In this document: positions 1 to 64,000 of the stretch, piece by piece | Numbering within the stretch: the stretch's first letter is position 1 | Layout of the letters: every line of letters begins with the position of its first letter | Origin: Bacteroidaceae bacterium | Lineage (GTDB): Bacteria; Bacteroidota; Bacteroidia; Bacteroidales; Bacteroidaceae | Length of the DNA: 64,000 nucleotides | NCBI GenBank assembly: GCA_017465905.1 | Contig: JAFTVE010000005.1 | Location: 28,186-92,185 of the forward strand | Direction of reading: 5' to 3' | Translations under genes and position numbers: made by a program | The notes under the pieces: generated by a model | Told to the model about the DNA's origin: nothing | The model's database searches: none | Seen by the model: the letters and a program-made list of their open reading frames with translations, nothing else

Positions 1-833
1 TGGCCAAGCGCGTCAAGGCCCTGGGCATGGACCTCATGGTCGACTTCCACTACAGCGACTCCTGGGCCGACCCCGCCAAGCAACCCATCCCCAAGGCATG
101 GCTCGGCCACTCCTACGAAGAGATGAAGCACGACCTCCGTGCCCACACCATCGACGTGCTCACCCTCCTCAAGGACAACGGCATCACCCCCCGCTGGGTG
201 CAGGTAGGCAACGAAACCACCAACGGCATGCTCTGGAGCGTCAAGACCAATGAGCGCGGCTGGGAGGTGAAAGACTCGCTCGGCCACACCATCATCACCC
301 ACTCCATGGGCCACATCAAGACCCAGCCCGAGCAGTATGCCGGCTTCATCCGCACCGGCTACGACGCCGTCAAGGAGGTCTTCCCCGAAGCCATCGTCAT
401 CGTACACCTCGACCGTGGCCACCGCCAAAGCCTCTACGACTGGCACCTCGACACACTGCTCAAGCATGGAGGCAAGTTCGACATGATAGGCATGTCGCTC
501 TACCCCTACTGGGCCATGCAGGGCAAGCCCGACGTCAAGGCCGACGACATCATCACCGACTGCATCGCCAACATCCGCCACGTCAGCGAGAAGTACGGCT
601 GCGACGTCATGATTGTAGAGACCGGCTACGAGGTCGACGAGCGCCACCCCGAAGTGATGGAAGAGGGTCGCCGCCAGTTCACCCGCGCCATCCACGAGGC
701 ACGCACCCAGACCAACGGTCGCTGCCGCGGCATCTTCTACTGGGAACCCCAGTGCCTCCCCGGAGGCTACAAGCTGGGTGCCTTCAACAGCAATGCCGCC
801 CCCACAGCCATCATGGAAGCCTTCGTGGAGTGA
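1..833 (+). CDS. Arabinogalactan endo-beta-1,4-galactanase, GH53 (5' end outside window)
   Basis: The reading frame is already open at the window edge (codons in frame from position 3), so only the C-terminal ~277 residues are present. The family cleaves beta-1,4-galactan, the side chain of type I arabinogalactan and pectin. Two catalytic glutamates of the GH53 (beta/alpha)8 barrel are visible: the acid/base in WVQVGNETTNGMLW and the nucleophile in MIVETGYE near the C-terminus; the segment DFHYSDSWADP is also typical. The codon use is GC-rich and unlike the AT-rich genes that follow, so the gene probably belongs with the GH51 gene at 14232 on the far side of the accessory island. No signal peptide can be judged because the start is missing. 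Confidence 0.9.
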   Translation, partial: AKRVKALGMDLMVDFHYSDSWADPAKQPIPKAWLGHSYEEMKHDLRAHTIDVLTLLKDNGITPRWVQVGNETTNGMLWSVKTNERGWEVKDSLGHTIITHSMGHIKTQPEQYAGFIRTGYDAVKEVFPEAIVIVHLDRGHRQSLYDWHLDTLLKHGGKFDMIGMSLYPYWAMQGKPDVKADDIITDCIANIRHVSEKYGCDVMIVETGYEVDERHPEVMEEGRRQFTRAIHEARTQTNGRCRGIFYWEPQCLPGGYKLGAFNSNAAPTAIMEAFVE

Positions 834-969
834 GGCTTCGCAATCCGATAATTATTATTCACAGGCCTGCTCACATCAACTACATGTTTAGGTTTGTCTT
901 GTCCTAGAAAAAATCTCTTTGTCTGATTTCGTACACATCACTTAACAGAGCTTTAAAGTACTTTATCCC

Positions 970-1554
970 AATAGGTTGTCCGGCTGTCCTTGCATACTGC
1001 AATCAGCTGTGCCTCATCTCTTTAACGGGGACAACCCTGGTTGTCCCCGAGTTGTCCTCCCTGAACAGCGCTTTTTCTGATTGCGAAGCACACTGAGCAC
1101 GCCGAAATATCACGGATATTTTTATGACCACAGGTTTTCTGCTTAAGTCTGCGGCGTGAGTATTGAATCCTCTTGGAGAAATCTATAGCACTTTCTGATG
1201 GAACTACAATGCGTTTTCCCTGTTTGTGCACTGACGACTTATTTACCGTTCGCGAACGACCGCGCTGCTCTTCGCGAACGACCGCGCTGCCCTTCGCGAA
1301 CGGCAACGTTGCCTTTCGCGAACAGCAAATGAATTCATCAAACGAAACAGAGAAAACGCATAATAGGTAGCGGGGAAAGGTTAGTGACTTAGGACATATC
1401 TTCGTGTAATATTGTACAAACTGATATGGATTATTATCCATTACGTGTATTCTTATTCTGTTTTCAAGGACAACCCAAGGACACCCAGGTTGTCCTTGTT
1501 TGGCGATTGGTATACAACGTGTTATGTCGTGCAAGGACAGCCGGACAACCTATT
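970..1554. mobile_element. Non-coding element with perfect 25-bp inverted ends
   Basis: The sequence at 970-994 (AATAGGTTGTCCGG...) is repeated exactly in inverse orientation at 1530-1554. Just inside each end lies a hairpin on the same core: GGGGACAACC/GGTTGTCCCC near 1027-1048 and AAGGACAACC/GGTTGTCCTT near 1468-1498. The interior carries 22-bp tandem repeats and no credible gene. The architecture resembles a non-autonomous transposable element or a compact protein-binding locus. No target-site duplication was identified, so mobility is inferred. Confidence 0.5.
1249..1330. repeat. Tandem 22-bp repeats containing TTCGCGAA
   Basis: About three and a half units follow each other with a 22-bp period starting near 1249, 1271, 1293 and 1315. 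Each begins with the palindrome TTCGCGAA; the first two are almost identical (TTCGCGAACGACCGCGCTGC) and the third diverges after the palindrome. The spacing of two helical turns is iteron-like. Function is unknown; the units lie at the centre of the 25-bp inverted-repeat structure. Confidence 0.75.
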
Positions 1555-1852
1555 CCGCAACACTTGTTTTATATACTATCTATAGCCTGCAGCTCCGCTG
1601 CTTAGTCTCGTTATCGTTAACGTTCTCGTACAGCCATAAGCTGTTTCATCGTTATCGTACAGCCAAAGGCTGTCCTTATCGTTGTAATCTCCGATTGCTT
1701 TAGACAAATTATCTGCAGTATGACACGTCTCGATAATTTGTTTGAATAAAAACGGGGAGTCGATAGGCATTTTCGGGGATAATCATTATATTTGCGAATT
1801 AATACCATAGAATAGCGGTCAAAAGGTTCCAAGAACTATTGCAAGCATAGAA

Positions 1853-4800
1853 ATGTCGATATGGAGTAGACTATTAGGAATTAAGGATGCTGCAGACCTG
1901 AATAGATTTATAGGCCGAGAACAAGCATCCACCATGTATGATGCATCGCATTATGCAATAGTGGATGTGGAGATAAGTTTGAGGGATAATAAAATCCATG
2001 ACATTGGTTCTATTCGCTATGATAGATCTACATTCCACAGTGGTTCTAAAGAGCAACTTCTCAAATTTCTGGGCAGCTTAGATTTTATATGTGGTCACAA
2101 TATAATCCATCATGATGCAAAATATCTTTTTGGAGATAAAAAGATACGTTGGATTCTCGTCGACACGCTATATATGTCGCCTTTATTGTTCCCCGAACGT
2201 CCATACCACAAACTTGTAAAGGACGACAAGCTGATGAGCGAACAGATGAATAATCCTGTGAATGACTGTAGCAAAACACAAGATTTATTGTTCGATGAAA
2301 TAACACGTTGGAAGTCTCTGTCGGAGGACAAACGCAAATTGTTTGCCTCACTATTGATAGGTAAGGAGGAATTTAGAGGGTTTCTACTTATGGTAGGGGC
2401 TGAGAGCATACCAGCCAGTGAGTTACCAGAACTAATTAGGAGCGTTTACGGAGGTAGAATATGTCATCATGCAGACATTGATTCATTGGTCAAGCAATAT
2501 CCTTGCGAGTTGGCTTACGCTTTAGCATTAATTGACACTACGGACTATCGTTCCATCACGCCCAGTTGGGTATTGCGCAATTATCCTCAGGTGGAGTATG
2601 TGGTAAAACTATTACGCGAAACTCATTGTAGTATCGGGTGTGACTATTGTAATTCTCAGTTAGATGTACACCAGAGTTTGAAAACTTTCTTTGGTTATGA
2701 CCAATTCCGTACATATGAGAATGAACCTCTTCAAGAGAAGGCTGCCAAAGCTGCTGTTGATGGCAAATCACTCTTGGCTATATTCCCGACTGGTGGAGGT
2801 AAGTCGCTGACATTCCAACTTCCTGCACTGATGGCTGGTCGCTCTGTTCATGGACTCACTGTCGTGATATCTCCTTTACAATCCTTAATGAAAGACCAAG
2901 TTGATAACTTGGCGGAAAGAGGAATCACAGATGCGGTCACAATCAACGGTTTGCTGGATCCTATCACTAGAGCTCTGTCTATCCAGAGAGTACAGGATGG
3001 TGAAGCTTCATTATTGTATATAGCACCCGAGATGCTTCGTTCCAAAACGATTGAGAAGGTGCTAATGTCGCGTCATGTAGTAAGATTTGTGATAGATGAA
3101 GCGCATTGTTTTTCTTCTTGGGGTCAGGATTTCAGAGTCGACTACCTCTATATAGGGAAGTTTATCCGTGAATATCAGCGAAAGAAAGGATGCAAGAGTC
3201 CTATTCCTGTATCTTGTTTCACGGCTACGGCAAAGCAGAAAGTTGTGCAAGACATCTGCGACTATTTCAAACATGAACTGGATTTAGATTTACAATTGTT
3301 TGCATCGAAAGCTGCACGTACCAATCTCCGCTACTCTGTCATACATACAGATACGGATGAGGATAAATATATAAAGTTAAGACAACTTGTAGCAGAATTT
3401 GATTGTCCGACAATTATATATGTGTCACGAACCAAGCGAACTAAAGAGTTGTCGGCCAAACTGACCCGCGATGGCTTCAAGGCATTGCCCTTCAATGGTA
3501 AGATGGAAGCCGAAGAGAAGATTGCCAATCAAGACGACTTCATGAACGACAAGGTTCGTATCATTGTTGCCACATCGGCCTTCGGAATGGGTGTTGACAA
3601 AAAGGATGTTGGGTTGGTCATACATTATGACATATCCGACTCTTTGGAGAATTATGTGCAAGAAGCGGGAAGGGCTGGTCGTGACCCACATCTCAATGCG
3701 CGTTGCTATGTACTTTATAAAGACACAGACCTTGACAAGCATTTCATATTATTGAATCAGACCAAACTGAGCATAAGTGAAATTCAGCAGATTTGGAAAG
3801 CGATTAAGAGTCTTACTAAACAGCGCCCAAGGATTTGTTGTTCGGCACTCGAAATAGCAAGACATGCAGGATGGGACGATTCGGTCTCTGACATAGAAAC
3901 TCGTGTCCGTACAGCCTTGTCGGCTTTAGAGCAAGGTGGTTATCTTGAGCGAGGGAACAATGTTCCTCATGTATATGCTACCGGCATTACGGTCAAGAAT
4001 ATGGACGAGGCAAGAAAACGCATCACTGAGTCCGTTTTGTTTGAGAGCGATGAAATTGAAAAGGCTGTAAGAATTATCAAATCGTTGATTTCTCAGAAAC
4101 AAATCAGTAAAGCACAAGATGCTGATGCCGAATCCCGTGTAGACTATTTGGCCGACATATTGGGCCTGACCAAAGGTGAGGTTATATCCGCTGTTGAGAG
4201 AATGCGGCAAGAAGGAATTTTGGCCGATAGTAAAGATATTTCAGCATACCTTCAAGATGCAGGAGACTCGGAACGAAAGTCTTTAATGCTTCTTGAGCGT
4301 TTCGCAAAGCTGGAACAATATATCTTAAGCCATATCCCAGATGGTGCATTAAAAATATCCAGCAAACAATTGAATGACAATGCCGTAAATGACGGAATAA
4401 CGATGTCCAAGGAAAAAGACATTCGGACATTGCTTTACTTCCTCACCGTGAAGGGCTATACACGGAAGAAAGAGGACGGCAATCACAACATGGAGATTAT
4501 TCGTCAGGCCGATATGGAATCTACCATCAGCCGCTTCGAAAGGCGATTGGAGATATGTCGTTTTGCCGTAGATTGGTTATATAAATTGGTAGCAGAAAAG
4601 TCTTTTGAGTCTAAACCGAACAATGCTGTTCAGTTTTCTGTCGTAGAACTACTGAATCAAATAAAATCCAGCCATAATTCTCTCTTTAGCAGTTTTGACA
4701 CGCTACAATTGGAGGACGTAGAGGAAGCGCTACTTTATTTGTCCAAAATCGGAGCGCTAAAACTTGAAGGAGGCTTTCTTGTCCTTTACAACGCAATGGA

Positions 4801-6757
4801 TATCCGAAGATTGAAGGACAACAAGTCGAGATACAAGGTAGATGACTACCGTATGCTCAATGAATTCTATAAACAAAAGATTCAGCAAGTGCATATTGTT
4901 GGCGAATATGCCAATCTGATGGTAAAGGATTATAACTCGGCGCTCCAATATGTACAGGACTACTTCCAAATGGATTATAAAAGATTCATTTCTAAATACT
5001 TTAAGGGGGACAGAATTAATGAGATCCAACGTAATGTTACTCCCGGTAAATATGAACAACTATTCGGACAACTCTCAAAACGCCAAATGGAGATTGTCTC
5101 AGACAAGGAGTCGCGTTGCATTGTTGTAGCTGCAGGGCCGGGTAGCGGGAAGACACGCGTACTTGTACATAAGTTAGCTTCATTGCTACTGCTCGAAGAT
5201 GTCAAGCACGAACAACTCTTGATGTTGACTTTTTCAAGAGCAGCGGCTACGGAGTTTAAGCAACGTCTGATGGAACTGATTGGTAATGCTGCACATTTTG
5301 TTGAAATCAAGACATTCCATTCTTATTGTTTCGACCTATTGGGACGTATCGGGAATCTTGAAGATTCAAAGAATGTAGTTGCAGAAGCAGCAGAGATGAT
5401 TAGCCAAGGCGAGGTGGAACCGAATAGGATAGGGAAGACTGTGTTGGTTATTGATGAGGCTCAAGATATGAGTGCAGATGAGCATGCACTTGTAAGAGCC
5501 CTGATGAATAACAATGAAGAGATGCGCGTGATAGCAGTAGGAGATGATGACCAGAATATCTATGAGTTCCGTGGTTCCAATTCATGGTACATGCTTCAAT
5601 TAGCACAAGAACCGGGAGGGCGTTTTATCGAGATGACAGAAAACTACCGTAGTTCACGGCACGTAGTAGATTTTGCCAATAAGTTTGCCAAAAACATAGA
5701 CCGAAGGATAAAAAGTACGCCAATCATATCTATGAGGGACAATGAAGGTTGGGTGGAAATCACTCACCATACATCAAAGGAAATGTATTGTCCCATTGTT
5801 AATAACTATCTTAAAAATAGTCGTAGCGGTAGAGCTTGTGTATTGACTCAAACAAACGAGGAAGCAGTAATCTTAGTAGCTTTAATGCGCAAGCAGGGAA
5901 TAAACTCCAAACTGATACAATCTATGGAAGGTTTCCGTCTGTACAATTTGGCAGAAATGAAATATTTCCTCAAACAAATCGAAAAGAAAATTGCTACACC
6001 TCTCATTACTGACGAATTGTGGGAGGAGGCAAAGCAAGTGACCTATTCCAGCTATGCGACAAGTCAAAGTATACCTTATATAAAGCGTTGCGTTGAACTT
6101 TTTGAGCAAACAAATAAAACGAAGTATTATAGTGATTTCAAGGAATTCGTTTTTGAATCATCCATTGAAGACTTCTGTGACACATCAGATGCCGATGTAG
6201 TTGTGTCTACCATACACAAAGCCAAAGGTCGGGAGTTCGATGATGTATATATGCTGTTATCAGACAATTATTCTAAAGATGACAATTTGATGCGGAGATA
6301 CTATGTTGGAATGACACGTGCAAAGAACCGTTTGTTCATACATACAGACTCCCATCTTTTCGATAGAATGAAAGTTGACCAGCACATTGTTGATACTAAG
6401 GAATACGCCATGCCTGAGGAGATAGTATTGCAACTATCACATAAGGATGTGAACTTGGGATTCTTCAAGAACTTAAAACGAGAAATACTTTCACTCAGAG
6501 CTGGCGACTCTTTGAGTTATGACAATTTCATTTTGTCCAATAACTGTGCTAAACCTGTAGCCAAACTATCTCAGAATATGCAACAGAAGATGATGGAGTG
6601 GCAAGAAAGAGGGTATATGGTTAAATCTGCATCTGTAAGGTTTATTGTTGCCTGGAAACCTAAAGATGCTCCCAAAGATGAACCAGAACATGCAGTATTG
6701 TTGGCTGATATGGTGCTATTCAAGGATTTTACTCAGAAAAATATAACGCAAACGTAA
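1853..6757 (+). CDS. Giant DnaQ-like exonuclease / RecQ / UvrD fusion helicase
   Basis: A 1,634-residue protein with three enzymatic parts. Residues ~30-150 look like a DEDD 3'-5' exonuclease: D38-V-E40, N83...D88 in GHNIIHHDAKYL, and D138, although the usual motif III histidine position holds Asn. Residues ~290-680 are a RecQ-type SF2 helicase (FPTGGGKS near 312, VIDEAHCFSSWG near 413, QEAGRAGRD near 602). Residues ~1085-1560 are a UvrD-type SF1 helicase (AAGPGSGKT near 1092, VIDEAQDM near 1198, GDDDQNIYEFRGS near 1230, STIHKAKGREFDDVYM near 1452). It would bind and unwind DNA, perhaps degrading it. It is monocistronic within an accessory island, so a role in repair, recombination or defence is possible; the exact role is not shown by sequence. 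Confidence 0.88.
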   Translation: MSIWSRLLGIKDAADLNRFIGREQASTMYDASHYAIVDVEISLRDNKIHDIGSIRYDRSTFHSGSKEQLLKFLGSLDFICGHNIIHHDAKYLFGDKKIRWILVDTLYMSPLLFPERPYHKLVKDDKLMSEQMNNPVNDCSKTQDLLFDEITRWKSLSEDKRKLFASLLIGKEEFRGFLLMVGAESIPASELPELIRSVYGGRICHHADIDSLVKQYPCELAYALALIDTTDYRSITPSWVLRNYPQVEYVVKLLRETHCSIGCDYCNSQLDVHQSLKTFFGYDQFRTYENEPLQEKAAKAAVDGKSLLAIFPTGGGKSLTFQLPALMAGRSVHGLTVVISPLQSLMKDQVDNLAERGITDAVTINGLLDPITRALSIQRVQDGEASLLYIAPEMLRSKTIEKVLMSRHVVRFVIDEAHCFSSWGQDFRVDYLYIGKFIREYQRKKGCKSPIPVSCFTATAKQKVVQDICDYFKHELDLDLQLFASKAARTNLRYSVIHTDTDEDKYIKLRQLVAEFDCPTIIYVSRTKRTKELSAKLTRDGFKALPFNGKMEAEEKIANQDDFMNDKVRIIVATSAFGMGVDKKDVGLVIHYDISDSLENYVQEAGRAGRDPHLNARCYVLYKDTDLDKHFILLNQTKLSISEIQQIWKAIKSLTKQRPRICCSALEIARHAGWDDSVSDIETRVRTALSALEQGGYLERGNNVPHVYATGITVKNMDEARKRITESVLFESDEIEKAVRIIKSLISQKQISKAQDADAESRVDYLADILGLTKGEVISAVERMRQEGILADSKDISAYLQDAGDSERKSLMLLERFAKLEQYILSHIPDGALKISSKQLNDNAVNDGITMSKEKDIRTLLYFLTVKGYTRKKEDGNHNMEIIRQADMESTISRFERRLEICRFAVDWLYKLVAEKSFESKPNNAVQFSVVELLNQIKSSHNSLFSSFDTLQLEDVEEALLYLSKIGALKLEGGFLVLYNAMDIRRLKDNKSRYKVDDYRMLNEFYKQKIQQVHIVGEYANLMVKDYNSALQYVQDYFQMDYKRFISKYFKGDRINEIQRNVTPGKYEQLFGQLSKRQMEIVSDKESRCIVVAAGPGSGKTRVLVHKLASLLLLEDVKHEQLLMLTFSRAAATEFKQRLMELIGNAAHFVEIKTFHSYCFDLLGRIGNLEDSKNVVAEAAEMISQGEVEPNRIGKTVLVIDEAQDMSADEHALVRALMNNNEEMRVIAVGDDDQNIYEFRGSNSWYMLQLAQEPGGRFIEMTENYRSSRHVVDFANKFAKNIDRRIKSTPIISMRDNEGWVEITHHTSKEMYCPIVNNYLKNSRSGRACVLTQTNEEAVILVALMRKQGINSKLIQSMEGFRLYNLAEMKYFLKQIEKKIATPLITDELWEEAKQVTYSSYATSQSIPYIKRCVELFEQTNKTKYYSDFKEFVFESSIEDFCDTSDADVVVSTIHKAKGREFDDVYMLLSDNYSKDDNLMRRYYVGMTRAKNRLFIHTDSHLFDRMKVDQHIVDTKEYAMPEEIVLQLSHKDVNLGFFKNLKREILSLRAGDSLSYDNFILSNNCAKPVAKLSQNMQQKMMEWQERGYMVKSASVRFIVAWKPKDAPKDEPEHAVLLADMVLFKDFTQKNITQT

Positions 6758-6776
6758 TAAAGTGAAAATTGTGTAA

Positions 6777-6947
6777 AAGCACTTATTTCTAGAAGCTGTT
6801 GCTGCTAATTTTGCAACATCTGCTACGGATGTAACAGCGTATCAGGTAGATTACTATAACCTTGGCGTGATTATCTCTGTTGGTTACAAAGTAAAATCAG
6901 TGCGAGGTATGCAATTCTGTCACGGCGGAATCCGCCGTCCCTGAGTA
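6777..6947 (+). pseudogene. Remnant of a rhuM-family gene
   Basis: Translation in the frame starting at 6777 gives a stretch containing ANFATSATDVTAYQ followed by YYNLGVIISVGYKVKSVRG. This closely matches the RhuM core (compare FYTLDVIISVGYRVKSQRG in the intact gene at 12717-13685). The frame opens after a stop and closes at 6945-6947, so only about 55 codons survive. It is read as a decayed or truncated copy of a RhuM-type gene, perhaps left after recombination between dispersed repeats. Confidence 0.75.
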
Positions 6948-7085
6948 TCAAGGCTGTGACCCTGAAATAATATAGAGGATAGAACCCCCTACCTCAACAC
7001 CCTCGGGTTACAAACCCGAGGAGAAGGGAAGAACATTATTCATGGAAAATTCATGGTCAATTTACGGCAATTCATGTTCACAAAA

Positions 7086-7206
7086 GAGAAAGAATAGGGG
7101 AATCCTTGCAATCTTCTCGCGCAATCCCCAAGACGAGCAAAAAGAACGCAGCCACGGACGATTAGGAAAAAGCAAGAAGTAAGCGAAACGTGAGTTTTTG
7201 AGTTTA
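7086..7206. repeat. Dispersed ~120-bp repeat, copy 1
   Basis: Shares long near-identical stretches with 12184-12316 and 13873-13980, including AATAGGGGAATCCTTGCAAT, AAAAGAACGCAGCCA and GCAAGAAGTAAGCGAAACG. All three copies lie in the same orientation. The copy sits just downstream of the rhuM remnant. Confidence 0.85.
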
Positions 7207-7475
7207 AAGATGGCACCCAGTTGATATAAGGGTGTACAAGTTTGTGTATAAGTTATGTACAAGCTAATGATACTGTTTATAGTAGGTTAAACTATCAAGA
7301 ATTTCTTTACAGTTCAATTGCGGATATATTTGATTCCTCAAAAATGTAGGACATGTCTCACTTTTTTAAACAAGAGCTACGACAAAAAAATAATCAGACG
7401 CGCAAATTCACACCCAACCTATCATAAAATAAAGAAAAAGTATTATATTTGCATATTATATGATGTGTTACGGTT

Positions 7476-7796
7476 ATGGCAAAGAGTACAATGGGGACTA
7501 AATTGCCCCGAAAGTTGGAGCAGAAGATGCAGGTTGTTGGTGAGCAGATAAGGCTTGCCCGATTGCGTCGTAATTTGAGTGTTGCACAGGTTGCGGAGCG
7601 TGCCACTTGTTCGCCACTTACGGTTTCGCGCATCGAGAAGGGTGTGCCGACGGTTGCGATTGGCATCTATCTGCGTGTGTTATATGCCCTGCAACTTGAT
7701 GATGATATTCTCTCATTAGCAAAAGATGACGAACTTGGTAGGGCGTTGCAAGATATGAATTTGCCACAGCGTGAAAGGGCATCTAAAAAACTCTAA
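7476..7796 (+). CDS. hipB: HipB-like XRE-family DNA-binding antitoxin
   Basis: A 106-residue protein with a Cro/CI-type helix-turn-helix at about residues 20-75: the segment VGEQIRLARLRRNLSVAQVA, then ERATCSPLTVSRIEKG, matches the canonical XRE pattern. HipB proteins bind operators upstream of their operon and neutralise the HipA kinase. Here hipB is followed by a nuclease-like gene and then a full-length hipA, all on the same strand with very short gaps, so the three genes probably form one autoregulated operon. The start is ATG. The -7-like TATATTTG at 7444-7451 would place transcription start close to the ATG. Identification rests on the HTH and on the hipA neighbour. Confidence 0.85.
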   Translation: MAKSTMGTKLPRKLEQKMQVVGEQIRLARLRRNLSVAQVAERATCSPLTVSRIEKGVPTVAIGIYLRVLYALQLDDDILSLAKDDELGRALQDMNLPQRERASKKL

Positions 7797-7809
7797 GTCT
7801 ATATATAAT

Positions 7810-8604
7810 ATGGAACTCTCATTACGCAAAACTAAAAAACAGAATTTAAATTTTGTCATATCTTCCTACCCTTCAGAATTGGGAGAAGATGTAAATATTG
7901 CTTATAACTTTATTAAAGAGATGTTTTTTAGAGTATGTAAGCAGTCTTTGTTATTTAGCAGTAGCAAATATGATATTATCGAATACCCTTTTTTGTTTAG
8001 AGAGCGTCAGTTAGACTCTGTTGTATTACCTGTTATATCATCTCTATGCAATGGGTTGGTAATAGCTGAATATCCTATCGTTAGAGATAGCTGCATAAAA
8101 GGTTTTGAAAAAGATAATTCAAAAGGACGAATTGACTATTGGTGCGTATACAAGGACTATAGTTTGATTATTGAAATGAAACATAGTTATGACGCATTAA
8201 GAACGGACAAAACCAATGATGAAAGGCTTATTAAAAGATGGGAAACGATGACTATAGGTCAACTTCAAGATGTCCGAAAAAATGTGAAATACTTTAGTGA
8301 AAATACAAAAGGGGTAATAAGAATAGGCCTTAATTTTATAACTCCATATTCTAGCCGTGATAACGATATGAATGATGTTACCTTTTTTGAGAGTAATCAA
8401 AAAGACATCTTAAAAAGGTTAGCAAGAGATGTTAGCCGTCATAAGCCCAAAACTACGACCCCAAATTTCTTGGCAAGTTGGGTTTTGCCAGATGAAAAAA
8501 AATACTTTGAAGTCTCTTATAAAGGCACCTATCCAGGCTTATTACTGCTGGGAAAGATTTATTCTCCCATTGCACACGAAGGATGTGTAAAAGTTAATGA
8601 TTAG
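7810..8604 (+). CDS. Uncharacterised PD-(D/E)XK-like protein inserted between hipB and hipA
   Basis: I do not recognise the family. From the ATG at 7810 the protein has 264 residues; a GTG at 7771 would add 13 residues and overlap hipB, and I prefer the ATG. The motif GRID-Y-W...IIEMKH (D109, E122-x-K124), with an upstream glutamate E87 in LVIAEYP, fits the PD-(D/E)XK nuclease fold: beta-strand Asp, then E-x-K on the next strand. This would make it a candidate nuclease or a dead nuclease-fold binding protein. No membrane segment or signal is seen. It ends two bases before hipA starts, so co-translation with the kinase is likely. Composition is AT-rich like the rest of the island. Alternative: a HipA-associated accessory factor without nuclease activity. 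Confidence 0.65.
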   Translation: MELSLRKTKKQNLNFVISSYPSELGEDVNIAYNFIKEMFFRVCKQSLLFSSSKYDIIEYPFLFRERQLDSVVLPVISSLCNGLVIAEYPIVRDSCIKGFEKDNSKGRIDYWCVYKDYSLIIEMKHSYDALRTDKTNDERLIKRWETMTIGQLQDVRKNVKYFSENTKGVIRIGLNFITPYSSRDNDMNDVTFFESNQKDILKRLARDVSRHKPKTTTPNFLASWVLPDEKKYFEVSYKGTYPGLLLLGKIYSPIAHEGCVKVND

Positions 8605-8606
8605 CT

Positions 8607-9860
8607 ATGAAAAAGTTGTATGTATATGCCGATTTTGATTGGCTCAAGGAAACTGAGTTGGTGGGAGAACTTGGCTACGAATCACTTCGTGGCTCGGATA
8701 GTTATAGTTTTAAGTTTGCAGATAGTTGGATAAAGAAATACAATGCCATTACCCTTAGCGAAGACCTTAACAACTATCCTGGAATACAATACACTCAGCC
8801 GAATAAAGATATTTTTGGTTGCTTTGCCGATGCTCTTCCCGACAGATGGGGACGCACTCTTCTCCTCCGTCGTGAACAAATTTTGGCACAAGAGGATAAC
8901 AGACCTATACGCCGTCTATCATCGTTTGACTTTTTGACGGGTATTGATGACTTTTCCCGTATGGGAGGATTCCGATTCAAAGAAACACTTGATGGCGAGT
9001 TCATAAACGCGGACAACTCATTGCGTATTCCTCCATTGACCGACTTGCGCGAACTCATTGCAGCAAGCAAAGAGATTGAAAAAAGCGAGGATGCTAATAC
9101 CCTCCCCGAGAAACGATGGATTGCTCAACTTGTGCTACCGGGCTCTTCGCTCGGCGGTGCTCGCCCCAAAGCAAATGTTGTAGATACGGACCGCAGGATT
9201 TATGTCGCAAAGTTCCCATCATTGAAGGATGATTATGATGCAGGACTATGGGAACATTTCTGCCATATATTAGCCAAAAATGCGGGCATAAACGCAGCCG
9301 AAACAAAAGTACTTGAAATAAATGACAAGCATCATACGCTCCTTTCTCGTCGTTTTGATAGAACGGATGATGGCAAGAGAATACATTTTGCATCGGCAAT
9401 GACCTTGCTTGGTTTGAACGACGGCGACAACGCTACAACAGGACACGGATATATTGACATTGTTGATTTTATCATTAGCGGTTGTACCGATGTTGATGTG
9501 AACTTGCGAGAACTATTCCGCCGAGTTGCATTCAATATCTGCGTAGGCAACAGCGATGATCATTTCCGTAACCACGGTTTTCTGCTCACTGCAAAAGGCT
9601 GGACACTATCGCCTGCATACGATATGAACCCAACGCTGAATGACCATCAAAGTTTGCTCATTAACAGCAAGACCAACGAATCTGATTTGTCGATTTTGCT
9701 CAACTCGTGTGAGGAGTATATGCTCACACCAGAGGTTGCAAAGAGTATCATCTATGAGGTTGCAACTGCTGTCAAGGATTGGCGAGTGTTGGCAAACAGA
9801 TTAGGCATCGCTAAGCGAGAAATGAGTTTGTTCGAAGATGTATTTGACAGAGAGATTTAA
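8607..9860 (+). CDS. hipA: HipA-family serine/threonine kinase toxin
   Basis: A full-length 417-residue HipA-type protein (many Bacteroidales copies are split into two short genes). The N-terminal HipA subdomain covers residues ~1-100. The kinase core shows the glycine/serine loop GSSLGGARPKANV (179-191), the nucleotide-binding lysine in YVAKFPS (K202), the catalytic loop NSDDHFRNHG (D317, N322) and the metal-binding SPAYDM (D339). Characterised HipA kinases phosphorylate aminoacyl-tRNA synthetases and arrest growth; the target of this one cannot be read from sequence. It lies two bases after the nuclease-like gene and shares an operon with hipB. All expected catalytic residues are present, so it should be active. 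Confidence 0.9.
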   Translation: MKKLYVYADFDWLKETELVGELGYESLRGSDSYSFKFADSWIKKYNAITLSEDLNNYPGIQYTQPNKDIFGCFADALPDRWGRTLLLRREQILAQEDNRPIRRLSSFDFLTGIDDFSRMGGFRFKETLDGEFINADNSLRIPPLTDLRELIAASKEIEKSEDANTLPEKRWIAQLVLPGSSLGGARPKANVVDTDRRIYVAKFPSLKDDYDAGLWEHFCHILAKNAGINAAETKVLEINDKHHTLLSRRFDRTDDGKRIHFASAMTLLGLNDGDNATTGHGYIDIVDFIISGCTDVDVNLRELFRRVAFNICVGNSDDHFRNHGFLLTAKGWTLSPAYDMNPTLNDHQSLLINSKTNESDLSILLNSCEEYMLTPEVAKSIIYEVATAVKDWRVLANRLGIAKREMSLFEDVFDREI

Positions 9861-9955
9861 GAATTAGAGGAAATGTGATAATTATATATTTATTTTGACA
9901 TTAAATAATTTGAAACAATAACAGATAAAAAATAACAAAAATGTGAAATAATAAT

Positions 9956-11236
9956 ATGAAAGAACTTATTTTAGAATTATCAAACTATTTAGAGTCTGGA
10001 TATGCAGTAATTACGATTGTTGCATCAATTGCCATTTTTATATATCAGAGCATTAAATTAAAAAATGAACGATTTAAACAATACGCAATAGACTTATACA
10101 AAGAAAATAACACTACGGCACAAATCACGTCTGCCATATTATTAAGAACATACCTAAAGCCGATATTTCATATATTTAAGAACCCATATGAAAAAGATAC
10201 TATTAATTTAATAGTTGCTATTTTAAGACATATACCAAATGGGCCATTACAAAAGACATTGGCAGATAGCATTTCATATGTAAGGAAGGCTGATGGACAA
10301 GATTTTCAATATATAAACCTTAGTTCGGCATCTATAAAGCCTAAATATAGAATAGACTTTGAGATATATAATAATACAAATTATTTGAATAAGCGTATTT
10401 CTATGCGTTGTGCTGACTTTTATTGTTCAGATATTACATCAAGCGGAGTGTACCATATAAATGCAGAAAAATCAGTATTCTATAATTGTCTATTATGTAA
10501 AAGTTCATTTTATAACTGTATTTTGGAAGGTGCTGATTTTAGAAATGCGGATATACACAATTTGAAATTTGTTGATTGTATTTTGACTGATGCAAAATTC
10601 GATGGAGCTATTGGATTAGATTCTGCAATGGTCGTTAGTACGGCTACGAATGAAAAATATGCATTAATAAATTATCTCAATGAAGATGGTTTATTTGATA
10701 ACTATTGTAAAGCCATTCGCTATCAGTGCAATGACACTCCAAAAAAAATTTTTGTAAGCAGACTTGGAGAAATGAATACCAAGCAAAAGCTATATTTTAA
10801 TTATATACTTGACTATCTTGAACAAAAGTATAATTACAAGTATGAGCAAATTCAGCCTCAAGAGTATCGTGAGTCTGAACAGATTTCAATGATAAAAAAT
10901 AGAATGGCACAGTGTTCTGGTATAATAGTTTTTGCATTTTCTCAAATACATATTGACAGTGGAGAAATTGTAAACAAGACTCAGCAAATATGCAATGAAG
11001 AGTATTCATCTCCATGGTTGCACATTGAAACGGCGATGGCAAAGGCATTATATGATTTCCCTGTGATGATTATAACCGAAGAGAATATATCATGTAACGG
11101 AATTTTTGATAATAAGATTATAAGCAATGACAACTTAATGTTTAAAATAAACTATAGAGGGGTGCTTTCAGATAAGGACGAGAGTATAATTTCACATTGG
11201 AATAGAGCTGTAGAACAGCATAAAACAAATGCTTAG
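9956..11236 (+). CDS. Membrane-anchored pentapeptide-repeat protein with TIR-like C-terminal domain
   Basis: The 426-residue protein has one predicted N-terminal membrane helix (about 15-33, AVITIVASIAIFIYQ), a middle region with degenerate pentapeptide repeats (residues ~140-215, e.g. ADFRNADIHNLKFVDC), and a C-terminal domain of ~170 residues. That domain begins KKIFVSRLGEMN and contains MAQCSGIIVFAFSQ and SPWLHIETAMAKALYDFPVMIIT. Alternating hydrophobic strands with a conserved Glu in an alpha-helix resemble TIR or nucleoside-deoxyribosyltransferase-like (SLOG/TIR superfamily) folds, which act on NAD+ or nucleotides in many immune systems. That assignment is inference. It lies 95 bp after hipA on the same strand and could be a separate defence effector. 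Confidence 0.55.
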   Translation: MKELILELSNYLESGYAVITIVASIAIFIYQSIKLKNERFKQYAIDLYKENNTTAQITSAILLRTYLKPIFHIFKNPYEKDTINLIVAILRHIPNGPLQKTLADSISYVRKADGQDFQYINLSSASIKPKYRIDFEIYNNTNYLNKRISMRCADFYCSDITSSGVYHINAEKSVFYNCLLCKSSFYNCILEGADFRNADIHNLKFVDCILTDAKFDGAIGLDSAMVVSTATNEKYALINYLNEDGLFDNYCKAIRYQCNDTPKKIFVSRLGEMNTKQKLYFNYILDYLEQKYNYKYEQIQPQEYRESEQISMIKNRMAQCSGIIVFAFSQIHIDSGEIVNKTQQICNEEYSSPWLHIETAMAKALYDFPVMIITEENISCNGIFDNKIISNDNLMFKINYRGVLSDKDESIISHWNRAVEQHKTNA

Positions 11237-11338
11237 AATACACTCTTTGTCACTAACTATTATAATACAAATTATTTCACTACATTGGCTTCGCCGAAGA
11301 TCGGCGGCGCCTCGGTATAAAAAATAAACTCATTTATT

Positions 11339-11368
11339 TTGTTCTTCTCTCGGCTTGCACTACCTTTG
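11339..11368 (+). promoter_or_regulatory. Bacteroidales sigma-70 promoter for a candidate small RNA
   Basis: TTG (11339-11341), a 19-bp spacer, and TACCTTTG (11361-11368) match the Bacteroidetes primary-sigma consensus exactly. No coding start follows closely, but a structured segment and a strong terminator do. Confidence 0.75.
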
Positions 11369-11374
11369 CATCAA

Positions 11375-11558
11375 AGTAGGGACTCGACTCTGCGAGACAC
11401 TGCAAAATGGTGCAGAAATCAGGTGGAGCAATAGCGGGAGATTACGTTTGTTGCGATTCTTTAATGCGAAGATATAGAGCCATTTAGAAATGGAACTCGT
11501 TTTCTGGTGGCACTACTCCGAAAGAGAAGCTGTTATCTGAAAAGATAGCAGCTTTTTT
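11375..11558 (+). ncRNA. Candidate structured small RNA with intrinsic terminator
   Basis: A consensus promoter (11339-11368) is followed by ~185 nt without a credible reading frame but with several hairpins: GACTCG/CGAGAC near 11381-11398, CTGCA/TGCAG around 11400-11416, CCATTT/AAATGG near 11483-11496, and a terminator whose arms AAGCTGTTATCT and AGATAGCAGCTT (11527-11554) flank a GAAA loop and run into TTTTTT. Promoter plus hairpins plus terminator in the right order is good evidence for a transcribed RNA. I could not match it to a known family. It might be a 6S-like, antitoxin or island-regulatory RNA. Confidence 0.6.
11527..11558 (+). terminator. Rho-independent terminator of the candidate small RNA
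   Basis: A 12-bp stem with one G-T pair, GAAA loop and a run of six T. It is among the best-formed terminators in the window. Confidence 0.85.
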
Positions 11559-11660
11559 CGTGTTTTCAGGTTGGTCGTATTTTGAGAGCATACAGTGAAG
11601 GCTGTTTTAAGTTTACGGATAACGATACTGTTTCAAAAAGTGTGTCTCTATTAAGTTGTA

Positions 11661-11692
11661 AAAAAGGACCGGCCAAGTTTGGCCAGTCCTGA
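11661..11692 (-). terminator. Minus-strand terminator inside a 10-bp inverted repeat
   Basis: GGACCGGCCAA/TTGGCCAGTCC forms an 11-bp stem with one mismatch and a 2-nt loop; on the minus strand it is followed by TTTTTT. The outer repeat TAAGTTGTAA (11652-11661) / TTACAACTTA (11726-11735) brackets it. It could have ended transcription of the decayed minus-strand gene at 11861-12042 or mark an old element end. Confidence 0.65.
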
Positions 11693-11860
11693 CAAGTTTG
11701 CAATTTTGGGTGTCCAAATCTAAAATTACAACTTATGTCACTTACAAAGGAACAAATTGCTGGGTAAAATTATGGACGATGTCAATCTTTATTTAACCAC
11801 ATTGCTAAGAATCCCTTCAGAGGCTGTAGGACCGCTACATTCAGGTCTCAATAGCATTCT

Positions 11861-12042
11861 TTATTGCTTCAAACATCCTATTGGAACAATATAAATACCA
11901 TCTTCAGGGCGGCGATAGGCATGTTCGCCTGTTGCCGTTAATATCATCTTGAAAGCAGGTGCTTTCATACGTGCGGTATCAATTTGGTTGGCAGGACCTA
12001 AACCTAATGCTGTTCTGCTGTCGCAATGGATAGACCATCAAA
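11861..12042 (-). pseudogene. Coding remnant of an unrecognised protein
   Basis: On the minus strand a frame of ~60 codons ends at TAA (11861-11863) and reads like real protein: CDSRTALGLGPANQIDTARM followed by KAPAFKMILTATGEHAYRR and GIYIVPIGCLKQ. An in-frame TGA lies just upstream and no start is available, so this is the surviving C-terminus of a lost gene. The family is not recognised. Confidence 0.55.
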
Positions 12043-12183
12043 ATAGCGCGTAGTTTTTTCTTGTTTTCGGTAATTTGGCATCATATTTTTCGGTAATTTG
12101 GCATTATTCTCTTCGGTAAAATAGATCCAATCTGCAATATATTTCCTTTATAATCCATTGGCGGAAGCCAACGTGTTGTTCGT

Positions 12184-12510
12184 GAAAGAAAAAGAATAGG
12201 GGAATCCTTGCAATCTTCCCGTCCAATCCCCAAGCCAAACGAAAAGAACGCAGCCATGAGGCATTAGGAAAAAGCAAGAAGTCAGCGAAACGAGAGTTTT
12301 TAAGTTAATAAGTTATAAATGCTTACATTTATGACTCCTTGCTTGCTCGGCAATGATTAAGCGAGCTTATCATTGCTCTCGCTACGCTACGGAGTTGTCG
12401 AGTTGGGCAAGTCTATACTTCCGATTTCAACACCCCGTAAGCAAACCGCAGGGTTTTCCTATCAATATGCTACGAATTTTTTGTACAGGATTTCCGAGCG
12501 TTTCGTTCAA
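12184..12510. repeat. Dispersed repeat, copy 2 (two blocks)
   Basis: Block one (12184-12316) matches 7086-7206 and 13873-13980. Block two (about 12413-12510, containing CCCGTAAGCAAACCGCAGGG and ATGCTACGAA) matches 13994-14090. Copy 2 has about 80-100 extra bases between the blocks. Together with copy 3 it flanks the rhuM gene as a direct repeat. Confidence 0.85.
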
Positions 12511-12716
12511 GACTTAGCACCATAACACATCAGGGCATCTCCATACCCACAAAATCCCTAGAAGGTTTTCGAAGAATAGGCGATAATTAAGCGATAATAC
12601 AGAGATTTTTCGCTACGCTCAAAATGACATAATGGAAAATTGTAAATGGTAAATCGTTGAATTGTAAATTCGCCCTACTTTGAAGGCCTTCTGGGAATTT
12701 ATGGCCTTATCAGCCC

Positions 12717-13685
12717 TTATTCATTTCTTTGGTTAATCAAGTTCACCACCACCTTCACCATCACATCTTTCTCCTCAGTCTTACTCTCAGCAATCATGAG
12801 AGTGAGAGCCACGAGGGTATTATCGGCAAGGCGCTTGGTGCCGTCAGGGCGATAGAGGATGCGGTTGCCATTGAGGAACCAGAGAAAAAGAGTTGCAGCG
12901 ATGCGTTTGTTGCCATCACTAAACGAGTGGTTTTTGGTAACGAGATAGAGCAACATAGCTGCTTTTTCCTCTACCGAGGGGTATAGCTCCTCTCCACCGA
13001 AAGTTTGGTATATCTGCCCGATACTACTCTTGAAGGAGTCGTCCTTCTCGTTGCCAAACCATCGGCTGCCGCCAAACTTCTCGCGTAGGCGGTCAATCTC
13101 TTTCATAGCACCTTCGTAAGTGGCGCGGAAGGGTTCCTCGCTTGTAGTGCGGTCTATGGTAAGGCGCTCGTAGTCGTAGTTGTCGAGTGTGTCGAGGGCA
13201 TAGGTGTAGTCTACCACCACATCGAGCAGGTCTTGATTCTCTTGTTTGCTCAACTGCTCTTGACTGCTTATCGTGCGACCCAGTATCTGCACCAACTGGC
13301 GCAGTTCGGTATAGTGTTCTTGCACACGACGCTCGTTCACGGCATAGCCCTTTACGAGATATTGCTTCAGTACGCGGTTGGCCCATTGGCGGAATTGCAC
13401 GCCGCGCTGGCTCTTCACGCGATAGCCTACGGAGATGATGACATCGAGTGTATAGAAAGGAACCGGCTTCTTCACACCATTAACGTGTAAATTTTGCACG
13501 TTATTCGTTCGTTCAAGTTCACCTTCATTAAAGACATTGATAATATGTCGACGGATATTAGACTCTTCCCTGTCAAATAAACTCGCCATTTGACTGGCAC
13601 TTAACCACACCGTCTCATTCTCCATGCGGACATCAATCTGTGTCTGCCCGTCTTCGGTTTGGTAGATGATTATCTCGTTTGTCAT
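12717..13685 (-). CDS. RhuM-family protein with C-terminal Fic/Doc domain
   Basis: From the ATG at 13685 the protein has 322 residues (a TTG nine bases upstream is less likely). The N-terminal ~130 residues are the RhuM/virulence domain (VWLSASQMASLFDREESNIR, then FYTLDVIISVGYRVKSQRG). The C-terminal ~130 residues carry an intact Fic/Doc motif HSFSDGNKRIAATLF (HxFxDGNKR), which in Fic enzymes transfers AMP or phosphate to target proteins. A TATCTTTG -7 box lies at 13703-13710 on the minus strand. No separate antitoxin gene is adjacent; the RhuM half may provide DNA binding and self-control, which is inference. A remnant of a relative is at 6777-6947, and direct repeats flank the gene. Confidence 0.88.
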   Translation of the reverse strand: MTNEIIIYQTEDGQTQIDVRMENETVWLSASQMASLFDREESNIRRHIINVFNEGELERTNNVQNLHVNGVKKPVPFYTLDVIISVGYRVKSQRGVQFRQWANRVLKQYLVKGYAVNERRVQEHYTELRQLVQILGRTISSQEQLSKQENQDLLDVVVDYTYALDTLDNYDYERLTIDRTTSEEPFRATYEGAMKEIDRLREKFGGSRWFGNEKDDSFKSSIGQIYQTFGGEELYPSVEEKAAMLLYLVTKNHSFSDGNKRIAATLFLWFLNGNRILYRPDGTKRLADNTLVALTLMIAESKTEEKDVMVKVVVNLINQRNE

Positions 13686-13872
13686 ACCTCGCAAAATATA
13701 TGCAAAGATAGTAACAAACGAGCGAGAAATATCAAGCTTGCTTAGATATTTTTCAAAGCGAGTGCAGTATATCTTCGCTGTTTACTGCAAAGATAATGAT
13801 ATTTCCGTAACTGCAAGTTTGCGTCTGTCATTAATCTGTGACTTTGTTCGCTTGCGCTATAAACCCTTCTCC

Positions 13873-14090
13873 TTGCCCTCTTTCCGCCCAATCCCCAAGG
13901 CAATCGAAAAGAACGCAGCCACGAGGCATTAGGAAAATGCAAGAAGTAAGCGAAACGTGAGTTCTTGAGTTTATAAGTTTTAGAGTTGAGTAATTCTATA
14001 CTTCCAATTTCAACATCCCGTAAGCAAACCGCAGGGTTTGCCATACATTATGCTACGAAATTTTTGTACAGAATTTCTCTGCGTTTCGTA
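13873..14090. repeat. Dispersed repeat, copy 3 (two blocks)
   Basis: Block one (13873-13980) has CGCAGCCACGAGGCATTAGG and GCAAGAAGTAAGCGAAACG; block two (13994-14090) has CCCGTAAGCAAACCGCAGGG. Same orientation as copies 1 and 2. It marks the right edge of the accessory island, just before the GC-richer GH51 gene. Confidence 0.85.
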
Positions 14091-14153
14091 AAATACTCTT
14101 AAAAGGATCTGTCCATCGGTCCCGACACATTCAAAAATTGTCTGCAAGACATA

Positions 14154-14184
14154 TTGCATCTTTTACATAGAATCCTTACATTTG
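14154..14184 (+). promoter_or_regulatory. Promoter of the GH51 gene
   Basis: TTG (14154-14156), 20-bp spacer, TACATTTG (14177-14184). Transcription would start ~40 bp before the ATG at 14232. Confidence 0.7.
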
Positions 14185-14231
14185 TAGACCATAAGCGACA
14201 GAAATCATAACCCAAGAATACACTTCAGAAT

Positions 14232-15748
14232 ATGAGAAAGGGATTGCTCACACTCGCCCTTTGCCCCATGATGACATGGACACAGAACACGATAACGGTG
14301 GAGGCCGATGCCGCCCCCATCAAGTACAACACGATGATATTCGGACACTTCATAGAGCACTTTGACACACAGGTGTATGGGGGCATCTATGACCCGGAAT
14401 CGAAGTTTGCCGACGAAGACGGATTCCGCACCGATGTGATAGAGGCACTCAAGCAGATCAAGACTCCCATCGTGCGCTGGCCCGGAGGATGCTTCGTGTC
14501 GACCTATCACTGGGTAGATGGCGTGGGCCCTGACCGTCAGCCCGTGTATGACAAGACATGGCAGGTGGAAGACCCCAACACATTCGGTACTGACGAGCAT
14601 ATCAAGTGGTGCCGCAAGGTGGGATGCGAACCCTACATCTGCACCAATGCAGGCACGGGAACACCCGAGGAGATGAGCGACTGGGTGGAGTACTGCAACC
14701 TCAGCATAGGCAAGTGGGGGCGCATGCGCATGGCCAACGGGTATGACACACCCCACAACGTGAAGTACTGGAGCGTGGGCAACGAGAACTGGGGTGCTCA
14801 CGAGCTGGGAGCACGCACCGTACAGGAGTGGGGATCGCTGGTGCGCGAGAGCGCCAAGCTGATGCTCAGCGTAGACAAGGAGCTGAAGCTATTTGCCGCA
14901 GCCACATCAGACAAGAACTGGACTCTGCCGCTGCTGCGCGAGGCTGGGCGACACCTCGACTACATCTCCATACACGGCTACTGGGATCCCCTGTTCCACC
15001 ACAACAACCCTGCACCGTACCTCGACTGCATGATGCGTACCGACGCGCCCGAGAAGGACATACAGCGTACCATCGAGATACTGGAGGAGGCAGGATTCGG
15101 AGGCGGACGCATCAAGATTGCCTACGATGAGTGGAACCTGAAGAACTGGCATCACCCGTGGCACGGTGACTTCCGTCGCGGATTCGATCTGGAGGCCCGA
15201 CGCAAGAATGATATCCCCTCACAATACACGATGGCCGATGCCCTGTTCTCGGCTTGCTTCCTCAACGCCTGTCTGCGCCATGCCGACATCGTGGAGATCG
15301 CCTGTTTCTCGCCTATCGTGAACACGCGCGGAGCCATCTTTGTGCATCCCGAGGGACTGCTCAAACGCACTACATACCATGTATTTGACATGTATGTAAA
15401 CATGCTGGAAGAGTACGTGCAGCCCATACAGTGCAGCACCGAGCAACTCGCGGGCAACAACAACGCCTCCACCGGGGTGCTCGACGGCATACTCACGGTG
15501 AGTGCCGACGGCAAGCGCCACGCGCTGGTGGTAGTGAACAAGGATCCCTCGCAGAGCCGAAAGCTGACACTCGACGTGGGCAAGAAGCTGCCACGCAAGA
15601 TAGAGGGCAAGGTGCTGAGCGGTGCCTCGCCCGACGACTACAACGAGATAGGGGCCGAGAATCGCGTGGTGCCACCGACCGCACCTTCAGCGTGAAGGAC
15701 GATTGCGTGGAGCTGCCGCCCCACTCGCTCACCGTATTGCGGTTCTGA
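14232..15748 (+). pseudogene. GH51 alpha-L-arabinofuranosidase with a one-base frameshift near the 3' end
   Basis: The frame from 14232 encodes a GH51 enzyme that removes alpha-L-arabinofuranosyl residues from arabinan and arabinogalactan. The acid/base Glu is in YWSVGNENWG and the nucleophile in IAYDEWNLKNW. A hydrophobic N-terminus is compatible with a signal peptide. The frame stops at 15695 after ENRVVPPTAPSA, but the family's last residues continue in another frame (TDRTFSVKDDCVELPPHSLT, to the stop at 15746-15748). One missing base near 15672-15674 explains this. The catalytic domain is complete; only ~25 C-terminal residues are changed, so the enzyme may still work. A sequencing error is an equally good explanation. 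Confidence 0.85.
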
Positions 15749-16059
15749 GGATAAAGAAATAGCTCAGATATTGCATGGCTAAAAACAATGCCTTCTGGAA
15801 GCTGCTGCTGCAGCAGCAAGAGGGCGTGCCCACACGCGACGAGATAAAAATTTTGAATAGCAATAACATATTCATCCACTAGCACCCAACCATCGAAATG
15901 CTGCAGATAAAAGTAATTACAGCCCTCTAAAAAGTCGAATAGCCAGGGATTCATACATTCATATTCACTATTCTCGTCAGTTATATTTTTATTCATAAAA
16001 AGGAAGCAGGAATACCGATAGGCTCCCTGCTACCTGCATAACTATTACAGATTCGAGAG
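15749..16059. other. Intergenic stretch with a small repeated ORF
   Basis: Between GH51 and parC (convergent). It holds the small ORF/repeat at 15775-15882. The rest has no clear signal; on the minus strand a protein-like segment (e.g. CNYFYLQHFDGWVLVDEY, about 15870-15996) is open but has no support beyond composition. Confidence 0.5.
15775..15882 (+). CDS. Possible 35-residue peptide within a dispersed repeat (copy 1)
   Basis: ATG at 15775 opens a frame reading MAKNNAFWKLLLQQQEGVPT then RDEIKILNSNNIFIH. A near-identical peptide, [20 protein letters not shown], is encoded at about 32316-32383, directly after the in-frame rsgA stop. Conservation at peptide level with synonymous differences (for example GTG CCC against ATG TTC, but FWK, LLQQ, EG and DEIK kept) hints at selection for a peptide, but a dispersed DNA repeat alone could explain it. 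Confidence 0.35.
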   Translation: MAKNNAFWKLLLQQQEGVPTRDEIKILNSNNIFIH

Positions 16060-18747
16060 CTACTCCTCCTCAAACAAGTTGAGCTGCTCGCTTGCGGGCT
16101 CCTCGGGAGTGCTGGCCGCCTCATCGGCTGCCTCTGCTTCCTCGGGCTGCTCGGTGACCTCGGGCTCGGGACGGCGTGTGGGCTCCAGCTCCTCGAAGCT
16201 GGCCACCTCGAAGTTGGTGACGCGCTTGCCTATGGCCTTGAAGCCCTTGATGAGGGCAAACTCCTCGGCATCGATGACGAGCGGCTCGCGGAAGCTGTCG
16301 CCACCACCGAAGTTGACCTGAATGAGCGGGTATGCCTCGCAGGTGAGCAGGGTGAGGCTGCTGTCCTTGTGCTCATCGACGAAGGTGTTCTTCTTTGCCG
16401 TAGCCTCCATCGTGAAGCGCTTGATGTAGTAGAAGCCCTTCTGTGAGGCGTTGCGCACGATGGCGGTCCACACCTTGTCGGGGCGGTACTTCTCGATATA
16501 GAGGATGTTGTCTTCGTAGTGGTTGTTGGCGTCGAAGTCCGAGAGGTAGAACTCGCCGTTCTTGAGCACCACAAGGATGCGGTCGTCGCTGTGGAACTCG
16601 CCCAGATACTCGCCATGCCCGTCGAAGTCGAGACGCAGGATGTCGCGGTCGAACCACACCTTGCGGCCGCCGAGCGTGGAGGCTCCGTGGGCCTTGAGCC
16701 CGATGCGCTGCACCTCGAGGCGGGTGAGCAGGTTGCCCATGGAACCGCGTCCCTTGATGCCTATCTCGCTGAAGTCTTTCTCGATGACAGTCTTGCGCAA
16801 GTTGGGCACGGGCTTGAGCTGTACCTTGATAATCTCGGCCTCGCCGTTGGGGTTGGCTGTGAAGTAGGCGATGCGCGAGCCGGGCTTGCCTTGGGTGAGG
16901 TTGTACTCGCGGTCGCGGTTGGTGCCGGTAACGGCAAAGCGCTTGATGTAGTGGGGGCCGCCACGTCCGTCGCGGTATACCACATTATATATGGTGCGCT
17001 TGTCGTTCTTCTTGTAGATGCCTACGTGGATGACGCCGGGGCCTACAAACATCTTCTCGGCCACGCGCACAATCTTGTAGCGGCCGTCCTTGTAGAAGAG
17101 GATGATGTCGTCGATGGACGAGCAGTTTGACACAAACTCATCCTTCTTGAGCGATGTTCCGATGAAGCCCTCCTCGCGGTTGATGTAGAGCTTCTCGTTG
17201 GCTTCGATGACCTTGGCAGCTTCGATGTTCTCGAAGTTGCGCAGCTCGGTCTTGCGGGGGTAGGCGGCGCCGTACTTGGTCTTGAGCATGGTGAACCAGC
17301 GGGTAGTGACGCCCACCATATCGGAAAGCTCCTTGTCAATCTCCTCTATCTCGGCACGCATGCGGGCCATCAGCTCATCGGCCTTGTCCTTGTTGAACTT
17401 GAGGATGCGGGCCATCTTGATTTCCATCAGGCGCAGGATGTCGTCCTTGGTGACCTCACGCACGAAGGTGGGGTAGTAGGGTGTCAGGCGCTCGTCGATA
17501 TGTTCGCAGGCAGCATCCATCGTGGGCGCTTGCTCAAACTTCTTATCCTTATATATACGCTCCTCGATGAAGATCTTCTCCAGTGAGGCGAAGTGCAGCT
17601 GATCGAGGAGTTCGTTCTTGCGAATCTCGAGTTCCTGGCGCAGGAGGGCAAGCGTATTGTCCACCGACTTGCGCAGCACGTGGCTCACGCCAAGGAAGTG
17701 GGGCTTGTTGTCGTCGATGACGCAGCAGTTGGGTGAGATGCTGATTTCGCAGTCGGTGAAGGCATAGAGCGCGTCGATGGTCTTGTCCGATGATACGCCC
17801 GGGGCCAAGTGCACGAGGATTTCCACCTCGGCAGCCGTGTTGTCGTCGACCTTGCGGATTTTTATCTTGCCCTTCTCGGCAGCCTTCAGTATGGAGTCGA
17901 TGAGCGTTGTCGTCGTCTTGCTATAGGGAATCTCGGTGATGGCCAGCGTCTTGTTGTCCAGCTTGTTGATGCGGGCACGCACACGCACTGCACCGCCACG
18001 CTCGCCGTCGTTGTAGCGGGCCACGTCGATGAAACCGCCCGTCTGGAAGTCGGGATAGAGCACGAAGTCCTCGCCCTTGAGGTAGCTGATGGCGGCATCG
18101 CACAGTTCGTTGAAGTTGTGTGGCAGAATCTTCGATGACAGACCTACGGCAATACCCTCAACACCCTGAGCGAGGAGCAAGGGAAACTTCACCGGCAGGG
18201 TGATGGGCTCCTTGTTGCGGCCGTCATACGAGAGCTTCCACTCCGTGGTCTTGGGATTGAACACCACCTCGAGCGCAAACTTCGACAGACGTGCCTCGAT
18301 GTAACGCGAAGCGGCAGCCCCGTCGCCCGTGAGGATGTTACCCCAGTTACCCTGGCAATCGATGAGCAGGTCTTTCTGCCCGAGCTGCACGAGGGCGTCG
18401 CCGATGGAGGCGTCGCCGTGAGGGTGATACTGCATGGTATGTCCCACGAGGTTGGCCACCTTGTTGTAGCGTCCGTCGTGCTTCTCCTTCATGGAGTGCA
18501 GGATGCGGCGCTGCACGGGCTTGAAGCCATCGTTGATATGGGGCACGGCACGCTCGAGGATAACGTAGGAGGCATAGTCGAGAAACCAGTTCTGGTACAT
18601 TCCCGAGAGCTGATACTTCACGGTATCGTCCTCGCCACTCTCCTTCTTCGGCTGGTAGTGGGCATGGCCCTCTGGCACGTTTTCGTCAACGTCAACGTTA
18701 TCGTTTTCGTAAATCTCTGCGTCTTTATTGAAATCTTCTTCGCTCAT
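16060..18747 (-). CDS. parC: DNA topoisomerase IV subunit A (ParC/GyrA-like)
   Basis: An 895-residue type IIA topoisomerase A subunit that breaks and rejoins DNA to unlink daughter chromosomes. The breakage-reunion domain starts after an acidic ~45-residue N-terminus; the catalytic tyrosine is Y149 in AAASRYIEARLS, and the quinolone-pocket region YHPHGDASIGDALV is conserved. The C-terminal half contains beta-pinwheel-like repeats and ends in an acidic Glu/Ala-rich tail. No gyrB/parE is adjacent. The Bacteroidales second GyrA-like protein is usually called topoisomerase IV A; gyrase A cannot be excluded from sequence alone, but the motif spacing and tail favour ParC. A consensus promoter lies at 18771-18801. 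Confidence 0.88.
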   Translation of the reverse strand: MSEEDFNKDAEIYENDNVDVDENVPEGHAHYQPKKESGEDDTVKYQLSGMYQNWFLDYASYVILERAVPHINDGFKPVQRRILHSMKEKHDGRYNKVANLVGHTMQYHPHGDASIGDALVQLGQKDLLIDCQGNWGNILTGDGAAASRYIEARLSKFALEVVFNPKTTEWKLSYDGRNKEPITLPVKFPLLLAQGVEGIAVGLSSKILPHNFNELCDAAISYLKGEDFVLYPDFQTGGFIDVARYNDGERGGAVRVRARINKLDNKTLAITEIPYSKTTTTLIDSILKAAEKGKIKIRKVDDNTAAEVEILVHLAPGVSSDKTIDALYAFTDCEISISPNCCVIDDNKPHFLGVSHVLRKSVDNTLALLRQELEIRKNELLDQLHFASLEKIFIEERIYKDKKFEQAPTMDAACEHIDERLTPYYPTFVREVTKDDILRLMEIKMARILKFNKDKADELMARMRAEIEEIDKELSDMVGVTTRWFTMLKTKYGAAYPRKTELRNFENIEAAKVIEANEKLYINREEGFIGTSLKKDEFVSNCSSIDDIILFYKDGRYKIVRVAEKMFVGPGVIHVGIYKKNDKRTIYNVVYRDGRGGPHYIKRFAVTGTNRDREYNLTQGKPGSRIAYFTANPNGEAEIIKVQLKPVPNLRKTVIEKDFSEIGIKGRGSMGNLLTRLEVQRIGLKAHGASTLGGRKVWFDRDILRLDFDGHGEYLGEFHSDDRILVVLKNGEFYLSDFDANNHYEDNILYIEKYRPDKVWTAIVRNASQKGFYYIKRFTMEATAKKNTFVDEHKDSSLTLLTCEAYPLIQVNFGGGDSFREPLVIDAEEFALIKGFKAIGKRVTNFEVASFEELEPTRRPEPEVTEQPEEAEAADEAASTPEEPASEQLNLFEEE

Positions 18748-18770
18748 AATAACATTACATATTTAAAAGA

Positions 18771-18801
18771 CAAAGATAATGCAAGACAAAGAATTTTTCA
18801 A
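18771..18801 (-). promoter_or_regulatory. Promoter of parC
   Basis: On the minus strand TTG (18799-18801), 20-bp spacer, TATCTTTG (18771-18778). Confidence 0.8.
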
Positions 18802-18991
18802 ATCTCAGCGGACGAAATCTTGAAAAAAGCAAACTTTCTTTACAGTCAATCGTTTGTATCAAGTATGATGTATATGACTGAAGGTGTCTCTGGACAAAAA
18901 AACATTTTGTTCTTCTATCGGTATGTTGTATCATCTCTTCCAGTACATGAAAGAAAATTGTTTATGATTTTTAAAAAATCAGAACAAGTTT

Positions 18992-19022
18992 TTGTTTTTT
19001 CTCATGCCATGCACTAATTTTG
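18992..19022 (+). promoter_or_regulatory. Promoter of maeB
   Basis: TTG (18992-18994), 20-bp spacer, TAATTTTG (19015-19022); transcription would start about 25 bases before the ATG. Confidence 0.8.
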
Positions 19023-19054
19023 TACTTGTATTAGTTTTTTAGTTTTATTAAGGT

Positions 19055-21352
19055 ATGACAAAGATAACCAAAGAGGCTGCCTTGCTGTATCATTCGCAGG
19101 GCAAGCCGGGAAAGATTGAAGTCGTTCCCACTAAACCTTACAGTACGCAGACAGACCTTTCGCTCGCCTACTCACCCGGTGTAGCTGAGCCTTGTCTCGA
19201 AATCGAAAAGAATCCACAGACCGCCTATGACTACACCGCGAAGGGCAACCTCGTGGCTGTCATCTCCAACGGTACCGCCGTGCTCGGCCTCGGCGATATA
19301 GGCACATTGGCAGGAAAGCCCGTGATGGAGGGTAAGGGTCTGCTGTTCAAGATATATGCCGGCATCGACGTGTTTGACATCGAAGTCAATGAGAAAGATC
19401 CCGAAAAGTTCATCCAAGCCGTAAAGGCCATCGCCCCCACCTTCGGAGGTATCAACCTGGAAGACATCAAGGCTCCTGAGTGCTTCGAGATTGAGCGTCG
19501 CCTCAAGGCTGAGCTCGACATCCCCGTAATGCACGACGACCAGCATGGCACAGCCATCATCTCATCGGCAGGTCTTATCAATGCACTGCAGGTAGCAGGC
19601 AAGAAAATTGACGAGGTAAAGATTGTAGTCAATGGTGCAGGTGCTTCGGCAATCTCTTGCACCAAGCTCTACGTAGCTCTCGGTGCCCGCCGTGAGAATA
19701 TCCTCATGCTCGACAGCAAGGGTGTCATCACCAGCGACCGTCCCAACCTCACAGAAGAGAAGAAATTCTTCGCCACCGACCGCCGCGATGTACACACTCT
19801 CGAAGAGGCCATCAAGGGTGCCGACGTGTTCCTTGGGCTCTCACGCGGCAATGTACTCACACAAGACATGGTGCGCTCCATGGCCGCCATGCCTATCGTG
19901 TTTGCCCTTGCCAACCCCACTCCCGAGATTTCGTATGAGGATGCCATGGCATCACGCCCCGACGTACTGATGGCTACCGGTCGCTCCGACTATCCCAACC
20001 AAATCAACAACGTTATTGGCTTCCCCTACATCTTCCGCGGTGCACTCGACACACAGGCTACAGCCATCAACGAAGAGATGAAGCTGGCTGCCGTACATGC
20101 CATTGCAGACCTGGCCAAGCAGCCCGTTCCCGACGTAGTGAACGAGGCCTACCACGTAAACAACCTCACCTTCGGCCCTGCCTACTTCATTCCCAAGCCC
20201 GTAGACCCACGTCTCATCACCCAGGTCTCTATGGCCGTGGCAAAGGCTGCCATGGAGAGCGGTGTAGCCCGCAAGCCCATCACCGATTGGGAGGCTTACG
20301 CCACTCAGCTCCGTGAGCTAATGGGCCAGGAGAGCAAGCTCACCCGTCAGCTCTACGACACTGCCCGCAGCAATCCGCAGCGTGTAGTGTTTGCCGAGGG
20401 TATCCACCCCACCATGCTCAAGGCTGCCGTAGAGGCCAAGGCCGAAGGCATTTGCCACCCTATCCTCTTGGGTAACGACGAGCGCATCGAGAAGCTAGCC
20501 AAGGAACTCGAACTCAGCCTCGAAGGCATCGAGATTATCAACCTGCGCCACGACCGCGAGGCCGAGCGCCGCGAACGCTATGCCCGTATCCTCACCGAGA
20601 AGCGTGCCCGTCAGGGAGCCAACTTCCAGGAATCAAACGACAAAATGTTTGAGCGCAACTACTTCGGTATGATGATGGTAGAGACCGGCGAGGCCGATGC
20701 CTTCATCACGGGTCTGTACACCAAGTACAGCAACACCATCAAGGTAGCCAAGGAGGTTATTGGTGTGCGCGACGAGTTCAGCACCTTCGGCACCATGCAC
20801 ATCGTGAATGGCAAGAAGGGTACACTCTTCCTTGCCGACACCCTCATCAACCGTCACCCCGACACCGACACGCTCATCGACATAGCCCGCTTGGCCAACC
20901 ACACGGTACAGTTCTTCAACCACAAGCCCGTGATGGCTATGCTCTCATACTCAAACTTCGGCACCGACACGACAGGCAGTCCTGCTGCCGTACACGAAGC
21001 TGTGGACTATCTGCACCGCGAGCACCCCGAATGGGATGTAGATGGTGAAATGCAGGTAAAGTTCGCCCTCAACAGCCAGTTGCGCGATGAGAAATTCTCT
21101 TTCAATAAGCTCTACGGCAAGGAGGTCAACACCCTCGTGTTCCCCAACCTCTCCAGTGCCAACCAAGCCTACCAGTTTATCCAGATGATGGGCGACAACA
21201 GTGAAGTTATCGGCCCCATCCAGATGGGTCTGAACAAGCCCATTCACTTTACCGACTGGGAAGCCTCGGTACGCGACATCGTCAACATCACAGCCATCGC
21301 CGTGATTGATGCCATCGTTGAGAAGAAGAAGCAAGAGAATGCCGGTAATTAA
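19055..21352 (+). CDS. maeB: NADP-dependent malic enzyme with phosphotransacetylase-like C-terminus
   Basis: A 765-residue MaeB-type enzyme: malate + NADP+ to pyruvate + CO2 + NADPH. Residues ~1-420 form the malic enzyme, with the N-terminal substrate region [12 protein letters not shown], the active-site segment [11 protein letters not shown] near 158 and the dinucleotide-binding [15 protein letters not shown] near 191. Residues ~430-765 form a phosphate-acetyltransferase-like domain ([20 protein letters not shown] onward) that in MaeB proteins is regulatory and binds acetyl-CoA rather than catalysing. Length matches the family. It has its own promoter and a strong terminator at 21378-21412 shared with the convergent tmRNA gene. 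Confidence 0.95.
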
Positions 21353-21377
21353 AGATATCGAAAGCATATAAACAAAG

Positions 21378-21412
21378 AATCGGGGGTGTGTCTGAATGAC
21401 ATACCCCCGATT
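21378..21412. terminator. Bidirectional terminator between maeB and ssrA
   Basis: Arms AATCGGGGGTGTGTC (21378-21392) and GACATACCCCCGATT (21398-21412) pair over 15 bp with one G-T, with a 5-nt loop. T-rich sequence follows on both sides. It separates convergent maeB and tmRNA. Confidence 0.8.
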
Positions 21413-21419
21413 TGTCATG

Positions 21420-21816
21420 TGGAGCTGGAGGGAATCGAACCCTCGTCCAAACGAGGAAACCGTATGCTTTCTACATGCTTATCTTTGCCTTCGATTTTCG
21501 TGCGCAAGCAAGACCAAAGCCACCAACTTACGCCTTATCCTCTAAATCTTCACCATCGATGCGAGGCCATCAACAGCTATTTCCGATTTTACTGCACCAC
21601 CATATCGACGAGCTTCGGAAAAACAGCGTTCGGGTGATGTCTCGTTTCAGCACCTTGTGCCGAAATGAAGCTTATCTACTGTACTTCGATTAAGCAGCGA
21701 GAGCGTAATTATTTTCGCCAATTAATTCTTTGCAAGATTGATATTTAAGTGCTAACCAAGCAACGCACTGCATGCTTACATACCATCTCGGCCCGCTGTC
21801 AAATCCAGTCAACCCC
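21420..21816 (-). ncRNA. ssrA: Transfer-messenger RNA (tmRNA)
   Basis: On the minus strand the 5' end GGGGTTGACTGGATTTGACA and the 3' end TTCGATTCCCTCCAGCTCCA form the tRNA-Ala-like domain, with CCA encoded. The tag reading frame at 21690-21719 encodes GENNYALAA followed by TAA, a typical Bacteroidetes proteolysis tag. tmRNA with SmpB rescues stalled ribosomes and marks the truncated protein for degradation. Length ~397 nt is normal. A perfect promoter is at 21831-21861 and a terminator at 21378-21412. Confidence 0.97.
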
Positions 21817-21830
21817 AATGTTATGTGGTG

Positions 21831-21861
21831 CAAAGGTAATGAGTTTCCACTAAAATAACAA
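21831..21861 (-). promoter_or_regulatory. Promoter of ssrA
   Basis: On the minus strand TTG (21859-21861), 20-bp spacer, TACCTTTG (21831-21838), placing the start about 7-15 bases downstream, near 21816. Confidence 0.85.
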
Positions 21862-21938
21862 CATTCAAGGGACAAAAAAAGATTTCGCAAACAAGCATGA
21901 AAGCTCAAAAGTCCTACACTTTCATAAGAAACACGCTA

Positions 21939-21972
21939 AAAAAAAGGATGGGTGCCCAGCAGGCACCCATCG
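21939..21972 (-). terminator. Terminator of rny
   Basis: Minus-strand stem GATGGGTGCC/GGCACCCATC with a 5-nt loop followed by eight T, 24 bases after the rny stop codon. Confidence 0.9.
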
Positions 21973-21995
21973 TATTATCCAGAATTCTTCAGCCA

Positions 21996-23540
21996 TTAAC
22001 GAGCATAGCTTACAGCACGTGTCTCACGAATAACTGTAATCTTAACCTGACCAGGATAAGTCATCTCGTCCTGAATTTTCTTTGCTATATCAGCCGACAG
22101 AGTCTCCGTAGTCTTATCATCAATCTTATCGGCACCAACAATTACGCGGAGTTCACGACCTGCCTGAATTGCATAAGTCTTGGTAACACCAGGATATGAC
22201 ATTGCCAACTGCTCCAAGTCTTTGAGGCGCTTAATATAGGCCTCTACAATCTCACGGCGTGCGCCAGGACGAGCACCAGAGATAGCATCACAAACCTGCA
22301 CGATAGGAGCCAACAAGCTGGTCATCTCCACTTCATCATGATGGGCACCAATAGCATTGCATATATCCGGTTTTTCCTTATACTTCTCAGCCAGCTTCAT
22401 GCCATAGAGTGCGTGTGGCAACTCGCTCTCCTCATCGGGCACCTTACCAATATCGTGCAACAAGCCGGCACGCTTAGCCTTCTTCGGGTTCAAGCCAAGT
22501 TCTGAAGCCATCACAGCACAAAGATTGGCTGTCTCGCGAGCATGCTGCAAAAGGTTCTGTCCGTATGAAGAGCGATACTTCATCTTACCAATAATACGGA
22601 TAAGATCGGGGTGCAAGCCATGTACACCGAGGTCGATTGTTGTACGCTTACCAATCTCGATGATTTCTTCTTCAAGCTGTTTCTTCACCTTTGCAACAAC
22701 CTCTTCAATGCGTGCGGGGTGGATACGACCGTCTGTCACCAACTGATGCAAAGCCAAGCGAGCAACTTCACGACGTACTGGGTCAAATGCAGAAAGGACT
22801 ATGGCTTCGGGGGTATCATCAACAACGATTTCAACACCTGTAGCAGCCTCAAGAGCACGGATATTACGGCCCTCACGACCGATAATGCGGCCCTTCATCT
22901 CGTCAGATTCGATATGGAAGACAGTCACCGAGTTTTCAATGGCTGTTTCAGTAGCCACACGCTGAATCGATTGGATAACGATACGCTTAGCTTCCTTATT
23001 GGCTGTCATCTTAGCATCATCAACGATTTCATTGATATATGATGCCGCTTGCGCTTTAGCTTCTTCCTTGAGAGACTCTACCAACTGTTCGCGAGCCTCA
23101 TCTGCAGACAAGCCACTGATTGCCTCCAACTGCTCACGTCCCTGACGCTGCAGAGTGTCGAGTTCATCCTGTTTTGCAGCTATTATCTGCAATTGTTCAT
23201 CCAGATTAGCCTTGATGGCATCAATCTCATTCTTCTTACGTTGGTTTTCGCTTTGCTGTTGATTGAGTTGAGTCTCACGCTGTTTTACGCGATGTTCAGC
23301 CTGCTGCAATTTTTGGCTACGCTGAGCCACTTCTCTTTCCAATTCAGCTTTTTTGTTCAAGAATTTCTCCTTCACTTCCAGGAGTTTGTTCTTCTTAATC
23401 ACTTCACCTTGAGCCTCGGCCTCATCAAGAATACGTTTGGCCTTGGACTTTGCGCCAGAGAACAGAATAAAATAGGTAGCTATAGCACCTACTGCCAATC
23501 CTAAGACTCCGACAATCACTGGTATTAAATACGTTGTCAT
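21996..23540 (-). CDS. rny: Ribonuclease Y
   Basis: A 514-residue membrane-anchored endoribonuclease that starts mRNA decay. Residues ~5-27 form the transmembrane anchor ([20 protein letters not shown]), residues ~30-190 a long coiled coil rich in Glu/Gln/Lys, then a KH RNA-binding domain ([19 protein letters not shown], ~205-270) and an HD domain with the metal site [11 protein letters not shown] (~330-425). Length and order are those of the family. It lies downstream of zapA on the same strand; a hairpin with a T-run between them (23563-23621) should end or attenuate the zapA transcript. Confidence 0.96.
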
Positions 23541-23562
23541 AGTTATTACTTAATATATTAAT

Positions 23563-23621
23563 AAAAAAAACGCACTACTTCTTGGCTCAAAGAAAAATCT
23601 CTGACACCTTAAGCAGTGCGT
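23563..23621 (-). terminator. Terminator or attenuator between zapA and rny
   Basis: Minus-strand arms ACGCACTGCTT (23611-23621) and AAGTAGTGCGT (23570-23580) pair with one mismatch around a 30-nt apical segment and run into eight T. Its position between two co-directional genes allows partial read-through into rny. Confidence 0.75.
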
Positions 23622-23644
23622 GGTTATTTCCTATATATAATAGG

Positions 23645-23953
23645 TCAAACGGTGATATCGTTCTCTGCCATATATTCGTCAAGCTTGATGCTCAGCTCCT
23701 CGAACTTCTCCTGGTAGGGACGGGTATCAGTGCGCATCTTTTCCTGCTGATACATCACTCCTATATGGAGTGCTATCATAGAAAGGTACTTTTCAGTACT
23801 TTGTCCCGGGAAACGCTCACGGTACACGTTTAACTTATCATCTATGTGCTTTACCGCTCTACGTATTGCCTCCTCTTCCTTAGGGTCTATCCTCAAGAAA
23901 AAGGTCAATCCTGCGATAATCACCTTTATTCTCAACAGGTGGGTCGGTGTCAT
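23645..23953 (-). CDS. zapA: Cell division protein ZapA
   Basis: A 102-residue protein matching ZapA, which bundles FtsZ filaments at the division ring. It shows the N-terminal strand region (IKVIIAGLTFFLRIDPKEEE), the RRAVKHIDDKLNVYRERFP stretch and a C-terminal helix for coiled-coil dimerisation. The ATG overlaps the stop of the upstream coiled-coil gene (ATGA), so the two are translationally coupled. Identification is by length, pattern and neighbour. Confidence 0.85.
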   Translation of the reverse strand: MTPTHLLRIKVIIAGLTFFLRIDPKEEEAIRRAVKHIDDKLNVYRERFPGQSTEKYLSMIALHIGVMYQQEKMRTDTRPYQEKFEELSIKLDEYMAENDITV

Positions 23954-24276
23954 AGCGTATCTTCCATTTGCTCTGATGCATTAAGTAGTGCTATGCACTT
24001 GTCCACTTCACGCACTAGCTTGGATAATTTCTTTTGTGTGTTTCCGATCTCTGTATCGTCAACACTGATTATCTTGGCCAGCTTGAGGTCTGAATAGGAC
24101 TTCTGGAGTATAGCGTATTGCTCGCGTGCTTCATCCAACTCAACGGATTGGTGGGCTAATCGCTCTCTTAACTGCATATTCTCATGGGCGAGTGCAGTGT
24201 GCGCTTCCATCAATCTGATTAGTTTCGATTCAAAGTTTTTGATTACAATTTCATCTACTTCCGTCATCTTAACCAA
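23950..24276 (-). CDS. Small coiled-coil protein coupled to zapA
   Basis: A 108-residue hydrophilic protein, predicted almost entirely coiled coil (heptad-like LIRLMEAHTALAHENMQLRE). It overlaps zapA by four bases, so it is probably a divisome partner in the manner of ZapB; that role is inferred from position and fold. The start could also be the Met at residue 4 (24267). The minus-strand box TAAATTTG (24286-24293), with TTG 18 bp upstream, could be the operon promoter. Confidence 0.75.
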   Translation of the reverse strand: MVKMTEVDEIVIKNFESKLIRLMEAHTALAHENMQLRERLAHQSVELDEAREQYAILQKSYSDLKLAKIISVDDTEIGNTQKKLSKLVREVDKCIALLNASEQMEDTL

Positions 24277-24415
24277 ACTTCGTTACAAATTTAGTCTTTT
24301 TTTTGATGAAACAAAAGAATCTGATAAAAAAAATGCACAAACGAAGCTGAAAGACAATTTTACCCCTCACTTTGCGGATAATTTCCCGAAAGCAACAACA
24401 CCATCCCCTACCCCA

Positions 24416-24994
24416 TCAAAGCAAGCCCAGCTCACCGAACATGGCATGGTATGATGCCGCCTTCTTCTCTATAGCCAACGGATAGGCTCTTGAGGTGGAT
24501 GGCATACGATAGAACAGCAGGCTACGCTGACCAAACTGAATGGGAACACTACAGCCAATCTGAGGCTTCAGCACACCATACTGCTGCACTATTTCGCCAG
24601 CAGCCTTCTCCCCGGTTGCCACAATTGCCTTGCACGAGGGGAGCTGCTCCAACAACTCTTCAATCCTCGTCGGCCTCACTATCTCCAAATGATTGTCTGA
24701 TGCATTATCTTTGAGTCTGCGCACAGCCTCAGCCGTATCATACAGAGCAATGCCTACCTCCTCTGCAAACTGGCATATTTCCTCTTTCTTGAAACGCTTA
24801 TTGGCGCTGTCAACAAACGCATTCCTATCGGCAAAGAATAGCAAGCCCATAATGCGCCACATATCATTCTGATAGTTCGGATAAAAGAAGTCCATACTCC
24901 ACCGCTTCTGCTGTGGAGGAAAACTGCCGAGCAACAGCACTTTGGCGTTTCTCGGCAGGAATGGTTTCAGAGGATGTTCCTCAAATATGGGCAT
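24416..24994 (-). CDS. Uracil-DNA glycosylase superfamily protein (Mug-like)
   Basis: A 192-residue protein of the uracil-DNA glycosylase-like superfamily. Motif 1 is represented by VLLLGSFPP followed by an aromatic-rich stretch (WSMDFFYPNYQNDMWRIMG), and the C-terminal motif by RMPSTSRAYP. Members excise uracil or other damaged bases, but the exact specificity cannot be read here, and the catalytic Asp/Asn of classic UDGs is not obvious in motif 1. The gene ends the cluster and starts eight bases after the stop of the gene at 25002 (upstream on the same strand). Confidence 0.75.
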   Translation of the reverse strand: MPIFEEHPLKPFLPRNAKVLLLGSFPPQQKRWSMDFFYPNYQNDMWRIMGLLFFADRNAFVDSANKRFKKEEICQFAEEVGIALYDTAEAVRRLKDNASDNHLEIVRPTRIEELLEQLPSCKAIVATGEKAAGEIVQQYGVLKPQIGCSVPIQFGQRSLLFYRMPSTSRAYPLAIEKKAASYHAMFGELGLL

Positions 24995-25001
24995 GTTCTG
25001 C

Positions 25002-25619
25002 TTACGCGTCCTTCTTCTTAGGCTCTTTCTTGGCCAAACGTATCACATTGTATACAAAGTCTGTCATCCACTGGCTAGAGTAGCCGAGAGAATGCTGCAA
25101 TTGGCGAACGGCACCCACTGTCTTAAACATGGCCTCATCCTTCCAACTGTTCTTTGTCAGGATATTACTGATGGCAGCTTCAGTCTGAGTATACAGCATT
25201 TTCTTGAAGGGTATACGCATGGTATACTTCATCTCATTGCTCACAGCCATCATCAAACTCTCATTGAAACGCTGGAACTGGAAGAAATAACCGTTCACCA
25301 TATTCACATTACGGCAGTTCTTCTTGATAGAGGCATCTATTTCCTTGAAGAACTCTTCATTGAGATTATAAATCTGCATCAGCATCTTCTTGCAGCGTGC
25401 CTTCTCGGCTAGTCCCAGCTTATTGTTCTGGGTCGCCACCTTCAATGTGCGCTTAAACATGGCCAAATCAGGCAACATGTTGATATTGCTGATACCAAGA
25501 TTACCAGCCATTACAGCCTGATAGTATACACGGATAAGGGTCATGAAGTCCTCGATGCCGCCAACTCGACCCTCTTCGTTCGCCGTTTTCTTGCGAAACA
25601 AATTGCTAAAAAATCCCAT
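25002..25619 (-). CDS. Conserved-looking hypothetical protein
   Basis: A 205-residue, basic, soluble protein that I do not recognise. It begins MGFFSNLFRKKT, is mostly alpha-helical by composition, has a mid-segment with many aromatic residues (NGYFFQFQRFNESLMM) and ends in a lysine-rich tail (AKKEPKKKDA). No signal peptide, membrane helix or catalytic motif is visible. It is probably co-transcribed with the uracil-glycosylase-like gene downstream (gap of seven bases). Confidence 0.7.
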   Translation of the reverse strand: MGFFSNLFRKKTANEEGRVGGIEDFMTLIRVYYQAVMAGNLGISNINMLPDLAMFKRTLKVATQNNKLGLAEKARCKKMLMQIYNLNEEFFKEIDASIKKNCRNVNMVNGYFFQFQRFNESLMMAVSNEMKYTMRIPFKKMLYTQTEAAISNILTKNSWKDEAMFKTVGAVRQLQHSLGYSSQWMTDFVYNVIRLAKKEPKKKDA

Positions 25620-25708
25620 ATCAAAAATTTATTTTTGCGATATTCTTATATTTTGCGCAAAAGTACACAAAAGTTCGGAGTTGGGCAAAAGCTATAAGTA
25701 ATTTTTGC

Positions 25709-25753
25709 TTTTCACCCGTACCAAGTATACAACATACCTGATACGGGTGAAAG
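25709..25753 (-). terminator. Hairpin downstream of the Cthe_2159-like gene
   Basis: Arms TTTCACCCGTA (25710-25720) and TACGGGTGAAA (25742-25752) pair perfectly over 11 bp. It lies ~45 bases after the stop of the gene at 25796-27466 on the minus strand and is followed by a loosely T-rich stretch. Confidence 0.65.
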
Positions 25754-25795
25754 ATATTGCAGATGCAACGATACAATCTAAAGCCAAACAGTTTC

Positions 25796-27466
25796 TTACT
25801 TGCTTCCTACCGTATATCCGACATATATGGCACTGTTCAAGAAGGTCAATGAGGTCCCCGATAACGGGTCATCATAGGAACGCACCTGCAGCGAACCGCC
25901 ATCAAACGTCAAGCTGCCATCAGTATCAACACCACGAGAACGAGAGTCGAGAGCGTTGTGCTTATGAGTAGCACCCGAAGCCACCACAGAGACAGTGCTA
26001 TTCTTCAGTGTCACATTGCCCACATTATTGACACCCTTGCCGCCTGTGCCTGTGCTCTTGGCACCAACAGTCATATTCTCTATGGTGAGCACACCCTTAC
26101 TGCGGAGTGCCGCAGCAGAAGAGAGTTCCTGCGTGTCGGTCTCGTAGATTGCATTACCCTCGGCAAATGCCGTAAGCTTACCGCCCATGAGCGACATATC
26201 ACCCTCGCTCATAACCGCCTTGGCACCAGCACCCTTTGCTGTTGCCTGCAGGATGCCTCCCGTCATGCTAAGGGTCGACATGGCACGTACAGCATGCCCC
26301 TTCTCGCCAGTGGTAACGATCTTGATAAGTCCGCCCTTCACATCTATATATGGAGTGATTAATGGGTCAATATTACCGGCATCGTCACCTTCATAAGAGG
26401 AAGTGACACCTTCATCAACTGCCGTCACGGTGAGTTTACCACCACCAATCTCGATGTAGCCTTTACCGACATCGAGGCCGTCCTGCTGGGCAGTCACATT
26501 AACCGCGCCACCATACATAATGAAGCAGTCGTTGGTATTGATACCATCACGAACGGAATTCACCGTGATACTACCATTACGCATACGTACATAGTCGTCG
26601 CTCACGATACCGTGACCTCCCACGCTCTGCACATCAAGCGAACCTTTGCCACTAAATACGAGCTGTCCCTCACTAAAGAAAGTTCCCTTCTGGTCCTCGC
26701 CCGTAGTCATCGTATAGGAAGTTCCGTCTTTCAACGTATTGGTGGTTCCATCAGCAAGCTCCACCATAATGGTCTTGCCCGATTGGATATTGATGGCGGC
26801 CCCCGTAGGATTGGTGATATTGACACCCTCCATCGTCACCTGAGTCTTGTAGTCGGAATACAATTTGAATGACCCGTTCGTGGTGGTGCCTTTCAACGTA
26901 TAGGCGATATTCTTCTTGGTAGAAGAGACTATCACGTGAGCGCCCGTCACTCTCGACATCACGCCACTCACCGTACCGCTTACCGTGGCCTTATCACCAT
27001 CATAAGTAATCGTAACACGACTCGTCGGAGTATAGTTCTCTATAAAGTCTCCATAGTCGCCGTCAGCAGCATCAGTAATCACTTTTTCTGCGACCTCGGT
27101 ATAGGAGGTATCGTCGGTGGGGTCGATAGCTACGTCGACATGGGCACCGTCGTAGCTGTACATATCTCTATAAGCACCACCTTCTGCGAACTCAATAGCC
27201 TCAATTCCGTCTACAGCGTAGCATACTACATCTTCGCTTCCATCTTCATAGTCGTATCCATCTTCATATTCGTCATTGGTAGGAAGTCCTGTTGTTATAT
27301 ATAACAAAGAAGCATCTTCACTGAAAGTAAGGGTTGTATAAAGACCGCTATAATAAGCAACCGAGCCGTCCTTGCACACCACACGAAAATCGGCAGGGGC
27401 AATCATAATAGCATGCGACACCAACGCCACCATTAGGGCGAAAGAAATAAGAATAAGCCGTTTCAT
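25796..27466 (-). CDS. Secreted right-handed beta-helix protein, Cthe_2159-like carbohydrate-binding
   Basis: A 556-residue exported protein. Residues 1-19 are a signal peptide (MKRLILISFALMVALVSHA). After an Asp/Tyr-rich ~130-residue region, residues ~150-545 form repeating short beta-strands with many Gly/Asn/Ser turns (VTMEGVNITNPTGAAINIQS, HGIVSDDYVRMRNGSITV, KGYIEIGGGKLTVTAVDEG), as in the Cthe_2159 family of calcium-binding, polygalacturonate-binding beta-helices. The ATG overlaps the stop of the upstream gene (ATGA). In other bacteria this family is found beside VTC-domain and DUF4956 genes, as here. Its role at the cell surface is unknown. Confidence 0.8.
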   Translation of the reverse strand: MKRLILISFALMVALVSHAIMIAPADFRVVCKDGSVAYYSGLYTTLTFSEDASLLYITTGLPTNDEYEDGYDYEDGSEDVVCYAVDGIEAIEFAEGGAYRDMYSYDGAHVDVAIDPTDDTSYTEVAEKVITDAADGDYGDFIENYTPTSRVTITYDGDKATVSGTVSGVMSRVTGAHVIVSSTKKNIAYTLKGTTTNGSFKLYSDYKTQVTMEGVNITNPTGAAINIQSGKTIMVELADGTTNTLKDGTSYTMTTGEDQKGTFFSEGQLVFSGKGSLDVQSVGGHGIVSDDYVRMRNGSITVNSVRDGINTNDCFIMYGGAVNVTAQQDGLDVGKGYIEIGGGKLTVTAVDEGVTSSYEGDDAGNIDPLITPYIDVKGGLIKIVTTGEKGHAVRAMSTLSMTGGILQATAKGAGAKAVMSEGDMSLMGGKLTAFAEGNAIYETDTQELSSAAALRSKGVLTIENMTVGAKSTGTGGKGVNNVGNVTLKNSTVSVVASGATHKHNALDSRSRGVDTDGSLTFDGGSLQVRSYDDPLSGTSLTFLNSAIYVGYTVGSK

Positions 27467-27930
27467 CGCTTCACAAATTTAAGGGTTTCACTTCCTGCTA
27501 CCACAATATACGTTCCAGCAGACAGATGCGCTAGATTTATTGCAGGTGCTGCAACAGTCTGTATTCTCGACAGCACGCATTCACCACAAGTGCGATAAAT
27601 TTTTATCGCAGTTCCAGGAGCCACATTTGCAACCAATTCCGCACTAACAGGATTATATACTATGTTGTCCTTTGTCTCCATATCATCAACAGATGCATGA
27701 TATGCGTAAAAAACCATACGCTGGATATCCTTTATGGCAATTGTACAATCTAACGCGCCATTTACATGAAAGAGCATTTGCCCATTAGAGAAGGTTATCT
27801 TACAATCGCCAGGGTATTTATCAAACTGAAACATACCCCCATCATTAAAAGTCACAGCAATCTGCTGCGCTCTCACCTGCACCACTCCCAAGAGCAGCAA
27901 TGCAAAAATCAAATAAAGATTTCTTTTCAC
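27463..27930 (-). CDS. Small secreted protein with T9SS-like C-terminal end
   Basis: A 155-residue exported protein: signal peptide 1-21 (YLIFALLLLGVVQVRAQ), a short beta-rich body (QIAVTFNDGGMFQFDKYPGD), and a C-terminus LSAGTYIVVAGSETLKFVKR that resembles the end of a Por secretion (type IX) sorting domain. It overlaps the next gene by four bases and follows the DUF2490 gene by 19 bases, so it belongs to the same operon. Function is unknown. Confidence 0.7.
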   Translation of the reverse strand: MKRNLYLIFALLLLGVVQVRAQQIAVTFNDGGMFQFDKYPGDCKITFSNGQMLFHVNGALDCTIAIKDIQRMVFYAYHASVDDMETKDNIVYNPVSAELVANVAPGTAIKIYRTCGECVLSRIQTVAAPAINLAHLSAGTYIVVAGSETLKFVKR

Positions 27931-27949
27931 AACCTATCAGTTTAAGAAA

Positions 27950-28783
27950 TTAGAATTCAAACGCATAGCCAAGACCCAGCACATGGCCACTCACCTCATC
28001 GATATCGGCATAGTCCTGATAACGGTAGAAGAGCTTCAGCTTGTTCTCCTTATTGATTTTATACTCCGTACCTACCGTATAGCGTATCTTGTCGTAGGCA
28101 AAGGCATTATCAAGTTGGTTGTATAGCTCAACCTCCACATAGGGTTCGAAAGGACACTTCTTGATATCGTAGCTTATCTGAAGACGACTACGCAGCTTGT
28201 GGTCGCTCTTGGCCTTCTTGTCATCGACCATTATTTCGGGTTCCTCGTCCCAGGCATCAAACACGGGATGATAGCCATAGCGTTCGCGGTCGCACTGAGC
28301 CGGCATACGGTAGGTAAACTGATAACGTTCGCGGAGCGAGAACTTGAAACGGTTCCACTTGAAAGAGCCTGTCAGCGAAGCTGTGGCACGATGGCGTGCA
28401 GTCCAGTAAGCCGCATCCACATTCTTATGTTTGGGGATGAACGCACCATTGCCATCCGTCACATAGTTGCCCTCATCGTCCGTCTGATACTTTATCTCCG
28501 TCTCAGCCGGATAGTGCATATACATAAAGGTATAGCCCACATCGGCCTTGAGGAAGGGGATTGCCTTGTTCTTATAAGAGAGGTTAACAGCCCCCGATGC
28601 ACGCTCTGTCATTGTCGACATGTCTTGTGTGCGATATTCACCTTCGATGGAGAGTTCCAGCTTCTTGTTGAGCTTGGTAGAACCCTCAACACTTGTCCAC
28701 ACTCCAAAGTCACTCTGCGCCCAAGCACTGCTTGCAGCCAACAATAGGCATCCGAGGCCTAAGATTCGGTTCTTTTTATTCAT
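27950..28783 (-). CDS. DUF2490-type outer-membrane beta-barrel protein
   Basis: From the ATG at 28783 (an earlier Met at 28807 would add eight charged residues before the signal) the protein has 277 residues, a signal peptide ending ASSAWAQ, and many alternating hydrophobic/aromatic strands ending in YAFEF, the terminal phenylalanine typical of outer-membrane beta-barrels. It matches the DUF2490 pattern (FGVWTSVEGSTKLNKKLELS, KLFYRYQDYADIDE). It sits in the VTC/DUF4956 cluster and probably forms its outer-membrane part. Substrate unknown. Confidence 0.8.
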   Translation of the reverse strand: MNKKNRILGLGCLLLAASSAWAQSDFGVWTSVEGSTKLNKKLELSIEGEYRTQDMSTMTERASGAVNLSYKNKAIPFLKADVGYTFMYMHYPAETEIKYQTDDEGNYVTDGNGAFIPKHKNVDAAYWTARHRATASLTGSFKWNRFKFSLRERYQFTYRMPAQCDRERYGYHPVFDAWDEEPEIMVDDKKAKSDHKLRSRLQISYDIKKCPFEPYVEVELYNQLDNAFAYDKIRYTVGTEYKINKENKLKLFYRYQDYADIDEVSGHVLGLGYAFEF

Positions 28784-28849
28784 AGTCTTTATATTTTTTC
28801 GCAGCAAAGATAGGTCTCAATTCTGAAAAGATTCTGAAATTTCACATAC

Positions 28850-28925
28850 ATGTACTACTTTTTGTTCATGCATGTAATAAAATTGATACACGCATGTACC
28901 GCTTTCGGTTCATGCATGTACCTTT
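28850..28925. repeat. Cluster of ATGCATGTAC-type repeats
   Basis: Four imperfect copies of (A/T)CATGCATGTA lie within 75 bp between the DUF2490 and DUF4956 genes, giving several possible hairpins. Another copy is at about 63570-63590. They may act as a weak terminator or processing site inside the operon. Confidence 0.6.
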
Positions 28926-28929
28926 TGTC

Positions 28930-29670
28930 TTATCCCATCTTGGGCAAACGGCCCACATGATTTACGCTATTCACCTCATTGGTCAAGGGTTCGTAGTAGA
29001 TTTTCACCATTGCCGTATCTTTAGAGAAATCGATTGCACCCACCTCTACACGGAGAATGTCCAATCCTGTACGTTTCTTGAGATCCGCGATGAGTTCATC
29101 CTCCTTCTCGGGAGTAATAAGGCCGATATTATCATACAGCACCAACTTGCTGGCCACATGCTTCACGTAACGGTTGCTCTCGCACATCCATATAGATATG
29201 ATAAACAGCAGGTTGGTGGCCAACAACTCCACATAGCTGATACTTGTAGCCAAACCATTGATAGCACTGACTGCAATGATAAGGAAAAGGTAAGTCATCT
29301 CGCGGATGGGCACCGACTCGGTACGATAGCGGATGATGCCAAAGATAGCAAACAGACCTAACGCAAATCCTATCTTCAGCTTCACACCTCCCATAAGGAA
29401 GATGAGCAGGAACACACTGATAGAAATTAATATAAAGGTAAAGAAGTAGTCACGGCGTTTGCTCTTAGGATAGTAGAATACACGCACGATGAGCGCGATG
29501 ACTGCCGTATTGAGTACAAAACGGACAAGCAGCTCGGCCAGTGCGCCCCAATCGGCCCACATGGAGGTCATCAGCGCATCAGCCAACGGTTGTACATCCA
29601 TATCCATCTCTTCAGCTGCCATGACAAGGGCGTTGGTCCCTCCGGCAATAAGGTTTAACAGGTTTCCCAT
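28930..29670 (-). CDS. DUF4956 membrane protein
   Basis: A 246-residue integral membrane protein with three to four predicted helices in the first ~150 residues (LLVRFVLNTAVIALIVRVFY, FFTFILISISVFLLIFLMGG, YLFLIIAVSAINGL) and a soluble C-terminal ~90 residues (KKRTGLDILRVEVGAIDFSK). It matches DUF4956, a partner of VTC-type polyphosphate polymerase genes. It starts three bases after the VTC gene's stop, so the two are an operon. Its role, perhaps export or anchoring of the polymer, is not known. Confidence 0.85.
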   Translation of the reverse strand: MGNLLNLIAGGTNALVMAAEEMDMDVQPLADALMTSMWADWGALAELLVRFVLNTAVIALIVRVFYYPKSKRRDYFFTFILISISVFLLIFLMGGVKLKIGFALGLFAIFGIIRYRTESVPIREMTYLFLIIAVSAINGLATSISYVELLATNLLFIISIWMCESNRYVKHVASKLVLYDNIGLITPEKEDELIADLKKRTGLDILRVEVGAIDFSKDTAMVKIYYEPLTNEVNSVNHVGRLPKMG

Positions 29671-29673
29671 AGA

Positions 29674-30435
29674 TCAATGATTATTTAGTAGTTTATTTAT
29701 TCTGACAAATCGCGGCTTGAAGTTACCCTGCCTGAGTTCAGGCTTGGTAAGCGCCGACCCTATGCAGTACTTGCTGAATCCCGAGGGTTTGATACGCAAC
29801 TGACGCAGCATGCTCTTCACCGGGGAGTACACATTGCCGTCGCGTTTGAGTTCGATGATGACCAATCGGTCAAAGGTATCTTCAATATCGGTTTCCCAAT
29901 GGTGGAACTTCACATGGCAGTCGATGGTGAGACGCTCGGTTTTGGCCATGTTGACCAGCGTGATGCGCTCAAAGTGATTCTCCACTTTGGGCACGAGGTC
30001 ATCGAGCAAATAGTTGGCATGCTTGGCCAGTAGGGTATCACCCCCATCTTCGCGCAATGAATGTATGCTGCCCACGGTCATACGCTTCTTCTTGGTGCGC
30101 CCGTGGTTGTTCTTGTTTTTTACTTCGAGGAAGGTATCGCCCGAGTCCATATAAGTACGCACCCTCACCTTCTGTCTCACGATACGCCCATTATGATGCA
30201 TCGTATACATCTCCTCATCGGGAGTGTCCAGATAGATTGTATGATAACGGTTGTAACGCTTGCCCTCGATTTGTTGTACCATATACTTGCCCTGCGCCAT
30301 GACGAGCAGCTGCTGCAACTGGTCGATCGTAGCAAGATACTTCTTGTCGATGCGGTTCATCAGCTTAATGTCCTTCATCTCTGAGAGCGAGATGGGCGGC
30401 AGCTTGTCGAGCAGTTGCAGTATATGTTGTTCCAT
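29674..30435 (-). CDS. VTC-domain polyphosphate polymerase-like protein
   Basis: A 253-residue protein with the VTC/triphosphate-tunnel fold: N-terminal KYLATIDQLQQLL, the basic strands YNRYHTIYLDTPD and RQKVRVRTYMDSG, the acidic/basic strand FLEVKNKNNHGRTKKKRM, and the C-terminal IIELKRDG and SGFSKYCIG. In yeast this domain makes polyphosphate from ATP inside the membrane-bound VTC complex. Here it is followed by DUF4956, DUF2490, a T9SS-like protein and a Cthe_2159-like protein. Polymerase activity is inferred from the family. A -7 box TATATTTG lies at 30465-30472 upstream. Confidence 0.85.
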   Translation of the reverse strand: MEQHILQLLDKLPPISLSEMKDIKLMNRIDKKYLATIDQLQQLLVMAQGKYMVQQIEGKRYNRYHTIYLDTPDEEMYTMHHNGRIVRQKVRVRTYMDSGDTFLEVKNKNNHGRTKKKRMTVGSIHSLREDGGDTLLAKHANYLLDDLVPKVENHFERITLVNMAKTERLTIDCHVKFHHWETDIEDTFDRLVIIELKRDGNVYSPVKSMLRQLRIKPSGFSKYCIGSALTKPELRQGNFKPRFVRINKLLNNH

Positions 30436-30554
30436 AGTATATAGCCGTACGATACGAATTTGTGCAAATATAGCAACTTATCCCAAACTCTGAAACAAAA
30501 TTGTAAAAAAAACAAGAATTTTGCCTTTAATTATTTATATATAGTAAAAAACTG

Positions 30555-30585
30555 TTGCAAAAAAAGAAAAAACCGACTACCTTTG
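30555..30585 (+). promoter_or_regulatory. Promoter of frr
   Basis: TTG (30555-30557), 20-bp spacer, TACCTTTG (30578-30585). It gives an mRNA leader of ~115 nt that contains AAGTTTNT heptad repeats. Confidence 0.85.
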
Positions 30586-30594
30586 GCTTTACTA

Positions 30595-30706
30595 TTTGAG
30601 TTTGTAAGTTTTTGAGTTTATAAGTTTGTACCTTAAAAACACTACAAACCGAAATAGCCCCAGAGCCAATCAACTTAAGAACTTACAAACTTAAAAACTT
30701 AAAACA
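30595..30706 (+). repeat. Inverted heptad repeats in the frr leader
   Basis: GAGTTTGTAAGTTTTTGAG onward (30597-30630) is matched in reverse by AACTTACAAACTTAAAAAC near 30678-30700. The leader could fold into a long imperfect hairpin just before the start codon. Similar heptads occur at 7192, 12296 and 13960. Confidence 0.6.
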
Positions 30707-30708
30707 AT

Positions 30709-31260
30709 ATGCAGGAATATTTGAACGAAGCACAAGAGATGATGGAGATGGCCATCCTCCACGTTGAAGACGAACTTGCCCGCATCCGTGCCGGCAAAGC
30801 CAACACCCGTATCCTTGACGGTATCCGTGTAGACTCATACGGTACAATGGTGCCCTTGACAGGTGTAGCCTCTATCACCACCCCCGATGCACGCACCATC
30901 GCCATCAAGCCTTGGGACAAGAACATGTTCCGCGTCATCGAGAAAGCCATCATCGACTCTCCCGTAGGCATCACTCCCGAGAACAACGGTGAAATCATAC
31001 GCCTTGGCATACCTCCCCTCACCGAGGAACGCCGTAAGCAACTCGCCAAGCAATGTAAGGAGGTAGCCGAGAATGCCAAGATTAGCATCCGCAATGCCCG
31101 TCGCGACTGCATCGATGCACTGAAGAAGGCCGTTAAGGACGGCATGCCCGAGGATGTTCAGAAGGACGGTGAAGAAAAGCTCCAGAAGCTGCACGACAAG
31201 TACATCAAGAAGGTGGACGAGCTCTATGCAGACAAGGAGAAGGAGATCATGACCGTATAA
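30709..31260 (+). CDS. frr: Ribosome recycling factor
   Basis: A 183-residue protein (family length ~185) that, with EF-G, splits the post-termination ribosome. The N-terminal three-helix region starts [20 protein letters not shown], with conserved [20 protein letters not shown], and the central [17 protein letters not shown] segment is present. It has its own promoter and is followed by rsgA after 113 bp of repetitive spacer. Confidence 0.97.
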
Positions 31261-31265
31261 TACGC

Positions 31266-31371
31266 AATGGACAATTGACAATGCACAATTGACAATTAGG
31301 CTTCGCAAAAGAAATTGGAACTGCCTATAAAGAAGAAATTGTCAATTGTCAATTGTCAATTGTCAATTATC
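31266..31371. repeat. TCAATTG tandem repeats between frr and rsgA
   Basis: ACAATTGACAAT units near 31268-31297 and four TGTCAAT units at 31338-31371 are inverse complements and could form a ~25-bp hairpin around the spacer. They reach to within a few bases of the rsgA ATG (31374). Confidence 0.75.
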
Positions 31372-31373
31372 TT

Positions 31374-32315
31374 ATGCTTGGACTCGTAATCAAGAACACC
31401 GGGAGCCAATACATCGTGAAGACCGCTGAGGGAGACCTCATCGACTGCCGCATCAAAGGCAACTTCCGACTCAAGGGCATCCGCAGCACCAATCCCGTTG
31501 CCGTCGGCGATTGGGTGACAATCACCTCACCCACCGACGGCACATCCTATATTACCGACATCCAAGAACGACGCAACTACATCATACGTCGTGCCTCGAA
31601 CCTCTCGAAGCAGTCACACATCCTTGCCGCCAATGTCGACATGTGCCTGCTCATCGTCACCATCAACTACCCCGAGACATCCACCGTCTTCATCGACCGC
31701 TTCCTCGCCACTGCCGAAGCCTACCGCATCCCCGTACATATCGTGTTCAACAAGGTGGACCGCTACAATGAGGACGAACGCCGCTATCTCGATGCCATCG
31801 TACACCTTTATAATACCATTGGCTACGAGTGCTCCTGCGTTTCGGCTCTCAATGGCGACGGACTCGACAAGGTGCGTGCCTCTCTCACAGGCAAGACCAC
31901 CCTACTCTCCGGCAACTCCGGTGTAGGCAAGAGCACCCTCATCAATGCCCTGCTCCCCGACCTCCATCTGCGCACAGCAGAAATCTCCGAGTATCACAAC
32001 AAGGGCATGCACACCACCACCTTCTCCGAGATGTTCCCCTTCGGCGACAACGGTTGGCTCATCGACACTCCCGGTGTCAAGGGCTTCGGCACCTTCGACA
32101 TGGAAGAGGAGGAAATCAGCCACTACTTTCGCGAGATATTCGCCGAGTCGGCCCAATGCCGCTATAGCAACTGTACCCACACCCACGAGCCCCACTGCGC
32201 CGTACGCCAAGCCGTAGAGGAGTGCCGAATCAGCCAATCACGCTATGCCTCTTACCTCAGCATGCTCGACGACAAGGAGGAGGGCAAGTACCGCGAAGGA
32301 TATTGCCCCCCCTAG
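31374..32315 (+). CDS. rsgA: Small ribosomal subunit biogenesis GTPase RsgA
   Basis: From the ATG at 31374 (an in-frame TTG at 31353 lies inside the repeat and is unlikely) the protein has 313 residues. It is a circularly permuted GTPase that checks 30S maturation. An OB-fold covers residues ~1-70. The GTPase has G4 FNKVD before the P-loop [14 protein letters not shown] (~179-192) and the G3 motif DTPGVKGFG. The C-terminal zinc site is C262-x4-C267-x-H269-x5-C275. A homologue of the peptide at 15775 follows in frame directly after the stop codon. Confidence 0.95.
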
Positions 32316-32395
32316 CCCTTCTGGAAGCAACTGCTGCAGCAAGAGGGCATGTTCACACACGACGAGATAAAAGTATTTGAATAGCAATAACACAA
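32316..32395 (+). repeat. FWK-peptide dispersed repeat, copy 2
   Basis: About 80 bp strongly similar to 15790-15868 (CTTCTGGAAGC, CTGCTGCAGCAAGAGGGC, ACGACGAGATAAAA, TGAATAGCAATAACA). It lies between the rsgA stop and the GH3 gene and encodes [20 protein letters not shown] in the rsgA frame. Confidence 0.8.
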
Positions 32396-32409
32396 TACTT
32401 ACAGAACCG

Positions 32410-34746
32410 ATGAAAAGACATTTGCTATGGGCAGCATCGATGCTGCTGGCTACCGCAGTGGTGGCACAGGGGGTGGCACCGGCCATACCGCATGACAAGA
32501 AGTTGGAAGCCAAGGTGGAGCGCACGCTGCACAAGCTGACGCTGGAGGAGAAGGTGGGACAGATGTGTGAACTCACCATCGACGTCGTCACCGACAACCG
32601 GCACCGCGACTCCGTGGTGCTCAACGAGGAGGCGGTGGCCAAGGTGATAGACCGCTACAAGGTGGGCAGCATACTGAACGTGCCACTGGGATTGGCACAG
32701 ACTCCCGAGTCGTGGGCAAGGCTGATACGCACGCTCAACCATCGCTCGATGGAGGCCTGCGGAGTGACGCAGATCTATGGCGTGGACCAGATACATGGGG
32801 CGAGCTACACGTGGGGCGCCACACTGTACCCGCAGGAGGTGGGACAGGCGGCATCGTTCAACCGCGACATACCGCACCGTGTGAACGAGGTGTCGGCCTA
32901 CGAGAGCCGCGCATGCCTCATACCGTGGGTGTACTCACCGGTGATGGACCTGGGACGCAACCCGCTATGGAGCCGCCAGTGGGAGAGCTACGGCGAGGAT
33001 GTGTACCTCAACGGAGAGATGGCTACTGCCGCCGTGCGCGGATACCAGGGCAGCGACCCCAACCACATAGACGGACAGCATGTGGCAGCGTGCCTGAAGC
33101 ACTACATGGCCTACGGAGTGCCCGTGAGCGGCAAGGACCGCACACCGAGCCACGTGACCGACCGCGAGATGAGGGAGCGCTACTTCGAACCCTTCCGCAA
33201 GGCGATACAGGCAGGGGCCCTGTCGCTCATGGTGAACTCGGGCGTGAACGACGGCATACCCATGCATGCCAACCACGAGCTGCTCACGGTGTGGCTCAAG
33301 GAGGGCCTCAACTGGGACGGCATGATAGTGACCGACTGGGCCGACATCAACAACATGTATGAGCGCGACCACGTGGCCGCATCGAAGAAGGATGCCATAG
33401 CCATGGCCATCAATGCGGGCATAGACATGTCGATGGTGCCCTACGAGGTGGAGTTCTGCGACCTGCTGCTGGAGCTGGTGCACGAGGGACGCGTGCCCAT
33501 GGAGCGTATCGACGATGCCGTGCGCCGCATACTCCGACTCAAGTACCGCACGGGGCTGATGGACCGCAAGACGTGGGACATCGCACCCGAGGAGCTGGCC
33601 AAGGAGTTTCCCGACTTCGGCTCTGACAAGCTGGCTGCCGAGGCCATAGGCATTGCCGAGGAGTGTATGGTGCTGCTCAAGAACAACGACAATCTGCTGC
33701 CGCTGAAGCAGGGCACACGCCTGCTCGTATGCGGACCCAACGCCAACAGCATGCGCTCGCTCAATGGCGGATGGAGCTACACCTGGCAGGGCGACCGCAC
33801 CGATGAGGTGGCACGCAAGATAGGCAAGTACAAGACGATATATGCCGCGCTGGCCGATAAGTTCGGGCACGACAACGTGACACTCTGCGAGGGCACAACA
33901 TGGGCCGCCAGGGGCAACTGGCAAGCCCAGAACAAGCCCGACATAGAGGCTGCCGTAGCGGCGGCCGCCAATGCCGATGTGATAGTGGCTGTGGTGGGCG
34001 AGAACTCCTACTGCGAGACACCGGGCAACATCGACGACCTCACGCTGAGCGCCAATCAACGCGAGCTGGTGAAGGCGCTGGGCGCTACGGGCAAGCCCAT
34101 CGTGCTGGTGCTCAACGAGGGACGACCCCGCGTGATTGCCGACATAGAGCCGCTGGCAGGGGCTGTGGTGCAGACCTTCCTGCCGGGCAACTACGGTGGC
34201 GAGGCGCTGGCACGACTGATGGCGGGCGAGGCCAACTTTAGCGGCCGACTGCCCTACACCTACCCTCGCCACACGGGAGCACTGGTGACCTACGACTACA
34301 AGTCCTGCGAGAGCCGCGGACAGATGGCGGGCAGCTACAACTACGATGCAGTGATGGATGTGCAGTATGCCTTCGGCTACGGACTGAGCTACACCACCTA
34401 CGAGTATAGCAACCTGCGGGCCGACAAGACGGAGTTTGCGGCGGCGGACAGCATCACCTTCAGCATCGACGTGACCAACACGGGTACCGTAGCCGGCAAG
34501 GAGAGCGTGCTCCTCTTCGTGAGCGACCTGGTGGCTACCATCAGCCCCGACAACAAGCGCCTGCGCGACTTCGAAAAGGTGGCCCTGGAACCGGGCGAGA
34601 CACGCACCGTGAAGCTCGCCATCGCAGCCCGCGACCTGGCATTCGTGGGCATGGGCAACCGATGGACACTCGAGGAGGGCGACTTCCACGTGGCGGTAGG
34701 CCGCGAGAGCCTGCGCATACGCTGCACGGAGACGAAGGTATTCTGA
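32410..34746 (+). CDS. bglX: Periplasmic beta-glucosidase, GH3 (BglX-like)
   Basis: From the ATG at 32410 (an in-frame TTG at 32377 would add 11 residues before the signal peptide) the protein has 778 residues with a signal peptide ([20 protein letters not shown]). The N-terminal GH3 barrel carries [27 protein letters not shown] and the nucleophile Asp (~309) in [13 protein letters not shown]. The alpha/beta sandwich (~400-600) follows, and a C-terminal fibronectin-III-like domain (~680-778) ends the protein. The family hydrolyses beta-glucosides such as cellobiose or laminaribiose; the exact sugar is not defined. GC-rich codon use matches the GH53 and GH51 genes. Confidence 0.93.
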
Positions 34747-34779
34747 GCTACTCTGCTACCCTAACCTATCAGATACAAT

Positions 34780-34815
34780 AATGGCCGACACTCTATATAT
34801 CAAGTGCCGGCCATT
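34780..34815. terminator. Bidirectional terminator between GH3 and yebC
   Basis: Arms AATGGCCGACACT and AGTGCCGGCCATT pair over 13 bp with one mismatch. The genes on both sides converge on it. Confidence 0.8.
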
Positions 34816-34840
34816 GCTTTCTACCCCAAAGAGAGTTTTT

Positions 34841-35578
34841 TTACTCCTCAGGCTTCATGTTGGTGTACACATTCTGTACGTCCTCATCCTCTTCGAGACG
34901 CTCTACAATCTTGTCAATAGTCGCACGTTGCTCCTCGTTGACATCCTTCAGGTCGTTGGGGATACGGGTAAACTCGGCACTGCGTACCTCGAAACCACAC
35001 TCCTCAAGGTGTTTCTGAATCTGTGAGAATGACTTGGGATCACCGTAGATGGTGATTTCGGTACCACCCTCTTCCTTCTCCTCCTCATCGTACTCATCCT
35101 CTACACCAAAGTCAATCAGGTCGAGTATCAACTCATCCATATCCACATCGTCCTTCTTGGCGAAGGTAAACATTGACTTGTGGGTGAAGATGAAGTCGAG
35201 CGAACCAGACGTGCCGAGAGTACCGCCAAACTTGGTGAATACGCTACGCACATTGGCTACGGTACGGGTGGTATTGTCGGTAAGTGTCTCTACATAGATA
35301 GCGATACCGTGAGGGCCATAGCCTTCGTAGTTCATCTCCTTATAGTCCTTCTGATCCTTACCGCAGGCATTCTTGATGGCACGCTCAATGTTGTCCTTGG
35401 GCATGTTCTCGTGACGTGCAGTAGCAATGATAGCACGGAGTGCTGCATTGTTGTCGGGATCAGGACCGCCAGCCTTCACGGCGATGGCAATCTGCTTACC
35501 GATACGTGTAAATGTGCGGGCCATGTTGCCCCATCTCTTCAGTTTTCTTGCTTTACGGAATTCAAACGCTCTTCCCAT
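34841..35578 (-). CDS. yebC: YebC/PmpR family protein
   Basis: A 245-residue YebC/PmpR-family protein. The family binds DNA as a transcriptional regulator in some species and eases ribosome stalling (TACO1-like) in others. The N-terminal helical domain MGRAFEFRKARKLKRWGNMA, TRIGKQIAIAVKAGGPDPDN and the segment NYEGYGPHGIAIYVETLTDN with TRTVANVRSVFTKFGG are all conserved. An acidic insert is seen near residue 165-180 (EDEYDEEEKEEGG). Confidence 0.93.
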   Translation of the reverse strand: MGRAFEFRKARKLKRWGNMARTFTRIGKQIAIAVKAGGPDPDNNAALRAIIATARHENMPKDNIERAIKNACGKDQKDYKEMNYEGYGPHGIAIYVETLTDNTTRTVANVRSVFTKFGGTLGTSGSLDFIFTHKSMFTFAKKDDVDMDELILDLIDFGVEDEYDEEEKEEGGTEITIYGDPKSFSQIQKHLEECGFEVRSAEFTRIPNDLKDVNEEQRATIDKIVERLEEDEDVQNVYTNMKPEE

Positions 35579-35611
35579 AGTTCTATTTTTATTTAGTGAT
35601 TATATTCTCTT

Positions 35612-35665
35612 TTACTCAGAGGACTCGGAGAACTCTGAGAACTCGGATTACTCCGAGATATCAAT
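35612..35665. repeat. Short ACTC(G/T)GAG repeats upstream of yebC
   Basis: CTCGGAGAACTCTGAGAACT and ATTACTCCGAG give several overlapping CTCxGAG palindromes within 54 bp between pheT and yebC. The meaning is unknown; an intergenic repeat of the class common in Bacteroidales is most likely. Confidence 0.5.
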
Positions 35666-35696
35666 ATTGAGTCTCCTTATTGTAGGCCATCCTCTC

Positions 35697-38159
35697 TTAT
35701 CTCAACTTCGCGCCCAGCTGCTTCTCGTATGAGGCGATGAGCTTAGCCATGATCTTGTCAATCTGCTTGTCGTTGAGGGTCTTCTCCTCATCCTGCAGGA
35801 TGAAGCTCACAGCATAGCTCTTCTTGCCAGGCTCGAGGTTCTTGCCCTCGTACACGTCGAAGAGTTCAACAGCCTTCAGTAACTTACGCTCACAGTCGTA
35901 GGCGATACGCTCGATATCGGCAAACTGCACGTTCTTGTCGAGCAAGAGAGCGAGGTCGCGCTTCACAGAGGGATACTTAGAGAGTTCGGTATAGCTCACC
36001 TTCACCGACTTGATAGCCTGAAGCAGATTCTTCCAGTTGATATCGGCATAGTATACCTCGTTGTCGATGTCGAAGGCCTTGGTCAGTTTCTTGCTAACGA
36101 TGCCTACGGTAGCCAACAGCTTGCCACCACGAGTGTGGTAGCTGAGGGCAGCAGAGTAGATGCCATCAGTAAGGTTACCTACAACTACACTGCGGAGGTT
36201 AAGGCCGAGGCGGGCGAAGATGTTCTCTACGTATGCCTTGAGCTCATATACGGTAGCATCCTCATCGGCATGTGCCCATGAGCCAGCCACGCGCTTACCT
36301 GTCAGCCAAAGTCCAAGGTGATAGTCTTCGCTGTAGCAAGCAAGCACCTTCTCGTCGTTCTTCTTCTCCTTATTATAATAGTAGCAGTTGCCATACTCAA
36401 AGAAACGTAGGTCGGCACTCTTGCGGTTGGCATTGTGTGCTATGCTCTCGAGACCACCGAAGAGGAGTGTCTGACGCATCACGTTGAGGTCGTTGCTCAA
36501 GGGGTTCATCAGGTTCACCAGGTTCTCGGGCTTATAGGTCTCATTGCCGTCATAGTAGGCTGCACGAGTGAGCGAGTTGTTGAGAATCTCATTGAATCCG
36601 CAACCCACTAGCTGCTCGGCTACTACCTGCTGCAAGCGGTGTGAGCGGTCTTCCTTGTTCTTAGTGGTGAGGCTCGACTTCAGTGCCGAGGGAATCTCCA
36701 CATTGTTGTAACCATAGATACGGAGGATGTCTTCTACCACATCGCAGGGACGCTGCACATCTACGCGGTAGGGAGGAATGCTGAGGGCAATACCCTCGGC
36801 AGACTCGTTCTCGATAGTCATCTCAAGGCTACGCACGATGCTCTTCACTGTCTCTGCAGGGATTTCCTTGCCGATGAGCGAGTTGACGAAATCATACTTG
36901 AGGTCTACCTTGAAGTCCTCGATGGGGTTAGGATACACGTCGCAAATCTCCATAGAGATGGTACCACCAGCCAACTCCTTAACGAGGAGTGCAGCCTGCT
37001 TCAAAGCATAGATGACACCATTGGGGTCGATACCACGCTCAAAGCGGAACGAAGCATCGGTATTGAGTCCGTGACGACGGGCGGTCTTGCGCACCGAAGT
37101 GGGATTGAAGTAAGCGCTCTCAAGGAAGATGTTAACAGACTCCTCGGTAGTACCCGACTCCAAGCCGCCAAAGACGCCGGCAATACACATCGGTTCCTCG
37201 GCATTGCATATCATGAGGTCGTTCTCAGAGAGTTTGCGCTCTACCCCATCGAGTGTCACGAAGGGAGTACCCTCGGGCATGGTCTTCACCACTACCTTAC
37301 CACCCTTTACCTTGTCGGCATCGAAGCAGTGGAGGGGTTGACCATAGGCATGAAGGATATAGTTGGTGATGTCCACGATGTTGTTGATGGGACGGAGGCC
37401 GATGGTAGTCAGTCGGTTCTTCAACCATTCGGGACTCTCCTTTACAGTAACACCCTTGACACTCACGCCGGCATAGCGCGGACAAGCAGTTTCGCTCACC
37501 ACCTCGATGGCGATGGGCAGTTCGTTGTTGTCCACAGCAAATGCCTCCACTGAGGGACGGTGCAGAGCGGTCTCATAGCCATTCTGCAACAGGTAGGCAT
37601 AGAGGTCACGGGCAACGCCATAGTGCGAGCAGGCATCGGCACGATTGGGAGTGATGTCCACCTCGAGCACGTAGTCGCTCTTGATATTATAATAGTCCTT
37701 GGCAGGAGTTCCGGGCACAGCATCGGCAGGAAGCACGATGATGCCTTCGTGACTGGTGCCAATACCGATTTCATCCTCGGCACAGATCATGCCATTAGAC
37801 TCCACACCACGCAGCTTCGACTTCTTGATGGTGAAGCACTCATCGCCGTCGTAGAGTTTGGTACCCAATGTAGCTACTACCACCTTCTGACCGGCAGCCA
37901 CGTTGGCTGCACCACATACAATCTGCACGGGGTCGCCCTCACCGAGGTTGACCGTTGTCACGTGCATGTGGTCAGAGTTGGGATGCGGTTCGCAGGTGAG
38001 CACCTCACCGATAACGATACCTTCGAGGCCACCCTTGATGGTCTGTACCTCCTCCACGCTGCCTGTCTCCAGACCTATCGAGGTGAGCGCAGCGGCTACC
38101 TCATCGGGAGTGAGGGTAAAATCGACATATTCTTTAAGCCAATTGTACGAAATGTTCAT
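35697..38159 (-). CDS. pheT: Phenylalanine--tRNA ligase beta subunit
   Basis: An 820-residue beta subunit of the alpha2-beta2 synthetase that charges tRNA-Phe. The N-terminal MNISYNWLKEYVDF and tRNA-binding OB domain (~40-155), the B3/B4 editing region, the B5 domain and the C-terminal FDX-ACB anticodon-binding domain (SKYPSVKRDLALLLDKNVQF onward) appear in order. Length is normal for the family. pheS is not adjacent, as usual in this phylum. A possible -7 box TAATTTTG is at 38210-38217. Confidence 0.97.
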   Translation of the reverse strand: MNISYNWLKEYVDFTLTPDEVAAALTSIGLETGSVEEVQTIKGGLEGIVIGEVLTCEPHPNSDHMHVTTVNLGEGDPVQIVCGAANVAAGQKVVVATLGTKLYDGDECFTIKKSKLRGVESNGMICAEDEIGIGTSHEGIIVLPADAVPGTPAKDYYNIKSDYVLEVDITPNRADACSHYGVARDLYAYLLQNGYETALHRPSVEAFAVDNNELPIAIEVVSETACPRYAGVSVKGVTVKESPEWLKNRLTTIGLRPINNIVDITNYILHAYGQPLHCFDADKVKGGKVVVKTMPEGTPFVTLDGVERKLSENDLMICNAEEPMCIAGVFGGLESGTTEESVNIFLESAYFNPTSVRKTARRHGLNTDASFRFERGIDPNGVIYALKQAALLVKELAGGTISMEICDVYPNPIEDFKVDLKYDFVNSLIGKEIPAETVKSIVRSLEMTIENESAEGIALSIPPYRVDVQRPCDVVEDILRIYGYNNVEIPSALKSSLTTKNKEDRSHRLQQVVAEQLVGCGFNEILNNSLTRAAYYDGNETYKPENLVNLMNPLSNDLNVMRQTLLFGGLESIAHNANRKSADLRFFEYGNCYYYNKEKKNDEKVLACYSEDYHLGLWLTGKRVAGSWAHADEDATVYELKAYVENIFARLGLNLRSVVVGNLTDGIYSAALSYHTRGGKLLATVGIVSKKLTKAFDIDNEVYYADINWKNLLQAIKSVKVSYTELSKYPSVKRDLALLLDKNVQFADIERIAYDCERKLLKAVELFDVYEGKNLEPGKKSYAVSFILQDEEKTLNDKQIDKIMAKLIASYEKQLGAKLR

Positions 38160-38320
38160 ATTGCTCTATATCTTTTATTGTTTTTCTTCTATCAAATCGA
38201 AATATCGTGCAAAATTACAAAAAGATATTGGCAATAGCGAATTATTGAAGCAAGAATTTACCTCCCGGCAGCACTTATTACGCTATTGATTCCAATCAAT
38301 TATCAGAAAAAAGATTTTTA

Positions 38321-39892
38321 TCAGAAAGGCATATCCTGCACACCGCCCATGGGGAATGGATTGTCAGCTGGTGGCGGTGGAACGGGAGGCATACCGATAT
38401 ATGCATCGTTGGGTTTGGCTGCGCCACGCTTGTTCATCTTCGATCCCAGCACGGCATCCTCCGGCAATGGCACTAGACTCTCGTCCTGCATATTCTGGAA
38501 GCGGGCATAGTTACCTACAAAGCGCAGACGCACATCACCCACCGCACCGTTACGGTGCTTGGCAATGATGATTTCGGCCACACCATGCAGGTCGTTTCCC
38601 TTCTCATCCTGAAATATCTTATAGTATTCCGGACGATGGATGAAGCACACAATATCGGCATCCTGCTCGATAGCTCCCGATTCACGAAGGTCACTCAGCT
38701 GAGGACGCTTTCCCTCGATACCCTCACGACTCTCCACACCACGGTTGAGCTGACTAAGGGCAATGATAGGAATATCAAGCTCCTTGGCCAATCCCTTGAG
38801 TGAGCGCGAGATGGTACTCACCTCCTCCTGACGGCTACCAAACGAAGCTCCCGACGCATTCATCAGCTGCAGATAGTCTATGATAATCAACTTCACACCA
38901 TGCTCACGCACCAGTCGGCGCGCCTTCGTACGCAGTTCAAAGATAGAGAGCGACGGAGTATCATCCACATAGAGTGGCGCATCAAAAAGTGAGGTAATAT
39001 TGCTATCAAGCTGGCCCCACTCATATGGTGCCAGCTGGCCGCTCTTAATCTTCTCGCCTGGAATCTCACACACATTCGTGATAAGACGATTGACCAACTG
39101 AACATTGCTCATTTCAAGCGAGAACAGGGCTACAGGCTCCCGATTATTGACAGCTATATTCTTGGCCATAGAGAGCACGAAGGCTGTCTTACCCATAGCA
39201 GGACGTGCAGCAATGATGACAAGGTCCGATTTCTGCCAACCCGAGGTATACTTATCCAAATCATAGAATCCGGTAGACAACCCACTGAGACCAGAATCAC
39301 GCGAAGCTGCAATCTTCAACTGCTCATAAGCTTGCTTGATGACGGGATTAATCTGTGTATAATCCTTCTTCATGTTCTGTTGCGAGATGGTGAAGAGCTT
39401 GCCCTCAGCCTCTTGCATGAGATCCTCCACATCCTGAGTCGAATCGAAAGCTTTAGTCTGTACCTCACTCGTAAAGGAGATTAGCTCACGAGCCAAGAAC
39501 TTCTGAGCAATGATGCGAGCATGATATTCGATATGGGCCGACGAGTTGACCTTTCCTGCCAACTGAGTGATGTAGACAGGCCCACCCACCTCGTCCAACT
39601 CGGCCGTAGAGCGCAATTGCTCAGCCACGGTGAGGATATCAACCGGCTTCTGCTGTATGGCAAGCGTCTGAATTGCCTTATACAGTAGTTGGTGACGATG
39701 CTCGTAGAAAGATTCCGGCTTCAAAATTTCACTCACCAGTGAGTAAGCATCTTTCTCTATCATGAGTGCACCCAATACTGCCTCCTCAAGCTCTGTAGCC
39801 TGAGGTTGCAGATGTCCATAATCATCGGTCTGTTTTACGGGACGACGGGTTGTTGCAGTACGTGGTTGTCGAGGTGTTGCCATAGCAGTCAT
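38321..39892 (-). CDS. dnaB: Replicative DNA helicase DnaB
   Basis: From the Met at 39892 (or MATP at 39883; an upstream in-frame Met at 39982 adds a hydrophobic, unlikely extension) the protein has ~523 residues. It unwinds DNA at the replication fork as a hexamer. The N-terminal helical domain (QATELEEAVLGALMIEKDAY) interacts with primase; the RecA-like motor shows Walker A ARPAMGKTAF (~230), Walker B LIIIDYLQLM and the H4 segment QLNRGVESR. The C-terminus is Pro-rich (MPPVPPPPADNPF). Confidence 0.95.
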   Translation of the reverse strand: MTAMATPRQPRTATTRRPVKQTDDYGHLQPQATELEEAVLGALMIEKDAYSLVSEILKPESFYEHRHQLLYKAIQTLAIQQKPVDILTVAEQLRSTAELDEVGGPVYITQLAGKVNSSAHIEYHARIIAQKFLARELISFTSEVQTKAFDSTQDVEDLMQEAEGKLFTISQQNMKKDYTQINPVIKQAYEQLKIAASRDSGLSGLSTGFYDLDKYTSGWQKSDLVIIAARPAMGKTAFVLSMAKNIAVNNREPVALFSLEMSNVQLVNRLITNVCEIPGEKIKSGQLAPYEWGQLDSNITSLFDAPLYVDDTPSLSIFELRTKARRLVREHGVKLIIIDYLQLMNASGASFGSRQEEVSTISRSLKGLAKELDIPIIALSQLNRGVESREGIEGKRPQLSDLRESGAIEQDADIVCFIHRPEYYKIFQDEKGNDLHGVAEIIIAKHRNGAVGDVRLRFVGNYARFQNMQDESLVPLPEDAVLGSKMNKRGAAKPNDAYIGMPPVPPPPADNPFPMGGVQDMPF

Positions 39893-40102
39893 TTTTTTTA
39901 ACGGGACGCAAAAGTACACAAAAAGCCACGCAAACGAAAGGGAACAAGATTGAAGTTTTCCAAAAGTTTTCCACAAACACACTGCAATCGGTGGAAAACC
40001 CTACATCGAATGCAACAGGAGACAGCACTAGTCAATTATTTCATCTGATATTTCTCTTTTCTACGAATTATCATTACCTTTGCGCAAAACAGCATAGCTA
40101 TT

Positions 40103-40951
40103 ATGATAACATTTCCTCATGCCAAGATCAACATCGGCCTGCAAGTGACCGAGCGCCGTCCCGACGGATACCACAACCTCGACACCGTATTCTACCCTAT
40201 TCCACTGCACGATGCCTTGGAGGTAATTGAAGCCAAAGATGCCGAATACGACTGCAAGCTCCACCTCAGTGGAGTAGACATTGCTGGCGATCCCGACAGC
40301 AATCTTGTGGTACGCGCATACCGTCTTTTAGCATCCGACTACCCCCTCCCCCCCGTGGACATCCATCTGCACAAGCACATCCCCACAGGAGCCGGCTTGG
40401 GCGGCGGTTCAGCAGACGCAAGTTTCATGCTCCGCCTCCTCAACGAAATGTTCGCGCTCAACATCAGCACCGAAAAGTTGGAGGCATACGCAGCCCAACT
40501 GGGTGCCGACTGCCCCTTCTTCATTACCGCTACCCCAGTCTACGCTACAGGCATTGGCAACGAGTTCCATCCCATCTCACTCGACCTTAACGACCTTTAT
40601 CTGGTAGTAGTGAAGCCCGACGTATTCGTTTCAACCAAAGAGGCCTACTCTATGGTACACCCCAAGAAGCCAGAGGTAACACTTGACAAAAAGATCATAG
40701 CCCCCATCAGTGAATGGCGCAACACCATCAGCAATGATTTCGAAAAAGGTATCTTTGCCCTGCACCCAGAACTTCAAGAAATCAAGAACAAGCTATATCA
40801 GCTGGGAGCAAAATATGCAGCCATGAGCGGTTCGGGCTCAGCCCTATTCGGACTATTCTCTACACCTATAGAAAATATCGAAGAGCATTTTGTCGACTGT
40901 TTTTGTGAACAACAGAAACTCCCCGATTCACATCGAGGAGTTCCCAAATAA
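40103..40951 (+). CDS. ispE: 4-diphosphocytidyl-2-C-methyl-D-erythritol kinase
   Basis: A 282-residue GHMP kinase of the MEP isoprenoid pathway, phosphorylating CDP-ME at the 2-hydroxyl. The N-terminal PHAKINIGL carries the substrate-binding lysine, PTGAGLGGGSADAS (~94-107) is the ATP-binding GHMP motif, GADCPFF follows, and AMSGSGSALFG is motif 3. The -7 box TACCTTTG at 40075-40082 fits a promoter; a clear TTG was not found at the right spacing. It is divergent from dnaB. Confidence 0.95.
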   Translation: MITFPHAKINIGLQVTERRPDGYHNLDTVFYPIPLHDALEVIEAKDAEYDCKLHLSGVDIAGDPDSNLVVRAYRLLASDYPLPPVDIHLHKHIPTGAGLGGGSADASFMLRLLNEMFALNISTEKLEAYAAQLGADCPFFITATPVYATGIGNEFHPISLDLNDLYLVVVKPDVFVSTKEAYSMVHPKKPEVTLDKKIIAPISEWRNTISNDFEKGIFALHPELQEIKNKLYQLGAKYAAMSGSGSALFGLFSTPIENIEEHFVDCFCEQQKLPDSHRGVPK

Positions 40952-41165
40952 CACAAACACAAAATAAAACACGACAAAACTACTATGCAATTTCTATTAG
41001 CCTATTGCTTTGTAATTGCAACCCATTCCTAAAGGTTCTTACCTTATCAGCAGCCTCATCAGGTGAATTGCACAGATATAACAGACGTAGGATTAGAATT
41101 GTTCTTGCCATAGGCAAAAAAATATCGAATCTGCAAATTAGGATATAACATTCGGTCGTAAGAAT

Positions 41166-41198
41166 AAGAAAAGAGGATGAGCCAGAAGCACATCCTCT
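41166..41198 (-). terminator. Terminator of the calcium/sodium antiporter gene
   Basis: Minus-strand arms AGAGGATG and CATCCTCT with an 11-nt loop, followed by TTTTCTTATTC, about 33 bases after the stop of the gene at 41231. Confidence 0.7.
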
Positions 41199-41230
41199 AT
41201 TTCTATTCCTTCATATCTTGTACAATCCAC

Positions 41231-42199
41231 TTACATATTCATCGAAAGATAAGCAATATATCCGATATAAACCAACAAGAAGATTACTCCCTCTACCCTA
41301 TCCAGCTTTTTCTTTTTGAAAGTAAACGCTGCAAGCCACAGCATCACAACTACAACCAATACCATCACCATATCCACCGTTGAAATCGATTGGATTTCAA
41401 AGGGCGATATTGCAGCACTCACACCAATGATAAGAGAGAGATTAAAGACATTGGAACCAATAACATTACCCAACGCCAACTGATTCTTCCCCTTCATAGC
41501 CGCAACAACACATGTAGCCAACTCAGGCAGTGAGGTGCCCACAGCCATCAAGGTGATGGAGATAAATGCCTCCGACACATGGAATCGCTCCGCAATGCTT
41601 ACCGTATGGTCCACAAACAACTGACCGCCGAAGATAAGTCCACCCAATCCAAGCAAGATAAAGACAATCGCTTTGCCCATAGACATAGGCTTCACATTTT
41701 CATCACCCCCATCATCATCTCCCTTCTTGGCCGATTTGAAAGAGTCTATCATAAACACGGCAAATACCAGCAGAAGATAGAGAGCATCTACACGCGAGAT
41801 ACCCGGAGTGCCCATTTCTCTGAATAATCCAAAACAGTTATAAAGCATAAACATCAGGAACAACGACACGAGAATGGCAAACGGAATATCCTTACGAATG
41901 TTACTCTTCGTGTATCCTATAGGCGATATCAGTGCCGTAACACCGAGAATAAGCAGAATATTACAGATATTCGAGCCGGTAACATTACCCAAGGCCATAT
42001 CACCATGTCCGCCAACAGCAGAAATAAAGCTCGACACAAGTTCAGGCATAGAGGTTCCTATACCCACAATCGTCATACCAATAATAAATTCACTAATACC
42101 ATACTTACGAGCTACCGCAGAAGCACCGTCAACAAGCCAATCCGAGCCAACAAGTATCAGCACCAGACCTACGAGAATACATAAAATATCAATCCACAT
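41231..42199 (-). CDS. Calcium/sodium antiporter (CaCA family, YrbG-like)
   Basis: A 322-residue inner-membrane exchanger with about ten helices. The two inverted alpha-repeats hold the ion-binding motifs GIGTSMPELVSSFISA...GNVTGSNICNILLI and VGTSLPELATCVVAA...GNVIGSNVFNLSLI, with both acidic residues intact. A charged loop with DDDGGDE lies between the halves, as in other members. It exchanges Ca2+ for Na+ or H+. Precise ion specificity cannot be read. Confidence 0.93.
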   Translation of the reverse strand: MWIDILCILVGLVLILVGSDWLVDGASAVARKYGISEFIIGMTIVGIGTSMPELVSSFISAVGGHGDMALGNVTGSNICNILLILGVTALISPIGYTKSNIRKDIPFAILVSLFLMFMLYNCFGLFREMGTPGISRVDALYLLLVFAVFMIDSFKSAKKGDDDGGDENVKPMSMGKAIVFILLGLGGLIFGGQLFVDHTVSIAERFHVSEAFISITLMAVGTSLPELATCVVAAMKGKNQLALGNVIGSNVFNLSLIIGVSAAISPFEIQSISTVDMVMVLVVVVMLWLAAFTFKKKKLDRVEGVIFLLVYIGYIAYLSMNM

Positions 42200-42235
42200 T
42201 ATACTACTATATTATATTATAAAATTACGAACACA

Positions 42236-42604
42236 TCATCTAATCTCTTTTCCAAAGGGCATCAGAGCCAACACTGCCAGTTTGAAGTGCTGCAAGCCAA
42301 ACGGAACGCCCACTATCGTGATGCAAAAGAACAATCCAAGCACAGCATGGCTCATAGCCATCTCGATGCCACCAAAAACTATCCAAAGTATATTAAGGAA
42401 CATCGACCAACAACCCATTTGCCCATTTCTATCAGTTACATCATGTCCAAATGGCCACAATGAAAGATTGGCCATCTTAAACAACTGAAGGCCAATAGGG
42501 ATTCCTACAATCGTTGCACAATAGATAATACCCAACAAAAAGTATGCCACGGCCATCAGAAAACCGCCGAACACAACCCATATTACATTTCCCAGTAATG
42601 ACAT
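42236..42604 (-). CDS. YccF-domain membrane protein
   Basis: From the Met at 42604 (an earlier Met at 42658 adds 18 less likely residues) the protein has 122 residues with two tandem YccF repeats, each ending CATIVGIPIGLQLFKMANLS-like and LWPFG/LMPFG. Two pairs of membrane helices are predicted. It is a small inner-membrane protein of unknown function, possibly transport-related. Confidence 0.85.
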   Translation of the reverse strand: MSLLGNVIWVVFGGFLMAVAYFLLGIIYCATIVGIPIGLQLFKMANLSLWPFGHDVTDRNGQMGCWSMFLNILWIVFGGIEMAMSHAVLGLFFCITIVGVPFGLQHFKLAVLALMPFGKEIR

Positions 42605-42738
42605 AGCATATTGCTTATATAAACCATGCAAAGTTACGACAAAGCGCGTAGAGAACAAAAATAAATTCTTTTTTTCTTGGAAAAGACAATAAAACGCTGT
42701 AATTTTGCACCGTTTTCATAAATAGACATCAAAAGGTC

Positions 42739-42815
42739 GGTTCCGTAGCTCAGCTGGATAGAGCAACTGCCTTCTAAGCAGTAGGTCGAGCGTTCGAGTC
42801 GCTCCGGAATCACCA
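42739..42815 (+). tRNA. tRNA-Arg (anticodon TCT)
   Basis: A 77-nt cloverleaf: acceptor GGTTCCG/CGGAATC, D-arm GCTCAGCTGGATAGAGC, anticodon arm ACTGC-CTTCTAA-GCAGT with anticodon TCT, T-arm GAGCG-TTCGAGT-CGCTC, discriminator A and encoded CCA. A strong terminator follows directly. Confidence 0.95.
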
Positions 42816-42816
42816 A

Positions 42817-42854
42817 AACGAAAGAGACAACCACAGATTGTCTCTTTCGTTTTT
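42817..42854 (+). terminator. Terminator of tRNA-Arg
   Basis: 14-bp perfect stem AACGAAAGAGACAA/TTGTCTCTTTCGTT with a 7-nt loop and a T-run. Confidence 0.9.
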
Positions 42855-42922
42855 ATTATTCTATTCGTATTAGCACCGTTTATACAAATAAAAACGCCCA
42901 AACTAATGCTTGGGCGATGTAG

Positions 42923-42994
<72 letters not shown>

Positions 42995-43008
42995 ATGTTT
43001 TGATGATG

Positions 43009-43039
43009 CAAAGGTAGTGCTTTTCTTGTTACGCTGCAA
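43009..43039 (-). promoter_or_regulatory. Promoter of initiator tRNA-Met
   Basis: On the minus strand TTG (43037-43039), 20-bp spacer, TACCTTTG (43009-43016). Confidence 0.85.
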
Positions 43040-43130
43040 ATTTTATCGACACTTTTTACACTTTTCAACCTTTTCCGCACCTTTTCTACCCGAAATAGCC
43101 CCAAAAACATATTTTTTGCAATACCCACAA

Positions 43131-43174
43131 AACAAAAGGGCGAGGAGCGCAACATGATTGCACTCCTCGCCCTT
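43131..43174 (-). terminator. Terminator downstream of DPP4
   Basis: 17-bp stem AAGGGCGAGGAGCGCAA/TTGCACTCCTCGCCCTT with one mismatch; on the minus strand it is followed by TTTTGTTTT. Confidence 0.85.
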
Positions 43175-43254
43175 CGTCTCAGAAGTTATTAGAATCTATC
43201 CTCGACTACCTCATCCATGAAAGCACTTCAGGACAATGCTAATATGCAAACAGG

Positions 43255-45474
43255 CTACTTCTTCAGTTTCTCGTTCCAGAAATTAAGCATTTTATTGAAG
43301 ATATGGTAACGGGTGTTACCGCCATAGATGCTGTGGTTACGGTTCGTGTAGTAGAACATATCAAACTGTTTGTCGGCCTGCACCAACGCTTCAGCATATT
43401 CCATACTATTACGTACGTGCACATTATCATCGGCCATGCCGTGCATAAGAAGCAGACTACCATTAAGGTTGGCGGCGCGGTTGATGGGCGAAGTTTTCTC
43501 ATAGTTCTCACCATTCTCTTGAGGAGTGCGCATGAAGCGTTCGGTGTACACAGAATCATAGTATTTCCAATATGTGGGTGGCGCCACCGCGATACCAGCT
43601 TTGAATACGGGTTCGCCCGACGACATAGACATCAATGTATTGTAGCCCCCAAAGCTCCATCCCCAAATTCCAATACGGTTCTTGTCAACATAGGGCAAAG
43701 TTGCAAGATACTTAGCTGTCTCCACCTGGTCTTCAGACTCAAGCAAGCCAAGCTGCAAATAGGTACAGTTCTTGAATTCTGCGCCACGGCTTCCAGTTCC
43801 ACGACCATCGACACATACTACTATATATCCCTGCTGTGCCAGGAAGGTCTCCCACAATGTACCGCCATAGAAACCTGTACGCCAACTATCAAGCACCTCT
43901 TGCGAACCAGGGCCACTGTACTGATACATGATGACGGGAAGTTTTGAGTTCTGCCCACTAACATCTAAGCCCGCCGGCTTCACCATCCAACCGTTCAGCA
44001 CGGTTCCGTTCGAGGTGGCAAACTGGAAGAACTCCTTTGAGGGCATACCCGGCTGGTTAAGCTTCTCGGCCAACGCCTTGTTATCCACCAAAGTCTTGAG
44101 CACCTTTCCCTTCACATTCTCGATGGTAATTACGGGAGGTGTATGTATGTCTGAATGTGTATGTACGAAGTTTTGCAGATTCTTGCTGAACATAGCGTCA
44201 CTAGTTCCAGTAGCAGGAGTGAGACGCGTCTTCTTACCCTTCTTGTCCTGCTTATATACAGCACGGCGTAACGGACTGGGTTCATTACTCTGATAGTAGA
44301 GATCACCCGTCTTCTCATCCCAACCGTAGAAGTTGGTCACCTCATGCTCGCCATCAGTAAGCTGCTTCACGAGTACCCCATTGAGGTTATACAGATACAG
44401 GTGATTATAGTTGTTACGCTGGCTCTGCAAAATAAAATTGTCCGGATAGAAACGGATATCCTGATAAGTAGGCTCATTGATATACTGGGGCGATTCCTCA
44501 CGGAGCACCAGCTTGCACACTGTTGAGCGCGGGTTAGCCATATACATATCCATACGGTTCTGATGACGATTGAGCGTCACGATAGCCAACTTTTCAGGAT
44601 CCGAGGTGAAGTGAATGCGGGGAATATAGTCCTCCTCATCTATCTTCAAGTCAATCTTGCGTGTTACCATTGACTTGATATCAAAGGTATGTACGCTCAC
44701 TTTCGAATTATCAACACCTGGCAGCGGATACTTATAGGTATAGGCACCGGGATACAAAGCATTGCCCTCATAGCTTGGAGCCATACCACGATACATAACG
44801 AAAGAGAATGAGGGCACATGACTCTCCACACTCTTCACGTATGCAATCATCTTGCTGTCGGCACTGAACTCATAGCATTTATTCATCGTGAACTCCTCCT
44901 CATATACCCAGTCGGGGATACCGTTGAGCACCTCATTAAACTTACCATCGGTAGTCACCTGCGACTCACTGTTGTTGAACATCAGCTTCACAAGATGAAT
45001 GTTGTTGTCGCGCACGAAAGCAATCATCTTTCCGTCGGGAGAAAATGACGGAACCTGTTGCGGTCCACCAGTAGAGAGGGGCGTCATCTTCTTGTTTGCC
45101 ACATCATAGATGTAATATTCTGCAGTGAAAGAACGTCTATAAATAGGTGTAGTCTTTGTCTGAATCAATATACGGTCCTCTGCAGGCGACATGATATAAC
45201 CATCAAAGCGTTTGAAGTCACATCCACGAGCATTGTCCACCGAGAACAGCGTATCCACCACCTCGCCAGTCTTAAAAGCATAACGCACAATGCACGTTCC
45301 ACCACCACCAATCATCATGTAGTGTTCGCCATCGTTCATGGAACGCATGCCACCCACTCCCTGAGCGCTATATGCACCGTTAGTAATCTTCCTGATGTCA
45401 AGTTGTTCTGCAGCCGATGCGCCAAGCACCATCAACACCCCTGCAGCAAGGGTCATAAAAATCTTTTTCATCAT
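43255..45474 (-). CDS. Dipeptidyl peptidase IV-like S9 serine protease
   Basis: From the Met at 45474 (an earlier Met at 45492 adds six residues) the protein has 739 residues with a signal peptide (KKIFMTLAAGVLMVLGASA). The N-terminal beta-propeller (~40-460) precedes an alpha/beta hydrolase domain. The catalytic Ser is in GWSFGGYN (~607), Asp in GMADDNVH (~680) and His in NRNHSIYGGN (~712). It removes dipeptides, usually with penultimate Pro, from peptides in the periplasm. The -7 box TAATTTTG at 45501-45508 lies upstream. Confidence 0.93.
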   Translation of the reverse strand: MMKKIFMTLAAGVLMVLGASAAEQLDIRKITNGAYSAQGVGGMRSMNDGEHYMMIGGGGTCIVRYAFKTGEVVDTLFSVDNARGCDFKRFDGYIMSPAEDRILIQTKTTPIYRRSFTAEYYIYDVANKKMTPLSTGGPQQVPSFSPDGKMIAFVRDNNIHLVKLMFNNSESQVTTDGKFNEVLNGIPDWVYEEEFTMNKCYEFSADSKMIAYVKSVESHVPSFSFVMYRGMAPSYEGNALYPGAYTYKYPLPGVDNSKVSVHTFDIKSMVTRKIDLKIDEEDYIPRIHFTSDPEKLAIVTLNRHQNRMDMYMANPRSTVCKLVLREESPQYINEPTYQDIRFYPDNFILQSQRNNYNHLYLYNLNGVLVKQLTDGEHEVTNFYGWDEKTGDLYYQSNEPSPLRRAVYKQDKKGKKTRLTPATGTSDAMFSKNLQNFVHTHSDIHTPPVITIENVKGKVLKTLVDNKALAEKLNQPGMPSKEFFQFATSNGTVLNGWMVKPAGLDVSGQNSKLPVIMYQYSGPGSQEVLDSWRTGFYGGTLWETFLAQQGYIVVCVDGRGTGSRGAEFKNCTYLQLGLLESEDQVETAKYLATLPYVDKNRIGIWGWSFGGYNTLMSMSSGEPVFKAGIAVAPPTYWKYYDSVYTERFMRTPQENGENYEKTSPINRAANLNGSLLLMHGMADDNVHVRNSMEYAEALVQADKQFDMFYYTNRNHSIYGGNTRYHIFNKMLNFWNEKLKK

Positions 45475-45679
45475 TTTTGCCGTATTATTCAATATTGCAA
45501 CAAAATTAGTGCAAAATTTCGATTTAGCGAAAACAATGGAAGTTAACTTGTATTGTTGAGTGTGAGAAATTTAGTTTCAGGTGAGCGAAACACCCAATTT
45601 ATTTAGGTATTTCCGAGCCGCATTCTATCTTCCAGGTCGTATACCGTTCCTATAAATTAGTGCAAGGTGAGCCAATCCC

Positions 45680-45750
45680 TACCTATTTAAAACCAATAAG
45701 GGGCTCTTCGCAGAGGCCCTTATTGGATTCAATAGGTATTAGTTTTTTAA
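45680..45750 (+). terminator. Long stem-loop followed by TTAGTTTTTT, possible end of an unseen RNA
   Basis: Outer arms TACCTATT (45680-45687) and AATAGGTA (45731-45738) enclose an inner stem CCAATAAGGG-CTCT / AGAG-CCCTTATTGG (45693-45726). On the plus strand a T-rich run follows. No plus-strand gene ends nearby, so it may end a small RNA or be part of a decayed element. Confidence 0.45.
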
Positions 45751-46004
45751 GGTAAAAAGATTGTTTTTAGGATAACGCTGCAAAGGTCTACCATTTTTTT
45801 GAACTTACAAAACAAAAAAACATGTTCCACAACATATATTCGCTGTTTTTCACAAATTCTCTTACTATTTGTAAGGTATATTACTCATTTTTGCCATTTT
45901 TCAGCCCAAAATAGTGAACAAATGCCAATATTTACCTCACAAAAGCAGCTCCATCTTTCTATTTGTAAGCAAGCGTATTGTAAACAAGCGGGTGCTTCTG
46001 TTTT

Positions 46005-46270
46005 TCATCTTTCGCACAGTGTCCTTATCTCCGCCTGTGCATATCGGTATGCCAGTACCTGTTGTGTTTCCTCGTCGTAGTATTCCATCAGGCAGTACAG
46101 CACCTTTGCGTTGCACGACATGTGTACATCTTTCCGAAAAGGAGGTTCGTATAGGTTCCAGTACTGATGCCGGCCAGGCGACAGAAATCCTTCACTCGCA
46201 CTCCCAGCGCCTCGCGCTCGGCAGTGATTAGCACTCCCAGAGGGCTATAAATTCGTTTTGAACGTCTCAT
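46005..46270 (-). pseudogene. Frameshifted small helix-turn-helix gene
   Basis: From the ATG at 46270 the minus strand reads ALGVRVKDFCRLAGISTGTY then TNLLFGKMYT, an HTH-like segment. Downstream a second frame reads NAKVLYCLMEYYDEETQQVL then AYRYAQAEIRTLCER to a stop at 46005. A one-base frameshift near 46127-46140 joins them into a ~88-residue protein. The first part resembles an XRE-type DNA-binding domain. The family name is unknown. Confidence 0.6.
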
Positions 46271-46410
46271 ATGTTATCCTTAAATGCAACCCCTTAACCC
46301 GCGACAACCTTTAGGTTGCTAGCCGTAAGGGGGAAGCAAAGTCGCAATTAACTAGGCGGAGCCGATTAACCGCTGCATAGCAGCTCTTAACCAGTAGCTT
46401 CAGCTACGCT

Positions 46411-46510
46411 CAACCCGCAACTCCGCTGCCCAGCCATCATCATCGTACAGCACTCGAGCAATCCTCATAATTCACAATTCAGAATTAAACACCTCGTGCT
46501 TCTCGTCATC
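46411..46510. repeat. Dispersed 'catcgtacagcac' repeat, copy 1
   Basis: CCCGCAACTCCGCTGCCCAG, then CATCGTACAGCACTCGAGCA, CCTCATAATTCACAATTCAG and a CTCGTGCTTCTCGTCATCG end. Close relatives are at 47748-47858, 47860-47930 and, inverted, 63073-63136. Confidence 0.8.
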
Positions 46511-46531
46511 GTTGATAAAATCTGCGTGAGG

Positions 46532-46863
46532 TAAGAATCTGTTTTAAAATTATTTCGAGTTTAGCTGAGAGGTGTTTTTATGTAGATTTGCGCTGTCAAG
46601 GCGCAGCAAGGATAGTGCCAACGAGCGCATGTAAGCTCGCTTACAATGCTCAGCGAGTACAGCCTATCCTCATTAAAGATAAATAGTGGTCTATTTGCAA
46701 GAATTGAGAGTACAAAGATGCCAAAAAGAACCTCAGATAAACCGAAAGTTGCGATTAAGCGAGAACAAAGACTGCTTGCAGGCTCTGTCGAGTGCAGCAA
46801 CTTCACTGAAGGTAAAAGCAGATTCTAAAAACATATTAGCGATAATTTTAAAACAGATTCTTA
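46532..46863. mobile_element. MITE-like element with 22-bp terminal inverted repeats
   Basis: TAAGAATCTGTTTTAAAATTAT (22 bases, 46532-46553) recurs perfectly inverted at 46842-46863. If the outermost TA is the duplicated target, this fits IS630/Tc1-mariner-type insertion; that is inference. The interior has no transposase. A related sequence in the opposite orientation begins near 63880 and runs off the window; the two share the block around CTTGCAAATAGACCACTATT. The right end is 45 bp from the mntA promoter. Confidence 0.75.
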
Positions 46864-46885
46864 ATCAAAAATACCTACCGTTTGT

Positions 46886-46915
46886 TTGATGATTACAGAA
46901 ATATAAATATCTTTG
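46886..46915 (+). promoter_or_regulatory. Promoter of mntA-hepT
   Basis: TTG (46886-46888), 19-bp spacer, TATCTTTG (46908-46915). Transcription would start ~15 bases before the ATG at 46937, leaving almost no leader. Confidence 0.7.
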
Positions 46916-46936
46916 CAGCGAGAATACGTTTCAAAA

Positions 46937-47227
46937 ATGCGTTTGCAAGTCAAGGAAATACAGCAAATCCTCCAAGTTGCCCGTGATATTTACGGCAATG
47001 ATGTGAAGGTATACCTGTTTGGTTCACGTACAGATGATACCAAGCGTGGTGGTGACATTGATTTGCTTATTCGTACTTCAGAAGCAAAGAAAGGCATTCT
47101 TTCGCGTGTACGTATGACAGCCCGATTGAAACATCTTCTTGGTGATCAGAAGATTGATGTGATCGGTGACCATGAGGATTCGCTTGTGGCACGTGAAGCA
47201 TTAGCCACTGGAATATTATTAGCATAG
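46937..47227 (+). CDS. mntA: MntA-type nucleotidyltransferase antitoxin
   Basis: From the ATG at 46937 (the in-frame TTG at 46913 overlaps the -7 box and is unlikely) the protein has 96 residues. It is a minimal nucleotidyltransferase with the core motif GSRTDDTKRGGDIDLLI and a later Asp in DVIGDHED. In type VII toxin-antitoxin systems MntA adds AMP to the HepT toxin and silences it. It precedes hepT by two bases, so co-translation is likely. All metal-binding aspartates seem present. Confidence 0.9.
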   Translation: MRLQVKEIQQILQVARDIYGNDVKVYLFGSRTDDTKRGGDIDLLIRTSEAKKGILSRVRMTARLKHLLGDQKIDVIGDHEDSLVAREALATGILLA

Positions 47228-47229
47228 CG

Positions 47230-47703
47230 ATGACTGCAAAGAGGCAAGAGACTATTGAGCGTTTACAGCGCGAGTATGAGGTATGCGACAAGCATATCCT
47301 TCGTATTGATGAGGCATTACGTGGCTTAAAAGTTGATTTTCCCATTACGTTGGAAACCTATCAGAGCTTTGACTCCGATCAGATACGCTGTATAGACCAA
47401 TTTATCTTTCGTTTCTCAAAGTTGCAAGATGCCATTGGCGCTAAGATTTTCCGCTACACATTGGAGATATTAGAAGAAGATGTCACCTCATTGCCTATGC
47501 GCGACATCCTGAATCGATTAGAACGGTTCAATATCATCCCAAGCGCCGACGAATGGATTTATATTCGCGAGTTGCGTAATGAGATAGCCCATGACTATCC
47601 ATTATATGAAAATGAGATTGTGGCAATTTTGAATGAGCTGGTCGTTAAGGTTGGAGTCGTAATCGACATTTATAACAAGCTAAAAGCATATATCTGCCAA
47701 TAA
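47230..47703 (+). CDS. hepT: HepT-type HEPN toxin (type VII toxin-antitoxin)
   Basis: A 157-residue, all-alpha HEPN protein. The RNase motif R-x4-H-x-Y is intact in LRNEIAHDYPLY. HepT toxins cut RNA (tRNA in studied cases) and are inactivated by MntA-added AMP on the tyrosine. The gene lies two bases after mntA and shares its promoter. The N-terminal ~40 residues are a predicted coiled coil (RQETIERLQREYEVCDKHIL). Confidence 0.9.
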   Translation: MTAKRQETIERLQREYEVCDKHILRIDEALRGLKVDFPITLETYQSFDSDQIRCIDQFIFRFSKLQDAIGAKIFRYTLEILEEDVTSLPMRDILNRLERFNIIPSADEWIYIRELRNEIAHDYPLYENEIVAILNELVVKVGVVIDIYNKLKAYICQ

Positions 47704-47747
47704 AAGTTTAGAGTTGGCAGTTAACGTTATCGTTGCGGCTTGCCGCT

Positions 47748-47930
47748 TAACCCGCAACTCCGTTGCCCAGTCTTCGTCATCGTACAGCACCCGTGCAATC
47801 CTCATAATTTAATTCATAATTCATAATTCACAATTCAGGATTAAGCACTTCGTGCTTATCGTCATCGTACAGCACTCGAGCAATCCTCATAATTCATAAT
47901 TCACAATTCAGAATTAAGCACTTCGTGCTT
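47748..47930. repeat. Dispersed 'catcgtacagcac' repeat, tandem copies 2 and 3
   Basis: The unit CGTCATCGTACAGCAC - CCTCATAATTCATAATTC - AAGCACTTCGTGCTT occurs twice in a row (47777-47857 and 47861-47930). AAGCAC-TTC-GTGCTT is itself a hairpin. Confidence 0.85.
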
Positions 47931-47947
47931 CCCTGTCAACATCATCG

Positions 47948-48088
47948 TTATCGCGCAGCGGCTCTCTTTCTTTTCTTCTCCTCACGGAATATGCGTGGTA
48001 GTGTACAGATGATCTGCTTGCATCGTGCCCATTGGTTCTTGGGCTCAGCAAAGATGCGGTGCCATACTCCATATTGAGGGCCACTCAC
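47948..48088 (-). CDS. Possible small protein or 3' remnant after the deacetylase gene
   Basis: A minus-strand frame of 46 codons from a GTG at 48088 reads VSGPQYGVWHRIFAEPKNQW then ARCKQIICTLPRIFREEKKR and ends in a basic tail. The composition is protein-like and it starts two bases after the deacetylase stop. It may be the end of a lost gene of the polysaccharide locus or a true small protein. The family is not recognised. Confidence 0.35.
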   Translation of the reverse strand: MSGPQYGVWHRIFAEPKNQWARCKQIICTLPRIFREEKKRKRAAAR

Positions 48089-48090
48089 TA

Positions 48091-48939
48091 TTATAGTTTC
48101 ACCCTTGGTACTTTACCCCAGTCAATTTGTTGACGTGCTGTTTCGATATCGGTAAAGTTGAAGTCGGTGAGGTAGCGGCGTAGCTTCTTCTCTGCCCCCT
48201 TGGTACCCACATATGACTTGAACTTACGTGCCATGGGCAGTCCTTCGAGCATGGGCTGTCCACCATCAAGGTCACGAGGATGGATGTAAGCCAACAGATA
48301 TTCCTCTGCCTGCTTGCTCCAGTGCTTTATCAATTGATAGGGAAACATACGGAAGTAGCCCCCACCAGAGAAGATGATATTCTTTCCGCCAAGTTGCTTC
48401 ACAGTCACGGGAAACTCCTCCATCTCCACTCCATTATATTCGATGATACTAGGAACGGGATTAGTATACGAAGGCATACCTCCATGAGCATGCTTGGTAG
48501 GGAATACAGTACAGTCAGTCTTGATACCCAGTTCGTGCAACGCTTCGAAAGCCCATCCCTCGCTCTCACGGATTGAGAAACCTGGTGCGCGGAACTTTGT
48601 CACCTTTTGCCCCGTGATATCTTCGAGCATCTTAACCGATGCCTCCACATCCTTCTTGAATTCCTCAGGCGACTGTTGCCATACGAGTTGGTGTGTCATC
48701 GTATGGCTTCCAATCTCGTAGCGTTCCGCTATGCGGCGCACTACGTCGGGATAGGTCTTTGCCACCCATCCAATGATAAAGAATGTGGCCTTCGTGTTCG
48801 TCTCGTCAAGGATATTCAGTATGCGATCCACATTTTTGTGGATACGCACCTCATACTGCCCCCATGAATCCTCACCACGGGTAGCATCAAAGTCAAGAAG
48901 GTGAAACCACTCCTCGACATCAAAAGTCAGAATATTCAT
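48091..48939 (-). CDS. Polysaccharide deacetylase (exosortase/PEP-CTERM locus type)
   Basis: A 282-residue NodB-type deacetylase that removes acetyl groups from polysaccharide. The N-terminal MNILTFDVEEWFH supplies the metal Asp pair, GSHTMTHQLVW the two histidines, and FRAPGFSIRES the catalytic groove. The C-terminal ~110 residues (FSGGGYFRMFPYQLIKHW) match the DUF3473 extension found with extracellular-polysaccharide loci. It lies at the 3' end of the capsule-like cluster but is separated from it by 320 bp containing a gene remnant. Confidence 0.9.
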   Translation of the reverse strand: MNILTFDVEEWFHLLDFDATRGEDSWGQYEVRIHKNVDRILNILDETNTKATFFIIGWVAKTYPDVVRRIAERYEIGSHTMTHQLVWQQSPEEFKKDVEASVKMLEDITGQKVTKFRAPGFSIRESEGWAFEALHELGIKTDCTVFPTKHAHGGMPSYTNPVPSIIEYNGVEMEEFPVTVKQLGGKNIIFSGGGYFRMFPYQLIKHWSKQAEEYLLAYIHPRDLDGGQPMLEGLPMARKFKSYVGTKGAEKKLRRYLTDFNFTDIETARQQIDWGKVPRVKL

Positions 48940-48964
48940 AATTGATTTTATATAGATTTCTACG

Positions 48965-49032
48965 ATTTTCCAAAAAAGTCACAATATTTTCGGAATCAAT
49001 TCCAAAAAAGTCACGATATTTTTGGAATCTTT
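48965..49032. repeat. Two palindromic direct repeats, TTCCAAAAAAGTCAC...GGAAT
   Basis: TTTTCCAAAAAAGTCACAAT ... GGAATC and TTCCAAAAAAGTCACGATAT...TTTGGAAT follow each other with a ~40-base period. Each can fold on its TTCCAAAAA/TTTTTGGAA ends. They immediately precede a gene remnant. Confidence 0.7.
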
Positions 49033-49239
49033 TATATCCCCCTCTCCTATTTCTGGCGCACACGTCAGCAGCACGAGATAGACTATCTTGAAGAAGAGAA
49101 TGGCAAGTTGCAAGCATACGAATTCAAATGGAACACTCGTAAGGCTAATGCCAAATGCCCAGAGGCATTCAAGACTGCCTACCCCACGGCAAGCTATCAA
49201 GTCATTACTCCCGACAACGTGGAAGAATTTCTGTTATAA
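49033..49239 (+). pseudogene. C-terminal remnant of a DUF4143-type AAA ATPase
   Basis: An open plus-strand frame without a start reads SYFWRTRQQHEIDYLEEENG, then KLQAYEFKWNTRKANAKCPE and ends VITPDNVEEFLL at 49239. This matches the nuclease-like C-terminal domain (W-R, E-x-D, E-F-K-W) of Bacteroidales ATP-binding DUF4143 proteins. Only ~68 codons remain, inserted between the deacetylase and the acetyltransferase gene and in the opposite direction. Confidence 0.75.
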
Positions 49240-49261
49240 TCAACGCTATCTTTTAGACATA

Positions 49262-49840
49262 TTATCCGCGTTGTGGTATCTGCTTTACGACCTTGGCCGG
49301 ACGGCCTGTGGCTACTGTCCATGCCGGTACATCTTTTGTGACAAGCGAACCTGCACCTACTACAGCGCCTTCACCAACAGTTACTCCCGGCATTATAAAA
49401 GACTCCATTCCAATTAGGCAACCTTTTTTAAGGACAATTGGTTTAACAATATACCCTAAATCCATGTAGTCATCACCTACACAATAGTTACTGAAGTCTC
49501 TTTGATGGCATAGCAGTCGTACACCGGCAGCGATGCTTACATGGTCTTCCAATGTTATCATATCCGCATGTCCCAAGTCTATGCGAACGTAGTCTCCGAC
49601 AAAACACTCCTTACCTACCTTACATCCCATTTTACGCATCAGCATAGGACGAATCTTCCTCGGATTAAAAGAGTGTAGGATAGGCCAATCCATCATCTTT
49701 TCTAACCGCTTGCGATAGATATTCGAAATAAACTTACCAATTACCTTACCTATTGACACATCGCCATACTCTTCAACTGAATAGTTGAATCCTAATGCAC
49801 GAAGCATTTTATAAGTCGTACTAACTTTCCTTTTTCCCAT
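49262..49840 (-). CDS. Hexapeptide-repeat acyltransferase (WbbJ-like)
   Basis: A 192-residue left-handed beta-helix transferase. Hexapeptide repeats start near residue 75 (VGKECFVGDYVRIDLGHADM, KGCLIGMESFIMPGVTVGEG) and end with the typical VVGAGSLVTKDVPAWTVATG-RPAKVVK. It would acetylate a sugar hydroxyl or amino group of the polysaccharide. It is the last gene of the long minus-strand cluster, five bases after wecG. Confidence 0.85.
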   Translation of the reverse strand: MGKRKVSTTYKMLRALGFNYSVEEYGDVSIGKVIGKFISNIYRKRLEKMMDWPILHSFNPRKIRPMLMRKMGCKVGKECFVGDYVRIDLGHADMITLEDHVSIAAGVRLLCHQRDFSNYCVGDDYMDLGYIVKPIVLKKGCLIGMESFIMPGVTVGEGAVVGAGSLVTKDVPAWTVATGRPAKVVKQIPQRG

Positions 49841-49845
49841 ATCCT

Positions 49846-50649
49846 TTAATCTTTACATTTTTCACCACATAATCGAGATAATAAAATTTCACTACCCCAT
49901 TCCAACAACAAAAAGAAATGGTGGAAATACCAACCAATTTTGGCCAAATCCATCTTACGCCAGAACAAACCTGTCAGTCCTAATTTCTTAAATATCTTTG
50001 GTGGATGCTTTATCTGCCCTAATGAGAAGCGAAAAGCAGCTCCTACACCTATACAGATCTTCTTATCCAAGTAAGGGAGTAGTCGTACTGCAAGGTAGTC
50101 CTGCTTGGGAGCTCGTAGCGACACCCATACGATATTTGCCCCACTCTCATTGATGCGACGAGCTATGCCTTCGAAGTCATACTCATCCAATTCACAGAAG
50201 GGAGGAGAGAAGGTACCGACGATATTAGATGTATCACTTCCTGAGAACTTAGCTTTCATGGCGGAAAGTGTCTCTTCGGTATCACCTAACAGGTAATGCT
50301 TCAGTCCACTTTCATTATCGCCAATCATTTGAACAAAGAGATCAGGTCCTACGGTGCGTTGCACCTCCTTCAACCCCCATAGACGAGCCATCCACACAAG
50401 CGGCATACCATCTGGAGTACACATGAAGGCTCGGTTCATCACTTCTCGATATTCAGCATTCTTATTAGCATAAGCAACAGTACGCACATTCGATACGCAA
50501 ATGTAATCATTCACCCCATCTTCTACTGCTTTCGTAATGCGTTGTTTCGCATTAGTTGGACTTGTAGCTGAGATATAAACTTTTCCTATACGATATTTTT
50601 TCATATTAACAGCATTATTTCTTACAAGAGAATTTTCAGTTAAAGACAT
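49846..50649 (-). CDS. WecG/TagA/CpsF family glycosyltransferase
   Basis: A 267-residue GT26 enzyme. Either the ATG at 50649, which abuts the upstream stop (TGAATG), or the Met at 50604 (MKKYRIGKVYIS) could be used. Family motifs are seen: ICVSNVRTVAYANKN, PDGMPLVWMARLWG, ANIVWVSLRAPKQDYLAVR, and ICIGVGAAFRFSLGQIKHPP. Members transfer ManNAc or related sugars to a lipid-linked precursor. The donor here is unknown. Confidence 0.88.
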   Translation of the reverse strand: MSLTENSLVRNNAVNMKKYRIGKVYISATSPTNAKQRITKAVEDGVNDYICVSNVRTVAYANKNAEYREVMNRAFMCTPDGMPLVWMARLWGLKEVQRTVGPDLFVQMIGDNESGLKHYLLGDTEETLSAMKAKFSGSDTSNIVGTFSPPFCELDEYDFEGIARRINESGANIVWVSLRAPKQDYLAVRLLPYLDKKICIGVGAAFRFSLGQIKHPPKIFKKLGLTGLFWRKMDLAKIGWYFHHFFLLLEWGSEILLSRLCGEKCKD

Positions 50650-51285
50650 TCATCCAAACTCATTGATTAAATCTTGCAAACTTAAATTTTCTTTTGCAAA
50701 AATGCCTTTATGCATCGCAATTTGGTCATCAGCCATGTTCCACCACTTAATACTTAATAGTTTTTCAATTATTTCCTCTGAAAACCTAAATTTTATCACT
50801 TTTGCTGGTATACCACCAACAACAGCATATGGCGGTACATCCTTCGTCACAACAGCATGTGCCGCAATAATAGCTCCATCACCAATAGTGATTCCTGGCA
50901 TAATCAAACATTTCTCGCCTATCCAAACATCATTTCCAATCTTAATAGGCGAATAGGGAGTATATTCTATCTGATTCTTAAACCTTGGATTTAAGGAATG
51001 ATCCAAATAAAATATTGAATTTGTAGAGAGTAAATTAGTAGGATGTCCCGCTACACCAATTTTTGTACCTGTCGCTATTGAACAAAAATTTCCAATCTCA
51101 GCATGAGCCACTGTACAGAAATGCCGCAATCTGGTATAATTTCCCAATTTTGTATCATACATTTTCGCCAACGGGCCAATAAAACATTTTGTGCTATCAA
51201 ACTTGCATTTTTTATCCCACAATGAAAAGAAGGATATTCCTTTTTTCAGTTTTTTCATTGAAAAAAACGAATATAATAAACTCAT
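50650..51285 (-). CDS. CatB-related O-acetyltransferase
   Basis: A 211-residue xenobiotic-acetyltransferase-like hexapeptide protein. The catalytic-region AHAEIGNFCSIATGTKIG, GIGDGAIIAAHAVVTKDVPP (from ITIGDG) and the conserved GIPAKVIKFRF-SEEIIEKL end are present. It probably O-acetylates the polysaccharide repeat. It ends directly at the start of wecG and is AT-rich, unlike the sugar-nucleotide genes upstream. Confidence 0.88.
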   Translation of the reverse strand: MSLLYSFFSMKKLKKGISFFSLWDKKCKFDSTKCFIGPLAKMYDTKLGNYTRLRHFCTVAHAEIGNFCSIATGTKIGVAGHPTNLLSTNSIFYLDHSLNPRFKNQIEYTPYSPIKIGNDVWIGEKCLIMPGITIGDGAIIAAHAVVTKDVPPYAVVGGIPAKVIKFRFSEEIIEKLLSIKWWNMADDQIAMHKGIFAKENLSLQDLINEFG

Positions 51286-51318
51286 CTATATTTTTTTTAA
51301 AAGGATTTACAATAACAC

Positions 51319-52191
51319 TTATCTAGTAAATGATTTGGTCACAAGTACTTTTAAAATAAAGCAATGCATAGCATAAAAAACTCCTATGCCGTTATTACTT
51401 AATATAACCTTAGCACCATTCCAATCTTTACGCTTTATTCGAACTATTAAACGACGAAAAATAAAATCACCAACAAGTTTTCTACGATATTCGGGATACA
51501 ATCCATCCAAAGAAACAACTCCTGCGAAATCCTTACTTACATCTGGCAATTTAGAACTTAGTCCATTATCATACCGCACATATTCTAATATGATTTTTTG
51601 TGAGCTATAAACAACTGCATTCTCAAGAAGTCTATGCAACCATTCCATATCTTCATATAAACAAATATCTTGACGCATAGGCCCCACTTCTATAGCTACA
51701 TGCCTTTTCACAAAAACAGTACCTAATCTTATATATAATTGTCCTCTAAATAAAGCTTTGTAAGCATCATTTACTTTTCCATCAGCTACATTAACTTTTT
51801 GCTTTACGATTCTTCCTTCTGAATTCTTCTCCAAAAAACTTGCAATATAAATATCAACGTCAAGCCCCTTATTCTTAAGTTCATAGCATATATCAAAAGC
51901 ACCATCCAAAAGAATATCATCAGCATCAAGAAAAAAAATATATTCTCCTTGCGCTTCATTCATTCCTCGATTTCTAGCGACAGATACTCCTGCATTTTTT
52001 TGGTTGACGACTCTAATGCGGCTATCATTAATATCACTAACAATCTCCAATGAATTATCTTTGGATCCATCATTCACAACAACTATCTCAAAATCATGAA
52101 AAGACTGATTCAAGACTGACCATATCGTATCCTTAATATACAATTCCTTATTGTATAACGGAATGATTACCGAAAGAAAAGGATTCTCCAT
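51319..52191 (-). CDS. Glycosyltransferase family 2
   Basis: A 290-residue GT-A glycosyltransferase. The N-terminal FLSVIIPLYNKELYIKDTIW, the VVNDGSKDNS nucleotide-binding loop, and the metal site FLDADD with SVARNRGMNEAQGEYIF are typical of GT2. It adds one sugar to the repeat unit; donor and acceptor are unknown. The C-terminus has a short hydrophobic segment. Confidence 0.9.
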   Translation of the reverse strand: MENPFLSVIIPLYNKELYIKDTIWSVLNQSFHDFEIVVVNDGSKDNSLEIVSDINDSRIRVVNQKNAGVSVARNRGMNEAQGEYIFFLDADDILLDGAFDICYELKNKGLDVDIYIASFLEKNSEGRIVKQKVNVADGKVNDAYKALFRGQLYIRLGTVFVKRHVAIEVGPMRQDICLYEDMEWLHRLLENAVVYSSQKIILEYVRYDNGLSSKLPDVSKDFAGVVSLDGLYPEYRRKLVGDFIFRRLIVRIKRKDWNGAKVILSNNGIGVFYAMHCFILKVLVTKSFTR

Positions 52192-52217
52192 TGTTTCTCA
52201 CTTTTATATTATTCCCA

Positions 52218-53402
52218 TTATATTTCACCCATAACCTCTCTTAGAACTAGGATATTTCTCTTTGGAGAAAACATTCTTTGTATGCATAAACTCCCCTCAT
52301 TAGCCTTATTCTTCCATAAGTCACGATTCTCCAACAACTCTACAAATTTTTTCGAGAAATCTTCCTTATCACCGAACTTTGATAACAATGCATAACGTCC
52401 CTCTCCGGAATATTCATAAGATTCGTCAGTTGCTGCAGCCAAAGATGGAGTCCCCAGAATCAAAGCTTCAGCTAATGCCAAATTGGCATGAGGGATACCA
52501 AAATTACTAACAAAACAGTATGACTGCTCTATGATATTAGTAATTTCATAGATACCAGGGATACAAACTATACGTTTGTCTGATTCTATTTTTTGTTTTA
52601 AGATCTTATCGTAATAGTAGTATAAACCACATCTATGCAAGAAGCCTTTTAGTAGACTCTTAAATCCACGAGCCAAAGGGACCTTTTCGCCACCGAGGAT
52701 TAATAATCGAAAATCATCCCCCTTTGCACAAGTTGAAAAAGTCTCTACCACAGATAATGCACCTTTGAGAGAAGAGAAACCACCTGTAAAAAGAACGACT
52801 TTAAGGTTTGAAGCATCACAATTAAAAAGATGATTATATGAGATTTCTTTTCTGCGTGATTCCATATCTATCCAATCGTATACTATAGTAGTTCGATCCT
52901 CACAATCTGAAAATATAGATGCACTATATCTATTGATTGCAATTATCTTGTCGGCATATTTACTTACAATCTTACGTGCACGGTTTAACTGATGGACATG
53001 TTCATCTAAAGGCCAATGCTCTCTGACATGCAAAATCGTCTTTAGCCCAAGTTCCTTGGCTGGCTTCAAGTAGTCGCATATCATCATGTTATTCAAATAC
53101 ACGATATCTATTCGATATGAAATCAACAAAGATTTAAAATCTCGTAGAGATGAAAATAGCTTAATGTATTGTAAAACACGACTTGTTTTCAACAATGACA
53201 GATTATAAGGCATATCATGCATTTTCTTAAAAATCACGACCTCTATCCCTAACTTTTTCAACTCTTCAGAGAGACTTCCATAAGACTTCAATGCCGCTAT
53301 AGGATAGAACTTAGTCCTATCTATATTTTTAATTACATTCAATAGACAAAAGCTACCACCTCCCACTACAGAGGTTTGATGCATAAATAGTATTCGCTTC
53401 AT
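52218..53402 (-). CDS. Glycosyltransferase family 4 (I)
   Basis: From the Met at 53402 (MKRILFMHQTSVVGGG), two bases after the upstream stop, the protein has 394 residues with a GT-B fold. The N-terminal glycine-rich SVVGGGSFCLLNVIKN and the C-terminal nucleotide-sugar site (ALAEALILGTPSLAAATDES) are present. An earlier Met at 53426 would overlap the upstream gene by 23 bases. It is in a run of three glycosyltransferase genes. Confidence 0.87.
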   Translation of the reverse strand: MKRILFMHQTSVVGGGSFCLLNVIKNIDRTKFYPIAALKSYGSLSEELKKLGIEVVIFKKMHDMPYNLSLLKTSRVLQYIKLFSSLRDFKSLLISYRIDIVYLNNMMICDYLKPAKELGLKTILHVREHWPLDEHVHQLNRARKIVSKYADKIIAINRYSASIFSDCEDRTTIVYDWIDMESRRKEISYNHLFNCDASNLKVVLFTGGFSSLKGALSVVETFSTCAKGDDFRLLILGGEKVPLARGFKSLLKGFLHRCGLYYYYDKILKQKIESDKRIVCIPGIYEITNIIEQSYCFVSNFGIPHANLALAEALILGTPSLAAATDESYEYSGEGRYALLSKFGDKEDFSKKFVELLENRDLWKNKANEGSLCIQRMFSPKRNILVLREVMGEI

Positions 53403-53403
53403 G

Positions 53404-54588
53404 CTATAATATATTTGCCAAATCAATCACTCTTCTTGCTTGCACATTGGCATTCTTGTATTTTAAGATATACTGTTGAGCCTCGGCCCCCAAACACTCC
53501 AATTCGGATTTATCTTTCTTCAACAATTCGTTCAATGTGTCATAATAGCCATCAATGGTTTCTTCATCAAATGAATACATATACGAATAATAATCTTCAG
53601 GAATAGCCTCTAGTCTAGTTGTAACCATAGGTGTACCAGAAACCATATATTCGATATTCTTTGAAGGAAATGAATATAAAGTATAATCAGCTCCTGTAAA
53701 TCGGGGATTCACAAGCAACATTGCTGCTTGTTCTGCATGTACTATTTCATCATTCTTTGCTTGTCCCCTGAAATCAATACGGCTATCTATTTTTGCATAT
53801 TCCTCTAATTTAACGCTAAATGGACCATGTCCATATATCACTAAACGAATATCGTCATATGGCAGTTTCATAAATGCCTGACATAAATAATCCAAACCAT
53901 ACATTTCAACCAAACCACCTGCATACAGAATATCACGAGTATTATTCTTCTGAATAGGAGATTTTTCCCCCATCATAGGATCTACTAAACCTTCCATTAC
54001 AATATAAGGTTTCTTTTGGGGGTTTAAGATTGCATCAGATAATTCTGATATATAAACAAAACCAGAAAAATACGCAATGGATTTCATGTGCAACTTACCC
54101 AATAAGCCCATTTCCTCATACTTCTTATGATTTTCTCCAACCATACCAGGCATATCCGTCACCCAACCAATACGACGAACACCAGCCAACCATGCCCCCC
54201 ATATAGTACCAATACAACGACATGGAATCAACACATCGCAAAGAACGACTCCATCTTTTCTATTCTTTATACCCCAAAAGAAAACATAAAAAAAGACATA
54301 TAATAACAAAAAGGTATGATATATCGCGGTTCTCTTAATATAAGGCACATAGTGATATGAAACGCCATCTACAGTTTCCGATTTTATTTTTTTATACTTG
54401 AAAGGAGCATACAGTGATGGTATTGGTAAATTTGATAAAACATCAACATTTACACCATTATCAATAAGACCTCCCTCCATCAACTTATAATACTTCTGTA
54501 TCGCAAACCCCATCGGGATTTGCTTCTCTGCATATAAGTAGTCTAATTGCCGATTACTAATCGATGAAGAAACCAATAAAACTTTCAT
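53404..54588 (-). CDS. Glycosyltransferase family 4 (II)
   Basis: A 394-residue GT-B protein: KVLLVSSSISNRQLDYLYAE start, DILYAGGLVEMYGLDYLCQA and IEYMVSGTPMVTTRLEAIPE are the donor-binding half. Hydrophobic stretch ~100-120 (TFLLLYVFFYVFFWG) suggests membrane association. It overlaps the polymerase gene by four bases (ATGA). Confidence 0.87.
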   Translation of the reverse strand: MKVLLVSSSISNRQLDYLYAEKQIPMGFAIQKYYKLMEGGLIDNGVNVDVLSNLPIPSLYAPFKYKKIKSETVDGVSYHYVPYIKRTAIYHTFLLLYVFFYVFFWGIKNRKDGVVLCDVLIPCRCIGTIWGAWLAGVRRIGWVTDMPGMVGENHKKYEEMGLLGKLHMKSIAYFSGFVYISELSDAILNPQKKPYIVMEGLVDPMMGEKSPIQKNNTRDILYAGGLVEMYGLDYLCQAFMKLPYDDIRLVIYGHGPFSVKLEEYAKIDSRIDFRGQAKNDEIVHAEQAAMLLVNPRFTGADYTLYSFPSKNIEYMVSGTPMVTTRLEAIPEDYYSYMYSFDEETIDGYYDTLNELLKKDKSELECLGAEAQQYILKYKNANVQARRVIDLANIL

Positions 54589-55814
54589 GATATTCTTTTA
54601 TAACCATTTAATCCTAAAATAATTGGATAAATCCAAGAAGGTGAAGATGGATATGAAGCCTGTATAAAAGTTAGAATAACTAATACTACAAGATATATAT
54701 TATATCTTCGACATCTACAATTAGAATAAGTAAAACTTCCCAACTTTATATAAAAGAACAAAAAAAACAGAGCTGAAACTAGACCATGTACAACAATATA
54801 GTATTTATATCCTGTTCCATTTATATTATCATGTGAAAATCCATCTTCTAAGCTATCACCTCCATTAATTTGTTTTACTCTGGCTAAACCTAAACCTAAC
54901 AAATTATTTCCATTTTTAAATCCATTCCTAAAATAACGTTCCGTAACATCGCTAGTACGATTGTTACCTACAATTCCTTTTTTTTCATCTGGTTGCAAAC
55001 GTTTAACAATCTTTTCATTTATAAGATTATCACCATCATTATAATTAATTGCGACAAGATAAAACAGACCTAGGCATAAAGCAAATCCTATATATTTAAC
55101 TATTTTTATACCATTAATACTCTGATATAAAATATACCCTACGACAAAAAGCAAATACCCTGCAAGAGAAAAACTTAATAATAAAGAATAAAGAAGTATT
55201 CTGTTATATCTCTTGCTAAAATCATATTTTACTGCATATAACATAAAAGACAACATAGCAGCCATATAGCCTGGTTCCAAAAAAACCGATGAAAAACGAA
55301 AAGACTCACCAAACGTTTTTAATGGCAATAAACAGAAACCATAATTAAAAAATGTATAATTCAAATTATCCTTATAAGATATCAAAAGACCAGGAATACG
55401 AACAACTTGCAAGAATAGATATTGCACTATACCTATTACCAATATCATAGACAAGATTTTAACAATAAAAGTCAAATGTTCTGCAGGATCATGCTTATCA
55501 CTTAACAACACCCACATAGGATAAATGGTCAAAAAACAGCCAAACAGACTCCCTATAGAAAACCGACTTACAGCCCAATATCCCATACAGTATAAGAAAA
55601 GAGCTGAAATTACCCTTTTTGATTTACTTAAGATTACCCCCCGATCTTTTTTATAAATGAAAGCAATCAAACAAAGTATAAATAAAGTCAAATAGCGGCT
55701 AAACTTTGACGCATCACATTGCCAAGTAATCCAAGCATGAGCGCCCCAAAGAATTTCAAATAAAATGGAAAATCTAAAAATGGCAACTATAATGGGGGAA
55801 ATTCTTATCTTCAT
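54585..55814 (-). CDS. Wzy-like polysaccharide polymerase
   Basis: A 409-residue integral membrane protein with about ten to twelve predicted helices and a large periplasmic loop (residues ~270-330, KRLQPDEKKGIVGNNRTSDV onward). The layout is that of Wzy/O-antigen-ligase-like proteins, which join lipid-linked repeat units in the periplasm. Sequence conservation in this family is low, so the call rests on topology and on the neighbouring flippase. It overlaps its neighbours by four bases at both ends. Confidence 0.78.
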   Translation of the reverse strand: MKIRISPIIVAIFRFSILFEILWGAHAWITWQCDASKFSRYLTLFILCLIAFIYKKDRGVILSKSKRVISALFLYCMGYWAVSRFSIGSLFGCFLTIYPMWVLLSDKHDPAEHLTFIVKILSMILVIGIVQYLFLQVVRIPGLLISYKDNLNYTFFNYGFCLLPLKTFGESFRFSSVFLEPGYMAAMLSFMLYAVKYDFSKRYNRILLYSLLLSFSLAGYLLFVVGYILYQSINGIKIVKYIGFALCLGLFYLVAINYNDGDNLINEKIVKRLQPDEKKGIVGNNRTSDVTERYFRNGFKNGNNLLGLGLARVKQINGGDSLEDGFSHDNINGTGYKYYIVVHGLVSALFFLFFYIKLGSFTYSNCRCRRYNIYLVVLVILTFIQASYPSSPSWIYPIILGLNGYKRIS

Positions 55815-56914
55815 CTTCTTGTTGCTAAATCAATATAGTTAATTGAATCCTTTATCATTATCTCTAACTTCATATTCACTTTATTATAATCAATAGCTGT
55901 AGAAGGACTATATAAATTCTCATGTGAAATCATTCTATCAGAAAGGCCGATAGAACTTAGTAGATTTACAGCTCTATCATCTATACTACCTCCTAAACTT
56001 AAAGTCACAAATTCTTTTTGAAATTTCACAGAGAATGCTGTTCCATGAAATGATGTCGTTACAACATACGATGCATGTAAAAAATACCCTAAAAACTCAT
56101 TGGGAGAAACAACTTTCAATATAGTTCCTTTACCTTTTTTATTATTAACTTTATTAGCGTTAGGTCGTACTTCAACAATCTCAAGACCTTTTTCTTTAGC
56201 AATTAAGTTTGCTAACTCCCATACTTTATCACTTTGCGGTACTGTATATATAAGAAGATAATCTTTAATTTTAGGTTCTACTGCAATTTCAGTCCATTTT
56301 TCCTCATTTAATAATAGTACAGGATCTAATACCACTCTTCCACAAGAGGGTTGTATTTCATTCAAATAACAACACAAAGATTTTTCCCTTGTAGATATAT
56401 ATTTAAAACGAGATATAATACCGCTAAAATACTCTCTATACTCATTAGTGCATAGACTAGGATTAGTGCTCGCAGCATAGGCTATTAAACTTGTACCTTC
56501 AACCTTAAAATTTCCAGAAAACATTTTATCTTCACCCTTAGTAAGTAAAGGATTCCATATCTGATCACTCCCAAAGAAAATACAATCATATCCTTGAGGA
56601 GGCAAACTATATTCCGTATATTGACACGAAGAAAGTGGGAGGTCATTTATAAACTTATCAAAAACGAGACAATGCTTTCTCTTTATACGAGCATTGCGTA
56701 AAAAACTGAAGATGTAACTTAATTTAGACACTAATGATAATTTTCGAAACCGATTTATCGAAAAAGAAGAATACTCCTCTTTAAAATAGGTCGGATAATA
56801 ATCAATAATTTCCACATCATAGCCCAATGACTGTAAAGTTTTTGATAGCGCATAACACTGAAGAACTGCCCCATAATTATGTGCTCTATGAAATGTTAAT
56901 ATACCTACTTTCAT
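55811..56914 (-). CDS. Polysaccharide pyruvyl transferase
   Basis: A 367-residue CsaB/WcaK-family enzyme that adds a pyruvate ketal to a sugar. The N-terminus MKVGILTFHRAHNYGAVLQC is diagnostic, followed by IFFGSDQIWNP and the C-terminal TTSFHGTAFSVKFQKEFVTL. The donor in characterised members is phosphoenolpyruvate. It predicts an acidic, pyruvylated repeat unit. It overlaps the polymerase gene. Confidence 0.92.
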   Translation of the reverse strand: MKVGILTFHRAHNYGAVLQCYALSKTLQSLGYDVEIIDYYPTYFKEEYSSFSINRFRKLSLVSKLSYIFSFLRNARIKRKHCLVFDKFINDLPLSSCQYTEYSLPPQGYDCIFFGSDQIWNPLLTKGEDKMFSGNFKVEGTSLIAYAASTNPSLCTNEYREYFSGIISRFKYISTREKSLCCYLNEIQPSCGRVVLDPVLLLNEEKWTEIAVEPKIKDYLLIYTVPQSDKVWELANLIAKEKGLEIVEVRPNANKVNNKKGKGTILKVVSPNEFLGYFLHASYVVTTSFHGTAFSVKFQKEFVTLSLGGSIDDRAVNLLSSIGLSDRMISHENLYSPSTAIDYNKVNMKLEIMIKDSINYIDLATRR

Positions 56915-56915
56915 A

Positions 56916-58445
56916 TTAAATACCTTTGACTCTTATTAGTGTCTTTTTTATACTTCTCTTGAAAAACAATCTCTCACCTTTATTGAGTCCTAGAAAAACA
57001 ATAAAAAACAAGGAAGACAAAACTGAAACGGCTGATACTAAAATTAAATTCATTACCCTATTATCAATATAACAGCTTACAACAAAAGGAGGGATAAATG
57101 ATAAAACACTAGTAATCAAAACCCTAGCATACACAGCTTTGAAAAAATGAGCAACATCAAGTCCTATTATTTTTTTTAATAAAAAAAGCCTTACAAATAA
57201 ACACAAATGACTAATTATTAAAGCCGTTATAAAAACCATTTCTGGCGGATAGCCACAACGCAAAAAAATATAGCTTATGGGTAAGTTCATCAAATTAAGG
57301 CCACCAACAAAAATTTGGTATTCTTTAATTTCACCAGTCGCAAGCATTGCGGTTATTAAGGGAGTTGATATAGATTCACTCATTGTTATTAAGAGCACTA
57401 ATACTATAAAATGACTCGTATATTCAGGATTCTGCCCTAACCATATGTGTACTATACAATCTACATTTAATATTATAGGAAGTGATAATATAAATAATAT
57501 AAAAAACGAAATTTTTGAACCTCTATAAAGAAGTGACATAAAATAGTCCTTTTCCCCTGAGGCATAAGATTTTGTTATTTGAGGATGCAGTGCTGTCGTA
57601 AAACTAGATAAGAAACCATTAACTGCAGAATTTACTTGATATGCAATTCCTCGCGCAGCATTTGCCGTAGGTCCACAAAATAGATTTATAACAATATTAC
57701 CCCCTTGATCCCTTAATAAACCTGCAGCAGCACCTATGAAATTCCAACCAGCAAAACCAAACATTTCTTTAACCAAGCTGCAATCCAATGACCATCTAAA
57801 TACGCATTCTGCAAAATTCCTCTTACAATATATTGTATATATTCCCCTTACAGATATAGATAACAAGCACAATGATAATGCATAAAAGATTAAAGTATCA
57901 ATTGGGGATTTTAAGACCAAATAAGCTATCAGTAATTTTGCAATACCCTCATACAAACCAATATATGCAAATGTATTCATTTTCTCATGAGCTATAATTG
58001 CAGCATTATAAGGTACACTGATAAGATTAATGACAAATGTTATAATTGACAGCTGAAAAACCCAATTAGCAGCTACTATACGCGACTCAGGTATAACTAT
58101 TTTAGTATTAAGGAACCAAAGCCCAATCGTTTCCACAAAAAGCAATACAATCAGTGCTAAAGAAAGTTGAATAATAATTGCGGAAGAGAAGACACTCGTT
58201 ATTCGCTGTTTATCACCTTTTCCCAATTCAAATGTAATAAAACGACTAATTGCAGCAGTTATCGAACCACTAATAATTGAGAACATAGATACAATACCAC
58301 CTACAACATTATAAATGCCATAATCCTCTACACCAAGAGCATTTAATAGCACTCTTGATGTATATAGATTTATTAACATTAAGAAAATCATTCTTAATGT
58401 CAATAACAAAGTATTCTTTGCGAGTCTTTTTGATTTATCCTCCAT
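56916..58445 (-). CDS. Wzx-type polysaccharide flippase
   Basis: From the Met at 58445 (an earlier Met at 58466 adds seven residues) the protein has 509 residues and about 12-14 membrane helices. The N-terminus KNTLLLTLRMIFLMLINLYT and VLLNALGVEDYGIYNVVGGI is typical of polysaccharide flippases of the MATE/MVF superfamily. It moves the undecaprenyl-linked repeat across the inner membrane. Adjacent polymerase and glycosyltransferases support Wzx/Wzy assembly. Confidence 0.92.
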   Translation of the reverse strand: MEDKSKRLAKNTLLLTLRMIFLMLINLYTSRVLLNALGVEDYGIYNVVGGIVSMFSIISGSITAAISRFITFELGKGDKQRITSVFSSAIIIQLSLALIVLLFVETIGLWFLNTKIVIPESRIVAANWVFQLSIITFVINLISVPYNAAIIAHEKMNTFAYIGLYEGIAKLLIAYLVLKSPIDTLIFYALSLCLLSISVRGIYTIYCKRNFAECVFRWSLDCSLVKEMFGFAGWNFIGAAAGLLRDQGGNIVINLFCGPTANAARGIAYQVNSAVNGFLSSFTTALHPQITKSYASGEKDYFMSLLYRGSKISFFILFILSLPIILNVDCIVHIWLGQNPEYTSHFIVLVLLITMSESISTPLITAMLATGEIKEYQIFVGGLNLMNLPISYIFLRCGYPPEMVFITALIISHLCLFVRLFLLKKIIGLDVAHFFKAVYARVLITSVLSFIPPFVVSCYIDNRVMNLILVSAVSVLSSLFFIVFLGLNKGERLFFKRSIKKTLIRVKGI

Positions 58446-58470
58446 TACAATATTATTAGTATACACAAAT

Positions 58471-59427
58471 CTATTTTTCTTCTATTTCAATTTTTGAATA
58501 AGAAGAAATTCGTTCAATAAACCTTTTATAATTATTAAATTCCCGATCTGCCGAATCGTCTCGCCAAACAAAACATCCTATATTATAATCTGAGATATAT
58601 CGATTTAGCGATTTATAACCATATAAGGGTAGAATTATTTTTTTTACTAATGGAACAAAAGGTTTCTTTGTATAAAGATGAATCAAATGAAAAATTTTCA
58701 TTAATAATTTTACATACAATTTATATTGAATTGTTGTATATGTACTACCTAAGTTATTTGCAGGCCCTTCTTGCGTTTTATTCCGCTCCGCCTTTATGTC
58801 TTTTGCTTTTTTGATTAAAAGAGCGGGGTCACCTATTTTTTTACACAAATATACTCTCAAGATACAACCTTTTATATTTCCTTTTAACACGGAACTTCTA
58901 TGCCCATATTGCATTTCATCCCTAGAAATATATACAACTCTATTATCTATATAGTAATCAACACCTATAACCAAATCAGATGTCAAACACCCAAAACAAC
59001 CAGCATTATTAATTGCTGCACCAGCAATTGTACCAGGAAGACCTATAAACCCATAGAATCCATCTATACCATTCTCATTACAATACATAGACAGTTTCTT
59101 CATATTGACGCCTGCATCACAGACTATACGTTTCTCCTCAACATACCAATTGTTACAAGCAGTCGTAGATATTACAGCCTCATAGACTTTTTCATTCGAG
59201 AATAAAATATTTGATGTATGCCCTACAACTATAATTTCTTGTACATTCCCTATCTTCAGAATATTTATCGCCCGTATTAGTTCCTCTACATTTCTAGGTT
59301 TAATGTAGAAAGAGACATTTCCACCTCGATGAACCCATGTCTTCTTACTCAATAAAACATCTGCCTCATATGGAATAGAAGCATCATTTAAGCTACTTGA
59401 GATTTGCGCTTTATATTTTTCGTCCAT
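58471..59427 (-). CDS. MurB-like FAD-binding protein in the polysaccharide locus
   Basis: A 318-residue relative of UDP-N-acetylenolpyruvoylglucosamine reductase (MurB). FAD-binding segments are VGHTSNILF (68-76) and GLPGTIAGAAINNAGCFG (129-146). YGHRSSVLKG (174-183) and the GSxF-like LGSTYTT (226-232) mark the catalytic region, and the C-terminus ends like MurB (IGCFVWRDDSADREF, IEIEE). It is diverged, AT-rich and lies between capG and the flippase, so it is unlikely to be the housekeeping MurB. It may reduce an enolpyruvyl or related sugar nucleotide for the polymer; that is inference. Confidence 0.82.
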   Translation of the reverse strand: MDEKYKAQISSSLNDASIPYEADVLLSKKTWVHRGGNVSFYIKPRNVEELIRAINILKIGNVQEIIVVGHTSNILFSNEKVYEAVISTTACNNWYVEEKRIVCDAGVNMKKLSMYCNENGIDGFYGFIGLPGTIAGAAINNAGCFGCLTSDLVIGVDYYIDNRVVYISRDEMQYGHRSSVLKGNIKGCILRVYLCKKIGDPALLIKKAKDIKAERNKTQEGPANNLGSTYTTIQYKLYVKLLMKIFHLIHLYTKKPFVPLVKKIILPLYGYKSLNRYISDYNIGCFVWRDDSADREFNNYKRFIERISSYSKIEIEEK

Positions 59428-59476
59428 TATATATGAGTTAATAAAACATTAGGAACTTATTTCTTAATTTTATAAA

Positions 59477-60604
59477 TTATAACTTCCTCCAAACCATCTT
59501 ATTAATGATTCCAGTATAACTCTGAATAAGTTTTACTACCTTAGTAGATACATTATCATCCACATAAGCAGGGACATCGCAAGCGTCATCACCATTCTTA
59601 TGCATCTCTACGGCCATATTCACAGCTTGCAACACTTGCTCCGACGAGATGGAACCAATAGTAAATACGCCCTTATCCATCGCCTCAGGACGCTCCGTAG
59701 AAGTACGTACTGACACAGCAGGAAAGTGGAAGTAAGCGCTTTCCTCAGGTACAGTACCACTATCAGATACTACACAGAAAGCATGCTGTTGCAAATGGTT
59801 GTAATCAAAGAATCCAAGAGGTTGTGACTGGATGACACGAGGGTCAAACTTGAAGCCACGCTGCTCAATAAACTTTCTTGAACGTGGATGACAACTATAG
59901 AGAATGGGCATATCGTAATACTCGGCCATGGCATTCACCGCATTCATCAGCGAGAAGAAGTTACTCTCAATGTCGATATTCTCCTCGCGGTGCGCGCTGA
60001 GCAGAATGTAACGCCCCTTTTCCAGTCCAAGGCGCTCAAGAACATCGCTCCTGTCAATATCCGCCTGGCTCTCCTTGAGAACCTCCGCCATAGGCGACCC
60101 CACAACATAAGTATATTCAGGCTTTACACCGGAATCCAATATATATCGGCGCGCATGCTCACTGTAGCAAAGGTTAACATCGCTGGTAACATCTACAATG
60201 CGGCGTATAACCTCCTCCGGCAGATTCTCGTCCTTGCATCGGTTACCTGCCTCCATGTGGAAAATGGGAATTTTCAAGCGTTTGGCCGCAATGATAGAAA
60301 GACAACTGTTCGTGTCACCAAGCACGATTACAGCATCGGGCTGCACCTCAGCCATCAGGTTATAAGCCTTTGAAATGACATTACCCATTGTCTCGCCGAT
60401 ATTGTTGCCCACAACACCAAGGTAATAATCGGGCTCACGCAGACCAAGATCCTTGAAGAATACCTCGTTAAGAGTATAATCATAATTCTGTCCTGTGTGC
60501 ACAAGCACATGGTCGAAATACTTGTCACTCTTCTTTATTATTGCCGACATCTTGATAATCTCAGGACGCGTGCCGACAATCGTCATCAATTTAAGCTTTT
60601 TCAT
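59477..60604 (-). CDS. capG: Non-hydrolysing UDP-GlcNAc 2-epimerase family (CapG/WecB)
   Basis: A 375-residue GT-B-fold epimerase. KLMTIVGTRPEIIKMSAIIK, HTGQNYDYTLNEVFF, SAHREENID and SDSGTVPEESAYF are the family motifs. With capE and the two CapF-like genes immediately upstream, it most likely acts as CapG, converting UDP-N-acetyl-L-pneumosamine (6-deoxy-talosamine) to UDP-N-acetyl-L-fucosamine; the alternative is UDP-ManNAc formation. This gene, like the other sugar-nucleotide genes, is less AT-rich than the glycosyltransferase block downstream. Confidence 0.9.
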   Translation of the reverse strand: MKKLKLMTIVGTRPEIIKMSAIIKKSDKYFDHVLVHTGQNYDYTLNEVFFKDLGLREPDYYLGVVGNNIGETMGNVISKAYNLMAEVQPDAVIVLGDTNSCLSIIAAKRLKIPIFHMEAGNRCKDENLPEEVIRRIVDVTSDVNLCYSEHARRYILDSGVKPEYTYVVGSPMAEVLKESQADIDRSDVLERLGLEKGRYILLSAHREENIDIESNFFSLMNAVNAMAEYYDMPILYSCHPRSRKFIEQRGFKFDPRVIQSQPLGFFDYNHLQQHAFCVVSDSGTVPEESAYFHFPAVSVRTSTERPEAMDKGVFTIGSISSEQVLQAVNMAVEMHKNGDDACDVPAYVDDNVSTKVVKLIQSYTGIINKMVWRKL

Positions 60605-60626
60605 ATAGTTGGTGTTTTTTTGTTAT

Positions 60627-61481
60627 TTATTTGAAATAATGCGGATAGAGTTCCTTGTGCGCATATACCCAATCCCTCATCTCCTTTACCTGCTGCTCAT
60701 ACGACGGCACCACAAACGAGAAGTCCTCGCGCCTGTGACGCAAAGACTTGTCAAGCTGCAGCCTGTCATTAGGCTGAATATCAATATCCCCATCGCGGAA
60801 ATATCTGTTGAACAGACGCAGAAGCTCGAACTTGTTGATACTCTCGTTATTTACAAGGTTATAAAGCCCTGTAAGATTCTCCTTTATAGCCTGTTCCATA
60901 GCCTTGGCAAGAGTAAGCGTCGTTACACCTGTCCAAATAGCACCCGTGTACCCCCCGACAGTCCCACTCTGCTTCATGAACCAGTTGAAAAGACCTATAC
61001 CTTTCTCATTAGGGTCAGGTCCGATTATAGAATTGCGGAAAGTGAGATTCTTCTCATCGTTCACCTCTCCTATCGCCTTGCTGCGGTCATAGAAAGTCCT
61101 TCCGTCGGGGAAACTGTCTTCAAAGTATGGTCCTGTGTTGCCGGCAAATACGCAGTCGGTACTCATGTGTATGAGTCTTGCTTTTTTATTGCGAAGTGTA
61201 TCGGCTACAAAATGAGGTAAAAAACCATTCAAGAACACAGCTGCCGACCTGTTCTCCTCGGCAAACTGATTCAGAATTCCTATGCAGTTTATCACAACAT
61301 CGTAGTCGTCGCTCTCAAGTGCTGCTTTAATGTCAGCGACATTCATTGCATCACCAAGCACATTTTTGCAATAATCAATTGGTCGACGTGTAAAACCTGT
61401 TACATCGTAACCCTTCTCCTTGAAGTATAGGGTTATTATGTGTCCGGCCATGCCACTTGCTCCTAATATCAATATCTTCAT
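60627..61481 (-). CDS. CapF-like SDR reductase (reductase half of a split CapF)
   Basis: From MKILILG at 61481 (earlier Met at 61517 is less likely) the protein has 284 residues. It has the Rossmann NAD(P) motif GASGMAGHI, HMSTDCVFAG, and the catalytic Y-x3-K in TFYDRSKAIGE. It resembles RmlD and the N-terminal domain of CapF, which reduces the 4-keto sugar in UDP-L-FucNAc synthesis. The cupin half of CapF is encoded by the next gene upstream (61499-61927), 17 bases away. Confidence 0.85.
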   Translation of the reverse strand: MKILILGASGMAGHIITLYFKEKGYDVTGFTRRPIDYCKNVLGDAMNVADIKAALESDDYDVVINCIGILNQFAEENRSAAVFLNGFLPHFVADTLRNKKARLIHMSTDCVFAGNTGPYFEDSFPDGRTFYDRSKAIGEVNDEKNLTFRNSIIGPDPNEKGIGLFNWFMKQSGTVGGYTGAIWTGVTTLTLAKAMEQAIKENLTGLYNLVNNESINKFELLRLFNRYFRDGDIDIQPNDRLQLDKSLRHRREDFSFVVPSYEQQVKEMRDWVYAHKELYPHYFK

Positions 61482-61498
61482 ATTCTGATATTTTTCTG

Positions 61499-61927
61499 TT
61501 ATTCCCATTGGTACCACATACTCTTGTCGTATCTCCAGCTGTCACCGAGTGCTTCCGGCAGCGTTTTGTCCGAAAACACCTGCATTATAGCACCATCCTC
61601 CTCTGCCTTCAGACAGTTGGCATAGCCCGCCGGAACACAAACAATCTTGCTGTCATTTTCATCAAGATGGAATACCTCAGCCTTTAGATTAGGTGACGGG
61701 GTGTCCCAATCGTCCACTTTGACTAAAGCAACCGAAAAACGACCTTTTACACAGTAGAACCATTTGCGCTCGTGCTGATGGGCGTGCCATCCGCGAATCA
61801 CCGATGCGTCGGGGTGGTGTATAATATATGTACGCTTGACCCCCTCGAAGTGAAATTCATTGAGCGAACTTATCTGTCCCCGCTCGTCACGGAACACCTC
61901 ACCCTGTATGACTTTAATTTCTGACAT
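61499..61927 (-). CDS. Cupin sugar-nucleotide epimerase (cupin half of a split CapF)
   Basis: From the Met at 61927 (MSEIKVIQG; the longer frame to 61993 overlaps capE) the protein has 142 residues, one cupin domain. HPDASVIRGWHAHQHERKWF and YCVKGRFSVALVKVDDWDTP give the metal-binding histidines, and VCVPAGYANCLKAEEDGAIM the second motif. It matches dTDP-4-dehydrorhamnose 3,5-epimerase-related proteins and the C-terminal domain of CapF, which epimerises C3. It lies between capE and the SDR gene. Confidence 0.83.
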   Translation of the reverse strand: MSEIKVIQGEVFRDERGQISSLNEFHFEGVKRTYIIHHPDASVIRGWHAHQHERKWFYCVKGRFSVALVKVDDWDTPSPNLKAEVFHLDENDSKIVCVPAGYANCLKAEEDGAIMQVFSDKTLPEALGDSWRYDKSMWYQWE

Positions 61928-61946
61928 GGCTGAAACTGATTGGGAG

Positions 61947-63038
61947 TTACTCCGAACGTATTTCTTTTGCCTTTGAACGTGGCTGTAAGCCAAGGTCCTC
62001 GCGTATAAAGCGGAGTTTCAGGAGCAGTTCCTTCATGCCCTCAACATCCAAGCGACGTGTATTGTGGCTGTGGTAATCCTCTATTTTGGAAACCTCTTCA
62101 TTTCCTTCTGTAAAGAATTTGTCATAGTTCAAATCGCGTGTATCGCATGGAATACGGTAGTAATCACCCATATCAATCGCCTTAGCCATCTCCTCGCGAG
62201 TTACAAGTGTTTCATACAGCTTCTCACCATGACGTGTACCAATAACGCGTACTTCAGTTTCACCATACTTAGGATTCACTTGCGCATAAGTTTCCTTCAA
62301 TGCCTGTGCCAACACATCGAGTGTAGCAGCCGGTGCCTTCTGTACAAAGAGATCTCCATTTTCACCATGAGTAAACGCATAAATTACAAGATCTACAGCA
62401 TCATCAAGCGTCATCATGAAACGAGTCATGTTGGGATCAGTGATGGTGATGGGCTTGCCTTGCTCAATCTGCTCTACCCAGAGAGGAATTACAGAACCGC
62501 GGCTGGCCATCACATTACCATAGCGTGTGCAACAGATGGTCGTCTTAGCACCTTGACCAAGTTCACGCCCTTTAGCAGTAGCCACCTTCTCCATCAGTGC
62601 CTTCGAGATGCCCATGGCATTGATAGGATATGCAGCCTTATCGGTTGAGAGCACTACCACATTCTTTACTTCGTTCTCGATAGCAGAGAGCAATACGTTG
62701 TGAGTACCTATTACGTTGGTCATAGTAGCCTCCATGGGGAAGAACTCACATGAGGGGACCTGTTTGAGAGCAGCTGCTGCAAACACGTAGTCAACACCAC
62801 GCATAGCTACGTCTACCGACTCACGGTTACGAACGTTACCTATATAGAATTTCACCTTTGCAGCAACATCAGGATATTGAGCCTGCAAATGATGACGCAT
62901 ATCATCTTGCTTTTTTTCATCACGTGAAAAAATACGAATCTCCTTGATATCACTGCTAAGGAAACGACGAAGCACAGCGTTACCAAACGAACCTGTACCG
63001 CCTGTAATCAACAGGACTTTGTCTTTAAAAACTGACAT
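61947..63038 (-). CDS. capE: UDP-GlcNAc 4,6-dehydratase/5-epimerase (CapE/FnlA)
   Basis: A 363-residue SDR of the CapE/FnlA/WbjB group, the first step to UDP-N-acetyl-L-fucosamine. The glycine-rich LLITGGTGSFGNAVLRRFLS, IRIFSRDEKKQDDMRHHL, and STDKAAYPINAMGISKALME with the family's non-classical M-x3-K active site are seen. It is the first gene of the minus-strand cluster. Compared with PglF-type dehydratases it has no membrane helices. The 960 bp upstream hold no other gene. Confidence 0.92.
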   Translation of the reverse strand: MSVFKDKVLLITGGTGSFGNAVLRRFLSSDIKEIRIFSRDEKKQDDMRHHLQAQYPDVAAKVKFYIGNVRNRESVDVAMRGVDYVFAAAALKQVPSCEFFPMEATMTNVIGTHNVLLSAIENEVKNVVVLSTDKAAYPINAMGISKALMEKVATAKGRELGQGAKTTICCTRYGNVMASRGSVIPLWVEQIEQGKPITITDPNMTRFMMTLDDAVDLVIYAFTHGENGDLFVQKAPAATLDVLAQALKETYAQVNPKYGETEVRVIGTRHGEKLYETLVTREEMAKAIDMGDYYRIPCDTRDLNYDKFFTEGNEEVSKIEDYHSHNTRRLDVEGMKELLLKLRFIREDLGLQPRSKAKEIRSE

Positions 63039-63284
63039 AATAGTTTATATTTAAGTTTATTATTTGCAGAATAGGACAGCACGAGTGCTGTACGATGACG
63101 AAAACGAAGACGATAACGAGAAGCACAAAGTGCGAGAGTCGAATTACGATGGTCGAATTTCGGGGTTCGAGAGGGCAGCCAAAGGCTGGACGATAACGTT
63201 AACGATGACGAAAACCCTATATAATTTACCATTGGACAATTTACAATGTACAATTTAGAGAGCAGCTGCGTACACCTGTACAGG

Positions 63285-63405
63285 TTGTACACCTATTTTT
63301 TAACTTTATAATATTTAAATAATTAATTATGTGCATACAAGTAACTTAATTAATTAATTATTTATTTTTATAATACTTTCAGAAACTACTGTACAAGGTG
63401 TACAA
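63285..63405. repeat. TTGTACACCT inverted pair in the capsule upstream region
   Basis: TTGTACACCT (63285-63294) and AGGTGTACAA (63396-63405) are exact inverse copies ~100 bp apart, within further GTACA motifs. The arms are too short to name as an invertible promoter; an operator pair is possible. Confidence 0.5.
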
Positions 63406-63804
63406 GTGTACAAAAGTCTAATGAGGTGACGGATGACACTTCGAATCCTATATGGAATATATTATTAAATAAATAATTATATTTTAATATTTTTTTAATT
63501 AATTATTTTAATATACCTCCCATTAAGGAAATGAATCGGTAAATCGGTAAAAGTACAGACTTGTACTTTTTTCATTACATGCATGTACTGGATTTGGTAC
63601 AAATATGTAATCTTTTCATTGCATATATACGAAGTGCGAAGTTTTCAGTTTGGTCTTGTACAAACTGGAGTTTTCCTTTGCAAAAACTGGAATTTGGAGC
63701 CTGCTAAACTGGATTATCGCTGAGCTTGCGTTGCATATAGCGCTAACTAGCCAGGGGGTAGTACATAGATAGCCAGCTTATAAGATGCGTTGCCAAGCGA
63801 TCTG

Positions 63805-63866
63805 ACAAAGTGTCGCCAAAGTGTATTAAGTCATTTATTGGCTGAGACTTGAAGGCGACACTTTGT
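63805..63866. repeat. 13-bp perfect inverted repeat ACAAAGTGTCGCC
   Basis: ACAAAGTGTCGCC (63805-63817) and GGCGACACTTTGT (63854-63866) enclose 36 bases. No T-run follows, so it is not a normal terminator; it may be an element end or a binding site. Confidence 0.65.
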
Positions 63867-63879
63867 TAGTTATCAGCTC

Positions 63880-64000
63880 TTAGAAGTTGTTTGGATTTTA
63901 CCGTTAATAAGTTTAAGGAGATACTTTTCTGTTTATTTGGGGTCCTTTTTGGCATCTTTGCCCTCTCCGTTCTTGCAAATAGACCACTATTTGCTGCGAA
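63880..64000. mobile_element. Relative of the 46532 MITE, truncated by the window end
   Basis: Starting near TTAGAAGTTGTTTGG the sequence aligns to the reverse complement of the 46532-46863 element, including the block CTTTTTGGCATCTTTG and TTCTTGCAAATAGACCACTA. It diverges in the middle, so it is a related copy (or the end of a full insertion sequence) rather than an exact duplicate. Confidence 0.65.

Follow-up and report, generated by a model that had tools for sequence, protein, structure and literature searches.

A probably mobile PD-(D/E)XK-like gene at the hipB/hipA junction of a Bacteroidaceae toxin-antitoxin-type operon

Does a nuclease-like gene lying between hipB and hipA work with them as a three-part system, or does it occupy what is otherwise a two-gene operon? 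The question is raised by a 64,000-nucleotide stretch of Bacteroidaceae DNA (hereafter the window), in which hipB, a middle gene here called X, and hipA follow one another (Table 1) with the order, strand, lengths, and gaps of 13 and 2 bases that an earlier sequence-only reading had given. That reading took the three genes for a new arrangement coupling a HipA kinase to a nuclease. The order goes beyond chance, as it recurs at three other loci (L016, L017, and L018) and dN/dS is low in both X and hipA.

Table 1. Features of the three-gene locus, with positions counted along the window
Feature	Position	Strand	Length	Remark
hipB promoter/operator region, putative	7416-7469	+		inverted repeat and TATATTTG element
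hipB, HTH antitoxin/repressor-like	7476-7796	+	106 aa	HTH_31, E = 2e-9
hipB-X spacer	7797-7809	+	13 bp	
X, stand-alone PD-(D/E)XK-like protein	7810-8604	+	264 aa from ATG	
hipA, full-length HipA-type kinase	8607-9860	+	417 aa	2-base gap after X

The outer genes present the features of a hipBA module, that is, an HTH gene and a full-length HipA kinase in the same direction, and an ordinary two-gene toxin-antitoxin-type operon appears to be the best explanation of the pair. The HTH_31 match confirms the first gene as an HTH gene of HipB-like character; its similarity to TIGR03070 (couple_hipB) is weak (E = 2e-6; its 27 bits fall short of the cut-off of 72). In hipA, the Pfam domain HipA_C is matched over its whole profile (positions 1–213 of 213, E = 4e-47), which bears out the claim of a full-length kinase. 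By sequence, its relatives in the PDB are HipT(Lp) (8ezr, E = 2e-8) and a HipA-family protein (4pu5, E = 6e-5), and dN/dS ranges from 0.04 to 0.07 among the hipA alleles that accompany X. A split kinase of the HipBST type is ruled out, since the N-terminal domain of HipA is also recognized in hipA (E = 8e-6) and X has no HipA-type Pfam match. Between positions 6700 and 14300 there are no Rfam matches.

Upstream of hipB, two arms of an inverted repeat (7416–7431 and 7454–7469, 81% complementary) enclose a TATATTTG element at 7444–7451. TAnnTTTG is a promoter consensus. The left arm can be seen by eye in 21 of the 22 listed hipB upstream regions, with X and without it, and is missing in L004; the right arm is altered in L022, L070, and L071 (also by eye). 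The inverted repeat may be the operator bound by HipB.

X could alternatively start at a GTG at 7771, which gives 277 aa. Residues 100–177 match Pfam PDDEXK_9 (E = 3e-4, under the curated cut-off), and in an alignment of 28 rows (the window protein and 27 relatives, with identity down to 28%) 8 rows match PDDEXK_9 and 7 match NERD (nuclease-related domain) at E ≤ 1; single family matches of such size are weak alone, because one of the 28 rows matches the unrelated family OGG_N at E = 2e-4. Among the invariant residues of this alignment are E65, R66, E87, R92, D109, E122, K124, and Q151; the invariance of D109, E65, and R66 is partly built in, because many of the rows were found with patterns that cover these residues, and E87, E122, K124, and Q151 lie outside those patterns. 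E87, D109, E122, and K124 stand where the sequence-only reading had placed them, and the conservation of D109, E122, and K124 across homologs speaks in favor of its nuclease assignment. In the distant relative from G1007 (L076) the D and E-x-K motifs are kept (by eye).

The comparison of profiles points the same way. Aligned by hhalign with PDDEXK_9 domains of Bacteroidales (28 domains, out of 30 loci fetched), X gives a probability of 52 and a score of 28.6 in one setting, and a probability of 82 and a score of 40.9 in the setting that was run with controls, where 60 column shuffles score at most 22.2, the reversed control 12.4, hipA 15.4, and hipB 10.0. The G-R-I-D, E-x-K, Q, and IGinF stretches of X and PDDEXK_9 are in register. 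A search of the PDB with the single X sequence gives nothing related, and with the X profile only one spurious designed protein (E = 0.56); NCBIfam and PADLOC yield no usable match to X, and PHROGs yields none to the X of the window and only weak ones among the 28 members (best E = 0.018). Between the window and L018, dN/dS of X is about 0.09 with dS near saturation, and the gene looks constrained. The assignment of X to the PD-(D/E)XK nucleases is supported by sequence because the active-site residues are invariant and the PDDEXK_9 profile match stands above its controls; fold and activity are predicted.

X is rare. With the window genome counted each time, it was found in 6 of 301 genomes from the same family, 3 of 295 from the order, 2 of 247 from the class (where a profile was used), and 1 of 296 from the phylum; in the genus of G543 (the genome of L017) it was found in 1 of 44 genomes. 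The X-containing hipBA pairs come from a few gut bacteria. With tblastn at E ≤ 0.01 X has no matches in the phages collection and none in the plasmids collection; two X loci lie in viral contigs. The 32 distinct X loci comprise the window, 27 genome-contig loci, these 2 viral contigs, G292, and G1007. The complete hipB-X-hipA order occurs in four (the window, L016, L017, and L018), hipB-X without an adjacent hipA in two (L022 and L023), and in one (L004, from G292) X and the neighboring hipB are divergent and a hipA stub is present, this genome having an intact hipBA about 35 kb away. X thus adjoins hipB in two further settings (L022/L023 and L004), which may be more than indifference would produce. 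At the other 25 loci no hip gene is seen adjacent, some contigs ending near X (about 50–420 bp upstream of it in L019, L026, L031, and L036); in L036 a hipB-like match of partial length lies 6 kb away, and the hip neighbors of L076 were assessed from ORFs alone.

The view from hipA complements these counts. Some hipA match exists in 164 of the 301 same-family genomes, and the best 30 hipA loci were fetched. In 28 of these, hipB adjoins hipA and X is absent within 1.5-kb flanks, the hipA start following 6–50 bp (stop codon included) after the hipB match ends; the two with X are the window and G543. Two-gene hipBA is the norm among the hipA loci examined, and X is an apparent insertion. The linkage between X and hipA recurs, though rarely (4 of 32 X loci), and a coupling of hipA to a nuclease as a general arrangement is rejected on the 28 X-free loci of 30. 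A hip-coupled system would require a conserved trio of X, hipB, and hipA, which is found at 2 of the best 30 hipA loci and 4 of the 32 X loci. The same two counts tell against the proposal of a new arrangement coupling kinase and nuclease, and so does the passage of X between hipBA alleles without hipB or hipA.

Filled and empty versions of the hipB/hipA junction are both found in homologous alleles. In L046, which lacks X, TCTAAAAAGGGATAATGTGCT stands ahead of the hipA ATG; in the window, the L046-type bases that follow TCTAAAAA give way to a different hipB end, after which come the 13-bp spacer and then the X ORF, which terminates in GATTAGCT ahead of the hipA ATG. Both hip frames stay open around X. 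In the nearest X-free alleles (L046–L049 and L068) the hipB stop and the hipA start are 6 bp apart. The spacer of the window is 1 base off those of L016 and L017, which are identical. In G363, a genome of the same genus, an X-free hipBA (its hipA cut by the contig end) lies about 6 kb downstream of a chromosomal gene that matches window positions 177–839 at 98.9%. Relative to X-free alleles, the sequence thus carries an insertion with open frames and nuclease-type active-site residues. At L018 the same junction holds a more diverged X (dS between the window and L018 is 1.4 in X versus 0.6 in hipA), which is either a separate arrival or a swapped variant.

As judged from these alleles, X has moved between diverged hipBA pairs, hipB and hipA not following. 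Per segment, the DNA of the window, L016, and L017 is 97–100% identical in X, 84–90% in hipB, and 71–95% in hipA, and at distances beyond 200 bp on the outer sides of hipB and hipA all pairs are 38–59% alike. Between L016 and L017, dS is 0.006 in X (1 of about 157 synonymous sites), 0.73 in hipB (34 of about 73), and 1.5, near saturation, in hipA (176 of about 271); between the window and L016 the values are 0.067, 0.53, and 1.57 for X, hipB, and hipA, respectively. The last mismatch of L016 and L017 upstream of X is at 7781 and the next one downstream is at 8622, X itself having only 7980 and the stop codon (8602), so that the near-identical tract reaches beyond X by no more than 28 bp on the upstream side and 17 bp on the downstream side. 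In a hipA tree of 15 rows, those with X do not form a clade (AU test, p = 9e-79), the supported branches demand at least three changes of X state, and the hipA of the window pairs with that of X-free L046 (support 99/98). Because a near-identical X sits in otherwise very different hipBA pairs, it looks like a hitchhiker and not like a third toxin part.

Outside hipBA, X has sharp boundaries in some settings: for the X of L019, L020, and L024, DNA similarity to the other settings starts at most 6 bp before the start codon and stops at most 2 bp after the stop codon. L021–L023 have a longer unit in common, which begins at -163 or -123 and ends at about +940/+962. This unit follows an apparent hipA start of about four codons (by eye) in L022 and L023, and in L021 nearly the same X lies elsewhere, without hipB. 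The hipB genes of L022 and L023 differ by 6 synonymous and 1 nonsynonymous codon changes, the frame of the latter running on for about 10 residues, and hipB looks constrained here beside X without hipA; a search of G003 (the genome of L023) for hipA finds no close one, just a 34% relative elsewhere. As L022 and L023 keep hipB beside X with no adjacent hipA, the idea that HipB might restrain X survives, and these two loci are the best evidence left for a relationship between HipB and X. As to further neighbors, L018 has HsdR and YgjP, L037 an AAA_21 and RloB pair, L028 Fic, and L025 DUF3800; endolysin/amidase-type genes occur near X in L034, L043, and weakly L025, and L044 has microvirus-type replication and capsid genes. 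No family match was obtained for 8 of 10 and 3 of 10 neighbors in the two sets scanned. Since the scanned proteins were hand-picked, they can at most suggest a role in defense.

The reading that we favor, and consider probable, is that X is a stand-alone mobile gene of PD-(D/E)XK nuclease type that sits at the hipB/hipA junction, where the promoter on the HipB side drives it. Such a gene would arrive horizontally where the hipB stop meets the hipA start and would leave the hip frames intact. It would probably be transcribed from the promoter upstream of hipB, hipA being translated after it; within hipBA it would have no promoter of its own, and its expression would follow HipB autoregulation. 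The product would most likely be a metal-dependent nuclease whose action does not require HipA. For its task, the cleavage of foreign DNA, as defense cargo, is the leading candidate, if a tentative one; a toxin restrained by HipB ranks third, after defense and homing, and is improbable.

A homing-like X would cut X-free hipBA near the hipB/hipA junction and be copied in by break repair, in the manner of the free-standing homing endonuclease genes that lie between conserved phage genes. Four diverged hipBA alleles with the same junction filled and the hip frames still open are what this would produce, as are the near-identity of X in L016 and L017, where hipB and hipA are 9–24% different per segment, the scatter of X-containing rows on the hipA tree, and the different X that L022 and L023 hold after about the fourth hipA codon (by eye); T4 mobE, in the gap between nrdA and nrdB, is a parallel (PMC2988022). 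However, cleavage by free-standing endonucleases is described there as falling hundreds to thousands of bp from their genes and as accompanied by flank co-conversion (PMC2988022), and co-converted flanks are near nil here. Ordinary recombination via short conserved hip ends could give an equal pattern and is possible because the hipBA alleles are themselves mosaic, and the 25 of 32 X loci that lie elsewhere would call for other targets. Homing is, on this balance, rather unlikely.

A true three-component module, in which X (and HipA) would be kept in check by HipB, or X would be switched through phosphorylation by HipA, would account for the tight spacing within a single operon, for the HTH genes found directly upstream of X in L024 and L041 too (the X of L041 is broken), and for L022 and L023, which keep hipB with X when hipA is not adjacent (G003 having only the 34% relative). 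It is hard to reconcile with the 28 of the best 30 hipA loci that lack X, the 25 of 32 X loci where no adjacent hipB is seen, the passage of X among hipBA alleles whose hipB and hipA stay behind, and L021, where an X nearly that of L022 and L023 has no hipB beside it; we regard it as hardly probable. That X is a repeat misjoined into hipBA contigs by assembly or binning could be suspected from the metagenome-assembled origin of the named hip records with X and from the coverage of 1.6 of the L017 contig. Yet four separate records agree in order, with matching junctions and open frames, and the copies of X are not one repeat, because those of L016 and L017 differ from that of the window at 17 shared positions; such an artefact is very improbable.

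With X as a mobile nuclease-type gene, a toxin-antitoxin operon appears as an insertion niche, and the locus carries the warning that an unusual three-gene order is not necessarily a three-part system. If X is defensive, it represents an unannotated nuclease family of gut Bacteroidales; if homing-like, a free-standing PD-(D/E)XK selfish gene in bacterial chromosomes. A bolder proposal, which seems to us unlikely, is that gut Bacteroidales contain a family of PD-(D/E)XK nucleases, founded by X, that are free-standing and of homing type, with the toxin-antitoxin junction as a safe harbor. If so, X would leave antitoxin and toxin intact, stand under the antitoxin promoter, and spread through diverged hipBA alleles, and some lineages would have lost the kinase and kept hipB beside the nuclease.

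At the level of titles and abstracts, and with most subscription papers outside the scope, no report of hipB and hipA flanking a nuclease gene was found in the literature; nor, within the same scope of papers, was any work combining PDDEXK, HipA, and operon. In a survey of 1,239 Hip kinases, the types distinguished are hipBA, hipBST, and several others of one or two genes (PMC8262856); the passages used here name no nuclease gene at the hipB/hipA junction, and the string "Bacteroid" is absent from the main text. A short orphan CRISPR is reported to lie upstream of hipAB in B. fragilis (PMC5704556).

Compared with known systems, the locus resembles hipBA of the E. coli K-12 type, where likewise the gene for a full-length HipA kinase comes after an HTH gene in the same direction and the promoter carries an inverted repeat, and differs in that here and at three other loci an unrelated nuclease-type gene stands between the two. 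HipBST also has three genes, the HTH gene first and the kinase last, and the best PDB matches of hipA are HipT/HipA_C chains. Its middle gene product, HipS, is described as resembling the N-terminal subdomain of HipA and as being the antitoxin (PMC8262856; PMC9325769), whereas here an N-terminal domain is still part of HipA and X resembles a nuclease. HipAD (DS-6), a HipA-family defense system, likewise joins a HipA-type kinase to a partner gene, but the partner is described as a DUF3037/DUF1829 protein and not a nuclease (PMC13092281). PDDEXK_9 (PF08011) has its G-R-I-D, E-x-K, Q, and IGinF stretches in common with X; many of its listed domains lie in open frames of about 500–600 codons, others in shorter ones, whereas X is a protein of 264 aa below the Pfam cut-off. 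The T4 genes mobE and seg are like X in being single ORFs between two intact genes, at sites that may be filled or empty, and, for X probably, in being expressed with the host operon; mobE is described as expressed from promoters upstream of nrdA (PMC2988022). The free-standing homing endonucleases of T4 are, however, GIY-YIG or HNH enzymes (PMC2988022), whereas X appears PD-(D/E)XK-like and flank co-conversion is almost absent. In conclusion, hipB-X-hipA is a new combination of known parts and no new kind of system.

Several settings of the gene for X, the PD-(D/E)XK-like protein encoded between hipB and hipA in the window, lack a complete hip operon. In locus L044, X adjoins viral genes (see table), which is possibly an integrated microvirus. 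In genome G292 (G292:C1) the hipBA at 2789025-2790599 is intact; about 35 kb from it, in locus L004, a second hipB and a hipA stub adjoin a divergent X. In loci L024 and L041, which have no hip genes, an HTH_3 gene precedes X at a distance of about 50-70 bp, a hint of antitoxin-like partners of X. A 131-aa conserved gene lies after X in L025 (6696-9156), L026, and L027, and L031 has similar DNA; a scan of the L027 copy gave no Pfam family. L025 and L027 also have a DUF3800-type gene upstream of X. X and the 131-aa gene, together with the DUF3800-type gene in these two loci, may form a cassette.

Features around X and the hip operon
Feature	Locus	Position	Strand	Remarks
RecQ/UvrD-type helicase, 1634 aa	window	1853-6757		PADLOC model scores; identity to L028/L029 helicases
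Helicase	L028	3280-7965		directly upstream of X; relative of window helicase
Helicase	L029	3209-7897		directly upstream of X; relative of window helicase
Direct repeat copies	window	7075-7204, 12177-12317, 13870-13982		both sides of hip operon
Pentapeptide-repeat protein	window	9956-11236		downstream of hipA; PF00805 E=4e-7
RhuM + Fic domain protein	window	12717-13685	minus	PF13310 E=6e-22, PF02661 E=1e-11
HTH_3 gene	L024	3654-3965		upstream of X; no hip genes
HTH_3 gene	L041	7602-7910		upstream of broken X; no hip genes
Microvirus-type replication-initiator and major-capsid genes	L044	658-4381		beside X; contig from viral collection

The direct repeats of the window are about 104-130 bp long and 85-88% identical, and in genome G344 (locus L113) related copies likewise lie on either side of hipBA. 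Matches to the C-terminal part of the window RhuM + Fic protein adjoin hipBA in L046 and L068. The C-terminal half of the pentapeptide-repeat protein is unrecognised.

A helicase lies near X in 3 of the 32 X loci (the window, L028, and L029), and was not found in the stretches fetched around the X-free hipBA of G344, G363, and G477. Along almost all of its length, the window helicase shares 54-55% identity with those of L028 and L029, and it scores against the PADLOC models DpdF, PsyrT, and GajB.
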